DNA of 64,000 nucleotides from Thermus oshimai DSM 12092 (lineage in GTDB: Bacteria > Deinococcota > Deinococci > Deinococcales > Thermaceae), in NCBI RefSeq assembly GCF_000373145.1, contig NZ_KB890620.1:1-64000 (forward strand), given 5' to 3'. Shown piece after piece: positions 1 through 64,000 of the stretch. The notes beneath the pieces are model-generated. The model did no database searches and had not been told where the DNA came from. It saw only the letters and a list, made by a program, of their open reading frames with translations. Position 1 is the first letter of the stretch. Each line of letters opens with the position of its first letter. The position numbers and the translations under genes are program-made.

Positions 1-239
1 TTGGCCCCGGGGTTCCTGTGGCGGAAATCGGCCAGAGCCCCCGGTCCCCCCTCGTTATACCGTTTGACGGTGGCGTGGACCCAGCGAGGGGTGTGGCCGG
101 TGAGCTCGGCGATCTCCCGGGCTCCCAGGCCCCGCTTGGCGTGGTAGACCGCCAGAAACCGCAGGCGGGCCACCGGGTCCTTCTCCTTCTTCACCCTCTC
201 CTTGAGCTCCTGGAAGGTGAGGTGGTCAGCAACCGTCAT
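1..239 (-). CDS. IS630-type transposase, N-terminal part (cut by window edge)
   Basis: The reading frame starts at ATG (239) and runs off the left edge, so about 79 residues are visible. They form a helix-turn-helix DNA-binding head: a region reading GLGAREIAELTGHTPRWV, followed by a stretch around VKRYNEGGPGALADFRHRNP. This is the usual start of IS630-family transposases in Thermus. The DDE catalytic domain lies outside the window. The start is supported by the run of coding sequence straight after ATG; no good ribosome-binding site is seen. Family assignment is by motif recognition and the C-terminal part is needed to confirm it. Confidence 0.65.
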   Translation of the reverse strand, partial: MTVADHLTFQELKERVKKEKDPVARLRFLAVYHAKRGLGAREIAELTGHTPRWVHATVKRYNEGGPGALADFRHRNPGA

Positions 240-266
240 GAAAGAAGGATACTATGGAAAAGGGTA
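1..266 (-). mobile_element. Right end of an IS630-type insertion sequence (partial)
   Basis: The element carries the transposase head above. Its outer end is probably near 264-268, where coding sequence of a small interrupted gene stops matching a plausible protein and a TATA sequence occurs. IS630 elements insert at TA, which fits. The terminal inverted repeat cannot be confirmed because the other end is outside the window, so the boundary is an estimate. Confidence 0.4.
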
Positions 267-299
267 TAAGACGCCGAGGAAAACCAGAAGTTTCCGCAT
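252..299 (-). pseudogene. Start of a small gene interrupted by the insertion sequence
   Basis: An ATG at 299 has a strong ribosome-binding site (AAGGAGG at 310-304) and a promoter just upstream. It encodes MRKLLVFLGVL, a basic-then-hydrophobic start like a signal peptide. The frame then reads YPFP and stops at 252, close to the putative insertion-sequence end. A strong promoter and Shine-Dalgarno in front of a 15-residue frame suggests a secreted or membrane protein whose remainder was separated by the insertion. The original product cannot be identified. Confidence 0.45.
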
Positions 300-322
300 A
301 AAGCCTCCTTTCGTACAGGGGG

Positions 323-350
323 ATTATACACCCCACCCGGCAGCGCCCAA
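323..350 (-). promoter_or_regulatory. Promoter of the interrupted small gene
   Basis: Minus-strand -35-like TTGGGC at 350-345, a 16-base spacer and a perfect -10 TATAAT at 328-323. Transcription would begin near 316, giving a short leader that contains AAGGAGG before the ATG at 299. Unlike most promoters in this window it drives a leadered, not a leaderless, message. Confidence 0.55.
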
Positions 351-427
351 GTATACCCCACCTTGGTGCCAAATCCCTCCACAACGCCTGGGGAAGAACG
401 CTTTTCTTGGGGGCCTCAGCGGGGCGC

Positions 428-2875
428 TTAAGCCCAGCGCACCCAGCCCACCCGGCTGGTAACGGGGTGGCGGAGGGCCAGGCGCAGGCCGTAGGTGTAG
501 CTTCCGGGCCTAGGGGGGCGGAAAAGCCCCCGGTAAACCCCGCCCTCCTCCCCAAGGGGCAGGATCTCCAGCTCCCCCGTGCTCCGCCTCAGGAGGAGCT
601 GGACCTCGAGGAAGGGCCTCAAGACCCCAGGCACCTCCCCCTCCACCCGGGCCCGGACCTCCAGGGGGGTGCCGTTTAGGGTGAGGTCCCCGGGGGCCTC
701 CACCCGGAGGGCCAGGGCGAAGAAGGCGGGCAGGGCCTCCCGGAAGGCCTTTAGGAGGGCCTCGTCCTGGGCCTTTTCCCCTAGGGCCTTGGCCTTCTGG
801 TACAGGCCCCAGTACTCCCCCACCATCCTCTGGGCGCTGAAGCGGGGGCCCACGGTGCGCAGGCTTTCGTGGACCATGGAAAGCCACCCCGAGGAGTACC
901 CCTCCGGCCCCTTGGCGTAGAAGAGGGGCAGGACCTCGGACTCCAGGACGTCGTAGAGGCTTTGGGCGTCGGCCATGTCCTGGGCCTCCTCGCTGGCGTA
1001 CTCCCGCTCGTCCCCGATGGCGAAGCCGTTTTTGCCGTTGTAGGCCTCCGCCCACCACCCGTCCAGGACGCTCAGGTTCAGGGCCCCGTTCAGGGCGGCC
1101 TTCATCCCGCTGGTCCCCGAGGCCTCCAGGGGGCGGCGGGGGGTGTTGAGCCAAACGTCCGAACCGTGGACCAGGACCCGGGCCAGGTACATGTCGTAGT
1201 CCTCCAGGACCACGAAGCGGTCCTCGAGGCCAAGCTCCCGGATCTTGGCGACGAGTTCCCTCAGGTAGGCCTTCCCCGGCTCGTCCTTGGGGTGGGCCTT
1301 GCCCGCAAAGACCACCTGGAAAGGGTAGGGTCCCTGGAGGAGCTTAAGGAGGCGCTCCGGGTCCTTGAAGAGGAGGAGGGCCCGCTTGTAGGTGGCGAAG
1401 CGGCGGGCAAAGCCGATGGTGAGGACCTCGGGGTCCAAGGCCCGCTCCGCGGCCCTTAAGCGGCTTGGGCTTTCCCCGTTGCGCCGCCTTTGCTCGTAGA
1501 GGCGGCGGCGCACCTCCCGGATGAGGTCCCCCTTGAGCTCCTGGTGGATGCGCCAGAAGGCCTCCCCTAGCCCCTCCACCCGCCAGGTGCCGGGGTCCTC
1601 GGGGGCTTTGAGCCATTCCGGGCCGAAGACCTCCCCGTAGTGGCGCCGTAGCCTCGGGTGGAGGAAAGTCCAGGTGTGCACCCCGTTGGTCACGTGGCCG
1701 ATGGGCACCTCTTCCAGGAGGAGGTCCGGCCAGAGATGGTGGAACATCCTGCGGGAAACCTCCCCGTGGAGGGCGGAAACCCCCCCGGCCTGGTGGGCGG
1801 TGGCAAGGGCCAGGTTGGACATGGAGAAGACCGTGCCCCAGGGCTTTTCCTCCCGGGCCAGGGCCAAGACCTCTTCCCGCCCCAGAAGGGGGTAGAGGAA
1901 GCCCAGATAGCGGTCCACCAGGTCCAGGGGAAAGGCGTCGTGCCCCGCGGGCACGGGGGTGTGGATGGTGAAGATGCCCCCGGCGCGCACCCGCTCTAGG
2001 GCCTCGGGGAAGGCCACCCCCTGGGCCACCAGCTCCCTTAGGCGCTCCAGGCCCAGGAAGGCGGAGTGGCCCTCGTTCATGTGGAAGGCCTCCGGGAAAA
2101 GCCCCAGGGCCCTCAAGACCCGGACGCCCCCGAAGCCCAGGACCATCTCCTGCTGGATGCGCATCTCCAGCCCCGGGGCGTAGAGCCTGGCGGTGATGGC
2201 CCGGTCCTCGGGGGCGTTTTCCGGCAGGTTGGTGGTGAGGAGGTAGACCGGCACCGCCCCCACCTGCACCCGGTAGGCCCCCACCCATACGGTGCGCCCC
2301 GGGAACTCCACCCCCACCCTAAGGGGCCGCCCCTCCCGGTCCCAAACGGGCAGGAGGGGAAGCTCCTCGGGGTGGAGGGGCTCGTAGACCTCCAGCTGCT
2401 CCCCCTCGGGGCTTAGGCGCTGGTGGAAGTAGCCCTCGTGGTAGAAGATCCCCACCCCCAAAAGGGGCAGGCCCAGGTCGCTCGCCGCCTTGATGTGGTC
2501 CCCCGCCAACACCCCAAGCCCCCCCGAGTAGATGGGCAGGGAGCTGTGGAAGCCGAACTCCGCGGAGAAGTAGGCGGTGAGGGGGCCTTCCACCTTGGGC
2601 TTGCCCTTCAGGTAGGCCCTCAGGGCCTCCAGGATGGCCTGGAGCCGGGCGGGGAAGCTGGTGGAGAGGAGGGCCTCGAGGCGGTGGGGGTCCACCTCCA
2701 GGAGGAGCTTGACCGGGTTGCCCCGGAAGCGCTTCCAAAGCACAGGGTCAATCTCCTGGAAAAGCTCCGCCGCCTCCGGGTTCCAGCTCCACCAAAGGTT
2801 ATAGGCGAGCTCCTTTAGGCCCTTTAAGGGCTCCGGAAGCTCGGGCATGGCGGTGATGCGGCCCAGCACCCTCAT
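428..2875 (-). CDS. glgP: Alpha-glucan (glycogen/maltodextrin) phosphorylase
   Basis: GT35 phosphorylase that releases glucose-1-phosphate from alpha-1,4-glucans with pyridoxal phosphate. The N-terminus reads LKELAYNLWWSWNPEA and SGGLGVLAGDH, the glucan-site motif MNEGHSAF follows, and the C-terminal half has GFARRFATYKRA and the PLP-lysine region EASGTSGMKAALNG. At 815 residues it is the short, bacterial-archaeal type rather than the longer E. coli form. I chose ATG 2875 (MRVLGRITAMPELP) because a -10 TATAAT ends 7 bases upstream; ATG 2848 is possible. The open frame continues upstream to 3367, but that part is only the shadow of the potassium transporter gene. It starts directly after that gene. 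Confidence 0.93.
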   Translation of the reverse strand: MRVLGRITAMPELPEPLKGLKELAYNLWWSWNPEAAELFQEIDPVLWKRFRGNPVKLLLEVDPHRLEALLSTSFPARLQAILEALRAYLKGKPKVEGPLTAYFSAEFGFHSSLPIYSGGLGVLAGDHIKAASDLGLPLLGVGIFYHEGYFHQRLSPEGEQLEVYEPLHPEELPLLPVWDREGRPLRVGVEFPGRTVWVGAYRVQVGAVPVYLLTTNLPENAPEDRAITARLYAPGLEMRIQQEMVLGFGGVRVLRALGLFPEAFHMNEGHSAFLGLERLRELVAQGVAFPEALERVRAGGIFTIHTPVPAGHDAFPLDLVDRYLGFLYPLLGREEVLALAREEKPWGTVFSMSNLALATAHQAGGVSALHGEVSRRMFHHLWPDLLLEEVPIGHVTNGVHTWTFLHPRLRRHYGEVFGPEWLKAPEDPGTWRVEGLGEAFWRIHQELKGDLIREVRRRLYEQRRRNGESPSRLRAAERALDPEVLTIGFARRFATYKRALLLFKDPERLLKLLQGPYPFQVVFAGKAHPKDEPGKAYLRELVAKIRELGLEDRFVVLEDYDMYLARVLVHGSDVWLNTPRRPLEASGTSGMKAALNGALNLSVLDGWWAEAYNGKNGFAIGDEREYASEEAQDMADAQSLYDVLESEVLPLFYAKGPEGYSSGWLSMVHESLRTVGPRFSAQRMVGEYWGLYQKAKALGEKAQDEALLKAFREALPAFFALALRVEAPGDLTLNGTPLEVRARVEGEVPGVLRPFLEVQLLLRRSTGELEILPLGEEGGVYRGLFRPPRPGSYTYGLRLALRHPVTSRVGWVRWA

Positions 2876-2882
2876 GCCCCGG

Positions 2883-2888
2883 ATTATA
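2883..2888 (-). promoter_or_regulatory. Leaderless -10 box of glgP
   Basis: Minus-strand TATAAT at 2888-2883 lies 7 bases before ATG 2875. It overlaps the TAA stop of the upstream transporter gene (GTA TAA T). No clear -35 is seen at 16-18 bases. The spacing is that of leaderless Thermus messages, so glgP probably has its own promoter although it follows trkH closely. Confidence 0.6.
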
Positions 2889-4362
2889 CCTTTACCCTCC
2901 GCCAAAGCTCCGGGGTGAAGAGGAGGAAGGCTGGGAGAAGCTCGATCCGCCCCGCCCACATCTCCAGGATGAGGATGACCTTGGAAAGGGGGCTTAGCTC
3001 CGCATACGAGCCCATGGGGCCCACGGGGCCAAGCCCAGGGCCGATGTTGCCGATGGCCTGGGCGCTGGCGGTGAAGGCCACCACGAAATCCCCCTCCAAA
3101 AGGGCCAGGAAGAGGGTGCTGGTGGCAAAGAGGAGGGTATAGAGGAAGACGAAGACGGAAACCTGGCGGAGCACCTCCTCCCCCAGGCTCCGCCCCCCAA
3201 GCCTGAGGGGCAGCACGGCCTGGGGGTGGAGGGTACGGGTGATCTCCCGGCGCAGGAAGCCGAAGAGGACCAGCCAGCGCACCACCTTGACCCCCCCGGC
3301 CCCCGAGCCCGCGCTCCCCCCCACGAACATGAGGAGGACCAGGATGGCCTGGGCCGGCACCACCCACTGGGCGAAGTCCACGCTGGCGAAGCCGGTGGTG
3401 GTCACGATGGACACCACCTGGAAGAAGGCGTGGCGAAGGCTTGGCTCCAGGCCATAAAGGTGATGGGTGTAGAGGTACAGAGCGAGGAAAAGGGCGCTTA
3501 CGAGGACGAGAACGGCGTAGGCCCTAAACTCCGCGTCCTTCAGGATGGGCCGCACCTCCCGGCCAAAGAGGAGGCGGTACTGGAGGAGGAAGTTCACCCC
3601 CGCCAGGAACATGAAGAGGGTCCCCAGCCACTGGGCCAGGGGGGTGTACTGGGCGAAGCTCTGGGGGTTGGGGCTAAAGCCCCCCGCGGGGAGGGTGGTG
3701 AGGGCGTTGGCCAGGGCCTCAAACCAGGGCATGCCCGCAAACCCGTAGGCCAGGAAGGCCAGCAGGGTAAGGAGGACGTAGACCCGGAGCACCGCCTGGG
3801 CGGTGTGGCGGAGCCTGGGGGTGAGGCGGTCCTTCTCCACCCCGGTGCTCTCCGCAAAGAAGGCTTGGCGGCCCGCCACCCGGAGCTGGGGCAGCACGGC
3901 CACGAAGAGCACCACGATCCCGATCCCCCCCATCCACTGGGCCAGGGCGCGGTAGAGGAAGAGGCTTTTCCCCCAGGTGGAAAACTCCTCGGTGAGGACC
4001 GTGGCCCCGGTGGTGGTGAAGCCCGAGACCGCCTCAAAGAGGGCATCCAGATAGGAAAGCCCCCCGGAAAGGGCGAAGGGCAGGGCCCCGAGAAGGGGCA
4101 CGAAGAGCCAGAGAAGGCCCACGGAAAGGAGGACCTCCGCCCGGTTGGGCTGGGCCTGGGGGTGGCCGAAAAGGGCGAAGCCCCGGCCCAGGAGGAAGCC
4201 CAAGAGGGCGGCCCAAAAAAAGCCCGAGGCCTCCTCCTGAAGGGCCAAGGCCAGGAAGCCGAAGAGGAGGAAGAGGAGGCCGAAGCCCTGGGCGGTCACC
4301 CCCAGGAGGTACAGGGCGGCCCGAAACCCTCCCCTAGGCGACGAGACGGGCCACGACTTCAT
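2884..4362 (-). CDS. trkH: Potassium uptake channel subunit, TrkH/KtrB family
   Basis: Integral membrane subunit of a Trk/Ktr potassium transporter, 492 residues. The four pore-loop repeats can be picked out: EAVSGFTTTGATVL, LTTLPAGGFSPN, VSIVTTTGFASVDFA and AQAIGNIGPGLGPVGP, each around the conserved selectivity glycine and separated by paired membrane helices. The start at 4362 has GGGAGGTG 6 bases upstream and lies inside the end of trkA (29-base overlap), so the two are translationally coupled. TrkA gates this subunit. Whether it is closer to KtrB or TrkH cannot be settled by eye. Confidence 0.9.
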   Translation of the reverse strand: MKSWPVSSPRGGFRAALYLLGVTAQGFGLLFLLFGFLALALQEEASGFFWAALLGFLLGRGFALFGHPQAQPNRAEVLLSVGLLWLFVPLLGALPFALSGGLSYLDALFEAVSGFTTTGATVLTEEFSTWGKSLFLYRALAQWMGGIGIVVLFVAVLPQLRVAGRQAFFAESTGVEKDRLTPRLRHTAQAVLRVYVLLTLLAFLAYGFAGMPWFEALANALTTLPAGGFSPNPQSFAQYTPLAQWLGTLFMFLAGVNFLLQYRLLFGREVRPILKDAEFRAYAVLVLVSALFLALYLYTHHLYGLEPSLRHAFFQVVSIVTTTGFASVDFAQWVVPAQAILVLLMFVGGSAGSGAGGVKVVRWLVLFGFLRREITRTLHPQAVLPLRLGGRSLGEEVLRQVSVFVFLYTLLFATSTLFLALLEGDFVVAFTASAQAIGNIGPGLGPVGPMGSYAELSPLSKVILILEMWAGRIELLPAFLLFTPELWRRVKV

Positions 4363-5671
4363 CCGCCACCTCCCGGGCGGCCACCAGGTAGACCCGGTCC
4401 CCGGGGAGGGCCTCGAGGTCCGGCCGGTAGAGCATCACCCGGTGGTCCCGCTCCAGGCCCACGGGCATGGCGTTGGGGCGGGCCAGGGCCTCGAGGGCCT
4501 TTGGGGCAAAGTCCTCGGGGAGCTCCACCTCCAACAGCTCAATGCTCTCCTCCATGGTGGACACGTGCTCCACCTCCTCCGGCCCCATCCAGTCCAGCAC
4601 CGCCCGCACCGCCGCCTGGCGGGGGGTGAGGGGGAGGTCTATGCCCACCTGCTCAAAGAGCCAGCGGGTCTCCGAGCGGGAAACCCGGGTGATGACCTTC
4701 CGCACCCCAAGCTGCTTGGCAAGGAGCGAGGCCAGGAGGTTCTTCTCGTCGTTGTCCGTGACCGCCACCACCGCGTCCGCCTCGGCCATCTGCTCCGCCT
4801 GGAGAAGCTCCAGGTCCGTCCCGTCCCCCTGGATGACCAGGGCCCCCGGAAGCTCCTCCGCCAGCCACTCGCACCGCTCCCGGCTGGGCTCTATCACCAC
4901 CGTCTCCACCCGGCGGCTCGTGAGCTCCCGGGCCACCATGTAGCCCACGTTCCCCCCGCCGATGACCATCACCCGGCGCACCCCCCGGCCGGTGGAGAAG
5001 TAGGCCTCCAGCTCGGGAAAGGCCGCGGGGGTGGCCACGAAGAGGATCTTGTCCCCAGGCTCCAGGATGAGCTCGGAATAGGCGGGGTGGACCGGGCTTA
5101 AGAAGGCCTGCCCCCGCACCACCCCCGCCACCAAAACCCCCTCCGGCCACTCCAGACCGGAGAGGAGGCGGTGGGCGTAAGGCCCCCCGGGCTTCACCCG
5201 GTACTCCACAAAGCGAAGCCGCCCCCCCGCCAAAAGCTCCACGTCCACCGCCTCGGGCACCAGGATGACCTCCACGATCTCCCGGGCCAGGGCCCTTTGG
5301 GGCCAGAGGACCTTGTCTATGCGGGTGCCCAGGATCTCCGCGGTCCTGGGGTCGGCCAGGACGTCCACGTACCCCCCCTTGCCCACGAAGCACAAGGCGG
5401 CCTTGGCCCCAAGCCCCTTGGCCAGAAGGGAGGCCAGGAGGTTCACCTCGTCGGAGTCCGTGGAGGCGATGAAGAGGTCGGCCCGCTCCACCCCCGCCTC
5501 CCTTAGGGTGTCGGGGTCCGTGGCCCCGCCCACCACCACCTTCACGTCCAGGTGGGCCAGGCGGTCCCGGGCCTGGGGGTTGCGGTCGATGACCACCACC
5601 TCGTGGGCCTTCTCCAGGGTGCGGGCCAGCTCCCCCCCCACCTCCCCACCCCCCGCGATGACGATGTACAT
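4334..5671 (-). CDS. trkA: Trk potassium system regulatory subunit TrkA
   Basis: Cytoplasmic gating subunit with two tandem RCK modules, each a Rossmann NAD-binding fold plus a TrkA-C domain; 445 residues, usual for TrkA. The first nucleotide motif is AGGGEVGGELARTLE near residue 6, the second IGGGNVGYMVARELT near residue 235. Each is followed by the acidic ribose-binding position (VIDRN, VIEPS) and a STDSDEVNLLASLLAK or TDNDEKNLLASLLAK motif. It lies 12 bases after rimO and overlaps trkH. TAGGAT 9 bases before the ATG could be a weak leaderless -10. Confidence 0.93.
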   Translation of the reverse strand: MYIVIAGGGEVGGELARTLEKAHEVVVIDRNPQARDRLAHLDVKVVVGGATDPDTLREAGVERADLFIASTDSDEVNLLASLLAKGLGAKAALCFVGKGGYVDVLADPRTAEILGTRIDKVLWPQRALAREIVEVILVPEAVDVELLAGGRLRFVEYRVKPGGPYAHRLLSGLEWPEGVLVAGVVRGQAFLSPVHPAYSELILEPGDKILFVATPAAFPELEAYFSTGRGVRRVMVIGGGNVGYMVARELTSRRVETVVIEPSRERCEWLAEELPGALVIQGDGTDLELLQAEQMAEADAVVAVTDNDEKNLLASLLAKQLGVRKVITRVSRSETRWLFEQVGIDLPLTPRQAAVRAVLDWMGPEEVEHVSTMEESIELLEVELPEDFAPKALEALARPNAMPVGLERDHRVMLYRPDLEALPGDRVYLVAAREVADEVVARLVA

Positions 5672-5683
5672 ACCGCCCCTATC

Positions 5684-6988
5684 CTAAACCTGGACCCCGT
5701 GGAGGTCGTGGACCTCCGCCCGGGTGATACGCACGGGGATCCTCTCCCCCACCCGCACGGTGCCGTCCGTCTCCACGTAGACCACCCCGTCTATGCCGGG
5801 GGCATCCCGGTAGGTGCGGCCCACGGCCAGGCCGGGCTCGGGGAGCTCGTCCACCAGGACCTCCAGAACGCTCCCCACCAGGGCCCGGTTCTTCTCCAGG
5901 CTGATCCTCTCTTGGAGCGCCATGAGCCGGGCGCGGCGCTCCTCCTTCACCTCCTCGGGCACGGGGCCGGGAAGGGCGTTGGCCTCCGCCCCTTCCACCT
6001 CGGAGTAGGTGAAGACCCCCACCCGGTCCAGCCGGGCCTCCTTGAGGAAGTCCAGGAGGATCTGGAAGTCCTCCTCCGTCTCCCCGGGAAAGCCCACGAT
6101 GAAGCTGGAGCGCACCGCCAGGTGGGGCACCACCCGGCGCCACTCCTCCAGGGTCTTGAGGTGGCTTTCCGCCCCCCCGGGGCGGCGCATGAGACGGAGG
6201 ATCCGGGGCGAGGCGTGCTGGAGGGGCACGTCCAGGTAGGGCAGGACCTTGCCCTCGGCCATGAGGGGGAGGATCTCCCGCACGTGGGGGTAGGGGTAGA
6301 CGTAGTGGAGCCTTATCCAGGCCCCAAGCTCCCCCATGGCGGAAAGGAGGTCGGTGAGGTGGGCCCTTACCAGCCGGTCTCCCCAGAAGCTTGGCCGGTG
6401 GCCCAGGTCCGCGCCGTAGGCGGAGAGGTCCTGGGCGATGAGGAGGAGCTCCTTGGTGCCCGTGGCCACCAGGCGGGCGGCCTCGGAGAGGACCTCCGCC
6501 GCGTCGCGGGAGCGGAGCCCCCCCCGGAGCTTAGGGATGATGCAGAAGCTGCAGCGGTGGTTGCACCCCTCGCTGATCTTCACGTAGGCGTAGTGGCGGG
6601 GGGTGAGCTTCACCTGGGGGGGGATGAGGTCCAACAAGGGGTCGCGCTTGGGGGGCAGGACCCGCTGCACCGCCTCCAGGACCCTCTCCACCTCCCCCGG
6701 GCCCGTGACCTCTAAAACCTCCGGGTGCTTGGCCCGGATGACCTCGGGGCGGGCCCCCAGGCAGCCCGTGACCACCACCTTGCCGTTTTCCTTCAGGGCC
6801 TCCCCGATGGCCTCGAGGCTCTCCTCAATGGCCGGGGTGATGAAGCCGCAGGTGTTCACCACCACGAGCTCCGCCTCCTCGTAGGTGGGGCTCGTCTCGT
6901 AGCCTAAGGCCTTGAGGCGGGAAAGGATCTGTTCGGAGTCCACCAGGGCCTTGGGGCAGCCCAGGCTCACGAAGCCGATTTTCGCCAT
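5684..6988 (-). CDS. rimO: Ribosomal protein S12 methylthiotransferase RimO
   Basis: Radical-SAM enzyme that adds a methylthio group to an aspartate of ribosomal protein S12. In order: the UPF0004 domain with three iron-sulfur cysteines ([27 protein letters not shown]), the radical-SAM motif CNHRCSFC (CX3CX2C) and a C-terminal TRAM-like segment around [11 protein letters not shown]. The start [13 protein letters not shown] at 6988 is preferred over upstream ATGs at 7018 and 7048: GGGAG lies 6 bases upstream and the N-terminus matches the family. The length, 434 residues, is normal. RimO is separated from the similar MiaB by the SLGCPK start and the lack of a longer N-terminus. Confidence 0.92.
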
Positions 6989-7020
6989 AGATCTCCCACG
7001 GGCCGAAGCCCTAACCATGG

Positions 7021-7048
7021 AGTATACCCTACCGCGAGGGGGCCTCAA
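7021..7048 (-). promoter_or_regulatory. Promoter upstream of rimO
   Basis: Minus-strand TTGAGG at 7048-7043, a 16-base spacer and TATACT at 7026-7021. The expected transcript start is near 7014, giving a leader of about 25 bases that contains the GGGAG site before ATG 6988. The -35 lies inside the 3' end of the upstream RodZ-like gene. Confidence 0.5.
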
Positions 7049-7898
7049 AGCGGCGGGTTACGGGCCTGCCCGCCTCCCCCATGGGCCCAAGGTCCCTTCC
7101 CCCAAGGAAGACCCGCACCGCGGCCGGGTTCCCGGCCCGCACCTCCACCGGCAGGGGGAAGGAAAGCTCCGCCCCCACCTCGGGGATGCCCTCGTAGAGC
7201 CGCCTCTCCCCTTGGGTCACGCGAAGCCAGCTCCGCCCCTCCAGCCGGAGGACCAAGCCCCCCTCCCCTGGGGGAGGGGAGGCCGCCTCTTCCCCCTCGG
7301 CCCTCGGGGCGGGCAGGGGCTTAAGGGTGAAGCGGAGGGCGAGGTCCCGCTCCAGAGCCAGGGTCTCCTCCAGGGGCTCGTACCCGGGAAGCTCCAGGCG
7401 CAGGACCCGCCTCCCCCCTTCCAGGGGCGGGGTGGCGAGGGGGGTCTGGCCCAGGTAAAACCCGTCCAGGTAAGCCCGGGCCCCGGGGGGCTCCGTTTCC
7501 AGGCGCAGGACGTGGCGCCTGGGGGTGGGGGGTGGGGCCTCGGGCACCTCCACCACCGGGGCCGGCTTGGGGCGGAGGAGGAAAGCGCCCCCCAGGGCGA
7601 GAAGCCCGAGGAGGAGGAAGGGCCAAAGGGGGAAGCCTCGCCTGGGGGAAGGGGCCGGGGGAGGTTCTTGGGGCTTTGCCGGGTAGAGGGCCAGGAGGGG
7701 CTCGGGGTCCAGGCCCAAAAAGAGGGCGTAGCGGCGGAGGTAGCCCTTGGCCAGGGGGGGCTCGGGGAGCTCCTCGAAGCGGCAGGCCTCGAGGGCCTCC
7801 AGAACCTTGACCTTAAGGGAGAGGGCTTGGGCCGCCTCCTTCAGGGAAAGCCCCTTGGCCTCCCGCGCCTCCTTAAGCCTCACCCCTAGCTCGCACAC
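7029..7898 (-). CDS. RodZ-like membrane protein with N-terminal HTH and a PEGA domain
   Basis: Residues 1-70 are a RodZ-type helix-turn-helix ([20 protein letters not shown]). A proline-rich linker and one membrane helix ([20 protein letters not shown], near 90-110) follow. Residues of about 128-195 form a PEGA module ([27 protein letters not shown]), and the end resembles the RodZ C-terminal DUF4115 fold ([15 protein letters not shown]). RodZ links MreB filaments to the membrane; a PEGA surface domain between helix and tail is not the E. coli layout. Start is GTG 7898, 6 bases behind TAGAAT. The role in cell shape is inferred from the architecture. Confidence 0.72.
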
Positions 7899-7902
7899 AC
7901 GC

Positions 7903-8748
7903 CTATTCTAGCCCCGAAAGGGCCAGGCTCACCCGGGCGGCCAGGCGGGCGTTCTCCAAGAGAAGCCTCCGGTTCACCCGATCCGTCTCGCCCCCCGAAA
8001 GCTCGGAAAGCCGCCTTAGGAGGTAGGGGGTGAGGGCCTTGCCCCTAATCCCTTCCCGGGCCGCCATGCGGTTCGCCTCCTCCACCCACCCCGCCACCTC
8101 CCCGTACGGGAGCCCTTGGGAGACGGGGTTCAGGAGGAGGACCGCCCCCAGGCCCAGGGCCCGGGCCTTTTGGAGGAGGAGGGCCGCCTCCAGGGGGGTT
8201 TCCACCCGGGCCGGGAGGGGGTAGGGGGAGTCGGGGCTGTAGAAGGCGGGGAGGCGGTCCGTGCGGTAGCCCACCACGCTGACCCCCAGGGTCTCCAGGC
8301 GCTCCAGGGTGGCCTCGAGGTCCAGGATGGCCTTGGGCCCCGAGGCCACCACCAGGATGGGGGTGCGGGCGAGGGCCACGAGGTCGGCGCTCTCGTCAAA
8401 GGGCTCGGGGTGCACCCCCCCGATCCCCCCGGTGGCGAAGACGGGGATCCCGTGGCGGTGGGCCAGGTGGACCGTGGCCGCCACCGTGGTCCCGGCGCTC
8501 TTGCCCTGGAGGGCCAAGGCCGCCAGGTTCCACAGGCTCGCCTTCTCCGCCCCGCCTTGGGCCAGGCGGGCCATCTCCTCTTCCTCGAGGCCCACCCGCA
8601 CCGCCCCCTCCACCAGGGCGATGGTCCGGGGGATGGCCCCTTCCGCCCGCACCGCCTCTTCCAGGGCCAGGGCGGTTTCCAGGTTCAGGGGGTAGGGCAG
8701 GCCGTGGGTGAGGAGGGCCGACTCCAGGGCCACCAGGGCTTCAGGCAT
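7903..8748 (-). CDS. psuG: Pseudouridine-5'-phosphate glycosidase
   Basis: PsuG/IndA-family enzyme that reversibly splits pseudouridine 5'-phosphate into uracil and ribose 5-phosphate, part of modified-nucleoside salvage. Recognisable motifs: ESALLTHGLPYP at the N-terminus, GTTVAATVHLAHRHGI, VFATGGIGGVHP, VVASGPKAILDLEATLE, GYRTDRLPAFY and LNPVSQGLP. The length of 281 residues is slightly short for the family (about 300). No pseudouridine kinase (psuK) is adjacent; the next gene downstream is the RodZ-like protein. The ATG start lies 6 bases behind a TATACT box. Confidence 0.9.
   Translation of the reverse strand: MPEALVALESALLTHGLPYPLNLETALALEEAVRAEGAIPRTIALVEGAVRVGLEEEEMARLAQGGAEKASLWNLAALALQGKSAGTTVAATVHLAHRHGIPVFATGGIGGVHPEPFDESADLVALARTPILVVASGPKAILDLEATLERLETLGVSVVGYRTDRLPAFYSPDSPYPLPARVETPLEAALLLQKARALGLGAVLLLNPVSQGLPYGEVAGWVEEANRMAAREGIRGKALTPYLLRRLSELSGGETDRVNRRLLLENARLAARVSLALSGLE
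7905..7910 (-). promoter_or_regulatory. Leaderless -10 box of the RodZ-like gene
   Basis: TAGAAT at 7910-7905 is followed by AGGCGT and GTG 7898. It overlaps the end of psuG, whose TAG stop is at 7905-7903. This is the typical leaderless Thermus arrangement. Confidence 0.55.
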
Positions 8749-8754
8749 GGGGCC

Positions 8755-8782
8755 AGTATACCTAGACCTCGGGCCAGACCAA
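8755..8782 (-). promoter_or_regulatory. Leaderless promoter of psuG
   Basis: TTGGTC at 8782-8777, a 16-base spacer and TATACT at 8760-8755, followed by GGCCCC and ATG 8748. The same TATACTGGCCCCATG string recurs at the cytochrome c gene (55431-55417). Confidence 0.6.
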
Positions 8783-9529
8783 GACCTCCTCCCCCACCCT
8801 AAGCCCGTGAAAAAGGAGGTGCTCCGGGGGAAGGAAAAGCTCCACCCCGAGGCCAGGCCGGGGGTGGACCTCCAGGGGGAAAAGCCTCTCCCCCGCCTTC
8901 ACCCACACCCGGCGGAAGGGGCCAAAGTGGGCCTTCCAAGCCTCATGGAGCAGGGCCTCCAGCTCGGGACGCTTTCCCCCCAAGGCCAGCCGGAGCCGGG
9001 CGGTCTTGGGGGTGCGGGGGCTTACGGAGAGGAGGCGGAGCCGGGCCAGCTGGCCCAGGCGCTTCAAGACCTCCCCCAGGGGCAGGCCGGTGCGGGCGGA
9101 GAGGTCCAGGGGGCTGTCCGCCTCCTTCAGGGCGAGGAGGAGGGCCAGGGTCTCGGGGTCTAAGGTGGCCCGGGCGGCCCAAGGGGAGGGGGTGAGGCGG
9201 TCAAAGGGGCCCACCTCCACCCGCTCGTCCAAAAGCTGGACCGCCCGGAAAAGGTAGGCCTCCAGGGGGGCCTCGAGGGTGGTGCGGGAGGCCCGCACCG
9301 AGAGGAGGAAGCGGAAGGCCCCCTCCTTCCTAAGGAGGATCTCCAAGAAGGCCTCCGGCCCCTCCTTCTCCCCCAGGTGGGCGTGCACCGGCCGCCCCTT
9401 TTCCAGGTAGACCTCCCCCTCCACGGGCCCCGAGGGGCGAAAGAGGAGCTGGAAAACCCCCGTCTTTCCCCCCTGGGCCAGAAGCTGGAGGAGGTCGATG
9501 GGCCCAAGAAGCCGGAAGTCTCCCTCCAC
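8762..9529 (-). CDS. DUF4388 (PATAN-like) domain protein
   Basis: 255 residues. The N-terminal 100 residues match the DUF4388/PATAN pattern: FRLLGPIDLLQLLAQGGKTG, then GEVYLEKGRPVHAHLG and an EAFLEILLRKEGAFRF segment. This domain is common in two-component and gliding/pilus signalling proteins of Thermus, Deinococcus and cyanobacteria. The middle has a winged-helix-like stretch (LDLSARTGLPLGEVLKRLGQLARLRLL). Start is GTG 9529; AAGGGG abuts it and TATCCT lies 6 bases upstream, so it may be leaderless. The specific function is unknown. Its gene starts 4 bases after the kinase-like gene. Confidence 0.65.
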   Translation of the reverse strand: MEGDFRLLGPIDLLQLLAQGGKTGVFQLLFRPSGPVEGEVYLEKGRPVHAHLGEKEGPEAFLEILLRKEGAFRFLLSVRASRTTLEAPLEAYLFRAVQLLDERVEVGPFDRLTPSPWAARATLDPETLALLLALKEADSPLDLSARTGLPLGEVLKRLGQLARLRLLSVSPRTPKTARLRLALGGKRPELEALLHEAWKAHFGPFRRVWVKAGERLFPLEVHPRPGLGVELFLPPEHLLFHGLRVGEEVLVWPEV

Positions 9530-9533
9530 CCCC

Positions 9534-10316
9534 TTAGGATACGCAGGCGGAAAGGGCGCGCCTTAAGGCGGGAAGGTAGCCCGCCCCGAAGAAATGCACG
9601 TGGGCCAGGAGGTAGTAGATCTGGTAGCAGGAAAGGGCCCGCCGCACCGCCTGGGGGATGGGGTAAAGGGCCTCGTAGGCCCGCCAGAAGGCCTCCGGAA
9701 AGCCCCCGAAAAGGCGCATCATGGCCAGGTCCACCCCCCTTTCCCCCACGAAGGGGGAGGGGTCCAAAAGGGCAGGCCCCCCCTGGGCGAAGTGCACGTT
9801 CCCCCGCCACAGGTCCCCGTGGAGGAGGACGGGCCCCTCGGTGGGAAGGGGCTTCTGGAAGGCCCGCTCCACCTCCTGGGCTAGAGCCCCCAGGAGGGGC
9901 CTCGTGGCCTCCAGGAAGGGCAGGACCCGCGCCTCAAAGAAGAAGGCCCTCCAATCCCTCCCCTCCCCCCCAGGGAGGGGAAAGGTGCCGAGGAAGCCCG
10001 GCTCGGCCCTATACCCTTCCCGCCGGGCGCGGTGGAGCCGGGCCAGGGCGTGGGCCAGGGCCTCCCAGTCCTCCGGGCCCGGAGGGAGGTATTCCAAAAT
10101 AAGCCCCTCCTCCCCCACCCAGTAGACCCTGGGCACCCGCACCCCCGCCTCTTCCAGAGCCCTAAGCCCCCGGGCCTCCGCCGGGAAAAAGCCCGGGGGA
10201 GGATGGGGGTGGAGCTTCAGCACGTAGGGCCCCGCCCGGTAGACCCGGGCGATGTCCCCCCCGGAAAGGGGTTCTAAGGGGTAAGGGGGAAGCCCGGCCC
10301 GTTCAAGAAGGTCCAA
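9534..10316 (-). CDS. Fructosamine/ketosamine-3-kinase family protein
   Basis: Aminoglycoside-phosphotransferase-like kinase of the fructosamine-3-kinase family, which phosphorylates sugar amines formed by protein glycation. The catalytic loop HGDLWRGNVHF and the metal-site region LLDPSPFVGERGVDLAMMRLFG are clear, and the N-terminus has the small-lobe pattern LSGGDIARVYRAGPYVLKLHP. 260 residues. Start is TTG 10316 with GGAGG 6 bases upstream, inside the end of the phosphatase gene (14-base overlap). These two genes, a kinase-like and a low-mass phosphatase, are often neighbours, possibly in repair of glycated proteins; that link is inference. Confidence 0.8.
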   Translation of the reverse strand: MDLLERAGLPPYPLEPLSGGDIARVYRAGPYVLKLHPHPPPGFFPAEARGLRALEEAGVRVPRVYWVGEEGLILEYLPPGPEDWEALAHALARLHRARREGYRAEPGFLGTFPLPGGEGRDWRAFFFEARVLPFLEATRPLLGALAQEVERAFQKPLPTEGPVLLHGDLWRGNVHFAQGGPALLDPSPFVGERGVDLAMMRLFGGFPEAFWRAYEALYPIPQAVRRALSCYQIYYLLAHVHFFGAGYLPALRRALSACVS

Positions 10317-10767
10317 CCCAGGCCTCCAGGTGGCGCTTCAAGGCCTCCTCCAGGAGGAGGGCCACCTCCCGGCAGTCGTGGAGGTCCCCGTAGTAGGGGT
10401 CGGGCACCTCCCCCCCGCCCAGGGGCTCCAGGACCAGGCGCACCTTACCCTCTGCCTCGGGGAAGCGCCTTAGGACCTCCCGAAGGTTCTCCCGGTCCAT
10501 GACCAGGAGGTGGTCAAAGCGGGCCACGTCCTCCCGGGTAAGCTGCCGGGCCACGTGGGGGAAGTAGGCCCCCTTCTCCTCCAGCACCCGCCGGGCCCTG
10601 GGGTCCATGGGCTCCCCGGCGTGCCAGGCCCCGGTGCCCGCGGAGTCCACCTCAAACTGGGCCTCGAGGCCCCCTTCCCGGATCAGCTTGCGGAAAAGCC
10701 CCTCGGCCAGGGGGCTACGGCAGATGTTGCCCAGGCAGACGAAAAGCACGCGGATGGGCCGCTCCAC
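10303..10767 (-). CDS. Low-molecular-weight protein-tyrosine phosphatase
   Basis: Small cytoplasmic phosphatase. The P-loop is VCLGNICRS (CX5R) within the first 20 residues, and the general-acid motif is DPYYGD near the C-terminus. I chose GTG 10767 (MERPIRVLFVCLGN) because TAGGAT ends 7 bases before it; the alternative ATG 10776 adds only MGL and would overlap the -10 box. The gene overlaps the downstream kinase-like gene by 14 bases, so the two are probably one operon. It could act on tyrosine-phosphorylated proteins or on arginine phosphate; sequence alone does not decide. Confidence 0.88.
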   Translation of the reverse strand: MERPIRVLFVCLGNICRSPLAEGLFRKLIREGGLEAQFEVDSAGTGAWHAGEPMDPRARRVLEEKGAYFPHVARQLTREDVARFDHLLVMDRENLREVLRRFPEAEGKVRLVLEPLGGGEVPDPYYGDLHDCREVALLLEEALKRHLEAWVGPS

Positions 10768-10774
10768 AAGCCCC

Positions 10775-10780
10775 ATCCTA
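10775..10780 (-). promoter_or_regulatory. Leaderless -10 box of the phosphatase gene
   Basis: TAGGAT at 10780-10775, spacer GGGGCTT, then GTG 10767. It is the element that decides the start codon. Confidence 0.5.
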
Positions 10781-10809
10781 CACGAACCCTTGCAGCTTCG
10801 GCGGGGCGC

Positions 10810-12357
10810 TCAGTAGGGAAGCTCCGCCCCCACCTCCGTCCCTTTCCCCGGCTCGGAGCGCACCCAGAACCGCCCCCCCCGGGCCTCCACCCGCTCCCGC
10901 ATCTGGGTGAGGCCAAACCCCCCCAGGGCCCCCGCCTCGGGGTTCTGGAAGCCCCGCCCGTTGTCCCGCACGAGAAGCCTCGCCCCCCGCTCCCCCAAAG
11001 GCTCCAAGACCACCTCCACCCGGCTTGGGCGGCCGTGCTTGGCGGCGTTGGTGAGGGCCTCCTGCAGGACGCGGAAGAGCACCAGCTCGCTGGCCTGGGA
11101 AAGCCCCACCCCCTCGGGCAGGGCCAGGTGGACCCGGAAGCCCGCCTGCTCGGCGAAGGCCTGGGCGTAGCGGCGCACGGACTCCAGGAAACCGTAGCGC
11201 TCGAGGTCTATGGGCCTCAGGGCGAAGATGCTCCGCCGCACCTCCCGGATCTGGGCCCTTAGGGTTTCCTTTACTTCCCCGAGAGCCTTCAGGGCCGCCT
11301 CCCTGTCCTTGTCCAAAAGCCTTTCCACCAGGTCCAGCTTGAGGGCCATGAAGGCCAGGCTCTGGGCGATGCCGTCGTGGATCTCCCGGGCGATGCGGTT
11401 CCGCTCCTCGTTGATGGCCAGCTCCTCCGCCCTCAGGTAGGCCTGGGCGTTCCGCACCGCCAGGGCCACCTGGGAGGCCAGGAAGGAGAGGAAGGGGATG
11501 CGCCGGGAAAGCCCCCCTCCCCGGAGGACCAGAACCCCCACCGCGCCCCGGGCCTTTAGGGGGATGGCCAGGGTGTCCGGGGCCACGAAGAGGGGGCCTT
11601 CCAGGGCCCCCCGCCAAGGGCCTTCGGGGAGGAAGGGGTGCGGGGGGAGGTCCAGGCCCTGGACCACCCGGGGCACCAGGAAGCCCTCCTCGTCCAGGAG
11701 GAGGACCCCACCCCCCTCGGCCTCCGCCCAAGCGCGGATCCTCTCCAGAAGGCCCTCCAGAAGCCGCTCCAGGTTGGCCTCCGCCTTCAGGGCCTGGTCC
11801 ACCTCGTAGAGGGTGAGGAGGTCCCGGCTCTTGGCCACCACGGACTGGAGGGCGCTGGCCACCTCGTGGGCCAGGACCTCCAGGAAGGGCCGGTCCGGCC
11901 CGGGGGCGCAGGCCTCCAGGTACCCCCTGAGCCCGGGGAGCTCCACCCGCACCCCCCCGCACTCCTCCCCCGAGCGCACCCCCTCCGCCTCCACCGCCAC
12001 GGGGAAGCCGAGCTCGCCCTCCAAGGCCCGGGCGATGCGGAAGACGGCCTCCTCCAGGTTCTCGCTCTCCAAGGCCTCGCGGAAGACCCGCCCCGCGGCC
12101 CTTAGGCGCCGGTTCGCCTCCTCCAACGCCCTTTCCGCCCGGGCCTTCTCCAGCACCTCCTGGGCGATCCACTCCAAAACGGCGAAGGTCACCAAGGGCC
12201 CCACCAGGCCGTAGAAGCCGAGGCGCACCCAAAAGGCGAAGTCCGCGTGGCGGTAGGGCAAAAGGGCCACCTCAAAGAGGACCACCGCCAAGGCGATGAG
12301 GGGCGGCAGGACCCTCTGGGCCAGCCGCACCAACCCGTAGAGGCTAGTCCCCAGCAT
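10810..12357 (-). CDS. Membrane sensor histidine kinase with GAF region (NarL/LiaS type)
   Basis: 515 residues. Two membrane helices lie in the first 65 residues (LIALAVVLFEVALLPY, LGFYGLVGPLVTFAVL), then a coiled coil (EKARAERALEEANRRLRAAG), a GAF-like region (about 180-300), a HisKA_3 dimerisation helix with the phospho-accepting histidine in REIHDGIAQSL (about H327), and an HATPase domain with EALTNAAKH, DNGRGF and GGFGLTQMRERV. This class pairs with LuxR-type response regulators; none is encoded nearby, so it is an orphan here. It starts inside the end of trmJ (14-base overlap). Confidence 0.87.
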   Translation of the reverse strand: MLGTSLYGLVRLAQRVLPPLIALAVVLFEVALLPYRHADFAFWVRLGFYGLVGPLVTFAVLEWIAQEVLEKARAERALEEANRRLRAAGRVFREALESENLEEAVFRIARALEGELGFPVAVEAEGVRSGEECGGVRVELPGLRGYLEACAPGPDRPFLEVLAHEVASALQSVVAKSRDLLTLYEVDQALKAEANLERLLEGLLERIRAWAEAEGGGVLLLDEEGFLVPRVVQGLDLPPHPFLPEGPWRGALEGPLFVAPDTLAIPLKARGAVGVLVLRGGGLSRRIPFLSFLASQVALAVRNAQAYLRAEELAINEERNRIAREIHDGIAQSLAFMALKLDLVERLLDKDREAALKALGEVKETLRAQIREVRRSIFALRPIDLERYGFLESVRRYAQAFAEQAGFRVHLALPEGVGLSQASELVLFRVLQEALTNAAKHGRPSRVEVVLEPLGERGARLLVRDNGRGFQNPEAGALGGFGLTQMRERVEARGGRFWVRSEPGKGTEVGAELPY

Positions 12358-13069
12358 CCTTCCTCCCCATGGCGTAGCGGCTTTGGTGGAGGAGCCCCCT
12401 CAGCATCTGCACCTCTCCCGGGGTGAGGAGGGCCTTGTGGAAGATGCGCCTCAGGCGGCGCATGGCGTAGGGAAAGCGGTTTTGGTCGGTGAAGCCGATC
12501 TCCAAAAGGTAGCGGCCTAGGTCCTCAAAGAGGGCCTCCAGGGCCCTAAGCTCCGCCACCTCTTCCTCCTCGGACTCGGACCCCTGGGCTACGAAGAGCT
12601 CGTAGGCGAAGACCACCACCGCCTGGGCCAGGTTCAGGCTGGGCTGTTCCGGGGCGGTGGGGATGGAGCCGATGAGGTGGGCCAGGTCCAGCTCCTCGTT
12701 GGTGAGGCCGAAGGTTTCCCGGCCGAAGACCAGGGCCGCCTTGCCCCGGGTGCGCCTTAGGATCTGGGCCACCTCCTTGGGGGTGCGCACCGGCGCGGGG
12801 TAGAGCTCCCGGGGGCGGCCCGTGGTGGCCACCACCAGGTGGACCCCCTCCAGGGCCTCCTCCAAGGAGCCCACCGCCTTGGCCCCCTCCAGAACCTCCT
12901 GGGCGTGCACCGCCAGCCAGTAGGCCTCCTGGGCCCAGGGCGGGCCCACCCTGGGCCCCGGGTTCACCACGTAGAGCTCCTTTAGGCCGAAGTTCCGCAT
13001 GGCCCGGGCCACCGCACCCAGGTTCATGGGCTCCTGGGGCTCCACCAAGACGATCCGCACGTCCGCCAC
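12344..13069 (-). CDS. trmJ: tRNA 2'-O-methyltransferase, TrmJ/SpoU family
   Basis: SPOUT-class methyltransferase expected to methylate the ribose of residue 32 in tRNA anticodon loops. Motif 1 is VRIVLVEPQEPMNLGAVARA, motif 2 is ALVFGRETFGLTNEELDLA, and motif 3 is IPTAPEQPSLNLAQAVVVFAYE. The 240-residue length and the C-terminal helical extension (FPYAMRRLRRIFHKALLTP) fit TrmJ better than TrmH or TrmL. Start is GTG 13069 with AAAGGAGG 6 bases upstream. It is followed at once by the histidine kinase. Confidence 0.78.
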   Translation of the reverse strand: MADVRIVLVEPQEPMNLGAVARAMRNFGLKELYVVNPGPRVGPPWAQEAYWLAVHAQEVLEGAKAVGSLEEALEGVHLVVATTGRPRELYPAPVRTPKEVAQILRRTRGKAALVFGRETFGLTNEELDLAHLIGSIPTAPEQPSLNLAQAVVVFAYELFVAQGSESEEEEVAELRALEALFEDLGRYLLEIGFTDQNRFPYAMRRLRRIFHKALLTPGEVQMLRGLLHQSRYAMGRKDAGD

Positions 13070-13084
13070 CGAAGCCTCCTTTCC

Positions 13085-15145
13085 TTAGGGCACCTCTGGG
13101 GGCGGCCCTTCCATAGGTGCCTCCACCGAGGGGGGAGGCAGGGGCTCGCGGCCCCGGGGGAAGTACACCGCCACCCCGCTGGGGGAGGGGAGGCCGGAAA
13201 GGAGGTCCACCCGCACCGCCACCAGGCCGGGGGGCGGGGGGAGGTCCCCCCCCGGGCGGCCCCTCAGGGCCTCGGCCACGAAGGCCCGCCAGATGGGGGG
13301 GTTGACCACGGAGCTGGAGGGCTCACGCCCCCCCATGCGCATGGGGCGGTTGTCGTCCCGGCCCACCCAGACCACTGCGGAAAGCCCCCGGGTCACCCCG
13401 GCGAACCAGAGGTCCCGGGCCTCGTTGGTGGTGCCCGTCTTCCCCCCCACCACCCGCCCCGGGATGCGGGCCCCCTTGGCCAGGCCCCTCTCCCCCAGGT
13501 CGTACACGTAGCCCTTCAGGAGGTCCCAGCCCTGGTAGGCCACCTCGGGGGAGAAGAGGCGCACCCGTTCGGGCGCGGCCTGGTAGAGCACCCGTCCCTT
13601 TGCGTCCTCAACCCGGCTCACAAACTGGGGGGCCACCCGGTACCCCCCGTTCACAAAGGCGGCGTAGGCCGCCGCCAGGTCCAAGGGGGTGATGGAGGCC
13701 CCGCCGATGGCGATGGCCAAGGTGGGGTAGCGCACGTAAAACCCCGCCCGGGCCAGCCTCTCGGCCACCTTCTCTATCCCCACGCTGTGGGCGGTGTAGA
13801 CCGCGGGGAGGTTTAGGGAAAGGTCCAGGGCGTAGCGCAGGGTGATCTCCCGGTTCAGGAAGGTGCCGGAAAAGTTCTTGGGCCGCCAGACCCCGTCCTT
13901 CTGGCTGGGGTCCGGGAACTCCAGGGGCCGGTCGGGAACCAGGGTGGCCTGGGTCCAGCCGTTCTCCAGGGCCACCGCGTAGACGAAGGGCTTCACCGCG
14001 CTCCCCGGGTTTCTCAGGGCGCGGGTGGCCCGGTTGTACTCGTCCCCCGCCCGGCGGACGCCCCCCACCAGGGCCAGGACCTCCCCCGTTTCCGGGTCCA
14101 GGCCCACGATGGCGAGCTCCGCCCCTTCAGGAAGCCGAGCCCCTTTGGCCGCGGCCTCCGCCGCCCGCTGCATGACGGGGTCCAGGGTGGTGTAGACCTT
14201 AAGCCCCCCCTCCCCGTAGACCTTCTCCTTGCCGAAACGGGCCTCGAGGAACCGCCGCACCTCCAGGACGAAGTGGGGCGCAAAGCGGAAGTCCACCGCC
14301 TTCAGGATCCTGGCCTCGGGGTCCACAAGCTCCGCCTCCAGGAGGTTCCCCTCCCCGTCGTAGCGCACCCGCCAGCCCTTGGGGGCGACGGGCTCCCGCC
14401 AGGCGGCCTCCGCCACCTCCGGGCTCACCCACCCCTCGGCCACCATCCCGTCCAGGAGGAGGCGCATGCGGGCCCGAACCCCCTTGAGGTCGGCGTAGCG
14501 GGCGTTGGGGGCGGGGACGATGGAGGCCAGGTAGAGCCCTTCCGCCAGGGTCAGGGCCGAGGGGTCCTTGCCGAAGTAGGCCTCCGCCGCCCCCTTAAGC
14601 CCCACCGCGTTCCCCCCCCAGGGGACCACGTTCAGGTACATCTCCAGGATCTCCGCCTTGGTGTAGCGCCGCTCCAGCTCCAGGGCCAGGGCCCACTCCT
14701 TGAACTTCCGCTCCAAGGTGCGGGCCTGGGCCAGGTCCTTGAGGAGGGTGTTCTTGATGACCTGGGTGGTGATGGTGCTCCCCCCCTGGAGGTCGCCCTG
14801 GAGGATGGCCCAAAGCGCCCCCAAGAGGCGCACCGGGTCCAGGCCGTAGTGGCTGAAAAAGCGCCGGTCCTCCGAGAAGACCAAAGCGGCCAAAGCCGCG
14901 GGGGAAACCTCGGAAAGCCGCACCAGGCTCCGGTGGATGGCCCGCCCCTCCTCCACGCTGGCCAGCGCGGCCAAAAGGGAGCTGTCCCGGGCGTAGAGGG
15001 TGGAGGTGGCGGTGAGGCGGAGGCGGTCTAGGGCCTCGAGGTCGGGGAGGTCCCGGGTGAGGGCGTAGGCCAGGTACCCAAGCCCGGCCCCCGCCCCCAG
15101 GAAGGCCGCCAGGAACACGAAGAGGAGGAAGCGCAAAACGCGCAT
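13085..15145 (-). CDS. Class A penicillin-binding protein (PBP1A-like)
   Basis: Bifunctional peptidoglycan synthase, 686 residues. A single N-terminal membrane anchor (LRFLLFVFLAAFLGAGAGLG) precedes the GT51 glycosyltransferase domain with the catalytic EDRRFFSHYG and GGSTITTQ motifs. The transpeptidase domain has the active-site NPGSAVKPF (SxxK, about residue 380), SLN in DLSLNLP, and KTGTT. The tail is proline-rich. TAAACT with an upstream TG lies 10 bases before the ATG, so the message has almost no leader. Next upstream is the receiver gene. Confidence 0.92.
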   Translation of the reverse strand: MRVLRFLLFVFLAAFLGAGAGLGYLAYALTRDLPDLEALDRLRLTATSTLYARDSSLLAALASVEEGRAIHRSLVRLSEVSPAALAALVFSEDRRFFSHYGLDPVRLLGALWAILQGDLQGGSTITTQVIKNTLLKDLAQARTLERKFKEWALALELERRYTKAEILEMYLNVVPWGGNAVGLKGAAEAYFGKDPSALTLAEGLYLASIVPAPNARYADLKGVRARMRLLLDGMVAEGWVSPEVAEAAWREPVAPKGWRVRYDGEGNLLEAELVDPEARILKAVDFRFAPHFVLEVRRFLEARFGKEKVYGEGGLKVYTTLDPVMQRAAEAAAKGARLPEGAELAIVGLDPETGEVLALVGGVRRAGDEYNRATRALRNPGSAVKPFVYAVALENGWTQATLVPDRPLEFPDPSQKDGVWRPKNFSGTFLNREITLRYALDLSLNLPAVYTAHSVGIEKVAERLARAGFYVRYPTLAIAIGGASITPLDLAAAYAAFVNGGYRVAPQFVSRVEDAKGRVLYQAAPERVRLFSPEVAYQGWDLLKGYVYDLGERGLAKGARIPGRVVGGKTGTTNEARDLWFAGVTRGLSAVVWVGRDDNRPMRMGGREPSSSVVNPPIWRAFVAEALRGRPGGDLPPPPGLVAVRVDLLSGLPSPSGVAVYFPRGREPLPPPSVEAPMEGPPPEVP

Positions 15146-15175
15146 GCTGGGGAATAGTTTACAAGGACCCCGGGC

Positions 15176-15535
15176 TCAGCCCGCCTGGAGGAAGCCGAGG
15201 AGCTTCTCCCGGGTGAGGGGCTTCTCCAAAGGCCGCACCCGCACCACCTCCGCGGTGGTCCTGAGCTTTTCCTGGGGTTCAATGATCACCCCCAAGGGGA
15301 TGTCCTTCAGGCGGCGCACATGGCGGATGCGGCTGGCCACGGCGAAGGGGTCCACGTCCAGATCGGTGTCCAGGAGGATGGCCCTCGGGGTGTGGTCCAC
15401 AAGCCAGAAGAGCCCCTCCCGGGCGGAATCAAAGTAGACCACGGGGATGCCCTTTTCCATAAGGACCAGCTCCAGATAGGCCCTCAGGGCTTCGTTACGG
15501 CTCATGAAGAGAAGGGCATCCGATAAGGCCGCCAC
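15176..15535 (-). CDS. Stand-alone receiver-like protein, probably degenerate
   Basis: 119 residues with the alternating pattern of a CheY-like receiver. The phosphorylation-site region is AILLDTDLD (D56) and the conserved lysine is in RPLEKPLTREK (K105). The usual acidic pair after strand 1 is replaced by SRNE, and the conserved Thr/Ser after strand 4 is absent (VIIEP). It may therefore not be phosphorylated normally and could act as a binding module. Start is GTG 15535 behind TAAGCT and a 6-base spacer. No kinase or output domain is fused. Confidence 0.6.
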   Translation of the reverse strand: MAALSDALLFMSRNEALRAYLELVLMEKGIPVVYFDSAREGLFWLVDHTPRAILLDTDLDVDPFAVASRIRHVRRLKDIPLGVIIEPQEKLRTTAEVVRVRPLEKPLTREKLLGFLQAG

Positions 15536-15541
15536 GGGTCC

Positions 15542-15547
15542 AGCTTA
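15542..15547 (-). promoter_or_regulatory. Leaderless -10 box of the receiver gene
   Basis: TAAGCT at 15547-15542, spacer GGACCC, then GTG 15535. There is no Shine-Dalgarno sequence in front of the start. Confidence 0.4.
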
Positions 15548-15580
15548 CCCATGGGGTGCGAAAACCCTATGAAAAAAGCT

Positions 15581-15654
15581 TGGCTGGGGCGCGTGGACTC
15601 GAACCACGACCGGCGGATCCAAAGTCCGCTGTCCTGCCATTAGACGACGCCCCA
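15581..15654 (-). tRNA. tRNA-Gln (anticodon TTG)
   Basis: Cloverleaf on the minus strand. The acceptor TGGGGCG (15654-15648) pairs with CGCCCCA (15591-15585), then discriminator G and an encoded CCA (15583-15581). The anticodon loop is CTTTGGA, giving TTG for glutamine. The T arm contains GGTTCGAGTCC. A run of six T follows a few bases after CCA and may end transcription. The tRNA has its own promoter overlapping the end of ychF. Confidence 0.96.
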
Positions 15655-15677
15655 GCACGGGCCCTAGGCCCAAAGGG

Positions 15678-15706
15678 ATTGTAGCCCAAGGGGAGGCTTC
15701 CGTCAA
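15678..15706 (-). promoter_or_regulatory. Promoter of tRNA-Gln
   Basis: Near-consensus TTGACG at 15706-15701, a 17-base spacer and TACAAT at 15683-15678. The start should be near 15671, about 17 bases before the mature tRNA. The -35 overlaps the ychF stop codon. The same TTGACG-17-TACAAT pattern drives tRNA-Leu at 48352-48324. Confidence 0.75.
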
Positions 15707-16809
15707 ACGTTGAAGAGGATGTAGAGGACATCCCCGTCCTGCACCTCGTAGTCCCGGCCCTCGAGGCGCACCCAGCCCCGCTCCTTGGCCCGGGCCCACC
15801 CCCCGGCCTCCACCAGCCGGTCCCAGGGGATGACCTCCGCCCGGATGAAGCCCCGTTCCATGTCCGAGTGGATCTCCCCCGCGGCCTCAGGGGCCCTAGC
15901 CCCCCGGCGCACGGTCCAGGCCCGCACCTCCTTTTCCCCCGCGGTGAAGAAGGTGATGAGGCCAAGGGCCCTGTAGCCCGCCCGGGCCAGGCGCTGGAGG
16001 CCGCTTTCCTTAAGGCCATAGCTTTCCAAAAGCGCCCGGGCCTCCTCCTCGGGAAGCTCAGCCAGCTCCGCCTCCAGCTTGGCGGAGACCACCACCACCT
16101 CCGCCCCTTCCTCTGCCGCCTTGGCCTTCAGGGCGGCCACGTGGGGGTTCCCCTCCCCTTCGGGCAGGTCCTCCTCGGCCACGTTGGCCACGTAGATCAC
16201 GGGTTTGGCGGTGAGGAGGGGGGTTTCCTTGAGGAAGGCCCTCCCCTCCTCGTCCAGGGGGTAGGTGCGGGCGGGCCTGCCCCCCTGGAGGTGGGCGTAA
16301 AGCCCTTCCGCCGCCCTAAGGAGGGGCTCCTTCTCCTTCTGGGCCCGGGCTTCCTTCCTAAGCCTCTCCAGGCGCCGCTCCAAGGTGGAAAGGTCCGCGA
16401 GGAGGAGCTCGGTTTCCACCACCTCCGCGTCCTCCAAAGGGTCCACCCGGCCCATCACGTGGACCACGTTGGGGTCGGGAAAGCACCGCACCACGTGGGC
16501 GATGGCCGCCACCTCGCGGATGTGGGCCAGAAACTGGTTGCCAAGCCCCTCTCCCCTATGGGCCCCTTGGACAAGCCCGGCGATGTCCACGAACTCCACG
16601 TGGGTGGGCACCACGGGGGGCAGGCGCTCCCCCTTGGCGAAGACCTTCTGCAGGGCGTAAAGCCGCTCGTCCTCTAGGGGCACCACCCCCACGTTCTTGT
16701 CGATGGTGGCGAAAGGGTAGTTGGCGGCCAGGGCGTTCGCCCGGGTGAGGGCGTTGAAGAGGGTGCTCTTGCCCACGTTGGGTAGTCCCACAATGCCTAC
16801 GGCTAGCAT
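15703..16809 (-). CDS. ychF: Redox-regulated ATPase YchF (Obg-like)
   Basis: OBG-family P-loop NTPase that prefers ATP and is linked to ribosomes. G1 is GLPNVGKST at the N-terminus, G3 is DIAGLVQGAHRGEGLGNQFL, the altered G4 region is VIYVANVAE, and a C-terminal TGS domain ends in DGDVLYILFNV. The start MLAVGIVGLPNVGKST at 16809 has GGGGTGAAG just upstream; the open frame further upstream is not coding. The length, 368 residues, is usual. The leader contains a terminator-like hairpin described separately. It is divergent from deoC. Confidence 0.95.
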   Translation of the reverse strand: MLAVGIVGLPNVGKSTLFNALTRANALAANYPFATIDKNVGVVPLEDERLYALQKVFAKGERLPPVVPTHVEFVDIAGLVQGAHRGEGLGNQFLAHIREVAAIAHVVRCFPDPNVVHVMGRVDPLEDAEVVETELLLADLSTLERRLERLRKEARAQKEKEPLLRAAEGLYAHLQGGRPARTYPLDEEGRAFLKETPLLTAKPVIYVANVAEEDLPEGEGNPHVAALKAKAAEEGAEVVVVSAKLEAELAELPEEEARALLESYGLKESGLQRLARAGYRALGLITFFTAGEKEVRAWTVRRGARAPEAAGEIHSDMERGFIRAEVIPWDRLVEAGGWARAKERGWVRLEGRDYEVQDGDVLYILFNV

Positions 16810-16818
16810 CTTCACCCC

Positions 16819-16841
16819 AAAAAAAGGCCCCGCACGGGGCC
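16819..16841 (-). terminator. Terminator-like hairpin in the ychF leader
   Basis: On the minus strand GGCCCC, loop GTGC, GGGGCC (16841-16826), followed at once by seven T (16825-16819). This is a perfect intrinsic-terminator shape, yet it lies between the ychF promoter and its ribosome-binding site. It could attenuate ychF, stabilise its 5' end, or stop antisense transcription coming through deoC. Confidence 0.7.
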
Positions 16842-16847
16842 TACCGC

Positions 16848-16853
16848 ATCCTA
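16848..16853 (-). promoter_or_regulatory. Putative -10 box of ychF
   Basis: TAGGAT at 16853-16848. A start about 7 bases downstream would put +1 at the first bases of the terminator-like hairpin. No clear -35 is seen. Confidence 0.4.
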
Positions 16854-16867
16854 CCACGCCCTTTGCG

Positions 16868-16873
16868 TATGAT
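16868..16873 (+). promoter_or_regulatory. Leaderless -10 box of deoC
   Basis: TATGAT at 16868-16873, 8 bases before ATG 16882. It lies back to back with the ychF -10 box, 14 bases away. Confidence 0.5.
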
Positions 16874-16881
16874 GGCAGGGT

Positions 16882-17541
16882 ATGGACCTCGAGGCCCACA
16901 TTGACCACACCCTCCTAAGCCCCACGGCCACCCCGGAAGAGATCCTAAGGGTGGCGGAAGAGGCCCTCACCTACGGCTTCTTCGGCCTCTGCATCCCCCC
17001 AAGCTACCTGCCCCTGGTGCGCCGGGCCTTCCCCGAGGCCCCGTTCCGGCTGGTGACGGTGGTGGGCTTTCCCTTGGGCTACCAGGCCAAGGAGGTGAAG
17101 GCCCTGGAGGCCGCCTGGGCCCGGGCCCAAGGGGCGGACGAGATCGACATGGTGGTCCACCTGGGCCGGGCCAAGGCCGGGGACTACGCCTACCTGGAGG
17201 CCGAGGTGCGGGCGGTGCGGGAGGCGGTGCCGGGCGCGGTGCTCAAGGTCATCCTGGAAACGGGGTACTTCGGCGAGGAAGCCCTCAAGGCCATGGCCGA
17301 GGCCGCCATCCGGGGCGGGGCGGACTTCCTCAAGACCTCCACCGGCTTCGGCCCCCGGGGGGCCACGGTGGAGGACGTGAGGCTCCTTAAGGCCGTGGCC
17401 GGGGAAAAGGCCCAGGTGAAGGCCGCCGGGGGCATCCGCACCCGGGAGGCTGCCCTGGCCCTCCTGGAGGCCGGGGCCAGTCGGCTCGGCACCTCCAGCG
17501 GGGTGGCCCTGGTGGCGGGCGGGGAGGGGACGGGGTACTGA
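16882..17541 (+). CDS. deoC: Deoxyribose-phosphate aldolase
   Basis: TIM-barrel class I aldolase that splits 2-deoxyribose 5-phosphate into glyceraldehyde 3-phosphate and acetaldehyde in deoxynucleoside breakdown. Motifs: IDHTLLSP at the N-terminus, EIDMVVHLGRAKAGD, LKVILETGY, and the Schiff-base lysine in DFLKTSTGFGPRGAT. The phosphate-binding end is VKAAGGIRT. 219 residues, as expected. It overlaps the next gene by one base (TGATG). No other deo gene is adjacent. Confidence 0.95.
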   Translation: MDLEAHIDHTLLSPTATPEEILRVAEEALTYGFFGLCIPPSYLPLVRRAFPEAPFRLVTVVGFPLGYQAKEVKALEAAWARAQGADEIDMVVHLGRAKAGDYAYLEAEVRAVREAVPGAVLKVILETGYFGEEALKAMAEAAIRGGADFLKTSTGFGPRGATVEDVRLLKAVAGEKAQVKAAGGIRTREAALALLEAGASRLGTSSGVALVAGGEGTGY

Positions 17542-18683
17542 TGGCCAAAAGGAGGAAGCCCACCATCGGGGGCCTTCCGGGGTACCTGGTCCTCCTGGTC
17601 CTCCTCCTGGTCTGGCTCTTCCAGGAGCTAAGGCCCGCCCTGCCCCCACCGGAGGAGAGGGGGCCTCTAGAGGTCTTCTTCATGCCGGAGGAAGGGGAAA
17701 GGGCCAAGGCCCAGCTCATCGGCCTCCTGGAGGGGGCCCAGGAGGAGGCCCTAGGAGCCTTCTACGAGTTCCGCGACCTGGGGATCGCCCGCGCCCTCCT
17801 TTCGGCCAAGGGGCGGGGGGTGGCGGTGCGGATCTACGGGGAGAGCGACCACCGGGAGGACTTCCGCCGCTACTTGGTGGCGGCCAGGCTGGGCCAGACC
17901 CAAGAGCCCCCTAGGGTGACGAGGAGCCTCCTCCAAACCCACCTCCGCCCCTTAGGGGGGGATTGCGAGGAGATCGCCGGGATCCCCGTCTGCTTTGACG
18001 AGCGGGAGGGGTTCATGCACCATAAGGTGCTGGTGGTGGACCGGAAGGCGGTCTTCACCGGCAGCACCAACATGACCTGGAACGCCTTCGCCCGCAACAA
18101 CGAAAACAGCCTCCTCCTCACCTCCCCCACCCTGGCGGAGGGGTACCGGCGGGAGGTCCTGGCCCTCCTGGAGGGGCGCAAGGAGGGCCTAGGGGAGCCC
18201 GTGGCCTTCCGGCTGGAGGGGGGGGAAGGCCTTCTTGAGGGCACGGCCTACTTCAGCCCCGCCGGGGGGGAGAGGGCATGGAGGGCCATCCTGGAGCGGA
18301 TCCGTTCGGCGCGGGAAGAGATCCTGGTGGCGGCCTTCGTGCTCACCGACGAGGAGATCCTAAAGGCCCTCGCCGAGGCCAAGGCCCGGGGGGTGAGGGT
18401 GCAGGTCCTCCTGGAGACCCGGAACCTGGACTCCAGCCGGGAAGAAACCCTCCTCCGGGCGGGCATCCCCGTGCGCCGGGACGGCAACCCCTACACCCTG
18501 CACCACAAGGTGATGGTGGTGGACGGCCTCTGGGTCATCACCGGGAGCTACAACTTCTCCTACCGGGCGCGGGCGGTGAACAACGAAAACCTCCTGGTCC
18601 TGAAGGGCGAGGCCCTGGCGGAGCGGTACCGGAAGGAGGTGGAGAGGCTTTGGGAAGCGGGGTCAGCCCTAGAGCTACCTTGA
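17541..18683 (+). CDS. Membrane-anchored phospholipase D-like protein
   Basis: 380 residues with an N-terminal signal anchor ([14 protein letters not shown], about 14-28), so most of the protein lies outside the cytoplasm. It has two PLD (HKD) motifs: [18 protein letters not shown], and [18 protein letters not shown] near the C-terminus. Each half is one PLD repeat; together they form one active site. The substrate may be phospholipid or nucleic acid; secreted two-HKD proteins of this type also resemble Nuc-like endonucleases. Its stop overlaps the TTG start of maf. Confidence 0.85.
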
Positions 18684-19234
18684 AGCCCCCTTTAATCCTG
18701 GCCTCGGGAAGCCCCAGGCGGAAGGCCCTCCTCGAGGCCCTGGGCTACCGGGTGGAGGTGGTGGTGCCCGGGGTGGAGGAGGAGGCGGAGGGCCTCCCCC
18801 CTGAGGCCCTGGCCCTGGCCCTGGCGGAGCGCAAAGGGCAGGGGGTGGCGGGGGAGTGGGTCCTGGCGGCGGACACGGTGGTGGACCTGGAGGGGAAGGC
18901 CTTAGGGAAGCCTAGGGATCCGGAGGAAAACCGGGCCTTCCTCCGGGCCCTTTCGGGCAGGGTCCACCGGGTGCACACCGCCTTCTACCTCAGGACCCCA
19001 GGGGAGGTTTTCCTAGAGGTCCACACCGCCAAGGTGCGCTTCCGGCCCTTAAGCGAGGAGGAGATCGCCTGGTACGTGCAAAGCGGCGAGGGGCTGGACA
19101 AGGCGGGGGGGTACGGGGCCCAGGGGCTTGGGATGGTCCTCTTGGAGGAGATCCAGGGGGACTTCTACACCGTGATGGGCCTCCCCATCGCCCGGGTCTT
19201 CGCCCTCCTCTGGGAGAGGGGGTTCAGGCCGTGA
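18680..19234 (+). CDS. maf: Nucleoside triphosphate pyrophosphatase, Maf family
   Basis: House-cleaning pyrophosphatase, probably acting on dTTP/UTP. Motifs: [13 protein letters not shown] at the N-terminus, [18 protein letters not shown] and the GGYGAQGLG region. 184 residues. The start is TTG 18680, overlapping the phospholipase-like stop in the string TTGA; the much longer open frame upstream is a shadow of that gene. It overlaps mreC by 4 bases (GTGA), the usual maf-mreC order in bacteria. Confidence 0.9.
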
Positions 19235-20016
19235 GCGAAAACGCCCTCCGCCGCGGGCTTTTCCTCCTTTTCCTTTTCCTGGGCCTCGCCCTTTCCGCCC
19301 TCACCCGGCCCCTCACCCCCAAGGTGGCCCTCCTCCTCTCCCCCCTCACCGCCCCCCTGCCCCAGCTGGGCCACCGCCTGGGGCAGAACCTCCGGGCAGG
19401 CCTTTCCGCCCTCACAAACCGCCAGGACCTCTACGCGGAGAACCAGGCCCTGAAGGAGGAGCTCGCCCTCCTCCGCTCGGAAAACGCCCGGCTCCGCCTC
19501 GAGGTGGAGCGCCTGGCCCGGGCCCTGGAGGTGAAGGCTAAGGCCCCGGGGGTGGTGGCCGTGGCCCCGGTGATCGGGGAGGACCTCTCCGGCCTCTACC
19601 GGAGGCTCCTCCTGGGTATGGGAAGCCGCCAGGGCCTCCGGCCGGGGATGCCCGTGGCCGCCCCCCAGGGCCTGGTGGGCCTCATCGTGGAGGTGGAGGA
19701 GGACCGGGCCTTGGTGCGCACCCTCCTGGACCCGGAAAGCCGGGTGGGGGTGCGGCCCGAGGGCACGCCGGGGCGGGGGGTGGCCCGGGGGGCCCCCCCG
19801 GACCGGCTTTTGGCCGAGTTCCCCCCCACGGTGCCCCTGAAGCCCGGGGATCTCCTCCTAAGCGGGGCCACCTTGGGCCTTTTCCCCGACGGCATCCCCG
19901 TGGGCCGGGTGGAACGGGTGGAAAGGGTCCAGGGGGGGCTTAAGCAACAGGCCTGGGTGCGGCCTCTGGTGGAGCTTTCCCTCCTGGAGGAGGTCATCGT
20001 GCTAAGGCCCCTTTAG
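19231..20016 (+). CDS. mreC: Rod shape-determining protein MreC
   Basis: Elongasome scaffold anchored by one N-terminal helix ([16 protein letters not shown]). A coiled coil follows ([19 protein letters not shown], about 70-105), then the beta-rich MreC core with [22 protein letters not shown]. 261 residues. GTG start 19231 overlaps maf. The mreB gene is not in this run; mreD and mrdA follow directly. Confidence 0.92.
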
Positions 20017-20026
20017 AGGTGGAAGG

Positions 20027-20467
20027 ATGCGAGCCCTTCTCCCGCTCCTTGGCGCCCTCTTCCTCTTGGGGCTTTTCGCCACCCTCCTCCCCGAGGGCTG
20101 GCCGGGCCCCGACCTCTTCCTGGCCTACGCCCTCTGGTACGCAGGGGCAAGGCCCTACTTCCTTGGCCTCCCCGTGGCCTTCGCCTTAGGCCTCCTCCAG
20201 GACCTCCTGGGCTTCGGCCTCCTCGGGCTCCACGGGGTGGGGCTCCTCATGGCCACCTACGCCCACTACGCGGCAAGCCGGCGCGTGGTGGCGGGGGAAG
20301 CCCTGGGCATGGGGCTGGCCTTCCTCTACGCCTTCCTGGCCAAATGGGCGGGGTACTTCCTGGTGGCCTACTGGCTCCGGCTGGAACCTCCCCCCCTGGC
20401 CCTGGGGAGCCTCCTCCTGGAAGGGGCCCTCACCCTCCCCTTCTACCTCCTCCTAAGGCGGCTATGA
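20027..20467 (+). CDS. mreD: Rod shape-determining membrane protein MreD
   Basis: 146 residues, almost wholly hydrophobic with about five membrane helices (LLPLLGALFLLGLFATLL at the start). The GLLQDLLGFGLLGLHG motif is typical of MreD. It works with MreC and PBP2 in side-wall synthesis. GTGGAAGG precedes the ATG. Its stop overlaps mrdA by 4 bases (ATGA). Confidence 0.87.
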   Translation: MRALLPLLGALFLLGLFATLLPEGWPGPDLFLAYALWYAGARPYFLGLPVAFALGLLQDLLGFGLLGLHGVGLLMATYAHYAASRRVVAGEALGMGLAFLYAFLAKWAGYFLVAYWLRLEPPPLALGSLLLEGALTLPFYLLLRRL

Positions 20468-22194
20468 CCGGAAGGCTTTACGCCCTCACCGCCTTCTTCC
20501 TCCTGGCCTTCGCCCTTCTGGGGCTCAGGGCCTGGCAGCTCCAGGTGCTGGAGTACGAGCGCTACGCCACCCGGAGCCTCGGGAACTACCTGAAGACGGA
20601 GGGCATCCCCGCCCCTAGGGGCCGGATCCTGGACCGGAAGGGCCGGGTCATCGCCCAGGACCGGGTGGTGGTGGACCTGGTCTATATGGGGGGAGAGGTG
20701 GCCTTCAAGGAGCGGCTCCTCCCCCTTCTCGGGCTTAAGGAGCTCCCCCGGGTCCAGGGCCCCACGGTCCTCAAGGCGGGGGTGCCCGAGGGGCTGGTGC
20801 CCACCCTGGCGGAGCTCACCGCGGGGCAGGAAAACCTAAAGCTTGTGGAGCGGATCGAGCGCACCTACCCCAACCCCATCTCCGGCCCCGTGCTGGGCTA
20901 CGTCCTCCTGGCCAACGCCGAGCAGGTGAAACGGGGGTATAGCCCCGATGAAGAGGTGGGCCAGGCGGGCCTCGAGGCCGCCTTGGAGCCCTACCTAAGG
21001 GGCAAGCGGGGGGTGCGGGCGGTGGAGGTGAACGTCCGGGGGGAACGCCTTAAGGAAACCGTGTTGGAGGAGCCCACCCCCGGGCAGGACGTGGTCCTCA
21101 CCCTGGACCTGGACCTGCAAAAGGCGGCGGAACGGGCCCTGGAGGAGGCCCTTTCGGACATCAACGCCGGGCGCAGGGCCAAGGGGCTTCCCCCCGCGGG
21201 GAGGGTCAAGGGGGCCATCGTGGCCCTGGACCCCCGCACGGGGGAGGTCCTGGCCATGGCCAGCGCCCCCTCCTTCAACCCGGCCCTTTTCGCCCAAAGG
21301 CCGGTGCCCAAGGCGGTGGAGGCCCTCCTAAGGGACAAAGACCTCCCCCTCCTGAACCGGGCGGTGCAGCCCTACACCCCGGGCTCCACCTTCAAGCTGG
21401 CCACCAGCTACGCCCTCCTGGAGGAGGGGTACGTGGGCCCGAGCACCTCCTACCGCTGCTCCCCTTACCTGGTCTACGGGGGGCAGGTGCGGCGGAACTG
21501 GGCGGGGCGGGACATGGGCCCCATGACCGTGCGGGAGGCCATCGCCTGGAGCTGCAACACCTGGTACTACCAGGCGGTGGCCCAGGACCCCTTGGGGGTG
21601 GTGGACCGCCTGGCCCGGCGGGCGGGCCTCTTGGGGCTTGGGGAGGCCACCGGGCTGGAGATCGCGGAGAGGACGGGCCTCCTCCCCACCCGCGCCTGGA
21701 AGGAGGAGGCCTTGGGGGAGCCCTGGTACCCGGGGGAAACCCTTTCCGTGGCCATCGGCCAGGGGCCGGTCCTGGCCACCCCGGCCCAGATCGCCCGGAT
21801 GCTCGCCACCATCGCCCAAAGCGGCCGGAAGCCCCGGCTCCACCTGGTGAAGGCCATCGGGGGGAAGGAGGTGGCGCCAAAGGTGGAGCGGGTGCCGGGC
21901 AGGTTCTGGAGCGTTCTCCAGGAGGGCCTAAGAAAAACCGTCACCGAGGGCACCGCCCGCCACGTCCTGGGGGAGTTTCCCGTCCCCACCGGCGGGAAGA
22001 CGGGCACCGCGGAAACCCCTGGCAAACGGGCCGGGCTGGAACACGCCTGGTACATGGGCTACGGCCCCACAGACCCAGGAAGCCCCTACCCGCCCCTGGT
22101 GGTGGTGGCCTTCTTTGAAAACGGCGGGGAGGGGAGCCGGGTGGCCCTCCCCGCGGTGAGAAAGGTCATGGCCGCCTACTGGAAGGTAGAATAG
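20464..22194 (+). CDS. mrdA: Penicillin-binding protein 2 (class B transpeptidase)
   Basis: Elongation-specific transpeptidase, 576 residues. One N-terminal membrane helix (YALTAFFLLAFALLGLRAW), a pedestal domain with APRGRILDRKGRVIA, and the transpeptidase domain: active-site TPGSTFKLATSY (about S308), SCNTWYYQ (SxN) and GGKTGTAETP (KTG). The ATG at 20464 is chosen for the MTGRLYALTAFF start and the 4-base coupling with mreD; the frame extends upstream but without a membrane start. Partners are MreC, MreD and the RodA at 59249. Confidence 0.94.
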   Translation: MTGRLYALTAFFLLAFALLGLRAWQLQVLEYERYATRSLGNYLKTEGIPAPRGRILDRKGRVIAQDRVVVDLVYMGGEVAFKERLLPLLGLKELPRVQGPTVLKAGVPEGLVPTLAELTAGQENLKLVERIERTYPNPISGPVLGYVLLANAEQVKRGYSPDEEVGQAGLEAALEPYLRGKRGVRAVEVNVRGERLKETVLEEPTPGQDVVLTLDLDLQKAAERALEEALSDINAGRRAKGLPPAGRVKGAIVALDPRTGEVLAMASAPSFNPALFAQRPVPKAVEALLRDKDLPLLNRAVQPYTPGSTFKLATSYALLEEGYVGPSTSYRCSPYLVYGGQVRRNWAGRDMGPMTVREAIAWSCNTWYYQAVAQDPLGVVDRLARRAGLLGLGEATGLEIAERTGLLPTRAWKEEALGEPWYPGETLSVAIGQGPVLATPAQIARMLATIAQSGRKPRLHLVKAIGGKEVAPKVERVPGRFWSVLQEGLRKTVTEGTARHVLGEFPVPTGGKTGTAETPGKRAGLEHAWYMGYGPTDPGSPYPPLVVVAFFENGGEGSRVALPAVRKVMAAYWKVE

Positions 22195-22198
22195 CGCC

Positions 22199-22729
22199 AT
22201 GCGGCTTCGCGCCACCCCCAAGGCCCTGGCCCTCCGCCTGGACGGGGGGGAGAGGCCGGAGGAGATCCGGGCCCTGGCCCTCCCCGAGGGGTTACCCCTG
22301 GAGGTGGAGGTGGCGGGCCCCGTGGGGCAGGAGGTCCTGGAGGCCCTTCTCGCCCTAGGGCGGCCCTTCACCCTGGTCCCCCCCCGGGGCCGGGCCCCTT
22401 CCGGCACCCTGGTCCTGGCCAAGACCCTGAGGGCCGGGGAGCGGGTGGAGCACCCGGGCACGGTGGTGGTCCTGGGGGACGTGAACCCCGGGGCGGAGGT
22501 GGTGGCGGGAGGGGATGTGATCGTGGTGGGCAAGCTCCGGGGCCTGGCCCACGCGGGGGCCCTGGGGGACGAGGAGCGCTTCATCTTCGCCCTCTCCTTA
22601 GAGGCCAAGCAACTCCGCATCGCCGGGCACCTGGCCCAAGCCCCAGAGGGGGAGGAGGGGCGGGGGCCGGAGCGGGCCCGCCTTCTGGAAGGGCGGATCG
22701 TGGTGGAGCCCTGGGCTAAAACGAGATAG
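22199..22729 (+). CDS. minC: Septum-site inhibitor MinC
   Basis: Inhibitor of FtsZ ring assembly. The C-terminal beta-helix domain is clear: GTVVVLGDVNPGAEVVAGGD, then VIVVGKLRGLAHAGALGD. The N-terminal domain is short, and the whole protein has 176 residues. It lies 4 bases after mrdA, whereas minD and minE are almost 38 kb away beside rodA. The 3' end overlaps the convergent DUF420 gene by 14 bases. Confidence 0.9.
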   Translation: MRLRATPKALALRLDGGERPEEIRALALPEGLPLEVEVAGPVGQEVLEALLALGRPFTLVPPRGRAPSGTLVLAKTLRAGERVEHPGTVVVLGDVNPGAEVVAGGDVIVVGKLRGLAHAGALGDEERFIFALSLEAKQLRIAGHLAQAPEGEEGRGPERARLLEGRIVVEPWAKTR

Positions 22730-23156
22730 TGCCCGCCTCCACCCCGTAGCGCTTGAGGATCAGGTAGATGGCCCAGCCCGAAAGGGCCACGTAGATCCAG
22801 ATGGGCACCAGGACCCTAGCCCAGCGCTTGTGCAGGGTAAACTCCCCCCTAAGGGCGCGCCAGATCACATAGAGGGCCAAAGGGCCGTTCAGGGCGGCGA
22901 GAAGGGTGTGGGGAATGAGGAGGAGGAGGTAATACGCCCACCGCCAGGCCTCCGGGCCCCCGTAGGCGGTGGTGCCGTACAGGGCCCAGCGGGTGAGGTA
23001 GAAGACCAGGAAGAGCGCGGCCAAAAGGGTGGCGGTGAGCATGACCCGGTGGTGGTTCACCCGGTCCCCCCTCCTGATGAGGACCACGCCCCCCACCAGG
23101 GCCAACCCCGAAAGGACGATGCTCCACACGGCAAGCAGGCTGATGAGCTCCTTCAT
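22716..23156 (-). CDS. DUF420 (YozB-like) membrane protein
   Basis: 146 residues with four hydrophobic segments. Histidines sit at membrane edges (RVNHHRVMLTATLL, LLIPHTLLAALN, FTLHKRWARV), the hallmark of the DUF420 family. Such proteins are often near haem-copper oxidase genes; no oxidase gene is seen here. It starts inside the stop of the upstream 90-residue gene (ATGA). Function is not established. Confidence 0.8.
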   Translation of the reverse strand: MKELISLLAVWSIVLSGLALVGGVVLIRRGDRVNHHRVMLTATLLAALFLVFYLTRWALYGTTAYGGPEAWRWAYYLLLLIPHTLLAALNGPLALYVIWRALRGEFTLHKRWARVLVPIWIYVALSGWAIYLILKRYGVEAGTISF

Positions 23157-23425
23157 GCACCCTCCAAAAGCTTCTCCGCCAGGTTGCGCACCGCCTCGAG
23201 GCGGGCGGTGCGGGCGTAGCTGTACCCCCGAAGGAGGTCTTCTTCCCGCCTCAGGGCCTGGTAGAGGCGGAGGTAGGCCAGGGCCAACAGGGCGTCCCGC
23301 TCGGGGGAAGGGGGCTTGCGGTGGAGGAGCTTGGCGATCTCCTTGAGGCGCTCCGCAAACCGGGCCTCCCCGGGGGTGTCCTTCAGGGCCCGGGCCAGGT
23401 CCTCCAGGGAAGAAAGGCCCCGCAT
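23153..23425 (-). CDS. Small helical protein of unknown function (90 aa)
   Basis: 90 residues, mostly alpha-helical and charged (SLEDLARALKDTPGEARFAE, LALAYLRLYQALRREEDLL). ATG 23425 follows TAGACT with a 7-base spacer, so it is probably leaderless; the frame extends further upstream without coding character. It overlaps the DUF420 gene by 4 bases and is likely co-expressed. I do not recognise the family. Confidence 0.6.
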   Translation of the reverse strand: MRGLSSLEDLARALKDTPGEARFAERLKEIAKLLHRKPPSPERDALLALAYLRLYQALRREEDLLRGYSYARTARLEAVRNLAEKLLEGA

Positions 23426-23442
23426 GGGGAAGAGTCTACCAT

Positions 23443-24021
23443 TTAGGGAATCCTGCGCACCGTGCGGTTCCCCGCCGCGTCCACGGCGATGAGGCTGGCC
23501 CCGGCGGGGGCCTCCACCGCAAACGGCACGGAAGGGCCCTGGGGGAGGGAAAGGGGGGTGTACCGCTCCCCCACCCTCAGGACCATCCGCGCCACCCCCA
23601 CGTTGTCCTCCGCCTGGCCAAAGACCCGGTAAAGGCCCCCCTCCCGCTCCACCCGCTCCACCCGGATCCTGGGTGGGGCCGCATCCAGGACCAGGGGGAT
23701 GACCCGCTCCCCCCGGTTCCCCGCCCCGTCTTGGGCCTGGAGGCGCACCTCCACCTGGCCCGAAACCGGGGCCTGGAGGCGGAAGCGGAAGCGGGCAAGC
23801 TTCTTCCCCTGCTCCCCCTCCGGCAGGACCGGCTGGCCGTTCACCCACACCCCCACCACCCCCGAGGGGTCAAAGGCGTAGCCCTCCGCCTGGATGTTCC
23901 GCCCCGGGGCCACCCCGCTCCCCGCGGGCTCCACCAGGCCGATCTGGGGGGGAAGGGTGTCCGGCCGGGCGCAGGCGGAAAGAAATAGCGCAAGAAAAAG
24001 ACAGAGGGGACGCCAACGCAT
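23443..24021 (-). CDS. Lipoprotein with Ig-like repeats
   Basis: A signal peptide ends in the lipobox LSAC (Cys17), so the mature protein should be lipid-anchored. The rest resembles two or three beta-sandwich modules, with repeated AFDPSGVVGVWVNGQPVL, VRLQAQDGAGNRGERVIPL and VFGQAEDNVGVARMVLRV patterns and a final AVDAAGNRTVRRIP. These are typical extracellular Ig/cadherin-like repeats. ATG 24021 is chosen because TAGGAT ends 7 bases before it; ATG 24030 is the alternative. Function unknown; a surface structural or binding role is likely. Confidence 0.72.
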   Translation of the reverse strand: MRWRPLCLFLALFLSACARPDTLPPQIGLVEPAGSGVAPGRNIQAEGYAFDPSGVVGVWVNGQPVLPEGEQGKKLARFRFRLQAPVSGQVEVRLQAQDGAGNRGERVIPLVLDAAPPRIRVERVEREGGLYRVFGQAEDNVGVARMVLRVGERYTPLSLPQGPSVPFAVEAPAGASLIAVDAAGNRTVRRIP

Positions 24022-24042
24022 CCCCTCCATCCTAAACCAAGG

Positions 24043-24498
24043 CTAGCGGAAAATCAGGCCTACGCGGCCAGCAAAATCGGGATTAAAGCCTCTCCAGTTG
24101 GCCAAATCCCCGAGGCCAATACCCACCCCCACCTGAAGCTCCCCGTAAGCGCTAAAGGGCATGCCCGGCAAGCGGTATTCCACCCCGGCCAAGCCATGGG
24201 GGAAAAGGTAAGCCCCCGTAAAGCCCATAACGGACCAAAACCCCACCCCTCCCCCCAAGCCGTAGTACCAGGCCAGGTCCACGCTCGGCCCGGCTTCCAG
24301 CTTGGTCTTGGCCAGAATCAACCCCACGTCTCCTCCAAAGCCATACCCGCTCAGACCCGCCCCTAAACGCAGATTACCCGTTTGAAGCTGAAGTCCAAGA
24401 TACGTGGGCCAACCGGAATAAACACCATACCCTTCTGACTGGGCCGCGGCTAAAGACAAAACCCCAACTAAAAGAACACCTGCAAGAATCCTTTTCAT
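24043..24498 (-). CDS. Small secreted or outer-membrane beta-rich protein
   Basis: 151 residues. A signal peptide (MKRILAGVLLVGVLSLAAAQ) is followed by glycine- and aromatic-rich alternating strands (LGLQLQTGNLRLGAGLSGYG, WYYGLGGGVGFWSVMGF) and ends in FAGRVGLIFR, a terminal strand with final aromatic like an outer-membrane barrel. GGAGG lies 8 bases before the ATG. Base composition is unusual: hand counts give 33/60 G+C at 24061-24120 and 30/60 at 24421-24480, against about 45/60 in a typical stretch (50581-50640). It may have been acquired recently. Confidence 0.6.
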   Translation of the reverse strand: MKRILAGVLLVGVLSLAAAQSEGYGVYSGWPTYLGLQLQTGNLRLGAGLSGYGFGGDVGLILAKTKLEAGPSVDLAWYYGLGGGVGFWSVMGFTGAYLFPHGLAGVEYRLPGMPFSAYGELQVGVGIGLGDLANWRGFNPDFAGRVGLIFR

Positions 24499-24516
24499 CG
24501 CTTTACCTCCAAAGCC

Positions 24517-24546
24517 AGTATACACCCTGCAATTACGTAGTGTAAA
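24517..24546 (-). promoter_or_regulatory. Promoter of the beta-rich protein gene
   Basis: TTTACA at 24546-24541, an 18-base spacer and TATACT with upstream TG at 24522-24517. It gives a leadered message with GGAGG. The -35 lies in the last codons of argJ. Confidence 0.6.
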
Positions 24547-25678
24547 GCGCATTAATGCGCACATACCCCTCCGTCAGGTCGCACCCCCAGGCCTCGGCCT
24601 GGAAGGGGCCTTCCTTGAGGTCCGCCTCCACCACCACCTCCTCCGCCCGCATGGCCTGGCTGGCCTTCTCCCGGTCAAAGGGCAGGGCCCCGCCCCGGTA
24701 AAGGGGGATACCCTGGAGGCGGATCTCCACCCTAAAGGGGTCAAAGCGGGCCCCGGAGTTCCCCAGGGCGGCCAGGATCCGGCCCCAGTTGGGGTCGTTC
24801 CCGTAGAGGGCGCTTTTCCAAAGGGGGCTTGCCGCCACCGCCCGGGCCGCCCGCCTGGCCTCCTCCTCCGTGGCCGCCCCATAGACGCGCACGGTCATGA
24901 GCTTGGTGGCCCCCTCCCCGTCCCGGGCGATCTTCCGGGCCAGCTCCCGGGCCACCTCCTCCAGGGCGGCGAAGAAAGGCTCCAAGGGGACCTCCCCGTA
25001 GGCCCCGTTGGCGAGGACCACGGCCAGGTCATTGGTGGAGGTGTCCCCGTCCACCGTGACCTGGTTGAAGGTGCGGTCCACGATGCCCTTCCACCTTTCC
25101 CTAAGAACCTCCTGCGGCACCCTTGCGTCCGTCACCAGGAAGGCCAGCATGGTGGCCATGTTGGGGTGGATCATCCCGCTCCCCTTGGCCACGCCCACCA
25201 GCCGCGCCCCCTCCACCTCCCTTTCCGCCACCTTCACCGCCAGGTCCGTGGTGAGGATGGCCTCGGCGAAGGGGTCGGCGAAGGGGCCGAGTTCCAGCTG
25301 GGGAAGCGCCTTTTCCACCTTCTCCACCGGCAGGGGCACGCCGATGACCCCCGTGGAGGCGGTGAGGACCTCCTCCGGGGAAAGGCCGAGCCGAAAAGCG
25401 GCAAGCTCCGCCAGGCGCTCGTCGTCCCTAAAGCCCCTTTCCCCCGTGGCGCAGTTGGCGTTCCCCGCGTTCACCACCACCGCCCTTAGAGGGCGCCCCT
25501 CCGCGTAAAGGCGGCGGCCCCGGTGAACGGAAGGGGCGGCGGCCCGGTTCTGGGTGGCCGCGTAGGCCCATAGAGCGGGAAGCCCCGAGGCGAGAAGGGC
25601 AAGGTCCGGTTTCCCTGAGGGCTTGATCCCCGCCCGCACCGCCCCCATGCGGAATCCTCTCGGCAGCGTTACGGCCAT
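24533..25678 (-). CDS. argJ: Glutamate N-acetyltransferase / amino-acid acetyltransferase
   Basis: Ornithine acetyltransferase, which recycles acetyl groups in arginine synthesis by moving them from N-acetylornithine to glutamate. The self-cleavage site is the Ala-Thr of [11 protein letters not shown]; other motifs are [30 protein letters not shown] and [14 protein letters not shown]. 381 residues is slightly short for the family. AAGGAGGGG precedes the ATG. It is last in argF-uma2-argC-argJ and overlaps argC by 10 bases. Confidence 0.95.
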
Positions 25679-26715
25679 AGCCCCTCCTTGGGCAGGGCGG
25701 TGTCCTCGGGAAAGCCCAGCATGAGGTTCAGGTTCTGCACCGCCTGCCCCGCCATGCCCTTCACCAGGTTGTCCAGGGCGGCGAAGACCAGGACCCGCCC
25801 CGTGCGCCCCTCGTAAAGGGGCTTCAGGTCCGCCCGGTTGGAGCCCAGGGTGCCCTTGGTCTGGGGGAGGTCCTCCAGAACCCGCACGAAAGGCTCCCCC
25901 GCGTAGAAGCCCCGGTAGAGGGCGTCCAGCTTGCCTTGGTCCCAGGCCCCTTCCACCTCCGCCTCCGCCGTGACCAGGATCCCCCGGGTCATGGGCACCA
26001 GGTGGGGGGTGAAGGAAAGGCGCACCTCCCCCCTCGCCCCGTGGGTGCGGGGGGTGCGGCCTTGGGCCAGGAGGCGGCCCAGGTTCAGCTCCATCTCGGG
26101 GATGTGCCGGTGGGTGCCCCCCACCTTGTAGGGCTTCAGGTTCTCGTTCACCTCCGCAAAGAAGGTCCCCTCCCCTTCCCGGCCCGCCCCCGAGACCCCG
26201 CTTAGGCCCACCACGAAGGCCCCCTTCAGAACCCCTTCCGCCGCCAGGGGGGCCAGGGCCAGGGTGGCCGCGGTCACGTAGCAGCCAGGGTTGGCCACCA
26301 GCCTGGCCTCCCTAAGCTCCGCCCGGTGGAGCTCGGGAAGGCCGTAGACCGCCTCCTGGTAAAGCCCCGGGCTCTTGTGGGGGATGCCGTACCAGGCCTC
26401 GTAGACCTCCGGGGGCAGGCGGAAGTCCCCGGAGAGGTCAATGGCCCGCTTGCCCGCCCTAAGGATTTCGGGCACCAGCCCCATGGCAAGCCCGTTGGGC
26501 AGGGCCAGGAAGACCACCTCCGCGCGCCCCACCACCTCTTCCTGGGGAAGGAAAAGGCGCTCGTCCCAAAGCTGGGGCCAGGCGGCGGAAAGGGGCTTCC
26601 CCTCGTATTTCCGGCTGGAAAAGCCCACCAGCTCCACCCCGGGGTGGCCTTGGAGGAGGCGGAGGAGCTCCGCCCCCCCGTACCCCGAGGCCCCCAGAAT
26701 CCCCACCCTCACCAT
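25669..26715 (-). CDS. argC: N-acetyl-gamma-glutamyl-phosphate reductase
   Basis: NADPH-dependent reductase of arginine synthesis. The dinucleotide motif [17 protein letters not shown] is at the N-terminus, the catalytic cysteine is in NPGCYVTAA, and the substrate region GVSGAGREG follows. 348 residues, as usual. It overlaps both neighbours (uma2 upstream by 7 bases, argJ downstream by 10 bases), and GGAG precedes the start. Confidence 0.95.
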
Positions 26716-27227
26716 GGGATCTCCAGAAGGGTTTCGGGGAAGGCCAGGGGGGCCACCCTTTCCCCAGGGCTAAGCCAAAGCTGCTCGCGGTAGTGGTCGC
26801 CCTGGGGACCGCGGAAGGCCAAAAGGCGATATCCGGGCAAATCCACCACCCAAACCTCGGGTATCCCCGCCTGGGCGTAAAGGGGAAGCTTCCGCCCCAG
26901 GTCGTAGTCCAGGGTGGATTCGGAGAGCTCCACCAGGAGAAGGACATCCTCCGGGTTAGGAAGCCTTTCCGCGTAAGGACCCGGCCGTAATAGCAAAAGG
27001 TCAGGCTCCAGATAGGTGTCCGGAGGGATGAGCAAGGGACCTTGCGGCTGAACAATGGCTTGGGGGAAGCGTTCCACAAAAAGCCGGTTAAGGCGGTTTA
27101 AAAGGTAAGCGTGCTTGGGTCCAATGGGCGCCATCTGGTATAGCTCCCCTTTGAGGAGCTCCACCCCCCTTTCGGGAAGGGGGAGCTTGAAGAACTCCTC
27201 CAGGCTAAAGCGGTAGGGCCGGACCAT
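26709..27227 (-). CDS. Uma2-family nuclease-like protein inside the arginine operon
   Basis: 172 residues of the Uma2/DUF820 family, a PD-(D/E)XK nuclease fold. Recognisable elements: RGVELLKGELYQMAPIGPKH, YLEPDLLLLRPG (PD), VLLLVELSESTLDYDLGRK (E-x-K-type core) and IPEVWVVDLPGYRLLAFR. The biological role of the family is unproven. It lies between argF (4-base gap) and argC (overlap) in the same direction. TAAAGT, 6 bases before the ATG and overlapping the argF stop, suggests its own leaderless promoter as well. Confidence 0.85.
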   Translation of the reverse strand: MVRPYRFSLEEFFKLPLPERGVELLKGELYQMAPIGPKHAYLLNRLNRLFVERFPQAIVQPQGPLLIPPDTYLEPDLLLLRPGPYAERLPNPEDVLLLVELSESTLDYDLGRKLPLYAQAGIPEVWVVDLPGYRLLAFRGPQGDHYREQLWLSPGERVAPLAFPETLLEIPW

Positions 27228-27231
27228 ACCC

Positions 27232-28137
27232 CTACTTTAGCAGGGCGAGGAGGACGGCCTTGGCGGTGTGAAGGCGGTTTTCCGCCTGGTCGAAGACCCG
27301 GCTTCTCTGGCCGTATACCGCCTCCTCCGTGGTCTCCTCCCCATAGTGGGCGGGGAGGCAGTGGAGGAAGATCCCCTCGGGGGCGAGGAGAGCAAGGAGG
27401 TCCCCGTTCACCTGGAAGCCCCGGAAGTCCTTAAGGCGCTTTTCCCGCTCCGCCTCCTGGCCCATGCTGGTCCAGACGTCGGTGTAGAGGGCGTGGGCTT
27501 GGAAGGCGGCCTCCTTAGGGTCGTGGGTGAGGAAGGCCCCGGCGCGCCTGAGGAGCTCAGGGTCCGGCTCGTAGCCCTTGGGGGTGGCGACCCGCACCCT
27601 TAGCCCCACCAGGGGGGCCACCTCCAGGAGGGAGTTCAGGACGTTGTTCCCATCCCCCACCCAGGCCACCTCGAGGCCCCTTAGCCCCCCAAAGGCCTCC
27701 TTCAGGGTGAGGAGGTCCGCCAGGGCCTGTAAGGGGTGGGCCCGGTCGGAGAGGGCGTTCACCACGGGGATGCGGGCGTGGCGGGCAAGCTCCTCCACCG
27801 TGGCGTGGGCGTAGACCCGGGCGGCGATGCCCTCCACGAAGCGCTCCAGGTTCTTGGCGATGTCCCTTACCGGCTCCCGCTCCCCAATGCCCACCTGCTT
27901 CTGGTCCAGGTAGACCGCGTGCCCCCCCAGGTGGGCCATGGCCACCTCCAAGGTGGTGCGGGTGCGCAAGGAGGGCTTCTCAAAGAGGAGGGCCAGGGTC
28001 TTGCCCTTCAGGTCCTCCCCCCGGTAGCGGGTGGCCTTGAGCTCCTCCGCCAGGGCCAGGAGGTTCTGGATGGCCTCGAGGCCGTAGCCTCTGAAGTCCA
28101 ACAGGTCCTTGGGTAAGGTCAGGGCGTCTCCCCCCAT
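27232..28137 (-). CDS. argF: Ornithine carbamoyltransferase
   Basis: Makes citrulline from ornithine and carbamoyl phosphate. The carbamoyl-phosphate loop is in FEKPSLRTRTTLE, HPLQALADLLTL follows, and the ornithine loop is HCLPAHYGEE. 301 residues. The start MGGDALTLPKDLLDF agrees with the T. thermophilus enzyme as I recall it; the open frame reaches a TTG at 28176, which lacks support. The leader contains an inverted repeat and a two-codon frame described separately. First gene of argF-uma2-argC-argJ. Confidence 0.95.
   Translation of the reverse strand: MGGDALTLPKDLLDFRGYGLEAIQNLLALAEELKATRYRGEDLKGKTLALLFEKPSLRTRTTLEVAMAHLGGHAVYLDQKQVGIGEREPVRDIAKNLERFVEGIAARVYAHATVEELARHARIPVVNALSDRAHPLQALADLLTLKEAFGGLRGLEVAWVGDGNNVLNSLLEVAPLVGLRVRVATPKGYEPDPELLRRAGAFLTHDPKEAAFQAHALYTDVWTSMGQEAEREKRLKDFRGFQVNGDLLALLAPEGIFLHCLPAHYGEETTEEAVYGQRSRVFDQAENRLHTAKAVLLALLK
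27234..27239 (-). promoter_or_regulatory. Leaderless -10 box of the arg-operon uma2
   Basis: TAAAGT at 27239-27234, spacer AGGGGT, then ATG 27227. It overlaps the last codon and stop of argF (AAG TAG). Confidence 0.45.
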
Positions 28138-28142
28138 GAGGC

Positions 28143-28178
28143 TTATAGCATACCGCCTCCTTGCAAACTTATGCAAGG
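28143..28178 (-). promoter_or_regulatory. argF leader: inverted repeat, Shine-Dalgarno and two-codon ORF
   Basis: A perfect 7-base inverted repeat CCTTGCA/TGCAAGG with a TAAGTT loop spans 28178-28159. Its 3' arm includes part of a strong Shine-Dalgarno AAGGAGG (28162-28156). Four bases later comes ATG CTA TAA (28151-28143), a two-codon frame, and argF starts 5 bases after that. TATGCT inside the same string could instead be a -10 box. The palindrome's outer part (TTGCATAAGTTTGCAA) looks like an arginine-repressor box; that is inference. Confidence 0.5.
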
Positions 28179-28184
28179 GTGCCC

Positions 28185-28868
28185 CTACGCCCGGCTCCAG
28201 GGGACGTAGAGCACAGGCACGGGGCTCACGAAGGGCTCCGCATAGTCCACCCCCAGGTAGTTGCCCCAGTAGCGGCGCAGGGCCTTCCTGGCCTCCACCC
28301 CCTTAGGCCCCACGGTCTCGCTCGCCGCCTCCCCGGAAAACTGGCTCCGGTAGGCCAAAACCGCCTGCTCCCAACGGTCTATGAAGGCGGAGATCTTCAC
28401 CAGAAAGCTCGGGGTGAAGGGGTGGTTTCCGGGGTAAAAGAAAAGCCGCTCCACCCGGTGGGGCGCGCCCTCCAGGGGGGCCTTGGGGAGGGCCGAAAGG
28501 TGGACCGCGGCCACGGAGAGGCGGCTTGCCGCGGTGTGGTCGGGGTGGCGGTCGGCCTCGAGGGGGGCAAAGACGATGCGGGGCCTGAGCCGCCTTAGGG
28601 CCCCCGCCAGGGCCAGGCGCTCCTCAGGGCCATCCCTCAGGCCCCCATCGGGAAGGCCCAGGTTCCCCCGGAAGTCCAGGCCCAGGATGCGGCTCGCCGC
28701 CTCCACCTCCTTGGCCCTTTCCTCCGGGGTGCCCTTGGTGCCCATCTCCCCCCGGGTGAGGTCCAGGATCCCTGTGGAAAGCCCCTCGGCCTTGGCCCGG
28801 GCCAGGGTGCCCCCGCAGCCCAGCTCCCCGTCGTCGGGGTGGGGGGCGATCACCAAGAGGTCAAGCAC
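28185..28868 (-). CDS. bshB1: PIG-L deacetylase, BshB1-like (bacillithiol synthesis)
   Basis: Zinc-dependent deacetylase of the LmbE/PIG-L family. The metal motifs are APHPDDGELGCGG near the N-terminus and ADRHPDHTAAS in the middle. The length (227 residues), LDLTRGEMGTKGTPEERAKE and the WGNYLGVDYAEPF tail fit BshB1, which removes acetate from GlcNAc-malate. A YpdA-type disulfide reductase is encoded at 39013, in line with bacillithiol use. It overlaps plsY by 8 bases. Confidence 0.85.
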   Translation of the reverse strand: MLDLLVIAPHPDDGELGCGGTLARAKAEGLSTGILDLTRGEMGTKGTPEERAKEVEAASRILGLDFRGNLGLPDGGLRDGPEERLALAGALRRLRPRIVFAPLEADRHPDHTAASRLSVAAVHLSALPKAPLEGAPHRVERLFFYPGNHPFTPSFLVKISAFIDRWEQAVLAYRSQFSGEAASETVGPKGVEARKALRRYWGNYLGVDYAEPFVSPVPVLYVPWSRA

Positions 28869-29463
28869 CCTTCACCTCCACCTTCTCCCCAAGCCGCCTT
28901 TCCGTGCCTTTCTGAAGCCTTTTCAGGTTCTCCCGGTGGGTCCAGAAGATGAGGACGGCCATGAGGAAGACCGTAACCACCTCCCAAAAGGGACGGCCCA
29001 GGGCCAGGGCCAGGACGGAAGCCGCCACCCCCCCAGCCATGCTCCCCGCGGACACGTAGCGGGTGATGAGCATCACGCTCACCCCGATGGGGAAGGTCCA
29101 AAGGGCCAGAACCGGGTCCAGGAAGAGCAGGGTGCCGAAGCTGGTGGCCACCCCCTTCCCTCCCCTAAACCCCAGGAAGAGGGAGTAGTTGTGCCCCAGC
29201 ACCGCGGCCAGGGCCACCCCTCCGAGAAGCCAGCCCTCCACCCCCACCGCCCGGGCGATGAGCACGGCAAGCCCCCCCTTGAACACGTCAAAGAAGGCCA
29301 CCACCAAAGCGGGGCCCGGACCCAGGGTGCGGAGGACGTTGGTGGCCCCGATGTTGCCGGAACCCACCTTCTGGATATCCACCCCGTAGGTGCGGGCCAC
29401 CAGGACCCCTGCGGGGACGGAGCCAAAGAGGTAGGAAAGAAGGAGGACGAGGAACACCTCCAT
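28861..29463 (-). CDS. plsY: Glycerol-3-phosphate acyltransferase PlsY
   Basis: Membrane enzyme that transfers acyl groups from acyl-phosphate to glycerol 3-phosphate, the first step of phospholipid synthesis. Five or so membrane helices; the three family motifs are GSVPAGVLVAR, GSGNIGATNVLRTLG and GHNYSLFLGFRGGKGVAT. 200 residues. The ATG lies 6 bases after TAGGAT, so the message is probably leaderless. It is the first gene before bshB1 and perhaps argF. Confidence 0.94.
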   Translation of the reverse strand: MEVFLVLLLSYLFGSVPAGVLVARTYGVDIQKVGSGNIGATNVLRTLGPGPALVVAFFDVFKGGLAVLIARAVGVEGWLLGGVALAAVLGHNYSLFLGFRGGKGVATSFGTLLFLDPVLALWTFPIGVSVMLITRYVSAGSMAGGVAASVLALALGRPFWEVVTVFLMAVLIFWTHRENLKRLQKGTERRLGEKVEVKGA

Positions 29464-29469
29464 GCCCCC

Positions 29470-29475
29470 ATCCTA
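29470..29475 (-). promoter_or_regulatory. Leaderless -10 box of plsY
   Basis: TAGGAT at 29475-29470, spacer GGGGGC, then ATG 29463. Confidence 0.5.
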
Positions 29476-29483
29476 CGGGAAAC

Positions 29484-30260
29484 CTAGCTGCTCGCCGAAG
29501 CGTAGCTCCTCAAGGCGAAGCGGAAAAAGGCCCGGGCAAGGAGGAAGAGGAAAAGGGCTAAGGCCAAGGCCAAAAGAAGAGGAGCCTCCCCCCGGCCCAG
29601 GGCCACCTCCGCGGGCACGGTGGTGAGGAAGGCCACGGGCACCACAAAGGTGAAGAAGACCCGGTAAAGGGCGGGGTAGGCCCCCACGGGAAAGCGGCCC
29701 GCCTCCAGGAGGCCCCTCAAGACCTCGGTGGCGTTGTAGATCTTCACGAACCAGATCCCCGTGGTGGCCAGCATGAACCAGAGGCTGTAGAGGATGAGGC
29801 CCCCAAGAAACCAGAAGAGGGCGAAGAGGGCGTAGTCCGGGAATCCAAGCCCAAGCCGCCCCCCGGCCCAAAGGAGGAGCCCCACCCCGAGGAGGACATC
29901 CCCTAGCCCCCAAGGGGAAAACTCCCGCAGGGAAAGCCAGAACTGGGGGTCTATGGGCTTCAGGAGGACGAAGTCCAGGGTGCCCCGCTGCACGTGCTCC
30001 ACGATCTTGTTGAGGTTCGGGGCCAGGAGGACGCTCGCAAGGCCCTGGAGGAGGGTGAAGGCGGCCATGACCAAAAGGGCCTCCTCCAGCCGCCACCCCC
30101 CCGGCCGGTACCCCCCCTGGTAGAGGAGGAGGAGGCCGAAGAGGCTCCCAAGAAGGGTGAGGGCCGAGGAGAGGAGGCCTAAGAGGAAGTTCACCCGGTA
30201 CTCCATCTCCGCGGCCAGGCTCAGGCGGAGGAAAAGGCGAAGCACCCTTAGGTAGCGCAT
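29484..30260 (-). CDS. ABC-2 type transporter permease (first subunit)
   Basis: 258 residues, about six membrane helices, of the ABC2_membrane_6 type. The cytoplasmic loop NKIVEHVQRGTLDFVLLKPID is characteristic. It is transcribed away from the ATPase and second permease, which start 29 bases away on the other strand. The three together look like one exporter with two different permeases. Cargo unknown; relatives are placed with antibiotic or lipid export. Confidence 0.85.
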   Translation of the reverse strand: MRYLRVLRLFLRLSLAAEMEYRVNFLLGLLSSALTLLGSLFGLLLLYQGGYRPGGWRLEEALLVMAAFTLLQGLASVLLAPNLNKIVEHVQRGTLDFVLLKPIDPQFWLSLREFSPWGLGDVLLGVGLLLWAGGRLGLGFPDYALFALFWFLGGLILYSLWFMLATTGIWFVKIYNATEVLRGLLEAGRFPVGAYPALYRVFFTFVVPVAFLTTVPAEVALGRGEAPLLLALALALFLFLLARAFFRFALRSYASASS

Positions 30261-30288
30261 ACCCCCTCTAGCTTAGACTGGAAAGGTC
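30261..30288. promoter_or_regulatory. Overlapping divergent promoters of the ABC exporter genes
   Basis: In 28 bases there is a plus-strand TAGACT 9 bases before ATG 30289 and a minus-strand TAAGCT 9 bases before ATG 30260. The two -10 boxes are adjacent, so the two halves of the exporter are probably expressed together. Confidence 0.45.
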
Positions 30289-31278
30289 ATGGAGGCCGTC
30301 GTCCTTGCGGAAGACCTCACCAAGCACTACCGGGTGGCCCTCAAAGAGGAAGGCCTCCTGAGCACCCTGCGCCACTTCCTCTTCCGCCGCTACCGGGAGG
30401 TGCGGGCGGTGGAAGGGGTGAGCTTCCGGATCGCCCCCGGGGAGAGGGTGGGCTTCCTGGGGCCCAACGGGGCGGGCAAGACCACCACCTTGAAGATGCT
30501 GACGGGCCTCGTCCACCCCACCCGGGGAAAGGCCCTGGTGGCGGGGCACGTGCCCTGGCGGCGGGAGAAGGCCTTTCTCAAGAAAATCACCCTGGTCATG
30601 GGGAACAAGCAGCAACTTATTTGGGACCTCCCCGCCCTGGACTCCTTCCGCCTGAACGCCGCCATCTACGAGATCCCCGAGGGGGAGTTTAGGAGGCGGG
30701 TGGGGGAGCTTTCCGAGATGCTCGGGCTTACGGGAAAACTCCACCAGCCGGTGCGCAAGCTCTCCCTGGGGGAGAGGATGAAGGCGGAGCTTCTGGCCGC
30801 CCTCCTCCACCGCCCGGAGGTCCTCTTCCTGGACGAGCCCACCCTGGGCCTGGACGTGAACGCCCAGGTGGCGGTGCGGGAGTTCCTAAAGGCCTACAAC
30901 GAACGCTACGGGGCCACCCTCCTCCTCACCAGCCACTACATGGCGGACATCAGCGCCCTGTGCGAACGGGTCCTGGTCATCCACCGGGGGCGCCTCCTCT
31001 ACGACGGGGCCCTGGAGGGCCTCCTGGAGCGCTTCGCCCCCTACCGGGAGGTGGGGCTCGTCCTGGCAAGGCCCCTCCCCAAGGAGGCCCTCCTCCCCTT
31101 TGGGGAGGTGCGGGAGCTTGCGGGCCAGGAGGCCAAGCTCCTCGTCCCCCGGGAGCGGCTTACGGAGCGGGTGGCGGAGATCCTGAGGCGGCTTCCCGTG
31201 GAGGACCTCGAGGTCCGCGAACCCCCTTTGGAGGAGGTCATCGCCCGGGTGTTCCAAAAGGCGGAGGTGGGCCCGTGA
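30289..31278 (+). CDS. ABC transporter ATP-binding protein (exporter)
   Basis: 329-residue ATPase. Walker A is GPNGAGKTT, the Q-loop region is MGNKQQLIWDLP, the signature is LSLGERMKAEL, and Walker B with catalytic Glu is VLFLDEPTLGLD, followed by the switch histidine in TSHYMADI. The first 50 residues (KHYRVALKEEGLLSTLRHFL) and the C-terminal regulatory tail are typical of ABC-2 ATPases paired with DUF990-type permeases. It overlaps the second permease by 4 bases. Confidence 0.92.
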   Translation: MEAVVLAEDLTKHYRVALKEEGLLSTLRHFLFRRYREVRAVEGVSFRIAPGERVGFLGPNGAGKTTTLKMLTGLVHPTRGKALVAGHVPWRREKAFLKKITLVMGNKQQLIWDLPALDSFRLNAAIYEIPEGEFRRRVGELSEMLGLTGKLHQPVRKLSLGERMKAELLAALLHRPEVLFLDEPTLGLDVNAQVAVREFLKAYNERYGATLLLTSHYMADISALCERVLVIHRGRLLYDGALEGLLERFAPYREVGLVLARPLPKEALLPFGEVRELAGQEAKLLVPRERLTERVAEILRRLPVEDLEVREPPLEEVIARVFQKAEVGP

Positions 31279-32051
31279 GGAAGGCCAAGACCCTCCTCCA
31301 GGTCTACCTGGCCTACATGCTGGAGTACCGGGCGGAGCTGGTGCTCTGGGCCCTCGCCGGGGTCCTCCCCCTCATCCTCATGGGGGTCTGGATGGAGGCG
31401 GCGGAAGGAGGGGGCTTCCCCTTGACCTCGGGGGAGTTCGCCCGCTACTTCCTCATGACCTACCTGGTGCGCCAGCTCACCGTGGTCTGGGTGGTGTGGG
31501 AGTTTGAGCGGGACGTGGTGGAGGGGAGGCTTTCGTTCCGCCTCCTGAAGCCCCTAGACCCCTTCTTTGAGCACCTGGCGGCCCACGTGGCGGAAAGGCT
31601 CGCCCGGCTCCCCTTCGTCCTCCTCCTCATAGGGGTCTTCTTCCTCCTCTTCCCCGAGGCCCGCTTCGTCCCCGCCTGGGATGACCTCTTCCTGGGCCTC
31701 CTCCTCACGGCCCTGGCCTTCCTCCTCCGCTACCTCATGCAGTACACCACCGCCCTCCTCACCTTCTGGAGCGAGCGGGCCAGCGCCCTGGAGGAGGTCT
31801 TCTTCCTCCTCTACCTCTTCCTTTCGGGCACCATCGCCCCCCTGGAGGTCTTCCCGGAGACCGTGCGCGCCCTCGCCCTCCTCACCCCCTTCCCCTACCT
31901 GGTCTACCTCCCCGCGGCCACCCTGGCGGGGCAGGAGGTGGCGCTTTGGCCGGGGGTGGGGGTGGTGCTCCTCTGGGGGGGGTTCTTCCTCCTCCTCTCC
32001 CGCCTCCTCTGGCGGCTCGGCCTCAGGCGCTACTCGGGCATGGGGGCATAA
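31275..32051 (+). CDS. ABC-2 type transporter permease (second subunit)
   Basis: 258 residues, six membrane helices. Start is GTG 31275 in the GTGA overlap with the ATPase; the much longer upstream frame is a shadow. The loop WEFERDVVEGRLSFRLLKPLDPFFEH corresponds to NKIVEHVQRGTLDFVLLKP in the first permease, so the two are distant paralogues. It is followed by a decayed uma2. Confidence 0.83.
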   Translation: MRKAKTLLQVYLAYMLEYRAELVLWALAGVLPLILMGVWMEAAEGGGFPLTSGEFARYFLMTYLVRQLTVVWVVWEFERDVVEGRLSFRLLKPLDPFFEHLAAHVAERLARLPFVLLLIGVFFLLFPEARFVPAWDDLFLGLLLTALAFLLRYLMQYTTALLTFWSERASALEEVFFLLYLFLSGTIAPLEVFPETVRALALLTPFPYLVYLPAATLAGQEVALWPGVGVVLLWGGFFLLLSRLLWRLGLRRYSGMGA

Positions 32052-32052
32052 T
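32047..32052 (+). promoter_or_regulatory. Relic -10 box of the uma2 pseudogene
   Basis: CATAAT, a 6-base spacer GGAGGC and GTG 32059. The leaderless arrangement is still intact although the gene is broken. Confidence 0.35.
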
Positions 32053-32058
32053 GGAGGC

Positions 32059-32399
32059 GTGGCCACCCGCTACCGCTTCCGCGTGGAGGAGTACGAGCGA
32101 GCCTTCCGGGGGGTGCCCCGCGTGGAGCCTACCAGATGAGCCCTCTGGGTCCAAAGCACTTCCTCATGGTCCTGCACCTGGACCATAGGCTCAAGGAGGC
32201 CCTAGGGGGAAAGGCCCTGGTGGCGGTCCAGTCCCCTTTGCGCCTTTCGGAAGACTCCGAACCCGAGCCCGACCTCATGGTCCTGAAGGGCCCCCTGGAG
32301 CGCTACGGGGAAAGGCTCCCCACCCCGGAGTTCTATACCCCGGAGGAGCCGGTAAGCCCCCTGGCCTTCCCCGGGGCTAGCCTCCCCTGGAGCCCGTAA
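32059..32399 (+). pseudogene. Decayed uma2-family gene
   Basis: The first 25 codons read as an Uma2 start (TRYRFRVEEYERAFRGVPRV) and then stop after a frameshift. A second frame from 32136 continues MSPLGPKHFLMVLHLDHRLK, AVQSPLRLSEDSEPEPDLMV and then jumps from ERLPTPE to YTPEEPVSPLAFPGASLPW, the usual C-terminus. So the piece between the start and MSPLG (around ELLEGEVYQ in relatives) is missing, and the central catalytic E-x-K region is deleted. Its 3' end overlaps the convergent cimA by 23 bases. Confidence 0.75.
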
Positions 32400-33966
32400 G
32401 GGCCCGCTCCAGAAGGGGCTTGAGAAGAGCGTAGGCGTAGCCGTCGGTGAGGGCCTTCAAGGAGGCCTCGAGGATGTTCTCGCTGGCCCCCACGGTGGCG
32501 AAGCGCTCCTCCCCCCTTCGCATCTCCACCAGGACCCGCACCCCGCTGTTCGTGCCCGCCTCCTGGCCCGAGAGGATGCGCACCTTGTAGTCCGCAAGCT
32601 CCACGTCCGCAAGCTCGGGGTAGAAGCCCAGGATGGCCTTGCGGAAGGCCCGGTCCAGGGCGGAAACGGGGCCATAGGGGCTTTCCGCCGCGGTGTGCTC
32701 CAGGCTCTCCCCCACCCGGACCCGCACCGTGGCCTCGGCCCAGGCGGTGGAAAGGCCACTCCCGTGCACGAAGACGGAAAACCCCTCCACCTGGAAGGGC
32801 AGGCCTCCCCCCTTCATGCGGTGGGCCAGGAGGTAGAAGCTGGCCTCCGCCCCCTCAAAGGCGTAGCCCTCGTACTCCAGGGCCTTGACCTCCTCAAGGA
32901 GCCGCTTCGCCTCCTCCTTGGAGAGGTCCACCCCCACCTCCTGGAGCTTGGCCAGGAGGTTGGAGCGCCCCGAGACGTCGGAGACCAGAAAGCGGCGGCT
33001 ATTGCCCACCCACTCGGGGGGAATGTGCTCGTAGGTGCGGGGGTTCTTGAGCACGGCGGAGACGTGCACCCCCGCCTTGTGGGCGAAGGCCGCCTCCCCC
33101 ACGTAGGGGGCGCGGCGGTTCGGGGTGAGGTTGGCCCGTTCGTCCACGAAGTGGGCGAGCTCCTTGAGCCCCCGAAGCCTTTCCGGAGGGATGGCGGGGA
33201 TGCCGTACTTGAAGACCAGGGTGGGGAGGAAGGAGGTGAGGTTCAGGTTGCCGCACCGCTCCCCGTAGCCGTTAATCGTGCCCTGGGCGTGGGTGGCCCC
33301 GGCCCGGACCGCGGCCAGGGCGTTGGCCACGGCGAGCTCCGCGTCGTTGTGGGGGTGGATGCCGATCCTCACCCCGGGGAAGCGCTCCACCACGGTCTTG
33401 GTGATGGCGTAGACCTCCTCGGGGAGGGAGCCGCCGTTGGTGTCGCAGAGGACCAGGGTGTCCGCACCCCCCTCCAGGGCCGCCTCCAGGGTGGCGAGGG
33501 CGTAGCCGGGGTCCTCCTTGTACCCGTCAAAGAAGTGCTCCGCGTCGTACACCACCCGCCGGCCCCTCTTTGCAAAGAAGGCCACGGTGTCCCGGATCAT
33601 GGCCAGGTTCTCCTCCAGGGTGGTCTCCAGGGCCTCGAGGACGTGCAGGGTCCAGCTCTTGCCGAAGAGGACCACCACCGGGGTCTCCGCCTCCAGAAGG
33701 GCCAGGACGGAAGGGTCCTCCTCGGGGAGGAGGCCCTTCTTTCGGGTGGCCCCGAAGGCCGCAAGCCGGGCTTCCCCCAGGTCCACCCCCTTCATGCGGG
33801 CGAAGAACTCCGCGTCCTTGGGGTTGGAGCCGGGCCACCCCCCCTCAATCAAGTGGACGCCGAAGGCGGCAAGCCTCCTGGCGATGGCCACCTTGTCGTC
33901 CACGGAGAGGCTCACCCCCTCCCCTTGGGTCCCGTCCCGTAAGGTGGTGTCTAGGATCTCCACCAT
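32377..33966 (-). CDS. cimA: (R)-citramalate synthase
   Basis: Condenses pyruvate and acetyl-CoA to citramalate, the start of the threonine-independent isoleucine route. HMGL-like TIM barrel with DTTLRDGTQGEGVSLS, metal-site GIHPHNDAELAVANAL and GTINGYGERCGN; the LeuA-type C-terminal regulatory domain follows (about 400-510). At 529 residues it is in the range of the long-form CimA. The divergence from LeuA in the substrate region, GGWPGSNPKD in place of AGFPVSGP, supports citramalate rather than isopropylmalate synthase. TAGGAG precedes the start. It follows leuA in the same direction. Confidence 0.9.
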   Translation of the reverse strand: MVEILDTTLRDGTQGEGVSLSVDDKVAIARRLAAFGVHLIEGGWPGSNPKDAEFFARMKGVDLGEARLAAFGATRKKGLLPEEDPSVLALLEAETPVVVLFGKSWTLHVLEALETTLEENLAMIRDTVAFFAKRGRRVVYDAEHFFDGYKEDPGYALATLEAALEGGADTLVLCDTNGGSLPEEVYAITKTVVERFPGVRIGIHPHNDAELAVANALAAVRAGATHAQGTINGYGERCGNLNLTSFLPTLVFKYGIPAIPPERLRGLKELAHFVDERANLTPNRRAPYVGEAAFAHKAGVHVSAVLKNPRTYEHIPPEWVGNSRRFLVSDVSGRSNLLAKLQEVGVDLSKEEAKRLLEEVKALEYEGYAFEGAEASFYLLAHRMKGGGLPFQVEGFSVFVHGSGLSTAWAEATVRVRVGESLEHTAAESPYGPVSALDRAFRKAILGFYPELADVELADYKVRILSGQEAGTNSGVRVLVEMRRGEERFATVGASENILEASLKALTDGYAYALLKPLLERALTGSRGG

Positions 33967-33997
33967 GCCGCTTTTCTCCTATTCCGGGCTCCCAAGT

Positions 33998-34027
33998 ACC
34001 CCACCCAAGCTTGCGCTTCGGTGGGGT
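33998..34027 (-). terminator. Intercistronic hairpin between leuA and cimA
   Basis: Minus strand: ACCCCACC, an unpaired G, AAGC, tetraloop GCAA, GCTT, an unpaired G, GGTGGGGT (34027-33998). No T-run follows, so it is a weak terminator at best; an RNA-stability or processing element is equally likely. Confidence 0.45.
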
Positions 34028-34029
34028 GC

Positions 34030-35592
34030 TTAGACCCCGCGGTGGACCTCCTCTATGGAAGGCGGGTGGCGCATGGCCCGGCCCGAGGCCAGCTTCCCCG
34101 CGGCGTCCAGGAAGGCCCGGGCACTGGCCTCGATGATGTCCGGGGAAACCCCCACCCCCACCGCCTGGAGCTCCCCCAGGCGCAGGCGCACCGTCACCTG
34201 GCCCAGGGCCTCGGTGCTTCCCGTAATGGCCTCCACCCGGTAAAGCTCCAGCTCCGGCCTAAGCCCGATGGCCTCCTCCAAAGCCTTGTACACCGCGTCC
34301 ACCGGCCCGTCCCCGGTGTGGGTGGCCACCTTCTCCCCGCCTGGGGTCTTCACCTTCACCGTGGCCGTGGGCAGGAGGCCGGAGCCGGAGAAGAACTGGA
34401 CGTGCTGGAGCTCAAAGAAGGTGGAGGTGGGCTCGCGCTCGCTCTCCACCAGGGCCTGGAGCTCCTCCGCGGAAAGGGGGCCCTTCTTCTCCGCGATCTC
34501 CTTGAAGCGGGCGAAGAGGACCTTGAGCTGCTCCTCCGTGAGGTCCTTGTAGCCCAGATCCTCCAGGGCCTTCTTGAAAGCCGCCCGGCCGGAGTGCTTG
34601 CCGAGCACCAATACCGCGGGGCGGCGGCCGATGAGCTCCGCGTCCATGATCTCGTAGGTGCCCCGGTGCTTCAAAACCCCGTCCTGGTGGATGCCGGACT
34701 CGTGGGCGAAGGCGTTGTCCCCCACGATGGCCTTGTTGGGGGGCACGGGCATGCCGGTGTAGCGCTCCACCAGGCGGGAGACGCGGTAGATCTCCCGGGT
34801 GTTCACCTTGGTGTAGGCCTTGTAGAAGTCCCGGCGCACGTAAAGGGCCATGACCACCTCCTCCAGGGCGGTGTTCCCGGCCCGTTCCCCGATCCCGTTG
34901 ATGGTGCACTCCACCTGCCCGGCCCCGTTCTCCACGCCCGCCAGGGCGTTGGCCGTGGCCATGCCCAGGTCGTCGTGGGTGTGGGTGGAGATGATCACGT
35001 CCCGCCCCCGCACCACCTCGTCCCGGATCCTGCGGATCAGGGCCCCGTACTCCTGGGGCGTGCCGTAGCCCGTGGTGTCGGGGATGTTGATGGTGGTGGC
35101 CCCGGCCTCAATGGCCACCTCGTAAAGCCGCTTGACGAACTCCCAGTCCGCCCGCATCACGTCCTGGGCGGAGAACTCCACGTCGTCCACGTACCTCCTG
35201 GCGTAGCGGACCATTCTATCCGCCATCTCCAGGACCTCCTCCTCCGTCTTCCTCAGCATGTACTGCAGGTGGACCTTGGAGGCGGAGGTGAAGACGTGGA
35301 TCCTGGGCTTCTCCGCCTTCTCCAGGGCCTTGGCCGCCTGGTCAATGTCCAGGGTGTGGGTGCGGGCGAGGGCGGCGATGATGGGGCCCTTGACCTCGGT
35401 GGCGATGCGGCGCACCGCCTCAAACTCCATGGGCCCCGATACGGGGAAGCCCGCCTCAATGATGTCCACGTTGAGCCGGGCGAGGGCCTGGGCGATCTCC
35501 AGCTTCTGGTCCAAGGAGAGGGCCACCCCTGGGCTTTGCTCCCCGTCCCTGAGCGTGGTGTCAAAAATCCGGATGTGCCGTTCCTTTTCCAT
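34030..35592 (-). CDS. leuA: 2-isopropylmalate synthase
   Basis: First committed enzyme of leucine synthesis. DTTLRDGEQSPGVALS near the N-terminus, EAGFPVSG, metal-binding STHTHDDLGMATANALAG and CTINGIGERAGN mark the catalytic barrel. The C-terminal leucine-binding regulatory domain (about 390-510, with AITGSTEALGQVTVRL) is present. 520 residues. GGAGGTGAAGG precedes ATG 35592. Last gene of the ilvB-ilvN-ilvC-leuA run, 57 bases after ilvC. Confidence 0.95.
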   Translation of the reverse strand: MEKERHIRIFDTTLRDGEQSPGVALSLDQKLEIAQALARLNVDIIEAGFPVSGPMEFEAVRRIATEVKGPIIAALARTHTLDIDQAAKALEKAEKPRIHVFTSASKVHLQYMLRKTEEEVLEMADRMVRYARRYVDDVEFSAQDVMRADWEFVKRLYEVAIEAGATTINIPDTTGYGTPQEYGALIRRIRDEVVRGRDVIISTHTHDDLGMATANALAGVENGAGQVECTINGIGERAGNTALEEVVMALYVRRDFYKAYTKVNTREIYRVSRLVERYTGMPVPPNKAIVGDNAFAHESGIHQDGVLKHRGTYEIMDAELIGRRPAVLVLGKHSGRAAFKKALEDLGYKDLTEEQLKVLFARFKEIAEKKGPLSAEELQALVESEREPTSTFFELQHVQFFSGSGLLPTATVKVKTPGGEKVATHTGDGPVDAVYKALEEAIGLRPELELYRVEAITGSTEALGQVTVRLRLGELQAVGVGVSPDIIEASARAFLDAAGKLASGRAMRHPPSIEEVHRGV

Positions 35593-35619
35593 CTTCCTTC
35601 ACCTCCCTAAACGCGCACA

Positions 35620-35639
35620 GGGGCCACCGAAGGGGCCCC
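35620..35639 (-). other. Hairpin between ilvC and leuA
   Basis: Minus strand GGGGCC-CCTTCGGT-GGCCCC (35639-35620). The loop can form the very stable C(TTCG)G tetraloop with one mismatch below it. No T-run follows. Probably an mRNA processing or stability element. Confidence 0.4.
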
Positions 35640-35649
35640 GTCCAAGCCC

Positions 35650-36663
35650 TTAGCCTACCTCCTCCAGTACCCTGGCCTTGAGGAAGGGCATCATGGCGCG
35701 AAGCCTCGAGCCCACCTCCTCAATGGGGTGGGCCGCCCAGCGCTTGCGGTTGGCCTCCAAGACGGGGCTTCCCACCTGGTTCTCCAGCATCCACTCCCGG
35801 GCGAACTCCCCCGTCTGGATCTGGCGCAGGATCTCCCGCATGCGGCGCTTGGTCTCCTCCAGGGGCACGGCGAGGTCGCCCCGGGTGTAGTCCCCGTACT
35901 CGGCGGTGTTGGAGATGGAGTAGCGCATCCCCTTAAGCCCCGCCTCGTAGATGAGGTCCACGATGAGCTTCACCTCGTGGACGGTCTCAAAGTAGGCCAT
36001 CTCCGGGGGGTAGCCCGCCTCCACCAGGGTCTCAAACCCCGCCCGGATGAGCCGGGTAAGCCCCCCGCAAAGCACCGCCTGCTCCCCGAAGAGGTCCGTC
36101 TCCGTCTCGTCCTTGAAGGTGGTGGCGATGACCCCGGCCCGGGCCGCCCCGATGGCCTTGGCGTAGGCGAGGGCGGTGGGGAAGGCGCTTCCCGAGGCGT
36201 CCTGGTGCACGGCCACGAGGGCCGGGACCCCGCTTCCCTTCTGGTACTCCGAGCGCACCAGGTGGCCCGGGCCCTTGGGGGCCACCATCCAGACGTCCAG
36301 GTCCTTGCGGGGTTTGATCTGGCCGAAGTGGACGTTGAAGCCGTGGGCGAAGGCCAGGGCCCCGCCCTCCTTGAGGTTGGGCTCCACCTCCTCCCGGTAG
36401 ACCTGGGCCTGCTTCTCGTCGGGGAGGAGGACCATGACGACGTCGGCCTCCCGCACCGCCTCGGCCACGGGGAGGACCCTAAGCCCTGCGGCCTCCGCCT
36501 TCTCCCAGCTCCTAGACCCTTTGCGCAGGCCCACGCGCACGTCCACCCCCGAGTCCTTGAGGTTCAGGGCGTGGGCGTGCCCCTGGGAGCCGAAGCCCAA
36601 GACCGCCACCTTCTTGCCCAGGATGAAGCCAAGGTCCGCGTCGTGCTCGTAGTAGATCTTCAT
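35650..36663 (-). CDS. ilvC: Ketol-acid reductoisomerase
   Basis: NADPH-dependent isomeroreductase of valine and isoleucine synthesis. The Rossmann motif [13 protein letters not shown] is at the N-terminus, with RKGSRSW in the cofactor-phosphate loop, [15 protein letters not shown], and the knotted domain with [17 protein letters not shown] and [15 protein letters not shown]. 337 residues, short class I form. It overlaps ilvN by 4 bases (ATGA). Confidence 0.97.
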
Positions 36664-37172
36664 ACCGCCTCCTTCTTCTCCCGCACCTTCAAGACCCGGT
36701 CTCCCCGGCTCATGGCCACCGCGCCGGTGCGCATGACCTCGAGGATCCCGTAGGGTCTCAAGGCCTCAATAAAGGAGTTGACCTTCTGGGTGTCCCCGGT
36801 GAGCTCCAGGATGAGGCTCTTCTGGGCCACGTCCACCACCCTCGCCCGGAAGGCCTCCTGGATGTCCTTGACGGCGAGGCGCTCCTCGAGGCCCGCCACG
36901 TGGACCTTCACCAGGCAGAGCTCCCGCTCCACGTGGGGCTCGGTGTGGTCCGTGACCTTGAGGACCTCCACGAGCCGGTTGAGCTGCTTCTCCACCTGCT
37001 CCAGGGTGCGGTCGTCCCCGGAGACCACGAGGCAGATCCGGGAAAGCCCCGGCAGGTGGGTGGTGCCCACGGCGAGGCTTTCCAGGTTGAAGCCGCGCCT
37101 TGCGAAAAGGCCCGTGATGCGGTTCAAGACCCTGGGGTGGTCCTGCACCAAAACGGAGATGACGTGCCTCAC
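36660..37172 (-). CDS. ilvN: Acetolactate synthase small (regulatory) subunit
   Basis: ACT-domain subunit that gives valine feedback control to IlvB. The first ACT domain is [20 protein letters not shown] and [11 protein letters not shown]; the second half ([31 protein letters not shown]) forms the C-terminal domain. 170 residues, the long form. It overlaps ilvB and ilvC by 4 bases each. Confidence 0.95.
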
Positions 37173-38857
37173 GCCCCCACCTCCTCCTTCTCCTCGGGAG
37201 GCTCAATGATCATGTCCTCGGCCGCGCCCCCGGCGGGGATCATGGGGAAGACCCCCTCCTCGTGGTAGACCTTGAACTCGGCCACCACGGGGCCGTCGGC
37301 GTTCAGGACGGCCTCCACCCCCTTCATGAGGTCCTCCTTCCGCTCCACCCTCACCCCCTTGATCCCGTAGGCCTCGGCGAGGCGGGCGAAGTCGGGGTTG
37401 GAGTCCGCCAGATAGACCTCGCTGTAGCGCTTGGCGTGGAAGAGGTCCTGCCACTGGCGCACCATGCCCAGGTAGCCGTTGTTCAGGATGACGACCTTCA
37501 CGTCCAGCTTGTACTTCACCACCGTGGCCAGCTCCTGCAGGGTCATCTGGAAGGAGCCGTCTCCGTCAAAGTCAATGACGAGCTCCTCGGGGCGGGCGAT
37601 CTTGGCCCCGATGGCGAAGGGAAGCCCCACCCCCATGGTGCCGAGGCCCCCGCTGGTGAGGAAGCTCCTGGGCCTGGTCACGGGGAAGAACTGGGCGGCG
37701 AACATCTGGTGCTGCCCCACCCCCGTGGTGACGATGGCGTTTCCTCCCGTGGCCTCGTGGAAGGCCCGGATCACCTCCTGGCTTTGCAGGTGGGGCTTGG
37801 GCTTGTAGCGCAAGGGGTAGCGGGTGCGCCAGTCCTCCAGCTCCCGCCACCAGGCGGCAAGCCTCAAGGCCTTCGCCCCCTTGAGGAGCTCCTTGAGGAC
37901 GAGCCTCGAGTCCCCCACGATGGGGATGTGGGTGCGCACCACTTTGCCGATCTCGGCGGGGTCTATGTCCACGTGGATGATGGTGTGGGCGTGGGGCGCG
38001 AAACGGGAGACCTTGCCCGTGACCCGGTCGTCAAAGCGGAGGCCGATGGCGAGGATCACGTCCGCGTGGTGGATGGCCCGGTTAGCGGCCACGGTGCCGT
38101 GCATCCCCGGCATCCCGAGCCACAAGGGGTGGTTCCCGGGAAAGGCCCCGAGGCCCATGAGGGTGGTGATCACGGGAAGCCCCGTCTTCTCGGCGAAGGC
38201 GAGGAGCTCGGCGTGGGCGTGCTGCGCCCCACCTCCCACCATGAGGACGGGGCGCTCCGCCTTCTCCAGGGCGTCCAGGGCCCTTTCAATCTGCTTGGGG
38301 TGCCCCTTCAGGGTGGGCTTGTACCCGGGGAGGTCCAGCTTCACGTCAAAGCTCCCCGTGAACTCCGCAAGCTGCACGTCCTTGGGGATGTCAATGAGCA
38401 CGGGGCCGGGGCGGCCGGTGGCGGCGATGTGGAAGGCCTCCTTCACCACCCGGGGGATCTCGTTCACGTCCTGGACCAGGTAGTTGTGCTTGGTGATGGG
38501 CATGGTGACCCCGGTGACGTCCGCCTCCTGGAAGGCGTCGGTGCCGATGAGGGCCCGGGGGACGTTCCCGGTGATGGCCACCACCGGGGTGGAGTCCATC
38601 ATGGCGTCCGCGAGGCCCGTGACCAGGTTCAGGGCCCCGGGGCCCGAGGTGGCCATGACCACCCCCACCCGGCCCGAGGCGCGGGCGTAGGCGGTGGCCG
38701 CGTGGACCCCGCCCTGCTCGTGCCGCACCAGGATGTGGCGGATGGGGCTATCGTAGAGGGCGTCGTAGGTGGGCATGATCGCCCCGCCCGGGTGGCCGAA
38801 GATCACCTCCACCCCTTCCCGCTCCAGCGCCCTTAAAAGTGCCTCCGCTCCCTTCAT
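37169..38857 (-). CDS. ilvB: Acetolactate synthase large (catalytic) subunit
   Basis: Thiamine-diphosphate enzyme for the first shared step of valine and isoleucine synthesis. The catalytic glutamate is in RHEQGGVHAA, the FAD region follows, and the ThDP motif is GDGSFQMTLQELATV with VVILNNGYLGMVRQWQ. 562 residues. AAGGAGGGG precedes the ATG. The gene follows a leader peptide and terminator, so its expression is probably attenuated. Confidence 0.97.
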   Translation of the reverse strand: MKGAEALLRALEREGVEVIFGHPGGAIMPTYDALYDSPIRHILVRHEQGGVHAATAYARASGRVGVVMATSGPGALNLVTGLADAMMDSTPVVAITGNVPRALIGTDAFQEADVTGVTMPITKHNYLVQDVNEIPRVVKEAFHIAATGRPGPVLIDIPKDVQLAEFTGSFDVKLDLPGYKPTLKGHPKQIERALDALEKAERPVLMVGGGAQHAHAELLAFAEKTGLPVITTLMGLGAFPGNHPLWLGMPGMHGTVAANRAIHHADVILAIGLRFDDRVTGKVSRFAPHAHTIIHVDIDPAEIGKVVRTHIPIVGDSRLVLKELLKGAKALRLAAWWRELEDWRTRYPLRYKPKPHLQSQEVIRAFHEATGGNAIVTTGVGQHQMFAAQFFPVTRPRSFLTSGGLGTMGVGLPFAIGAKIARPEELVIDFDGDGSFQMTLQELATVVKYKLDVKVVILNNGYLGMVRQWQDLFHAKRYSEVYLADSNPDFARLAEAYGIKGVRVERKEDLMKGVEAVLNADGPVVAEFKVYHEEGVFPMIPAGGAAEDMIIEPPEEKEEVGA

Positions 38858-38870
38858 GGACCCCTCCTTA

Positions 38871-38902
38871 AACTTGAAACCCCCCGGTTGGCCCGGGGGG
38901 TT
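38871..38902 (-). terminator. Attenuator terminator of the ilv-leu operon
   Basis: Minus strand: perfect 10-base stem AACCCCCCGG/CCGGGGGGTT with loop GCCAA (38902-38878), then TCAAGTTT. It lies between the leader-peptide stop and the ilvB ribosome-binding site. A GGGGGGT run inside the leader-peptide codons (38940-38934) can pair with the ACCCCCC arm, giving a possible antiterminator. Confidence 0.75.
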
Positions 38903-38922
38903 ATGGGATGCGCCCTAAAGCG

Positions 38923-38991
38923 CTACGCCCTACCCCCCGCTGGCCCTACGATTAGGACCAGGGCTAGGGATAGGGCGAGTCCGGAACGCAT
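38923..38991 (-). CDS. Leader peptide of the ilvB operon (22 aa, Leu/Val/Ile-rich)
   Basis: ATG 38991 to TAG 38925-38923. After MRSGLA the centre reads LSLALVLIV; eight of 22 residues are Leu, Val or Ile. Leucine is encoded by CTC, CTA, CTA, CTG and CTA and the last valine by GTA; CTA and GTA look rare next to the CTC/CTG and GTG that dominate neighbouring genes. The start lies only 10 bases after the -10 box, so it is translated from almost the first base of the transcript. Position, composition and the following terminator fit a transcription-attenuation leader that senses branched-chain aminoacyl-tRNA. Confidence 0.8.
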   Translation of the reverse strand: MRSGLALSLALVLIVGPAGGRA

Positions 38992-39001
38992 CTTGCCGCT
39001 A

Positions 39002-39030
39002 AGGATAGCCCCCTAAGGCCTTGGTGTCAA
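39002..39030 (-). promoter_or_regulatory. Promoter of the ilvB-ilvN-ilvC-leuA operon
   Basis: Consensus -35 TTGACA (39030-39025), an exact 17-base spacer and -10 TATCCT (39007-39002). It is one of the strongest-looking promoters in the window. The -35 lies inside the 3' end of ypdA. Confidence 0.8.
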
Positions 39031-39993
39031 GCCCCGCACCCGGGCGGCGATGGCGGTGAGGGCAACCCGGGCGTGTTCCCGGCCGTTCTCAATGAAGACG
39101 GAGCGGGTGTCAGGCCCGTAGGCGCAGGAGCCCACGGCGAAGAGGCCGGGGATGGAGGTCTCCCACTCGGAAGAAAGCCAGGGCCTCTCCCCCTCGTAGG
39201 CCACCCCCGCCTCCCTAAGGAGGCGGTCTTCCGCCCGGTAGCCGATGAGAACCAGCACGAAGTCGGCGGGCAGGAACTCCCGCCCTTCCGGGCGGCGAAG
39301 CCAAAGCCCCTCCGGGGTGATGGCCTCCACCCGGGCCTCCATGACCGCCCGGATGCTCCCCTCCTTGACCCGGTTCTCAAAGTCGGGGAGGAGCCAGTAC
39401 TTCACCGAGGGCCTGACCCACTTTCCCCGGTGGACGAGGGTGACCTTCGCCCCGCCGCGGTAGAGGTCCAAGGCCGCCTCCACCGCCGAGTTGGACCCCC
39501 CCACCACCGCCACCTCCCGCCCGAAGAAGGGGGCGGCCTCCTCGTAGCGGTGGAGGACGTGGGGGAGGTCCTCCCCCGGGACGCCCAGGCGGTTCGGGTT
39601 CCCGAAGTAGCCCGTGGCCACCACCACGTACCGGGCCGAGAAGGCCCGCTCCCCCTTGCGATCTTTGGCCAGGACCTGGAAGGCCCCCTCCCGGCCCCGG
39701 ATGCCCAGGACCTCGGTGTAGGTGAGAACGCTTAGCCCCTCCCGCTCTGCCACCCGCTGGTAGTAGAGGAGGGCCTCCTTGCGGGTGGGCTTGGGACCTT
39801 GGGCGACCAAGGGATGGCCCCCGATCTCGATGTTCTTGGCCTCGGAGAAGAAGACCATGTCCCGGGGAAAGCGGTAGACGGTCTCCGCCACCGTGCCCCG
39901 CTCCAGGACCAGGTGGGAAAGGCCGAGCCGCTTGGCCCAAAGGGCGGCGCAAAGCCCCACGGGACCCGCGCCCACCACGAGGACGTCCACCAT
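39013..39993 (-). CDS. ypdA: YpdA-family bacillithiol disulfide reductase (putative)
   Basis: Two-dinucleotide-binding flavoprotein, 326 residues. FAD motif VVGAGPVGLCAALWAK at the N-terminus and NAD(P) motif VAVVGGSNSAVEAALDLYRGG in the middle; FFSEAKNIEIGGHPL and PGLFAVGSCAYGPDTRSVFIENGREHA fit YpdA. There is no CxxC redox pair, unlike thioredoxin reductase, as expected for YpdA. The enzyme is thought to reduce oxidised bacillithiol. ATG 39993 follows TAAACT by 7 bases. Confidence 0.85.
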   Translation of the reverse strand: MVDVLVVGAGPVGLCAALWAKRLGLSHLVLERGTVAETVYRFPRDMVFFSEAKNIEIGGHPLVAQGPKPTRKEALLYYQRVAEREGLSVLTYTEVLGIRGREGAFQVLAKDRKGERAFSARYVVVATGYFGNPNRLGVPGEDLPHVLHRYEEAAPFFGREVAVVGGSNSAVEAALDLYRGGAKVTLVHRGKWVRPSVKYWLLPDFENRVKEGSIRAVMEARVEAITPEGLWLRRPEGREFLPADFVLVLIGYRAEDRLLREAGVAYEGERPWLSSEWETSIPGLFAVGSCAYGPDTRSVFIENGREHARVALTAIAARVRGLTPRP

Positions 39994-40000
39994 GGCCCTG

Positions 40001-40006
40001 AGTTTA
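40001..40006 (-). promoter_or_regulatory. Leaderless -10 box of ypdA
   Basis: TAAACT at 40006-40001, spacer CAGGGCC, then ATG 39993. Confidence 0.5.
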
Positions 40007-40064
40007 CGGCAACGGGCGGGCCTCCCCCGTGGGGTGGCTCACAAGGGCCCAGGATCCAACGCCT

Positions 40065-40078
40065 CCCCCATTTGGGGG
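40065..40078. repeat. Inverted repeat between ypdA and the pilin locus
   Basis: CCCCCA-TT-TGGGGG, a 6-base perfect inverted repeat in the divergent region. It is too tight for an RNA hairpin, but could be a protein-binding site about 25 bases upstream of the pilin-locus -10 box. Confidence 0.3.
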
Positions 40079-40101
40079 TGGTGAAGCGCCAAACCGGGGT
40101 C

Positions 40102-40107
40102 TACGCT
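40102..40107 (+). promoter_or_regulatory. Leaderless -10 box of the pilin locus
   Basis: TACGCT, spacer GGCAACC, then ATG 40115. No consensus -35 is seen, so an activator may be needed. Confidence 0.4.
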
Positions 40108-40114
40108 GGCAACC

Positions 40115-41617
40115 ATGATGCGGAAAGGGGTCGTTACCCCTATTACCCTCGTGGTGCTGATGGTGGTCTTCACCAGCCTCCTCGCGGCCACGAGCTACAT
40201 GACCCTGGGAACCCTCAAGGGAAGCGCTGTGGAACGGGCTTCCTACCAGGCCTTCCTGTTGGCGGAAAGCGCCCTTGACGTCTTCCCCAAGCTCGTCCGG
40301 TGCGGCCAACCCCCGCCCTCCACCTATACCCTCACCGTCTCCGGAGGGCCCACCGCCTCGGTGACCTACGTCTACTCCGAAGGGTCCGCCGGCGCCGCCT
40401 TCAGCGGCGGGGAAGTTACGGTCCAGGCCGTGGCGGAGTTCGCCGGGGCCAAGGCCAGGGTCCAGCAGACCTTCACAGGAAGCTGCGGCATCGCCGGGGC
40501 CATCCCCGCGGCCCTCACCTCCCGGCCGCGCATAGAGGTCAGGGGAAATGCTCAGGTCATCGGCCAGGACTTTGCCCAGGCCACCGGCCTTCTTACCGGG
40601 GTCACCCAGGTAAGCCTGACGGCGAACCTTCCCCTGCTTCAGAACCTAACCCAGGGCGGAAGCCTCAGCCTAAGCGTCCAGGACGCGAGCCTAATCCTTC
40701 CCGGAAGCTACGTGCAGATCCCCACCGGAGGCACCCCGAAGACCTACCGGGTGGAGGGCAAGAGCGGAAACACCCTCACCCTCACGCCCCTCTTCACCCC
40801 AAGCCTCACCGACGTGATCCTACCCTCGGCCCCAGTCAACCTGGTCCAGTTCGGGGTGAAGGCCTACGATCCGGGTACCAACACCCTGACCCTCTCCGAC
40901 GCCCGGGGACTGGTCCCGGGGCAGACCGTAAAGGTGAGTAGCTACCAGGGCACCGTCCAGAGCCTTGACCTGGCCACCGGGAAGGTCACCGTGGCCTGGA
41001 GCGGGACCCCTCCCCCCGACATCGCCGAAGGCACCCCCCTGGTCCCCCAGGTGCTGGGGGCAGCCAGCAGCCTGACCATTGATACCAGGGGTGGGGGACA
41101 GGTTCTTCATGGAACGGCGCCCAACTCCCCCATGGTCCCCTCCGACCCCGACGAGCTCTTCCGGCGGGTCTTCGGCATGTCCAAAGACGCCTTCAGGGCC
41201 CTCTATCCGCCTGTTTCGGCCTCCTCCTTCAACGGGACGTTGGCCAACTGGGAGCTCAAGGTGGTCCAGGGAACCGTCAACCTCACCGGAAGCAACCGGC
41301 TTTGCGGCCGGGGCATCCTGGTGGTCTTCGGCAACCTCACCGTAAACGGTTCCTGCGGCCAGGGCTTCCAGGGCCTCATCTACGTGGCCGGGGACTACGA
41401 CCAGCAGGGCAACGCCGTCCTCACGGGAGCGGTGGTGGTGGAGGGCGTGGCGAACCTCCAGGCCTGCAACGGCAACGAGTGCTGGACCCAGATCGCCGGG
41501 ACGGGGCAGGGGGGCGGCAAAATCGTCTACGACCCTCTGGTGCTCCAAAGGCTCCGGGTGGCGAGCCAGGGGTCGGCCCAGGTGGTGGCCAAGCAGGGTA
41601 GCTGGAGGAGGCTGTGA
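40115..41617 (+). CDS. Large PilX/ComZ-like pilus-associated protein
   Basis: 500 residues. The N-terminal hydrophobic helix (TPITLVVLMVVFTSLLAATS) with preceding MMRKGV resembles PilX-type minor pilins; the usual Phe1 and Glu5 are absent. A long, Gly/Thr/Ser-rich beta-domain follows (SLTANLPLLQNLTQGGSLSL, GSNRLCGRGILVVFGNLTVN, AGDYDQQGNAVLTGAVVVEG) with four or more cysteines, probably disulfide-bonded outside the cell. By size, place and make-up it resembles ComZ, the DNA-binding tip protein of T. thermophilus competence pili. The gene order (first, ahead of three pseudopilins) differs from the ComZ position I remember, so the name is tentative. Confidence 0.65.
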   Translation: MMRKGVVTPITLVVLMVVFTSLLAATSYMTLGTLKGSAVERASYQAFLLAESALDVFPKLVRCGQPPPSTYTLTVSGGPTASVTYVYSEGSAGAAFSGGEVTVQAVAEFAGAKARVQQTFTGSCGIAGAIPAALTSRPRIEVRGNAQVIGQDFAQATGLLTGVTQVSLTANLPLLQNLTQGGSLSLSVQDASLILPGSYVQIPTGGTPKTYRVEGKSGNTLTLTPLFTPSLTDVILPSAPVNLVQFGVKAYDPGTNTLTLSDARGLVPGQTVKVSSYQGTVQSLDLATGKVTVAWSGTPPPDIAEGTPLVPQVLGAASSLTIDTRGGGQVLHGTAPNSPMVPSDPDELFRRVFGMSKDAFRALYPPVSASSFNGTLANWELKVVQGTVNLTGSNRLCGRGILVVFGNLTVNGSCGQGFQGLIYVAGDYDQQGNAVLTGAVVVEGVANLQACNGNECWTQIAGTGQGGGKIVYDPLVLQRLRVASQGSAQVVAKQGSWRRL

Positions 41618-42051
41618 GGCGGGGTCTGAGCCTGCTGGAAGTCCTCGTGGTCATGGCCATCCTGGGGGTGCTTCTGGGCCTCGCCGTCCCCAACTACCTC
41701 CGCTGGCGGGCCCAGGCGGAGCTGGACGAGGCCGCCCGATCCCTGGCCCAGGCCTTCCAGTACGCCCGGGCCGAGGCCAAGCGCACGAATAGCCCGCGTT
41801 GCCTGAAGGTCTTCCCGGAGGGGTGGGCCCTGGGCCAGGACTGCGACAACCTGAACGCGCCCACCCAACGCTTCCGCCAGGCCCAGGTGGTCGGGAGCAA
41901 CCTCGGCCTGCCCGTGGGCGTGGCCTTCTTCCCCCCTCATGGCACCACGGACGCGCCCCTAAAAAAGTTCACCCTCCAGCACACCCGCTACCCGGACCTT
42001 AGGCGCGACGTGAACGTGATCGGCGTCATCGGAAAGGTGGTGGTGCGGTGA
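41614..42051 (+). CDS. GspH/FimT-type pseudopilin
   Basis: 145 residues with prepilin signal MRRG/LSLLEVLVVMAILG (cleavage after Gly4, Glu at +5), a hydrophobic N-helix, then a FimT-like body (LRWRAQAELDEAARSLAQAF, YARAEAKRTNSPRCLKVFPE). GTG 41614 overlaps the previous stop by 4 bases. A minor pilin that initiates or caps the pilus. In T. thermophilus a gene in this place is called pilA1; I cannot confirm the orthology. Confidence 0.82.
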   Translation: MRRGLSLLEVLVVMAILGVLLGLAVPNYLRWRAQAELDEAARSLAQAFQYARAEAKRTNSPRCLKVFPEGWALGQDCDNLNAPTQRFRQAQVVGSNLGLPVGVAFFPPHGTTDAPLKKFTLQHTRYPDLRRDVNVIGVIGKVVVR

Positions 42052-42485
42052 AGAAGGGCTTCTCCTTGGTGGAACTCCTCGTGGCCCTGGCCATATTCGG
42101 CCTGCTCAGCGCCGCCATCCTCTCGGGGCTTTTGGGCGTCTTCCGGGTGAACCGAAGCGCCGGGCTGGAAACCCGGGCCGTGGTGGTGGCCAAGGACTAC
42201 CTGGAGCGGGCCCGGAGGGAGAGCACCTATAACGGCACCACCCTAACCCTCCCCGCCCTCGGCCAGACGGGCGGCTTCTCCGTGACCGTGAGGGCGGCGG
42301 GGCGCATGGACCCTGGGGACCCTCTCACCTTCACAACCTGCTCGGGAAGCCCCGGCACGGGCTACTCTTGCGCCGTGAGCTGCCAGCAGGGCACCTCCCC
42401 CACCGCCTGCCGCCTGGTGGCGGTGGAGCTCACTTTGCAGGGCGGGGGCAAAACCTACACCTTCTACCGGGAGTGGGCGCCATGA
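42048..42485 (+). CDS. PilV/GspI-type pseudopilin
   Basis: 145 residues with prepilin signal MKKG/FSLVELLVALAIFG and cleavage after Gly4. The body is short with four cysteines (TFTTCSGSPG, YSCAVSCQQG, SPTACRLVAVE), likely two disulfides. GTG 42048 overlaps the previous gene and the next ATG overlaps its stop, so the pseudopilins are translated as a coupled set. Confidence 0.82.
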   Translation: MKKGFSLVELLVALAIFGLLSAAILSGLLGVFRVNRSAGLETRAVVVAKDYLERARRESTYNGTTLTLPALGQTGGFSVTVRAAGRMDPGDPLTFTTCSGSPGTGYSCAVSCQQGTSPTACRLVAVELTLQGGGKTYTFYREWAP

Positions 42486-43102
42486 GAAGAGGCTTCACCC
42501 TACTGGAAATCCTGGTGGCCCTGGCGGTGCTCGCCATCTTCACCGCAGCCCTCCTGGCCTTCACCCAGGGGACCCTGGCGGCCAACCGCGCGGCCCGCAA
42601 ACAGGCCCAGCTCCTGGAGGAGCTCAAGGATGCCGCCGGGTACCTTGCGGACACCCTCCAGGAAGCCCAAGCCGTGGTCTCCGGGGCCACCGTGAACGGA
42701 GCGGCGTGCCAGCCGCCCACCTGCCTGGCCGCCCTCCTCCCCGACCCCAACAACCCCGGCCTGTGCGCCCTTAGGGCCTACCGCCTCGAGCCCCGCTCCA
42801 CCCTGGGCCCGGACTACAAGGCCCCCGACCCCTGGGCCGACGCCAACACCTACGTACTTCGGGAGTACCGCCTGGGGAAGCAGGCTTGCACCGCCGCCAC
42901 CTTCACCAACGCCCAGCCCTACGTGGTGCTGGACCTGGTGGACAACGACCCCAACCTCCCCTTCTTCCAGGTGCAGACGGCTCCCCGCCTCGCCCTCACC
43001 CTGAACCTGCGGCTTAAGGCCAGGGAGGGAAACCGCCTCCTCTACGTGCCCGGCCCGGGGCAGGTCTACACCGTGCGGGTCTACCCCAGGAACGCCCCCT
43101 AG
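42482..43102 (+). CDS. PilW/GspJ-type pseudopilin
   Basis: 206 residues, prepilin signal MRRG/FTLLEILVALAVLAIF. The larger body (YLADTLQEAQAVVSGATVNG, YRLGKQACTAAT, LRLKAREGNRLLYVPGPG) fits the J/PilW class. It begins at ATG 42482 in a 4-base overlap. Last gene before a terminator-like hairpin and the pilA promoter, so pilA is a separate transcript. Confidence 0.8.
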   Translation: MRRGFTLLEILVALAVLAIFTAALLAFTQGTLAANRAARKQAQLLEELKDAAGYLADTLQEAQAVVSGATVNGAACQPPTCLAALLPDPNNPGLCALRAYRLEPRSTLGPDYKAPDPWADANTYVLREYRLGKQACTAATFTNAQPYVVLDLVDNDPNLPFFQVQTAPRLALTLNLRLKAREGNRLLYVPGPGQVYTVRVYPRNAP

Positions 43103-43145
43103 GCCTTCACACCGCTTTCACACCCCTCCCCCATCCTGAGGATGA

Positions 43146-43160
43146 CCCCCCAAAGGGGGG
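43146..43160 (+). terminator. Hairpin after the pseudopilin genes
   Basis: CCCCCC-AAA-GGGGGG, 44 bases after the pseudopilin stop. Only two T follow, and those belong to the -35 box of the next promoter. Probably a weak terminator. Confidence 0.45.
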
Positions 43161-43161
43161 G

Positions 43162-43191
43162 TTGACAGGGGCAAGGGGCGGGCGGGAGAAT
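43162..43191 (+). promoter_or_regulatory. Promoter of pilA
   Basis: Consensus -35 TTGACA (43162-43167), an 18-base spacer and GAGAAT (43186-43191, 4 of 6 matches). It predicts an untranslated leader of about 130 bases before ATG 43329, much longer than elsewhere in the window. The leader contains AAAGGAGGTGA near 43201 with no start codon at the right distance, and a CCGCGC/GCGCGG hairpin at 43283-43306. Confidence 0.6.
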
Positions 43192-43282
43192 GGCCCCAGA
43201 AAGGAGGTGAGAAAGGGGTAAGAAGGCTGAGAGAAGGCAGGGCCAGGTAAGAGGCAGGCAAGTCGGCTTCAGGCACTCATGG

Positions 43283-43306
43283 CCGCGCGATAGCATAAAA
43301 GCGCGG
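43283..43306 (+). promoter_or_regulatory. Hairpin in the pilA leader
   Basis: CCGCGC (43283-43288), a 12-base A/T-rich loop, GCGCGG (43301-43306). It ends a few bases before the AAGGAG ribosome-binding site of pilA, so it may influence translation or message stability. Confidence 0.4.
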
Positions 43307-43328
43307 AAAGCTAAAAGGAGAAGAAGGC

Positions 43329-43700
43329 ATGCGGAACGCGAAAGGTTTCACCCTGATTGAGCTCCTGATCGTCATCGCCATCATCGCCATTTTGGCTGCG
43401 GTGCTGATCCCCAACCTCATCGGCGCCCGGAAGCGGGCCTTTGACGCGGCGGCGCTCCAGTGCGCCCGTACCATTGCCCTGACCGCGGAATCCAACCGCA
43501 CTAGTTCCACAAGTCTCAACTACAGCTTTACTGAAGATGACGTAAATGCCCTAGACCCGAAATCTTGCGATGGCATGACGATTACAGGATTACCGGTTAG
43601 CGATGCGCCAACCTTCAACATCACGGTGAAGCATCCCAATGGCCTTACCACCTATGCAGTTGAGGGTGATAGTAACGGTGTAAAGGTGGAAAAGCAGTAG
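43329..43700 (+). CDS. pilA: Type IV major pilin, PilA4-like
   Basis: 123 residues. Prepilin signal MRNAKG/FTLIELLIVIAIIAIL with Glu at +5, then LAAVLIPNLIGARKRAFDAA; these first 35 or so residues are near-identical to T. thermophilus PilA4 as I know it. The C-terminal part (from TAESNRTSSTSLNY) is not similar to PilA4; it has one Cys pair (C in ALQCARTI and C in PKSCDGM). G+C drops to 27/60 and 29/60 in 43501-43620 (hand count). AAGGAG lies 8 bases upstream. Followed by a terminator. Confidence 0.85.
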   Translation: MRNAKGFTLIELLIVIAIIAILAAVLIPNLIGARKRAFDAAALQCARTIALTAESNRTSSTSLNYSFTEDDVNALDPKSCDGMTITGLPVSDAPTFNITVKHPNGLTTYAVEGDSNGVKVEKQ

Positions 43701-43719
43701 CGTTAGCACACTCCTCCTA

Positions 43720-43752
43720 GGGTCCTCCCAGCTTAACTGGGGGGACCCTTCT
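43720..43752 (+). terminator. Terminator of pilA
   Basis: 12-base stem GGGTCCTCCCAG/CTGGGGGGACCC (one T-G pair) with loop CTTAA at 43732-43736, then TTCT. Strong hairpin, weak T-run. Confidence 0.75.
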
Positions 43753-43838
43753 GTAGCAGTTTTCGCCAAACTCGTTCCTTCGCGGCCCAGCTCATGCACG
43801 GCGAGCCCATGACCCCGCAGACATCCCTTTCCTCCTAA

Positions 43839-44098
43839 ACCCTGGCGGAGCTATGCCAGCGGTACGGGGTGCGGCGGCTCCTGCTCTTTGGCTCCTTCGC
43901 CCGGGGAGAGGCGGAGGAGGAAAGCGACCTGGACCTCCTGGTGGAGTTCCTCCCTAGGCGCACCCCGGGCCTGGGCTTTGCGAGGCTTCAGGAGGAGCTG
44001 ACCCATATCTTCGGGCGCAGGGTGGAGCTCCACACCCTGGGAAGCCTGAGCCCTTACAGGTCCTGAGGGAGGCCCGCCCCATCCATGAGGCGGCGTAG
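43839..44098 (+). pseudogene. Decayed MntA-type nucleotidyltransferase antitoxin
   Basis: The DNA is closely similar to the intact gene at 45258, from LAELCQRYGVRRLLLFGSFA to the end. The start codon region is lost: an in-frame TAA (43836-43838) precedes the homology. A 10-base deletion after 44057 removes the codons for LREE and shifts the frame, so reading ends in SPYRS. A GTG at 43869 leaves a 65-residue frame that keeps GSFARGE and SDLDLLVEF, but it is probably not functional. The HepT partner is missing downstream. Confidence 0.75.
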
Positions 44099-44158
44099 CC
44101 TTTTGGCGGTAAACTCTAGGCATGGGCGTGGCCAAGGCGGTGCGGCCCCTCACCCTGG
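44074..44158 (+). repeat. Direct repeat, copy 1 (MntA tail + promoter + uma2 start)
   Basis: Matches the segment at 44637-44738 with gaps: CCATGAGGCGGCGTAG, then CTCTAGGCATGGGCG and GTGCGGCCCCTCACC. It links the tail of an MntA gene to the leaderless promoter and first codons of a uma2 gene. Confidence 0.6.
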
Positions 44159-44163
44159 GGTAA
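44110..44163 (+). pseudogene. Truncated uma2 start with leaderless promoter
   Basis: TAAACT (44110-44115), a 6-base spacer CTAGGC and ATG 44122 encode MGVAKAVRPLTLG, then TAA (44161-44163). The first 12 residues match MGAAKQVRPLTL of the uma2 gene at 44693 except at two positions. The rest of the gene is absent, so this is a 5' stub. Just at the break there is a CCTGGGG-TAACCT-CCCCAGG hairpin (44154-44173). Confidence 0.65.
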
Positions 44164-44236
44164 CCTCCCCAGGCCCGGAAGGAGAGGCGCCGTCATTCTC
44201 CACCCCACACCCCCGGCCTGTGCTAACTTGAGGGCA

Positions 44237-44617
44237 ATGACCACGGAGGAGCGCCTCTACAAGCTGGAGGGGATCGTGGAGGGGGTCATGGCCACCCTCC
44301 CGGGCCAGGTCACCTCCCTGGAGGGGCGGGTGGACCTCCTCCGCCAGGAGGTGAAGGCGGAGATTGGGGGCCTGCGCCGGGAGGTGGAGGAAAAGTTCAA
44401 CGGCCTCCGCCAGGAAATCAAGGCAGAGATCCAAAGCCTGCGGCAGGAGATGAAGGCGGAGACCACCGAGCTGCGCGGGGAAATCCAAAGCCTGCGGCAG
44501 GAGATGGCGAGCCTCCGCCAGGAGGTGAAGGCGGAGATCAACACCGCCTTCAACAAGCTCATGCTCTACTTCACCGCCCTGGCGGCGGCCCTGGCCGTCC
44601 TCACCTTCCTCCGCTAA
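44237..44617 (+). CDS. Hendecad coiled-coil protein with C-terminal membrane helix
   Basis: 126 residues. The centre is built of about 11-residue repeats beginning with LRQE or LRRE (LRQEVKAEIGG, LRREVEEKFNG, LRQEIKAEIQS, LRQEMKAETTE), a long coiled coil. One membrane helix follows (LMLYFTALAAALAVLTFL), so it is probably tail-anchored. The start TTEERLYKLEGIVEGV is typical of small bacterial DUF1640-like proteins. ATG 44237 follows TAACTT by 7 bases (leaderless). Function unknown; it sits between two copies of a direct repeat. Confidence 0.7.
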   Translation: MTTEERLYKLEGIVEGVMATLPGQVTSLEGRVDLLRQEVKAEIGGLRREVEEKFNGLRQEIKAEIQSLRQEMKAETTELRGEIQSLRQEMASLRQEVKAEINTAFNKLMLYFTALAAALAVLTFLR

Positions 44618-44636
44618 GCCACCGGGCGGCGCATGG

Positions 44637-44738
44637 GTGGCCGTCCCGCCATGAGGCGGCGTAGGCTTTCCGGCCTGCGCTACACTCTAGCCATGGGCGC
44701 GGCCAAACAGGTGCGGCCCCTGACCTTGGAAGAGTACC
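44637..44738 (+). repeat. Direct repeat, copy 2 (MntA tail remnant + promoter + uma2 start)
   Basis: The CCATGAGGCGGCGTAG string is the end of an MntA gene (HEAA-stop in another frame) whose body is absent. It is followed by TACACT, CTAGCC and the start of the complete uma2 gene. Compare copy 1 at 44074. Confidence 0.6.
44681..44686 (+). promoter_or_regulatory. Leaderless -10 box of the islet uma2
   Basis: TACACT, spacer CTAGCC, then ATG 44693. The duplicate at 44110 has TAAACT and CTAGGC. Confidence 0.5.
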
Positions 44739-45235
44739 TCGCCTTGGAGCGGGAAGCCCCGGTGAAGCACGAGCTGGTGGAAGGCTTCCCCCACGCCATG
44801 GCCGGGGCCAGCGATCGGCACAACCGGGTGGTGGTGAACCTGGTCCTGGCCCTTGGCCCCCTGGCTCGGAAGCGGGGCTGCCGCCTCTATGCCAGCGGCA
44901 TGCGGCTCAAGGTGGACGCGGCCACGGTCTACTACCCGGACCTCATGGTGGTCTGCCAGGAAGACCCCGGGGAATACTACAAGGAGAAGCCCTGCCTGGT
45001 GATAGAGGTGCTCTCGGACTCCACGGAGGCCACGGACCGGAGGGAAAAGCTCCGCAAGTACCTGAGCCTGCCCACCCTCCAAGCCTACCTCCTCCTGGAC
45101 TCCCGTACCCCCCGGGCCTTCGGCTACTACCGAGAAGGAGAGGGCTGGGTGTACCGGGAGGCAGAGGCAGGCACGCTTCCCCTCCCCTGCCTAGGGGGGC
45201 ACCTGGACCTCGCGGAGGTGTACCAGGGCCTCTAA
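44693..45235 (+). CDS. Uma2-family nuclease-like protein (islet copy, plus strand)
   Basis: 180 residues. Uma2 markers: LTLEEYLALEREAPVKHELV, GFPHAMAGASDRHNRVV, VYYPDLMVVCQEDPG and the core CLVIEVLSDSTEATDRREK, with AYLLLDSRTPRAFGYYREG. It belongs to the KHELV/MAGAS subgroup with the gene at 45937 and differs from the EFHRM subgroup near ilvD. The conserved Asp, Glu and Lys of the PD-(D/E)XK fold are present. Role unproven. Confidence 0.87.
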   Translation: MGAAKQVRPLTLEEYLALEREAPVKHELVEGFPHAMAGASDRHNRVVVNLVLALGPLARKRGCRLYASGMRLKVDAATVYYPDLMVVCQEDPGEYYKEKPCLVIEVLSDSTEATDRREKLRKYLSLPTLQAYLLLDSRTPRAFGYYREGEGWVYREAEAGTLPLPCLGGHLDLAEVYQGL

Positions 45236-45257
45236 GCCAGGCTAAAATGAAGGGGTC

Positions 45258-45557
45258 ATGGCCTTGCCTACCCCCGTCTCCCCCCAAGCCCTGGCGGAGC
45301 TATGCCAGCGGTACGGGGTCCGGCGCCTCCTTCTCTTTGGTTCCTTCGCCCGGGGCGAGGCCGACGAGAAAAGCGACGTGGACCTCCTGGTGGAGTTCTT
45401 TCCCGGTCGCACCCCGGGCCTGGGCTTCGCCAGGCTTCAGGAGGAGCTGACCCGTATCTTCGGGCGCAGGGTGGACCTCCATACCCTGGGGAGCCTGAGC
45501 CCTTACCTCCGGGAAGAGGTCCTGAGGGAGGCCCGCCCCATACATGAGGCGGCGTAG
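45258..45557 (+). CDS. mntA: MntA-type nucleotidyltransferase antitoxin
   Basis: 99 residues, minimal nucleotidyltransferase. The active-site motif is GSFARGEADEKSDVD (GSx10DxD; Ser29, Asp40, Asp42). In known MntA-HepT pairs the MntA protein inactivates the HEPN toxin by AMPylating a tyrosine. The gene overlaps hepT by 14 bases. TAAAAT lies 9 bases before the ATG. A decayed copy lies 1.2 kb upstream. Confidence 0.85.
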   Translation: MALPTPVSPQALAELCQRYGVRRLLLFGSFARGEADEKSDVDLLVEFFPGRTPGLGFARLQEELTRIFGRRVDLHTLGSLSPYLREEVLREARPIHEAA

Positions 45558-45906
45558 CCTTTCCGACCGCGTCCGGCTCCTTCACATGCGGGACGCTTGT
45601 AGGCGTGCCCTGGAAATCGCTCGGGGCAAAGATCTAAGAAGCCTCGTCCCAGAAGAAGAAACGTCCCTCGCCCTCGTCCGCCTCTTGGAAATCCTCGGCG
45701 AAGCAGCCAGGGGCATTTCCGAGGACTTCAGGCGCCTTCACCCCGAAATCCCCTGGCGGGAGATTGTGGCCACCCGCAACCTCCTTATCCACGAGTATTT
45801 CGGTGTGGACATGGAGGTGGTTGCGACCATCCTGGAACAAGACCTCCCCCCACTACTAGAGCGGTTAGAAGTCCTCTTGGCAACCCTGGACCAGCCCGGG
45901 CGCTAG
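45544..45906 (+). CDS. hepT: HepT-type HEPN ribonuclease toxin
   Basis: 120 residues, all-helical HEPN (DUF86) fold. The catalytic and modification motif is RNLLIHEY: Rx4HxY with Arg78, His83 and Tyr85. The N-terminal LVRLLEILGEAARGISEDF helix is typical. HepT cleaves RNA until modified by MntA. It overlaps mntA by 14 bases, so both are made together. Taken with mntA this is a complete type VII-like toxin-antitoxin pair. Confidence 0.88.
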   Translation: MRRRSLSDRVRLLHMRDACRRALEIARGKDLRSLVPEEETSLALVRLLEILGEAARGISEDFRRLHPEIPWREIVATRNLLIHEYFGVDMEVVATILEQDLPPLLERLEVLLATLDQPGR

Positions 45907-45936
45907 GCACGCCCTTTGGGACTGGATATGTGCCCC

Positions 45937-46494
45937 TCAAATCCCCACTCCTTCGTAGATAGCCTCTAGAGGGAACCGGGCTTCCAGGCAAGGCACCTCC
46001 ACCTCCCCTTCCCCCTCCCACAGACGGTAGAGCCAGCCCTCCCCCTGGCGAAAGTAGCCCTCCACCCGCCTTTCCCGGGAGTCCACCAAGAGGTAGGTCT
46101 GTAGGCTTGGGATCTCCCGGTAGCGCCAGAGCTTCTCCCTTCGGTCTATGGCCTCGGTGGCCTCGGACACCACCTCCACCACCAGGCAGGGGGCCTCCTC
46201 GTAGTGGGTGTGGGGCGGAACCCCCTGGCAAACCACCATGAGGTCGGGGTAGTAGAAGGTCCTGGCGGAGACCCGGAGCTTGACGGTTTCCGTGTAAATC
46301 CGGCACCCCTTGGCCAGGGCCTCGGGCCTGAGGAGGGCGTAGAGGTTGCCCACAATGCGGTTGTGGGAAAGGCTTGCCCCCGCCATGGCGTAGGGTACGC
46401 CCTCCACGAGCTCATGGCGCACCGGGGACCGCTCCTCCAGGGCCAAGTAGGCCTCGGCGTCCAGAAGCTCCAGAGGCCTCGCCGCCTCGCCCAT
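45937..46494 (-). CDS. Uma2-family nuclease-like protein (islet copy, minus strand)
   Basis: 185 residues, convergent with hepT. Same subgroup as the gene at 44693: RHELVEGVPYAMAGASLSHN, FYYPDLMVVCQGVPP and CLVVEVVSEATEAIDRREK, with YLLVDSRERRVEGYFRQG. ATG 46494 follows TACAAT by 6 bases. It ends the islet; the next gene is scpA. Confidence 0.87.
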   Translation of the reverse strand: MGEAARPLELLDAEAYLALEERSPVRHELVEGVPYAMAGASLSHNRIVGNLYALLRPEALAKGCRIYTETVKLRVSARTFYYPDLMVVCQGVPPHTHYEEAPCLVVEVVSEATEAIDRREKLWRYREIPSLQTYLLVDSRERRVEGYFRQGEGWLYRLWEGEGEVEVPCLEARFPLEAIYEGVGI

Positions 46495-46500
46495 AAGGGC

Positions 46501-46506
46501 ATTGTA
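46501..46506 (-). promoter_or_regulatory. Leaderless -10 box of the minus-strand islet uma2
   Basis: TACAAT at 46506-46501, spacer GCCCTT, then ATG 46494. Confidence 0.55.
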
Positions 46507-46512
46507 CCCTCC

Positions 46513-47169
46513 CTAGGCGGTGCGCTCCAGGTCCCCCTCGAGGGCCCCCACGGGCTCCACGTAAAGGGGCGCGAAGGGGGCTTCCTGGAAGAGGCGCACC
46601 CGGCCCAGGCGGCAGGCCTCGAGGAGGGCGGCGAAGCCCACCGCCTTCTCGCCCCAGGTGGCAAGCGGCAGGCTCTGGAAGGCCACCCGGCCCCGGATCG
46701 CCCCCTTGAGCCGCTCCCAGGCCTCCCGCACCCCGAAGGCCTCCCGGGGAAGCCGGAGAACGGCCCTGCGGAAGCCCTTCGCCGCCTCGGCCAAAGACTT
46801 TGGGGAAAGCCTCAGGGCGGGCCTGGGCAGGGGGGGCGGGGCCACGGGGAGAAGCCGCGCCCGCCGCTCCAAGCGGGCCTCGAGGAAGGCCACCATCTCG
46901 GAGAGGTCCACGAGGACCTGGACCAGGGGGGCCTCCTCCCCCTCCTCCTTGGGGAGGAGGGCCCTTTCCGGGGAGAGCTTCAGCACCAGAAGCTCGGCGA
47001 GGAGGGGGAGGAGCTCGCTTTTCGTCCGCAGGTCCTCCGGCACCTGGGCCAGGGCCTGCTCCACCACGGAGAGGACGGGGATGGCCCTGGGGGAAAGCCG
47101 GCCCCGCCTCAGGGCCTCCCTCAGGGCCTCCGGGGTCCCCTCAAAGCCGGGAAAGGCGATGCGGATCAC
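46513..47169 (-). CDS. scpA: Segregation and condensation protein ScpA
   Basis: Kleisin subunit of the bacterial SMC complex, 218 residues. Motifs: FEGTPEALREALRRGRLSPR (kleisin N-terminal head), KSELLPLLAELLVLKL and the C-terminal winged helix (FAALLEACRLGRVRLFQEAP). It is shorter than most ScpA (about 250). Start GTG 47169 overlaps trpS by 4 bases. scpB is not adjacent. Confidence 0.85.
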   Translation of the reverse strand: MIRIAFPGFEGTPEALREALRRGRLSPRAIPVLSVVEQALAQVPEDLRTKSELLPLLAELLVLKLSPERALLPKEEGEEAPLVQVLVDLSEMVAFLEARLERRARLLPVAPPPLPRPALRLSPKSLAEAAKGFRRAVLRLPREAFGVREAWERLKGAIRGRVAFQSLPLATWGEKAVGFAALLEACRLGRVRLFQEAPFAPLYVEPVGALEGDLERTA

Positions 47170-48179
47170 CGGAGGACCGGGCGCTTCTTGGGCAAGAGGA
47201 GGCCTACCTTCTCCCGCACCTCCTCCATGGTCGCCTGGGCCACGGCCCTGGCCCGCTTGGCGCCCTCCAAAAGGGCATCCATCACGTAGTCCGGGTCCTT
47301 CTTCAGGGCCTCGGCCCTTTCCCGGATGGGGCGCAGGGCCTCCATGAGGTGGTCAAAGAGGATCCGCTTCACCACGTAGGTCCCCACCCCCGCCTTCCGG
47401 TACTCCTCCTTCAGGGCCTCCACCAGGTCCTTGGGGGCGAAGTAGGAGAGGTAGGTGAAGACGATGGTGCGCTCGGGGTCCCCGGGGTCGGAGAGGCGGA
47501 TCCTCTGGGGGTCGTCGGGGAGATGCTGGATCTTCTGCCAGATGCTCTCCTCAGGCTCCAGGAGGCCGATGGTGTTGCCCAAGGACTTGCTCATCTTGGC
47601 CTTGCCGTCAATCCCGGGAACCCGGGGGGCCTCGGGGTTTAAGAGGGCCTGGGGTTCGGGGAAGGTCTCCCCGAAGAGGTGGTTGAAGCGGCGGGCGATC
47701 TCCCGGGTGAGCTCAATGTGCTGCACCTGGTCCTCCCCCACGGGGACGGTGTCCGCCTTGTAGATGAGGATGTCCGCCGCCTGGAGCACCGGGTACATGA
47801 GGAGGCCAGACCAGACGGTCTCCTGCTTGCTGGCCTTGTCCTTGAACTGGGTCATGCGGGTGAGGTCCCCCAGGGGGGTTAAGGTGGTGAAGACCCAGGA
47901 GAGCTCGGTGTGCTCGGGCACGTGGGACTGGACGAAGAGGGTGACCTTCTCCGGGTCAAGCCCCGCGGCGATGTTGACCAGGGCGGCCTCAAAGGTGCGC
48001 TGGGCGAGGGTAGAAGGGTCGTAGGCGAGGGGGTTCGTGAGGGCGTGGTAGTCCACGATGCAGAAGAAGGCGTCCCGCCCCAGCTTCTCCCCGATGGCCA
48101 CCCACTGCTTGATGGCCCCGAGGTAGTTGCCGATGTGGATCTCCCCCGAGGGCTGGATGCCGGAAAGCACCCGCTTCAT
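47166..48179 (-). CDS. trpS: Tryptophanyl-tRNA synthetase
   Basis: Class I synthetase, 337 residues. HIGH-type motif HIGNYLGAIKQW, IYKADTVPVGEDQVQHIELT and KMSKSLGNTIGL (KMSKS). The N-terminus MKRVLSGIQPSGEIHIG is diagnostic. It is transcribed from a leaderless promoter that is flanked by an 8-base inverted repeat, directly after a tRNA-Leu terminator. Confidence 0.97.
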   Translation of the reverse strand: MKRVLSGIQPSGEIHIGNYLGAIKQWVAIGEKLGRDAFFCIVDYHALTNPLAYDPSTLAQRTFEAALVNIAAGLDPEKVTLFVQSHVPEHTELSWVFTTLTPLGDLTRMTQFKDKASKQETVWSGLLMYPVLQAADILIYKADTVPVGEDQVQHIELTREIARRFNHLFGETFPEPQALLNPEAPRVPGIDGKAKMSKSLGNTIGLLEPEESIWQKIQHLPDDPQRIRLSDPGDPERTIVFTYLSYFAPKDLVEALKEEYRKAGVGTYVVKRILFDHLMEALRPIRERAEALKKDPDYVMDALLEGAKRARAVAQATMEEVREKVGLLLPKKRPVLR

Positions 48180-48206
48180 GGCCTAAGTGTAGCAAAAGCT
48201 TAGGCC
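48180..48206 (-). promoter_or_regulatory. trpS promoter within an inverted repeat
   Basis: TACACT (48191-48186) lies 6 bases before ATG 48179. GGCCTAAG and CTTAGGCC (48206-48199 and 48187-48180) form a perfect 8-base inverted repeat around it with an 11-base gap. This could be an operator or an RNA hairpin. Confidence 0.5.
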
Positions 48207-48220
48207 CCCTCGCGGGGGCC
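48194..48220 (-). terminator. Terminator of tRNA-Leu
   Basis: Minus strand GGCCCCC-GCGA-GGGGGCC (48220-48203), then TAAGCTTTT. The loop is a GNRA tetraloop. It ends the tRNA-Leu transcript just before the trpS promoter. Confidence 0.75.
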
Positions 48221-48223
48221 TTC

Positions 48224-48310
48224 TGGTGCCGGGGGCGGGACTTGAACCCGCACGCCCTTGCGGGCACATGACCCTGAATCATGCGCGTCTACCAATTCCG
48301 CCACCCCGGC
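48224..48310 (-). tRNA. tRNA-Leu (anticodon CAG)
   Basis: 87 bases including an encoded CCA. The acceptor GCCGGGG (48310-48304) pairs with its complement at 48234-48228. The anticodon loop TTCAGGG gives CAG, and the long variable arm (TGCCCGCAAGGGCG) is that of a leucine tRNA. It is divergent from the leuCDB leader. Confidence 0.96.
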
Positions 48311-48323
48311 AGACGCAAGGGTC

Positions 48324-48352
48324 ATTGTAGGGGAGGTGGCTTCGCTCGTCAA
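48324..48352 (-). promoter_or_regulatory. Promoter of tRNA-Leu
   Basis: TTGACG (48352-48347), a 17-base spacer and TACAAT (48329-48324), the same arrangement as the tRNA-Gln promoter. Its -35 is back to back with the -35 of the leuC operon. Confidence 0.8.
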
Positions 48353-48354
48353 GC

Positions 48355-48384
48355 TTGACCCCGCGGGCCTCGAGGGCTTACCCT
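48355..48384 (+). promoter_or_regulatory. Promoter of the leuC-leuD-leuB operon
   Basis: -35 TTGACC (48355-48360), an 18-base spacer and TACCCT (48379-48384). ATG of the leader peptide follows 8 bases later. The two -35 boxes form a perfect palindrome GTCAAGCTTGAC at 48348-48359. Confidence 0.7.
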
Positions 48385-48392
48385 TAGGGGCA

Positions 48393-48440
48393 ATGCGGCG
48401 GGCGGTGATTCTAGTCCTAGACCGGGCGGGCCCGGTCTAG
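48393..48440 (+). CDS. Leader peptide of the leuC operon (15 aa)
   Basis: ATG 48393 encodes MRRAVILVLDRAGPV and stops at TAG 48440. The VILVL block uses GTG, ATT, CTA, GTC, CTA, with two CTA leucine codons. The stop lies at the end of a strong hairpin, and a terminator follows. A leucine-rich leader in this place is also known from T. thermophilus leu genes, as I recall. It fits attenuation. Confidence 0.78.
   Translation: MRRAVILVLDRAGPV
48417..48440 (+). promoter_or_regulatory. Pause/antiterminator hairpin of the leuC leader
   Basis: Perfect 10-base stem CTAGACCGGG/CCCGGTCTAG with loop CGGG, starting at the last CTA leucine codon. Its GGGCCCGG part is complementary to CCGGGCCC inside the terminator, so an alternative antiterminator pairing is possible. 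Confidence 0.65.
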
Positions 48441-48457
48441 GGATGGCCGTCGCGTAT

Positions 48458-48487
48458 CCCCCGGGCCCCAAAGGACCCGGGGGTTTT
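48458..48487 (+). terminator. Attenuator terminator of the leuC operon
   Basis: CCCCCGGG (48458-48465) pairs with CCCGGGGG (48476-48483), loop CCCCAAAGGA, then TTTT. It ends 16 bases before the leuC ATG. Confidence 0.8.
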
Positions 48488-48503
48488 GCGTAAGGGGGGT
48501 TTC

Positions 48504-49922
48504 ATGGGAAAGACGCTCTACGAGAAGGTTTGGGAAGCCCACGAGGTGAGGAAGCTCAGAAACGGCCAAAGCCAGCTCTTCATAGACCTCCACCTCCTCC
48601 ACGAGGTCACGAGCCCCCAGGCCTTCGGGATGCTCAAGGACCTTGGCCTTCGGGTACGCTACCCCCACCGCACCTTCGCCACCGTGGACCACATCGTCCC
48701 CACCCACGACCGCACCGAGCCCTTCCAGGACCCTCTGGCCCAGAGCATGCTGGAGGCCCTCAGGGCGAACACAAGGGAGCACGGCATCACCTTCTTTGAC
48801 CTGGGGAGCGGCAACCAAGGCATCGTCCACGTCATCGGGCCCCAGCTCGGCCTCACCCAGCCCGGGATGACCATCGCCTGCGGGGACTCCCACACCTCCA
48901 CCCACGGGGCCTTCGGGGCCGTGGCCTTCGGCATCGGCACGAGCCAGGTCCGGGACGTCCTCGCCACCCAGACCCTCGCCGCCCAAAAGCTCAAGGTGCG
49001 GCGGATCAACGTGGAGGGAAGGCTCGCCCCCGGGGTCTACGCCAAGGACGTGATCCTCCACATCATCCGCCACCTGGGGGTGAAGGGGGGCTTGGGCTAC
49101 GCCTATGAATACGGGGGAAGCGCCGTGGAGGCCATGGACATGGAAAGCCGCATGACGCTTTGCAACATGTCCATTGAGGGCGGAGCCCGCATCGGCTACG
49201 TGAACCCCGACGAGACCACCTTCCAGTACCTCGAGGGCCGCCCCTACGTCCCCAAGGGGCCTGAATGGGAGGAGGCCAAGAGGAGGTGGCTCGCTTGGCG
49301 CTCCGACCCCGACGCCTCCTACGACGACGTGGTCACCTTCCGCGCCGAGGAGATCGCCCCCACCGTCACCTGGGGCATCACCCCGGGCCAGGCCATCCCC
49401 ATTGACGGCAGGATCCCCCTCTTGGAGGAGTTGCCGGAGGAGGAGCGCCCCGTGGCCGAGGAGGCTTTGGCCTACATGGGCTTCAGGCCAGGCCAGCCCA
49501 TCAAGGGGGTGCCCATCCAGGTGGCCTTCATCGGAAGCTGCACCAACGCGAGGCTTTCCGACCTCCGGGAGGTCGCCCGCTACCTCAAGGGGCACAAGGT
49601 GAAGAAGGGGGTGCGGGCCCTGGTGGTGCCGGGCTCGGAGTGGGTGGCGAGGAAGGCCGAGGAGGAGGGGATCGCCGAGGTCTTCCGCGAGGCGGGGTTT
49701 GAATGGCGGATGCCCGGCTGCTCCATGTGCCTCGCCATGAACCCGGACCGGCTGGAAGGGGACGAGCTTTGCGCCAGCAGCTCCAACCGGAACTACAAGG
49801 GACGCATGGGAAGCCCCAGGGGCCGCACCGTCCTCATGAGCCCCCTCATGGTGGCGGCGGCGGCCGTGGCCGGGGAGATCGCCGACGCCCGGGAGGTCTT
49901 CGGCCTGGCGGGCGTCCGCTGA
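48504..49922 (+). CDS. leuC: 3-isopropylmalate dehydratase large subunit
   Basis: Aconitase-family [4Fe-4S] enzyme, 472 residues, pairs with LeuD. The cluster cysteines are in GSCTNARL and [30 protein letters not shown] and [15 protein letters not shown] are family motifs. ATG 48504 ([15 protein letters not shown]) with AAGGGGGG upstream is preferred to the earlier TTG 48486, which overlaps the terminator T-run. 472 residues is the usual bacterial LeuC size. Confidence 0.97.
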
Positions 49923-49935
49923 GGAGGGAAAAGCC

Positions 49936-51575
<1,640 letters not shown>

Positions 51576-51584
51576 GATGGGGAT

Positions 51585-52124
51585 ATGATCCGGCACCGCT
51601 TCAGCGCCGAGGACTTCCACCGCATGGCCGAGGCAGGGATCCTCGGGGAGGACGACCGGGTGGAGCTCCTGGAGGGGGAGGTGGTGGAGCTGAGCCCCGT
51701 GGGGAAGCGGCACATGGCGGCGGTCAAGAAGCTTATGGATGCCTTTTTTCCTCTTCAGGCCCGCCGTCAGGCTCTGCTACAGGTCCAAGACCCACTCCGC
51801 CTTTCACCGGACACCGAGCCCCAGCCCGACCTCGCCATCCTTCGCTTTAGGGAGGATTTCTACGCGGGGAAAATCCCCGAGGCGGAGGACGCCCTTCTGG
51901 TGATAGAGGTGGCGGAAAGCTCCCTGGACTACGACCTCAAGGTAAAGCTTCCCCTCTACGCCAAGGCCGGGGTCCCCGAGGTCTGGGTGGTGGACCTGGA
52001 GAGCCGGCGGGTCCACGTCTTCCGGGCGCCGGAGGGGGGGGCCTACCGGGTGGCCGAGGCCGTGGAGGGGGGGCGCCTCGAGGCCCTGGGGCTTTCCATC
52101 CCCTTAGAGGAGGTCCTGCCGTGA
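51585..52124 (+). CDS. Uma2-family nuclease-like protein (tandem copy 1)
   Basis: 179 residues. EDFHRMAEAGILGEDDRVEL, GEVVELSPVGKRH, EPQPDLAILRFREDFY (PD), LLVIEVAESSLDYDLKVK (E-x-K core) and GVPEVWVVDLESRRVHVFRAP are conserved. It is placed between leuB (9-base gap) and a second uma2 (4-base overlap). Confidence 0.88.
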   Translation: MIRHRFSAEDFHRMAEAGILGEDDRVELLEGEVVELSPVGKRHMAAVKKLMDAFFPLQARRQALLQVQDPLRLSPDTEPQPDLAILRFREDFYAGKIPEAEDALLVIEVAESSLDYDLKVKLPLYAKAGVPEVWVVDLESRRVHVFRAPEGGAYRVAEAVEGGRLEALGLSIPLEEVLP

Positions 52125-52654
52125 CCCGCCACAAGATCTCCCTGGAGGAGTTCCACCGCATGGTGGAGGCCGGGGTCTTCCCCGAGGACCTGAGGCTGGA
52201 GCTGGTGGAAGGGGAGCTTTTGGAGATGAGCCCCATCGGAAAGCGCCCCGCGGCCACGGTGAACCGGCTCACCGCGCGCTTCGCCCCCCTGGTCCCAGAG
52301 CGGGCCATTCTGGCAGTGCAAAACCCCCTGGTGGTGGGGGAATCCGAGCTCTACCCCGACCTGGCCCTCCTCAAGCCCCGGCCGGACTTCTATGAAAAGC
52401 GCCTCCCCGAGGGGCGGGATGCCCTTCTGGTGGTGGAGGTGGCGGACACCACCCTAGACTACGACCTCAAGGTGAAGCTTCCCCTTTACGCGGCCGGGGG
52501 GGTGCCCGAGGTCTGGGTGGTGGACCTTACGGGGAGGCGGGTTCTGGTGCACCGCAACCCCGAGGGGCGGGCCTACCGGGAAGCCGAGGCCCTGGGGCCG
52601 GGGGCAACCCTGGCCTTCCTCGGGGTCCAGATCCCCTTGGAGGAACTCCTGTGA
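52121..52654 (+). CDS. Uma2-family nuclease-like protein (tandem copy 2)
   Basis: 177 residues, GTG start in a 4-base overlap with copy 1. EEFHRMVEAGVFPEDLRLEL, GELLEMSPIGKRP, SELYPDLALLKPRPDFY, LLVVEVADTTLDYDLKVK and GVPEVWVVDLTGRRVLVHR align block by block with copy 1, so the pair is a tandem duplication that has diverged. It overlaps the SDR gene by 4 bases. Confidence 0.88.
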   Translation: MTRHKISLEEFHRMVEAGVFPEDLRLELVEGELLEMSPIGKRPAATVNRLTARFAPLVPERAILAVQNPLVVGESELYPDLALLKPRPDFYEKRLPEGRDALLVVEVADTTLDYDLKVKLPLYAAGGVPEVWVVDLTGRRVLVHRNPEGRAYREAEALGPGATLAFLGVQIPLEELL

Positions 52655-53385
52655 GAAAGACCCTTATCCTCACCGGGGCGAGCCGGGGCATCGGCAGGGC
52701 CCTGGCCCTGGAGCTGGCCCGCGCTGGGTACAACCTGGTGCTAAACGCCCGCTCGGAAGGGCCCCTAAGGGAAGCGCTGGAGGAGGTGCGGGCCCTCGGG
52801 GCCAAGGCGGAGATGGTGGCGGGAAGCGCGGGAAAAAGGGAGGTGGCCGAGGCCCTGGTGGAAAAGGCCAAGGCCCTGGAGGGGTTTTACGGCTACATCC
52901 ACAACGCCGGGGTCCTCCACCCGGGGCCCTTCCTCTTTGAGCTGGCGGAGGAGCTCTTCCTGGAGGTCCTCGAGGCCAACCTCCTCGCGGGCTACCAGCT
53001 GGCCCGCTTCGCCTACCCCTACCTCAAGGCCCAAGGGGAAGGGCTTGCGGTCTACGTGGGCTCGGGGGCGGCGGAGACCAACCTCCCCGGCATCGGGGCC
53101 TACGCGGTGGCCAAGGCGGCGGAGGAGCACCTGGCCCGGCAGCTGGCCGCGGAGGCCCCGGAGGTGGCCTGCTTCATCTACCGCCCCGGGGTGGTGGAAA
53201 CGGAGATGCAGCGCGCGGCCCGGGAGGCCCAAGGCGGGGCCGCCCCGGTGCTCCAGCGGGTGTTTAGGGGGTACAAGGAGGAAGGCCGCCTCCTCTCCCC
53301 CGAGGAGGCGGCCAAGGCCCTGGTCCGGCTTCTCCCCCGGGCCCGGAGTTTTCACGGAAAGATCGCCACCTGGAGGGACGCATGA
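52651..53385 (+). CDS. Short-chain dehydrogenase/reductase (SDR)
   Basis: 244 residues, classical SDR. Cofactor motif TGASRGIGRALALEL, NAG at HNAGVLHPGPF, and a catalytic YAVAKA (YxxxK). The serine is in VGSGAAE. Substrate unknown. It sits between uma2 and ilvD with 4-base overlaps on both sides; a role in branched-chain synthesis cannot be assumed. Confidence 0.85.
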   Translation: MRKTLILTGASRGIGRALALELARAGYNLVLNARSEGPLREALEEVRALGAKAEMVAGSAGKREVAEALVEKAKALEGFYGYIHNAGVLHPGPFLFELAEELFLEVLEANLLAGYQLARFAYPYLKAQGEGLAVYVGSGAAETNLPGIGAYAVAKAAEEHLARQLAAEAPEVACFIYRPGVVETEMQRAAREAQGGAAPVLQRVFRGYKEEGRLLSPEEAAKALVRLLPRARSFHGKIATWRDA

Positions 53386-55055
53386 GGTCAGACCGGATCA
53401 AGAAAGGACTGCAGCAGGCCCCCGCCCGGGCCATGCTCCGGGCGGTGGGCGTGGGGGACGAGGACTTCTCTAGGCCCTTTGTAGGGGTGGTGAACACCTT
53501 CACCGACGGCATGCCCTGCAACGCCCACCTCCGGCAGCTCGCCCTGGACCTGAAGGCGGGGCTCAAGGAGGCCGGGGTCTTCCCCTTTGAGTTCGGGGCC
53601 CCCGCCATCTCCGACGGCATCAGCATGGGCACCCCGGGGATGCGGGCAAGCCTGGTAAGCCGCGAGGTCATCGCGGACAGCGTGGAGCTCGTGGCCCAGG
53701 GCTACCTCTACGACGGGATGGCGGTGCTCTCCGCCTGCGACAAGACCATCCCCGGGGGGGCCATGGGGGTCATCCGCAGCGGGGTGCCGGGGATGGTCCT
53801 CTACGGGGGGACCATCGCCCCGGGGGTCTACGGGGAGCGGAAGCTCACCATCGTGGAGGTCTTTGAGGCGGTGGGGCAACGGGCCGCGGGAAGGATCTCC
53901 GAGGAGGAGCTTCTGGAGATCGAGCGGCGGGCCATCCCCGGCCCCGGGGCCTGCGGGGGGCAGTACACCGCCAACACCATGGCCATGGCCCTGGAGGTCC
54001 TGGGCCTTTCCCCCATGGGCTACAACGCCATCCCCGCGGTGCACCCCGAAAAGCCTAAGGCCACCCGAAAGGCCGCGGAGGTCCTAGCCGAGGCCATTCG
54101 GAGGGACTGGAAGCCCAAGGACTTCCTCACCCGGAAAAGCTTCCTCAACGCCATCGCCGCGGTGGCCGCCACCGGCGGGAGCACCAACGCCGTGCTCCAC
54201 CTCCTGGCCCTGGCCAGGGAAGCGGGGGTGGAGCTCAGCCTCGAGGACTTCGACCGGATCTCCCGCAAGACCCCGGTCATCGCCGACCTCCGCCCCTGGG
54301 GGACCTACACCGCCTGGGAGCTCTACGAGGCGGGGGGCACGCCCCTCGTCTTCAAGCGGCTTCTGGAGGCGGGCCTCCTTTACGGGGAGGAACGGACGGT
54401 TACGGGCCGGACCCTGGAGGAGGAGGTGGAGGCCCACTTCCGGGAGGCGGAGGGCCAACGGGTGGTCTTCCCCGTGGAGAAGGCCCTAAAGCCCCAGGGG
54501 GGCCTCGTGGTCCTCTTCGGGAACCTGGCCCCTAGGGGGGCGGTCTTAAAGCTTGCGGGCACGGAGCGCACCTTCTTTGAGGGGCCCGCGCGGGTGTTTG
54601 ACTCGGAGGAGGAGGCCATGGCCAAGGTCCTGGCGGGGGAGATCCGCCCGGGGGACGTGGTGGTCATCCGCTACGTGGGGCCCAAGGGGGCGCCCGGCAT
54701 GCCCGAGATGCTCTCCGTGACCAGCGCCCTCGTGGGGGAGGGCCTGGGGCCCGAGGTGGCCCTCCTCACCGACGGCCGCTTCTCCGGAGGCACCCGCGGC
54801 CTCATGATCGGCCACATCGCCCCCGAGGCCTTCGTGGGCGGGCCCATCGCCCTATTGGAAGAGGGGGACCGGGTGCGGATTGACGTGGAGGGCCGGCGCC
54901 TCGAGGTCCTCCTCCCCGAGGAAGAGCTGGAAAGGAGGAGGGCCCGCTGGCAGCCCCGCCCCCCCGCCTTCCGCCACGGGCTTTTCGCCCGCTACGCCGC
55001 CCTGGTGCGCCAGGCGGACGAAGGGGCGGCCCTGGAAGACCCTAGGGGCGCTTGA
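53382..55055 (+). CDS. ilvD: Dihydroxy-acid dehydratase
   Basis: Iron-sulfur dehydratase for the last common step of valine and isoleucine synthesis, 557 residues. Motifs: DGMPCNAHLRQLA, SACDKTIPGGAMG, PGPGACGGQYTANTMAMALE, TGGSTNAVLHLLAL and DGRFSGGTRGLMIGHIAPE. It starts in an ATGA overlap with the SDR gene. Its tail overlaps the convergent cytochrome gene by 14 bases. Confidence 0.97.
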   Translation: MRSDRIKKGLQQAPARAMLRAVGVGDEDFSRPFVGVVNTFTDGMPCNAHLRQLALDLKAGLKEAGVFPFEFGAPAISDGISMGTPGMRASLVSREVIADSVELVAQGYLYDGMAVLSACDKTIPGGAMGVIRSGVPGMVLYGGTIAPGVYGERKLTIVEVFEAVGQRAAGRISEEELLEIERRAIPGPGACGGQYTANTMAMALEVLGLSPMGYNAIPAVHPEKPKATRKAAEVLAEAIRRDWKPKDFLTRKSFLNAIAAVAATGGSTNAVLHLLALAREAGVELSLEDFDRISRKTPVIADLRPWGTYTAWELYEAGGTPLVFKRLLEAGLLYGEERTVTGRTLEEEVEAHFREAEGQRVVFPVEKALKPQGGLVVLFGNLAPRGAVLKLAGTERTFFEGPARVFDSEEEAMAKVLAGEIRPGDVVVIRYVGPKGAPGMPEMLSVTSALVGEGLGPEVALLTDGRFSGGTRGLMIGHIAPEAFVGGPIALLEEGDRVRIDVEGRRLEVLLPEEELERRRARWQPRPPAFRHGLFARYAALVRQADEGAALEDPRGA

Positions 55056-55419
55056 CCGCGTCGGGGGTGAGGTTCTTCCCCCGCTCCCGGGCCACCTCCT
55101 CCGGGCTGAAGGGCTCCCCCTTGGCCCGGAGGAGGTCCTTTAGGTGGTTCAGGAGCCGGGCCACCTCCTCGTCCTTGAGCTGGTAGAAGCCGGGCATGAG
55201 CCCGGCCTCCCCCTTCCGGCCGTAGAGGACCACCAGCACCAAGTAGCGGCGGCCCTCCGGGGTGGCGAAGAAGGGAAGGGCGGAGGCCAGGCCGGGGTAG
55301 GGGCGCACCCCCTGGGCCTTATCCCCGTGGCACTGGGCGCAGGTGCGCCCCCACAGGGCCTCCACCCCCTGGGCCAGGGCCAGGCCCAGGAAGAAGAGGA
55401 GGAAAAGGGCCCGCTTCAT
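55042..55419 (-). CDS. Small c-type cytochrome
   Basis: 125 residues with a signal peptide (RALFLLFFLGLALAQ) and one haem-binding CAQCH (Cys27, Cys30, His31). Met74 in GLMPGFYQL is the likely sixth ligand. Class I cytochrome c, exported to the periplasm. A TATACT-GGCCCC-ATG leaderless start identical to psuG. Partner not evident. Confidence 0.88.
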   Translation of the reverse strand: MKRALFLLFFLGLALAQGVEALWGRTCAQCHGDKAQGVRPYPGLASALPFFATPEGRRYLVLVVLYGRKGEAGLMPGFYQLKDEEVARLLNHLKDLLRAKGEPFSPEEVARERGKNLTPDAVKRP

Positions 55420-55425
55420 GGGGCC

Positions 55426-55431
55426 AGTATA
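55426..55431 (-). promoter_or_regulatory. Leaderless -10 box of the cytochrome gene
   Basis: TATACT at 55431-55426, spacer GGCCCC, then ATG 55419; identical to the psuG start region. Confidence 0.6.
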
Positions 55432-55454
55432 CCTTGCCGGGGAGGGCCGCCCCT

Positions 55455-56510
55455 TTAGCGGGCCTTTACCTCCGTCCAGACCTGGTCAAAAAGGGCGATG
55501 TCCGGACCCAAATCCTTGAGGTACTCCAGCTTGGAACGCACCTCCTCCGGCGGGAAGACCACCGGGTCCTGGCGCATCTCCTCGGGGAGGAGGGGGATGG
55601 CCGCGGCCACGGGGGTGGCGTAGCGGGTGTACTCCGCAAGGGCCGCGGCGTTTTCCGGCTCCAGGAGGAAGTCTATGAAGCGGTAGGCCAGGTCCTGGGC
55701 CGGGCCCCGCTTGAGGACCACCATGGCGTCCGTCCAGAGGGTGCCCCCCTCCTTGGGGATGGCGTAGCGCAGGCGCGCGTCCTCCTGGCGGGCCTGGAGG
55801 ACATCCCCGGAGTAGGCCAGGGTCACCGCCGCGTCCCCTGCCAGGAGGCGGTTTAAGGCCTCTATTCCCCCGGCAAAGCCCACGGAGCGGGCCTTGGCGG
55901 AAAGGAGCAGGGCCTTGGCCTCCTCCAGGGCCTTGGGGTCGGTGGCGTTCACGGAGTAGCCCAGGTACTTGAGGGCGGCCCCCACCGTCTCCCGCATCTC
56001 GTCCAGGAGGAGGAAGGGCCCCACGGCCTTTTCGGGGTCAAAGAACACCGCGTAGGAGTCCACCGGCCCCGTCACCAGGTCCTCCCGGTAGGCCAGCCCC
56101 GTGGTGCCCCAGAGGTAGGGGACGGAGTACTGGAGGCCAGGGTCGTAGGGGGGGTCCTGGAAGAAGGGGTCCAGGTGGGCCAGGTTCTTAAGCCTTCCCT
56201 TGTCTAGGGGAGCCAGGAGGTCCTCCCGGGCCATCTGGAGCACGTAGTAATCGGGGGCCACCACCAGGGAGAACTCCCGGTCGGCCCCCGCCTTGAGCTT
56301 GGCCAGCATGGCCTCGGGGGACTCAAAGGTGTCCAGGACCACCTTGGCCCCCGTTTCCGCCTCAAACTTCTGAACCAGTTCCTCCGGGATGTAGTCCGCC
56401 CAGTTCAGGAAGTACAGGGTGCCCGCGGTTTGAGGGGGCTTGGGCCGAAGGAAGAGGTACCCCACCCCCACCAGCAAAAGCGCCAAGAGAATCCAAACTC
56501 CCCGCTTCAT
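55455..56510 (-). CDS. potD: Spermidine/putrescine-binding protein PotD
   Basis: Periplasmic binding protein, 351 residues, with an N-terminal membrane anchor or signal (VWILLALLLVGVGYLFL) lacking an obvious lipobox. LYFLNWADYIPEELVQKFEAE and VPYLWGTTGLAYR are the usual PotD motifs. Last gene of potA-potB-potC-potD, overlapping potC by 4 bases. The substrate may be spermidine, or the branched polyamines found in Thermus. Confidence 0.92.
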   Translation of the reverse strand: MKRGVWILLALLLVGVGYLFLRPKPPQTAGTLYFLNWADYIPEELVQKFEAETGAKVVLDTFESPEAMLAKLKAGADREFSLVVAPDYYVLQMAREDLLAPLDKGRLKNLAHLDPFFQDPPYDPGLQYSVPYLWGTTGLAYREDLVTGPVDSYAVFFDPEKAVGPFLLLDEMRETVGAALKYLGYSVNATDPKALEEAKALLLSAKARSVGFAGGIEALNRLLAGDAAVTLAYSGDVLQARQEDARLRYAIPKEGGTLWTDAMVVLKRGPAQDLAYRFIDFLLEPENAAALAEYTRYATPVAAAIPLLPEEMRQDPVVFPPEEVRSKLEYLKDLGPDIALFDQVWTEVKAR

Positions 56511-57286
56511 ACCCGCCTCCTTCCCACCGCGTAGGCCAGGGCCAGGAAGAGGGCGCTTGCCCCCACGATCAGGGTGGAGAGGGCGTGGACCTTGGGGCTC
56601 ACGCCCAGCTTCACGCTGGAGTAGATGTAAAGGGGCAGGGTGGTGGCCCCAGGCCCCGCGGTGAAAAAGGTTACCACGAAGTCGTCCAGGGAGAGGGTGA
56701 GGGCGAGAAGGGCCCCCGCCGCCACCCCCGGCCAGGCCAGGGGGAGGGTCACGTGGAAGAAGGTCTGCCAGCCCCTAGCCCCCAGGTCCCGGGCCGCTTC
56801 CTCCAGGGCCGGGTCCAGGAGGAGGAGCCTGGCCCGCACCACCAGGGTCACGAAGGCCACCTGGAAGGTGATGTGCCCCAGGATGACCGTGAGGAGGGAA
56901 AGCCGGGGGAAGCCGAGAAGTTCCCGGCTCATGGCGAAGAGGAGGAGCAGGGAAACCCCCATGACCACGTCCGGCACCACCACGGGCACGTAGAGGAGGT
57001 AGTAGAGGAAGCCCTTGCCGGGGAAGCGGTAGCGCACCAAGCCGAGGGCGAGAAGCGTGCCCAGGACCGTGGCCACCAGGGTGGAGACCAGGGCCACGAG
57101 GAGGGTGTTCAGGGCGTACTCCAAGACCCTGGGGTCGGCGAAAAGGGCCCGGTACCAGTCCAGGGTGAAGCCGGTGAAGCGCACCCCCCGGCGGCTTTGG
57201 TTGAAGGAAAGGGCGACGATGACCAGGATGGGGAGGTAGAGGAAGAGGTAGACGAGCAGGGCGTGGAGGGCAAGGAGCCGCTTCAT
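56507..57286 (-). CDS. potC: Polyamine ABC transporter permease PotC
   Basis: 259 residues, six membrane helices. The ATPase-contact (EAA) loop reads EEAARDLGARGWQTFFHVTL. N-terminal segment LALHALLVYLFLYLPILVIV. It overlaps potB and potD by 4 bases each. Confidence 0.93.
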   Translation of the reverse strand: MKRLLALHALLVYLFLYLPILVIVALSFNQSRRGVRFTGFTLDWYRALFADPRVLEYALNTLLVALVSTLVATVLGTLLALGLVRYRFPGKGFLYYLLYVPVVVPDVVMGVSLLLLFAMSRELLGFPRLSLLTVILGHITFQVAFVTLVVRARLLLLDPALEEAARDLGARGWQTFFHVTLPLAWPGVAAGALLALTLSLDDFVVTFFTAGPGATTLPLYIYSSVKLGVSPKVHALSTLIVGASALFLALAYAVGRRRV

Positions 57287-58143
57287 ACCAGGTCCTCAAG
57301 CCCCCTTTCCCCCTGCACGCGGGCGTAGAGGTAAAGGGCCAGGAGCACGAAAGCCATGAGGAAGACGCTTAAGGCGGCCCCGAAGGCCCAGTCCCGGGTC
57401 ACGCCGAACTGCTGCTGGATGAGGTTGCCGATGAGGACCACCCGCCCAGCCCCCAGGAGGTCCGCCACCACAAAGGTGCCCATGGCCGGGATGAAGACCA
57501 AGGCGCTGCCCGCAAAAAGCCCGGGGTAGGTCTGGGGCAGGACCGCATGGAAGAAGGCCCTCACCGGCCTCGCCCCCAGGTCGTAGGCCGCCTCGAGAAG
57601 CTGCCAGTCCAGCCTTTCCACCGCCGCGTAGAGGGGCAGGACGAAGAAGGGAAGGAAGGTGTAGAGGGTGGCGAGGAGCACGGCCAAGAAGGAGGGGTAA
57701 AAGGGGAAAGGCCCAAGGCCAAAAGCCCCCAGGAAGGCGTTTAAGAGGCCCTCCCGCTGGAGGAGGACCAGCCAGGCGTAGACCCGGATGAGGAAGTTGG
57801 TGAGGAAGGGCAGGAGGAGGAGAAAAAGGAGGAGGTCCCTCCTGGGATGGCGGGCGATGTAGAAGGCCAGGGGGTAGCCCAGGAGGAGGGAAAGGAGCGT
57901 GGTGAGGAGGCCTAAGAGGAGGCTATTGGCGAAGACCTCGAGGTAAAGGGGGTTGAGGAGCCGGGCGTAGTTGTGAAGCCCCAAAGGAAGGACAAGCTCC
58001 CCGTAGGGCCCCCGGGTGAGGAAGGAGGCCAGGAGGACGAGAAGGGTGGGCAGGAGGACGAAGAGGAAAAGCCAAAGGGCCCCGGGCCCCACGGTCACCA
58101 GGACCCGGAAGAGGCGCCTTAGAGGGGTAGCCGCCTCATTCAT
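57283..58143 (-). CDS. potB: Polyamine ABC transporter permease PotB
   Basis: 286 residues, six membrane helices, with the EAA loop LEAAYDLGARPVRAFFHAVL. FIPAMGTFVVADLLGAGRVV is typical of PotB. It overlaps the end of potA by 8 bases. Confidence 0.93.
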   Translation of the reverse strand: MNEAATPLRRLFRVLVTVGPGALWLFLFVLLPTLLVLLASFLTRGPYGELVLPLGLHNYARLLNPLYLEVFANSLLLGLLTTLLSLLLGYPLAFYIARHPRRDLLLFLLLLPFLTNFLIRVYAWLVLLQREGLLNAFLGAFGLGPFPFYPSFLAVLLATLYTFLPFFVLPLYAAVERLDWQLLEAAYDLGARPVRAFFHAVLPQTYPGLFAGSALVFIPAMGTFVVADLLGAGRVVLIGNLIQQQFGVTRDWAFGAALSVFLMAFVLLALYLYARVQGERGLEDLV

Positions 58144-59206
58144 GGATCACCACCAGGTTCTCCGGGGGAAGGTAGCAGAAGACCTCCTCCCCATAAGCGA
58201 ACTCCTCGGCCCCCGGCTCCTGCAGGTCCTGGTTCAGGGTGTAGGCCAGAAGCCTTAAGGGGCCCGCCTGGAGGATGTACTGGTTCTCCGCCCCCGTGTA
58301 GACGATCTCCTCCACCCGGGCAAGGACCAGGTTCCGCCCGGGCAGGTTTGAAGCGGAGCGGGGGTAGAGCCGGATCTTCTCCGGCCGGACGGCGAGAAGG
58401 GCCTCCCGCTCCAGGGGGCGGGGGAGGTGGAGGGGGCCCAAAGGGGTCTCGGCCCCTTGGGGGTGGGGCCTTGCGGGGATGAGGTTGGAGCGGCCCAAAA
58501 ACTCCGCCACGAAGCGGGTCTTGGGGCGCTCGTAAACCTCGTCGGGCAGGCCCAGCTGCTCAATCCGCCCCGCGCGCATGACCGCGATGCGGTCCGACAT
58601 CACCAGGGCCTCCTCCTGGTCGTGGGTGACGAAGATGAAGGTGGTGCCAAGCCGCCTTTGGAGCTGCATGAGCTCCACCCTGAGCTCCTGGCGAAGCCTC
58701 GCGTCCAGGGCCGAAAGGGGCTCGTCCAGGAGGAGGACCAGAGGCTCCAGGACCAGGGCCCGGGCCAGGGCCACCCGCTGCTTCTGCCCCCCGGAAAGCT
58801 CCCTGGGGTAGCGCTTCTCCAGGCCCAGGAGGTCCACAAGCTCCAGGGCCCAGGCCACCTTTTTGCGGATCTCCTCCTCCCTTAGGCCCTTCATCCGGAG
58901 GCCAAAGGCCACGTTCCCCTCCACGGTCATGTGGGGGAAGAGGGCGTAGTTCTGGAACACGGTGTTCACCGGCCGGGCGTAGGGGGGGACCCCCGCCATG
59001 TCCTTCCCGTCCAGGAGGATCCGGCCCGCGTCCGGGGTTTCAAAGCCCGCAAGGAGGCGGAGGAGGGTGGTCTTGCCGCACCCCGAGGGCCCGAGGAGGC
59101 TGAAAAACTCCCCCCGCTTTACCTCGAGGTCCACCCCGTCCAGGGCCACCACCTCCCCATAGGCCTTGCGCACGCCAAGAAGCTTGACCAGGGGCTCTCC
59201 GGCCAC
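58136..59206 (-). CDS. potA: Polyamine ABC transporter ATPase PotA
   Basis: 356 residues. Walker A GPSGCGKTT, Q-loop VFQNYALFPHMTV, signature LSGGQKQRVALARAL, Walker B LLLDEPLSALD and THDQEEAL switch; a TOBE-like C-terminal domain follows. I chose GTG 59206 (MAGEPLVKLLGVRKAYG) because TAAACT lies 7 bases upstream; the frame is open to ATG 59242. First gene of the operon. Confidence 0.93.
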   Translation of the reverse strand: MAGEPLVKLLGVRKAYGEVVALDGVDLEVKRGEFFSLLGPSGCGKTTLLRLLAGFETPDAGRILLDGKDMAGVPPYARPVNTVFQNYALFPHMTVEGNVAFGLRMKGLREEEIRKKVAWALELVDLLGLEKRYPRELSGGQKQRVALARALVLEPLVLLLDEPLSALDARLRQELRVELMQLQRRLGTTFIFVTHDQEEALVMSDRIAVMRAGRIEQLGLPDEVYERPKTRFVAEFLGRSNLIPARPHPQGAETPLGPLHLPRPLEREALLAVRPEKIRLYPRSASNLPGRNLVLARVEEIVYTGAENQYILQAGPLRLLAYTLNQDLQEPGAEEFAYGEEVFCYLPPENLVVIHE

Positions 59207-59213
59207 GCGCACC

Positions 59214-59219
59214 AGTTTA
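59214..59219 (-). promoter_or_regulatory. Leaderless -10 box of potABCD
   Basis: TAAACT at 59219-59214, spacer GGTGCGC, then GTG 59206. It fixes the start choice of potA. Confidence 0.5.
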
Positions 59220-59248
59220 GGGCCAGGCGGGGGGGAGGACAATACCCG

Positions 59249-60325
59249 CTAGGGCTGCATCCGGTCCCGGTGGACCAAAAGGACCAGGCCCAGGGCCAGC
59301 AGGGTGGCCATGAGGCTAGACCCCCCGTAGGAGAGGAGGGGCAGGGTGAGGCCGGTCACGGGCAAAACCCCCAGGGCCACCCCCAGGTTCACCAGGACCT
59401 GGAAGCCCAGCATCCCCCCCACCCCGGCGATGAAGAGCCGGTCGGAAGGGCGCGGACACTCCAGGGCCAGGCCAAAGATCCGGGCCAGGAACAGGCCGTA
59501 AAGCCCGAGGAGGGCCACCACCCCCACGAACCCCCACTCCTCGGCGAAGACGGCGAAGACGAAGTCCGTGTGCCGGAAAGGCACGAAGCCCAGCTGGGTC
59601 TGGGTGCCCTGGCCGTACCCCTTGCCGAAAAGCCCCCCCGAGCCGATGGCGATGGTGGACTGGATCACCTGGAACCCCTGGCCCAGGGGGTCGCGGTAGG
59701 GGTCCAGGACGATGAGGACCCGTTCCCGCTGATAGGGCTTGAGGTTGGGCCAGACCACCGCGGGCACCAGCACCAAAAGAAGCGCCCCCCCAAGGAGGAG
59801 GTGCCGCCAGGGAAGCCCCCGGACGAAAAGCACCGCGAAGGCCCCGAAGAGGACCACCAGGCTTCCCCCCAGGTCGGGCTGGAGGAGGAGGAGGGCCACC
59901 ACGGGGAGGACCAGGCTTGCGGGGAGGAGGTAGTCCCAGAGGGTGCGGATGGGGCGGCTCTCCAGCGCCCGGGCCAGGAGGAGGACCAGGGAAAGCTTGG
60001 CCAGCTCCAGGGGCTGGAACTGGATGGGGCCGAGGACGAACCAGGCCTTGGCCCCGTTGATCTCCCGCCCCACCAAAAGGACCAGGAGGAGGAGGAGGAG
60101 GCTGAAGGCGTAAAGGGGCAGGGCCAAGGCGAACAGGCGCTTGCGGGAGAGGAACTGGACCCCCACGGCCAGGAGGAGGCCCAAGAGGAGGGCCACCCCC
60201 TGGCGGAGGAGGAGGGCGGGGTCGGGGGCCGCGCTTTTCAGGTTGACGAACCCCAGGGCCAAAAGGGCCAGGGTAAGGGCCACGAGCCCCCAGTCGTAGG
60301 CCTGTAGGGGGATTCTCGCGACCAC
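59249..60325 (-). CDS. rodA: Rod shape-determining SEDS glycosyltransferase RodA
   Basis: 358 residues, ten membrane helices. SEDS motifs: GREINGAKAWFVLGPIQFQP, ELAKLSLVLLLA, GSGGLFGKGYGQGTQTQLGF, RHTDFVFAVFAEEWGF, LPLLSYGGSS. It polymerises glycan strands with PBP2 (mrdA at 20464). GTG 60325 lies 4 bases after minE, so it is in the min operon. Confidence 0.94.
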   Translation of the reverse strand: MVARIPLQAYDWGLVALTLALLALGFVNLKSAAPDPALLLRQGVALLLGLLLAVGVQFLSRKRLFALALPLYAFSLLLLLLVLLVGREINGAKAWFVLGPIQFQPLELAKLSLVLLLARALESRPIRTLWDYLLPASLVLPVVALLLLQPDLGGSLVVLFGAFAVLFVRGLPWRHLLLGGALLLVLVPAVVWPNLKPYQRERVLIVLDPYRDPLGQGFQVIQSTIAIGSGGLFGKGYGQGTQTQLGFVPFRHTDFVFAVFAEEWGFVGVVALLGLYGLFLARIFGLALECPRPSDRLFIAGVGGMLGFQVLVNLGVALGVLPVTGLTLPLLSYGGSSLMATLLALGLVLLVHRDRMQP

Positions 60326-60329
60326 CCTT

Positions 60330-60557
60330 CTAACCCTTTAAGGGGATGTCCGCCAGGAGGACCATCTTCTCCCCCCGCTCCTCCAGGGCCACCTGGATGC
60401 CCTCCTCCTGGGCGGGGAAGTAGCGGCGGAGGACCTCCAGGAGGTCTTTTTTAAGGCTCTCCACCAGCCCCGGGGAGAGCTTGGCCCGGTCGTAGGCCAG
60501 GACGAGCTTGAGCCGTTCCTTGGCCCGGTCCTTGCTCTTCTTCCGCCACCACATCAC
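60330..60557 (-). CDS. minE: Cell division topological factor MinE
   Basis: 75 residues, slightly short. The MinD-binding helix reads KDRAKERLKLVLAYDRAKL, followed by the topological-specificity part. It overlaps minD by 4 bases and precedes rodA. Confidence 0.92.
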   Translation of the reverse strand: MMWWRKKSKDRAKERLKLVLAYDRAKLSPGLVESLKKDLLEVLRRYFPAQEEGIQVALEERGEKMVLLADIPLKG

Positions 60558-61360
60558 CGACCCCCTCCAAAGAGGCGCCTGAGCACGGAAAGGAGCCCCC
60601 CCGCCTCGTCCAGGTGGCGGAAGGGCACCTCCTCCCCCCGGATGCGGCGGGCGGTGTCCATGAAGGCCTGGGCCGCGGGGCCCGTGCCCTTCAGGACCAA
60701 AGGCTCCCCCTGGTTGGTGGAGACGATGACCTGCTCGTCCTCGGGGACGATGCCGATGGGCTTCAGGCCCAGGATCTCCACCACGTCCTCCACGGAGAGC
60801 ATGTCCCCCTTGGCCACCATCTTGGGCCGCAGGCGGTTGATGACCAGGAAGTTTTCCCGGATCTCCCGGGCCTCCAGGAGGCCGATGATGCGGTCCGCGT
60901 CCCGCACGCTGGAAACCTCGGGGTTCACCACCACAAGCGCACCCTCCGCGGGGTAGCTCGCGGTCTGGAAGCCCTTCTCTATCCCCGCGGGGGAGTCGAT
61001 GAGCACCCGGTCAAACCCCTCCTCCTCCAGGAGGTAGCGGATGAGCTCCTTAAAGCGCTCCTTGTCCAGGGCCTCCTTGTCCTTGGTCTGGGAGGCGGGG
61101 AGGAGGAAGAGGCTTTCCAGCCTCTTGTCCCGGATGAGGGCCTGGCGGGGCTTGGCGCGGCCTTCCAGGACGTCGATGAGGTCAAAGACCACCCGCCCCT
61201 CGAGGCCCATGACCACGTCCAGGTTCCTGAGGCCCACGTCCACGTCCACCACCGCCACCTTCTCCCCCAGCTTGGCCAGGGCCGCGCCCAGGTTGGCGGT
61301 GGTGGTGGTCTTCCCCACCCCACCTTTTCCGGAAGTCACCACGATGGCGCGCGCGTTCAC
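60554..61360 (-). CDS. minD: Septum-site ATPase MinD
   Basis: 268 residues. Deviant Walker A GKGGVGKTTTTANLG, switch VVDVDVGLRNLD, and a C-terminal amphipathic helix around GGLLSVLRRLFGG. It binds membranes and recruits MinC and MinE. It overlaps an upstream HxlR-type gene by 4 bases. Confidence 0.96.
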   Translation of the reverse strand: MNARAIVVTSGKGGVGKTTTTANLGAALAKLGEKVAVVDVDVGLRNLDVVMGLEGRVVFDLIDVLEGRAKPRQALIRDKRLESLFLLPASQTKDKEALDKERFKELIRYLLEEEGFDRVLIDSPAGIEKGFQTASYPAEGALVVVNPEVSSVRDADRIIGLLEAREIRENFLVINRLRPKMVAKGDMLSVEDVVEILGLKPIGIVPEDEQVIVSTNQGEPLVLKGTGPAAQAFMDTARRIRGEEVPFRHLDEAGGLLSVLRRLFGGGR

Positions 61361-61662
61361 CGCATCTCCTCCTGAAGCTCCAACACCTGCTCCAATCCCC
61401 TAAGGAAATCCAAGAGCTTACGCCCCCTTGCCGTCAGGGTGTATTCTACCCGGGGCGGCACCTCCGCGTAAGCCCTCCGCTCCACCAGCCCCATGAGGGC
61501 CAGCTCCCGCAGGCGTTCGGCCAGGGTTCTCGGGGAGAGGAGGAGGGCCTGTTCCAGGTCGGAGAAGCGGGCCGAGCCCTTCCCCAGGGCGAAAAGGACC
61601 TCGGGCGCCCCCCGGCGGGCCAGGACCCTTAAGGCCTTGCGGGCGGTCTTGGAAAGGGCCAT
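61357..61662 (-). CDS. HxlR-type winged-helix regulator
   Basis: 101 residues, one winged-helix domain (VLARRGAPEVLFALGKGSAR, LEQALLLSPRTLAERLRELA, VPPRVEYTLTARGRKLLDFL), fitting HxlR/DUF24. The conserved N-terminal Cys of redox-type HxlR members is absent. It is the first gene of the minD-minE-rodA run and starts behind TAGGAT with a 6-base spacer. A regulator of its own operon is plausible. Confidence 0.83.
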   Translation of the reverse strand: MALSKTARKALRVLARRGAPEVLFALGKGSARFSDLEQALLLSPRTLAERLRELALMGLVERRAYAEVPPRVEYTLTARGRKLLDFLRGLEQVLELQEEMR

Positions 61663-61668
61663 GGCCCA

Positions 61669-61674
61669 ATCCTA
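61669..61674 (-). promoter_or_regulatory. Leaderless -10 box of the HxlR-minDE-rodA run
   Basis: TAGGAT at 61674-61669, spacer TGGGCC, then ATG 61662. Confidence 0.5.
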
Positions 61675-61729
61675 TCAGGAGGGGCGGGTTGCTAGGAAGG
61701 GGGAAAGCGTTATGCACCCCACCGCGGCG

Positions 61730-61735
61730 TACACT
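61730..61735 (+). promoter_or_regulatory. Leaderless -10 box of the 44-residue membrane peptide
   Basis: TACACT, spacer AAGGGG, then GTG 61742. It favours GTG 61742 over the in-frame ATG 61712 further upstream. Confidence 0.5.
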
Positions 61736-61741
61736 AAGGGG

Positions 61742-61876
61742 GTGAAGGAGCTCCGGCCCGACTGGAAGGACTTCCTGGCCCTGGTCCTGGCCCTTTACAG
61801 CCTTCTCCTGCCCCCCCTCCTGGCCATCTTCGGGGCGCTTTTCCTTTTCCTTCTCCTCGTACGGGTTTTGCTGTAA
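61742..61876 (+). CDS. Small membrane protein (44 aa)
   Basis: GTG 61742 encodes KELRPDWKDFLALVLALYS and a strongly hydrophobic remainder (LLLPPLLAIFGALFLFLLLV), probably one or two membrane helices. The in-frame ATG 61712 (MHPTAAYTKGV) is an alternative start, but TACACT lies 6 bases before GTG. The gene is 9 bases before methylmalonyl-CoA mutase and may be co-transcribed. No family recognised. Confidence 0.55.
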   Translation: MKELRPDWKDFLALVLALYSLLLPPLLAIFGALFLFLLLVRVLL

Positions 61877-61885
61877 AACTAGGGC

Positions 61886-63430
61886 ATGGAAGGCCTCTTT
61901 GAGTCCTTGCCCGAGGACTACCAGAAACGCCTGGGCCGCCCCGGGGAGTACCCCTTCACCCGGGGGATCTACCCCCGGATGTACCTGGACCGGTTCTGGA
62001 CCATGCGGCAGTACGCGGGCTTCTCCACCGCGGAGGAGTCCAACCGACGCTACCGCTACCTCCTGGCCCAGGGCCAGACCGGGCTTTCCGTGGCCTTCGA
62101 CCTCCCCACCCAGCTGGGCCTAGACCCGGACCACCCCATGAGCGTGGGGGAGGTGGGGCGGGTGGGGGTGTCCATCGCCACCCTCGAGGACATGGAGCGG
62201 CTCTTTGAGGGCATCCCCCTGGACCAGGTGTCCACCAGCATGACCATCAACGCCCCCGCCATGATGCTCCTGGCCCTTTACCTCCTGGTGGCCGAAAGGC
62301 AGGGGGTTTCCTGGGACAAGGTTTCGGGCACGGTCCAGAACGACATCCTGAAGGAGTACTTCGCCCGGGGGACCTACATCTACCCCCCGGGGCCCTCCAT
62401 GCGCCTCGTCACGGACATCTTCCAGTTCTGCGCGGAGAAGGTGCCCCGCTGGAACACCATCAGCATCTCCGGCTACCACATCCGCGAGGCGGGGGCCACC
62501 GCCGCCCAGGAGATCGCCTTCACCCTGGCGGACGCCAAGGCCTACGTGCGGGCGGCCATAGAGAGGGGGCTGGACGTGGACCGCTTCGCCCCCCGGCTTT
62601 CCTTTTTCTTCGCCGCCCACAACGACATCTTTGAGGAGGCGGCCAAGTTCCGCGCGGCCCGGCGGCTTTGGGCCCGGATCATGCGGGAGGAGTTCGGGGC
62701 CAAGGACCCCAGGAGCTGGGCCCTCCGCTTCCACACCCAGACCGGGGGCTCCACCCTCACCGCCCAGGAGCCCCTGAACAACGTGGTGCGCACCGCCTAC
62801 CAGGCCCTGGCCGCCGTCCTTGGGGGCACGCAGAGCCTGCACACCAACGCTTACGACGAGGCCCTGGGCCTGCCCACGGAGAAAAGCGCCCTCCTCGCCC
62901 TCAGGACCCAGCAGATCCTGGCCTACGAGAGCGGGGTCACCCGGGCCATAGACCCCTTGGGGGGAAGCTTCTACCTGGAGCACCTCACGGACCGGCTGGA
63001 GCGGGAGGCCGAGGCCCTCATCCGGGAGATCGACGCCCTCGGGGGCGCGGTGGCCGCGGTGGAGGCGGGCTACTTCCAGCGGGCCATCGAGGAGTCCGCC
63101 TGGCGCTTCCAGAAGGAGGTGGAGGAGGGCGGGCGGGTCATCGTGGGGGTGAACCGCTTCTTTGACCCCCAAAGCCCCCTGAACGAGCCCGTCCCCGTGC
63201 AGCGCATAGACCCCGAGCTCCACGAAAAGCGCAAGCGGGAGGTGGCGGAGTTCAAGAGGAGGCGGGACGGGGAAAGCGTCCGGGTGGGCCTCGAGGCCCT
63301 AAGGCGGGCGGCAAGGGGCGAGGAAAACCTCTTCCCCTACGTGCTGGAGGCCTTCCGCCGCCGGGCCACCCTGGGGGAGGTCTGCGGGGTCCTAAGGGAG
63401 GAGTGGGGGGAGTACCAGCCCCCCCGGTGA
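61886..63430 (+). CDS. Methylmalonyl-CoA mutase, large-subunit-type chain
   Basis: 514-residue TIM-barrel domain of a B12-dependent acyl-CoA mutase without the cobalamin-binding domain, so a separate small B12 subunit is needed, as in archaeal and Thermus enzymes. Motifs: [74 protein letters not shown] and [18 protein letters not shown] just upstream may be its -10 box. The exact substrate (methylmalonyl- or ethylmalonyl-CoA) is uncertain. Confidence 0.9.
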
Positions 63431-63436
63431 GGGCGT

Positions 63437-63823
63437 ATGGAGAGCGAAGCCGAGCTCTGGGCCTTTTTGGAGGAGCACCTCAGGAGCATCTACGAAGGGG
63501 ACCCGGAGGGCTACCGGGCCACCACCCACGAGGAGCTCTCCCTCTATGAGTGGTTCGTGACCCCCCACCGCCTGGACGGCCTCCCCTTCCACCTCTTCAT
63601 GACCGAGCGGCGCTGGGCCACGGGGGGCAGGCCCTACCGGCTGGACCTTCTGGAAAGAAGGCTCCAGCGCTACGGGGACGTGGCCATCTTCAGCTACACC
63701 CTCCTCCTCACCGTGGAGGAGGAGGGGGGCCTAAGGCACCGGGCGGTGAACGAAAGCCGGGTGGCGGTGCGCTTTCCCGAGGGGTGGAAGGTGGTGCACG
63801 TCCACAAGAGCCCGGCGGGCTAA
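63437..63823 (+). CDS. NTF2-like (CaMKII-association-domain type) protein
   Basis: 128 residues, 6 bases after the mutase. SEAELWAFLEEHLRSIYEGD, then LSLYEWFVTPHRLDGLPFHL, MTERRWATGGRPYRLDLLE and the closing VRFPEGWKVVHVHKSPAG fit NTF2-like proteins related to the calmodulin-kinase association domain. Such proteins often form dimers with a ligand pocket. Function unknown. Confidence 0.75.
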   Translation: MESEAELWAFLEEHLRSIYEGDPEGYRATTHEELSLYEWFVTPHRLDGLPFHLFMTERRWATGGRPYRLDLLERRLQRYGDVAIFSYTLLLTVEEEGGLRHRAVNESRVAVRFPEGWKVVHVHKSPAG

Positions 63824-63850
63824 GCGCCTTCCCCTCCCGCCACCTTTTGG

Positions 63851-63883
63851 AAAAAAACCCACCCCGGGGCTCCGGCCCCGGGG
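63851..63883 (-). terminator. Terminator of the acetyl-CoA synthetase gene
   Basis: Minus strand CCCCGGGGC-CGGA-GCCCCGGGG (63883-63862), then TGGG and seven T (63857-63851). Good intrinsic terminator for the gene entering from the right. On the plus strand no T-run follows. Confidence 0.8.
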
Positions 63884-63898
63884 CGGGGGCCTTAGGGG

Positions 63899-64000
63899 TT
63901 AGGCCTCCTCCTTCAGCTTCTCCACCACCCGCTGGTCCTCGAGGGTGGAGGTGTCCCCCTTGATCTCCTTCTCCCCCGCGGCGATCTGGCGCAGGAGGCG
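63899..64000 (-). CDS. acs: Acetyl-CoA synthetase, C-terminal end (cut by window edge)
   Basis: The last 33 residues are visible: [20 protein letters not shown], then [13 protein letters not shown] and stop. This is the typical AcsA/AMP-forming ligase tail (GKIMRRLLRKIAAGE...GDTSTL...). The rest lies outside the window. Next to a methylmalonyl-CoA mutase this suggests acyl-CoA metabolism. Confidence 0.75.

Follow-up and report, generated by a model that had tools for sequence, protein, structure and literature searches.

A predicted leucine-specific, ribosome-mediated transcription attenuator upstream of leuCDB in Thermus

Results

Anatomy of the leuCDB leader

How might Thermus oshimai adjust transcription of its leucine genes to the supply of leucine? 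An earlier note on the window (the whole stretch of 64,000 nucleotides analyzed here) had proposed that an attenuator with three alternative hairpins lies before leuCDB, a cluster whose T. thermophilus counterpart, leuC-leuD-leuB, was reportedly described by Tamakoshi et al. in 1998. We examined this locus by comparing it among relatives and by modeling the folds of its RNA. Its features, all on the + strand, are as follows.

48355..48360, +: -35 box TTGACC, unchanged in 27/27 Thermus with a spacer of 17/18
48379..48384, +: -10 box TACCCT, position kept; TAGGCT in most Thermus
48391..48393, +: predicted transcription start, placed from the 8-nt gap between -10 box and ATG; 5' UTR of 0-2 nt
48393..48440, +: leader ORF MRRAVILVLDRAGPV, ATG at 48393, 15 codons plus stop TAG; CTA..CTA and TAG in 27/27 Thermus
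48411..48413, +: predicted control codon 1 (CTA, Leu7), unchanged in 27/27 Thermus, outside the 1:2 stem
48417..48419, +: predicted control codon 2 (CTA, Leu9), invariant, in arm 1, paired to the TAG stop when hairpin 1:2 forms
48416..48426, +: segment 1, the 5' arm of protector hairpin 1:2 (11-bp stem, double changes at 2 pairs)
48428..48441, +: segment 2; 3' arm of 1:2 at 48431-48441, antiterminator 5' core GGGCCCGG at 48428-48435
48440..48460, +: inner portion of the longer antiterminator, where GGGAT (48440-48444) pairs with ATCCC (48456-48460) in the predicted fold of RNA freed by a ribosome stalled at the first CTA
48461..48468, +: segment 3 core CCGGGCCC, antiterminator 3' side, overlapping the terminator 5' arm and loop
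48458..48487, +: predicted intrinsic terminator 3:4, stem CCCCCGGG...CCCGGGGG (48458-48483), then TTTT (48484-48487)
48494..48499, +: leuC Shine-Dalgarno-like GGGGGG (GGGAGGG in most Thermus)
48504..49922, +: leuC (NCBIfam TIGR00170), ATG at 48504 kept in all relatives
49936..50541, +: leuD (NCBIfam TIGR00171)
50538..51575, +: leuB (NCBIfam TIGR00169)

Most of the anatomy in the earlier note stands as it was drawn: the 15-residue ORF runs from the ATG at 48393 to the TAG ending at 48440, the G+C-rich terminator with TTTT occupies 48458-48487, the last CTA (48417-48419) lies on the first hairpin in a conserved position, and GGGCCCGG is able to pair with CCGGGCCC. The perfect 10-base hairpin at 48417-48440 likewise holds and becomes 11 bp once C48416:G48441 is added. 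In the window the promoter spacer between TTGACC and TACCCT is 18 nt. A simple promoter/terminator scan missed both + strand signals at this leader, the terminator because the scan requires five T and the tract in the window has four.

Within 48224-48360 of the window, a divergent tRNA-Leu(CAG) gene adjoins the leu promoter, its minus-strand -35 box TTGACG abutting the leu -35 box in GTCAAGCTTGAC; this neighbor is present in about half of the Thermus species and missing in the others.

Conservation within Thermus

We located leuC in 27/27 Thermus genomes and examined the region upstream of each. All 27 share a promoter, an ORF of 14-15 codons whose ATG begins exactly 8 nt past the -10 box, two fixed CTA codons, TAG, a hairpin, and a C/G terminator, and the two in-frame CTA codons, the stop, and both 2:3 partner cores are unchanged throughout. 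The mutually exclusive pairings proposed from the single sequence are conserved in one layout across the genus. The peptides differ (e.g., MRRGILLDLGRAGPV, MRRGFLLDLGRAGPA, MRRSALLRLNRAGPV, and MRRRIALTLGRAGPA) around the two constant CTA codons, and one leader (L017) has lost exactly one codon with its frame intact. Among 111 genomes of the order, a leader-plus-hairpin pattern matched the 27 Thermus genomes and zero others, about once per Thermus genome and at no locus other than leuC; the reversed control pattern gave 0 matches, and in three genomes the palindrome of the pattern also matches on the opposite strand.

One genome (G018, contig C4, 1354-2850 and 2013553-2015051) carries a second copy of the leader and leuC, fragmented and near the contig start, which may stem from overlapping ends left unmerged in a circular assembly.

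The T tract after the terminator hairpin is retained in 26/27 Thermus. Two leaders, L009 (G014) and L057 (G049), have an intact attenuator hairpin and have lost the tract (GGGGGATCGTG and GGGGGGATGCG, respectively); termination there may be weak or replaced, possibly with a switch to another mode of control.

Pairing evidence

Hairpin 1:2 (48416-48441, 11 bp) folds at -21.2 kcal/mol (z -4.7, equaled by 0/200 shuffles), and the terminator fold (48458-48483) at -21 kcal/mol (z -2.3). Across 21 distinct Thermus leaders, 99.6% of cells in the 1:2 stem are paired, slid controls bring pairing down to 6-70%, and the two variable stem positions change compensatorily (GC/AU/GU). RNAalifold applied to the Thermus alignment recovered 1:2 along with part of the terminator and an uncertain, partially supported outer stem formed by codons 2-6 with the spacer.

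Energies alone are uninformative for the 2:3 pairing because the region is very G+C-rich. In the window this pairing is not outstanding by energy, as 12/200 shuffles fold equally well; none of 18 Thermus tests of segment 2 versus segment 3 duplex energy against composition-preserving shuffles was significant (0/18), and a state test of 2:3 energy gave p<0.05 in 16/26. The case for 2:3 pairing is accordingly one of between-species comparison and modeling rather than of energy statistics. The first two bases of the terminator loop, CC, are constant in 27/27 Thermus, with 17 variants after position 2; since this CC is needed only to pair with the GG of segment 2, it is the cleanest sign of 2:3 within the genus. 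The proposed 1:2, 2:3, 3:4 logic is thus borne out and conserved, with weaker energy statistics for 2:3 owing to G+C content.

Modeled ribosome states

In our state model the ribosome masks 13 nt beyond the A-site codon. With the ribosome at CTA7 (A site 48411), RNA is free from 48424, and a stall there before segment 4 exists yields an extended 2:3 fold of -28.1 kcal/mol that pairs 48428-48435 with 48461-48468 and, further inside, GGGAU with AUCCC. When the ribosome sits at the stop (48438), it covers RNA up to about 48450, and 3:4 alone forms, whereas in the ribosome-free model 1:2 and 3:4 form together. These modeled folds agree with the two states predicted for the switch, 2:3 upon stalling and only 3:4 with the ribosome at the stop. 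Across species, the stalled state retains at least five 2:3 pairs in 67/68, and 3:4 persists with the ribosome at the stop in 66/68. At 65 C, 2:3 (-15.3) is still stronger than 1:2 (-12.3) and 3:4 (-12.5). For the window sequence, 3:4 is favored in every modeled state once segment 4 is complete, implying that the switch would have to be kinetic, as in classical attenuators.

The same folds bear on whether the structures chiefly govern how ribosomes reach the leuC Shine-Dalgarno, which would make the attenuator translational rather than transcriptional. C-rich segment 3, when engaged in neither 2:3 nor 3:4, could bind this G-rich element (48494-48499), and L009 and L057 keep the hairpin without a T tract. 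However, the element lies outside the stem in every aligned species and is mostly unpaired in the modeled folds, and the T tract follows the hairpin in all but one of the 27 Thermus leaders, which leaves translational attenuation improbable and favors control through termination.

A predicted leucine signal read at CUA

Using a common promoter-plus-ORF rule we recovered 69 leaders from five families, in which CTA accounts for 122/179 leucine codons; 68/69 contain at least one CTA and 60/69 end in TAG. In the 17 genes of the window, which served as the baseline for codon usage, CTA makes up 20/561 leucine codons (3.6%), so this rare codon is enriched about 19-fold in the leaders. CUA is decoded by tRNA-Leu(UAG), and among the class II tRNAs examined the tRNA-Leu genes comprise one each of CAA, CAG, GAG, TAA, and TAG. 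Val and Ile positions vary freely among leaders (GILLDL, GFLLDL, ALTL, SALLRL). Of the VILVL block singled out by the earlier note, then, the pair of CTA codons is conserved but the block as a whole is not. Because the CTA pair is conserved and Val and Ile are not, leucine appears to be the signal, read at CUA, and the leader should sense it via single-copy tRNA-Leu(UAG).

Leaders beyond Thermus

Other Thermaceae genera (Meiothermus, Calidithermus, and others) have a different leuC leader, such as MPTRVKQPLLSPASGV or MRHRIGLLNLNPPTPWA, with CTA and mostly TAG; their switch sequences have changed yet match one another, as in GGGGUC:GACCCC. In the sister family f4, perhaps Oceanithermus/Marinithermus-like, leaders such as MTYARALTLIPPPRG pair CGGGGG:CCCCCG, and family f5 has longer leaders. 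What the analysis shows directly is the anatomy, how it is conserved, and that the pairings exclude one another and change compensatorily from genus to genus. No comparable leader was found upstream of leuC genes of 65-72% identity in Verrucomicrobia and a handful of phyla further removed, and no Deinococcus was noticed in the genomes retrieved by order, class, and phylum searches.

An ordinary constitutive terminator, next to which a short ORF arose by chance in DNA rich in G+C, would account for some of these features, given that strong hairpins are common at such composition and that shuffled 2:3 segments pair well too. It would not explain CTA codons and a stop that are invariant in 27 species, a single-codon deletion that keeps the frame, CTA enrichment of about 19-fold, the compensatory changes, or the matching pairings re-invented in other genera, and we consider it highly unlikely. 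We judge equally small the chance that another RNA sensor (a T-box, a riboswitch, or a ppGpp- or protein-bound leader) operates here with the ORF as a by-product. The partly supported outer stem could belong to such a larger fold, but between genera there is no sequence conservation outside the ORF and hairpins, the constraint acts at the codon level and so points to translation, and no Rfam family reaches threshold here, the weak matches being irrelevant. Rfam searches, run both at the gathering threshold and with E relaxed to 10, placed no leader, T-box (RF00230), or riboswitch over the leuC leader.

One deviating leader, L054 (G046), reads CTG GTA where CTA CTA would be expected and has a TGA stop, and additional sequence ahead of its leuC contains a second hairpin; it is possibly a decaying or rebuilt attenuator.

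In non-Thermus Thermaceae (L035-L056), a palindrome, TTTGGTATACCAAA, lies between the -35 box TTGACG and the -10 box TATACT of leuC. The exact palindrome occurs in 20/22 genomes of three non-Thermus genera, with one extra site (G031:C1:165981), and is absent from every Thermus genome searched. It looks like the putative operator of a leucine repressor, a second control layer that would have been lost from Thermus or never present there.

A probable leaderless start

The gap between -10 box and leader ATG is 7-8 nt in 47/49 Thermaceae leaders with a promoter found; in the remaining 2/49 it is 5 nt under the script's alternative choice of -10 box. In family f4 it is 9-10 nt in 11/12. No usually spaced ribosome-binding site lies between the -10 box and the leader ATG in Thermaceae or f4 leaders. 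Such a short gap without a ribosome-binding site suggests that the transcript begins at the AUG or a few bases from it, and the leader mRNA is probably leaderless. In Deinococcus deserti, about 60% of genes are reported as leaderless.

Proposed mechanism

The leuCDB leader thus contains a short ORF with codons for the product of the pathway, mutually exclusive pairings, control codons placed to influence them, and a terminator before leuC. Together with the comparative and modeled evidence, this makes it very probable that the leader is a classical, ribosome-mediated transcription attenuator specific for leucine. We infer the following course for transcription start, stalling, termination, read-through, and leucine regulation at leuCDB. 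RNA polymerase would start on the A of the leader AUG or on a neighboring base, and a ribosome would load on the 5' end. When leucine is plentiful, both CUA codons would be read and the ribosome would get to the UAG stop, where it would cover segment 2, or hairpin 1:2 would capture segment 2 after release; with segment 2 unavailable, 3:4 would form and transcription would end upstream of leuC. When Leu-tRNA(UAG) is scarce, the ribosome would stall at CUA7 or CUA9, opening hairpin 1:2, and the freed segment 2 would pair with segment 3 ahead of segment 4 synthesis, such that leuCDB is transcribed. An untranslated leader would adopt 1:2 plus 3:4 and give low expression. In many species the second CUA pairs with the UAG that ends its own ORF, so that the predicted sensing codon and the switch hairpin share bases.

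The ilvB leader in the same window

The window also contains a leader before ilvB (MRSGLALSLALVLIVGPAGGRA, about 38923-38991, minus strand; terminator about 38879-38905), which agrees with the claim of two attenuators on one pathway within 10 kb. Its codons include CTA three times, CTC, CTG, GTC, ATC, and GTA, and a C/G hairpin and a T-rich tail lie downstream. The leader is kept in 20/20 other Thermus genomes examined, with the core CTATCCCTA..CTGGTCCTAATCGTAGG almost invariant. Like the leuC leader it is CTA-rich and followed by a hairpin, but it is longer, differs in sequence, and contains Leu, Val, and Ile codons, suggesting that it is probably multivalent and reads all three amino acids.

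Discussion

A close functional parallel is the leu attenuator of E. coli and Salmonella (leuL; RF00512): in both, a leader peptide precedes leucine genes, the control codon (predicted in Thermus) is CUA, and the logic uses three hairpins. The E. coli leu leader is longer than the 15 codons of the Thermus leader. Furthermore, the Thermus leader is without detectable similarity to enterobacterial leuL in sequence or structure, has only two CUA codons and no leader Shine-Dalgarno, and precedes leuCDB rather than leuABCD. Membership in Rfam RF00512 (Leu_leader) was rejected, with no match at the gathering score and none up to E = 10. Selective-charging theory and Salmonella mutants single out CUA as the sensitive codon (PMC1183508), and the same source cites Carter et al. 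for the Salmonella leu leader becoming less sensitive when CUA is changed to CUG. The Thermus leader would be convergent with the CUA-rich enterobacterial leader.

Mycobacterial polycysteine ORFs share with the Thermus leader a leaderless short ORF (predicted in Thermus), but their amino acid is cysteine, and they reportedly operate without a classical terminator/antiterminator pair. These leaderless short ORFs are described, in a paper citing the original study, as amino-acid-responsive attenuators (Canestrari et al. 2020, cited in PMC9031893). In Corynebacterium glutamicum, the ilvBNC leader encodes 15 residues, its transcript starts one nucleotide before the AUG, and its three-hairpin model is backed by mutants (PMC11857589). 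The Thermus leader resembles it in length, three-hairpin model, and predicted leaderless start, whereas ilvBNC has Val, Leu, and Ile control codons, a different target, and a different phylum, with no sequence similarity noted. The LEU element of actinobacterial leuA likewise places a Leu-rich leader peptide before a leucine gene, but it features a pseudoknot and no obvious terminator, and Streptomyces mutants are inconsistent with classical attenuation (PMC1262725).

In earlier surveys, leader-peptide attenuators belong to Proteobacteria and Actinobacteria, with Firmicutes as an addition (Naville and Gautheret 2010, PMC2965389), and the amino-acid leaders of Rfam are essentially gammaproteobacterial (Sun et al. 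2013, PMC3766115). We found no paper on a Thermus leu attenuator in the open-access literature; older subscription papers may mention one.

The chances appear evenly balanced that the attenuator is ancestral to the whole order (Thermaceae plus sister families), with an origin independent of the proteobacterial and actinobacterial ones, a leaderless mRNA, and CUA as the sole conserved control codon, layered in Meiothermus and Calidithermus with a promoter operator, TTTGGTATACCAAA, that is absent in Thermus. The mechanism itself is textbook, but such switches are hardly documented in this heat-loving order, which lives at temperatures at which RNA hairpins are marginal. Order-wide, sequence-diverged leaders in the Thermus lineage suggest a greater age of the device, or more frequent origins, than surveys indicate, and a CUA codon fixed in bacteria that are not related to enterobacteria would put selective-charging theory (PMC1183508) to an independent test. 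With a predicted Leu-only attenuator at leuC and a predicted Leu/Val/Ile attenuator at ilvB on one pathway of a genetically tractable thermophile, specificity would be directly testable; the breadth of the leaders, the fixation of CUA, and the paired ilvB leader would make Thermus a good test case.
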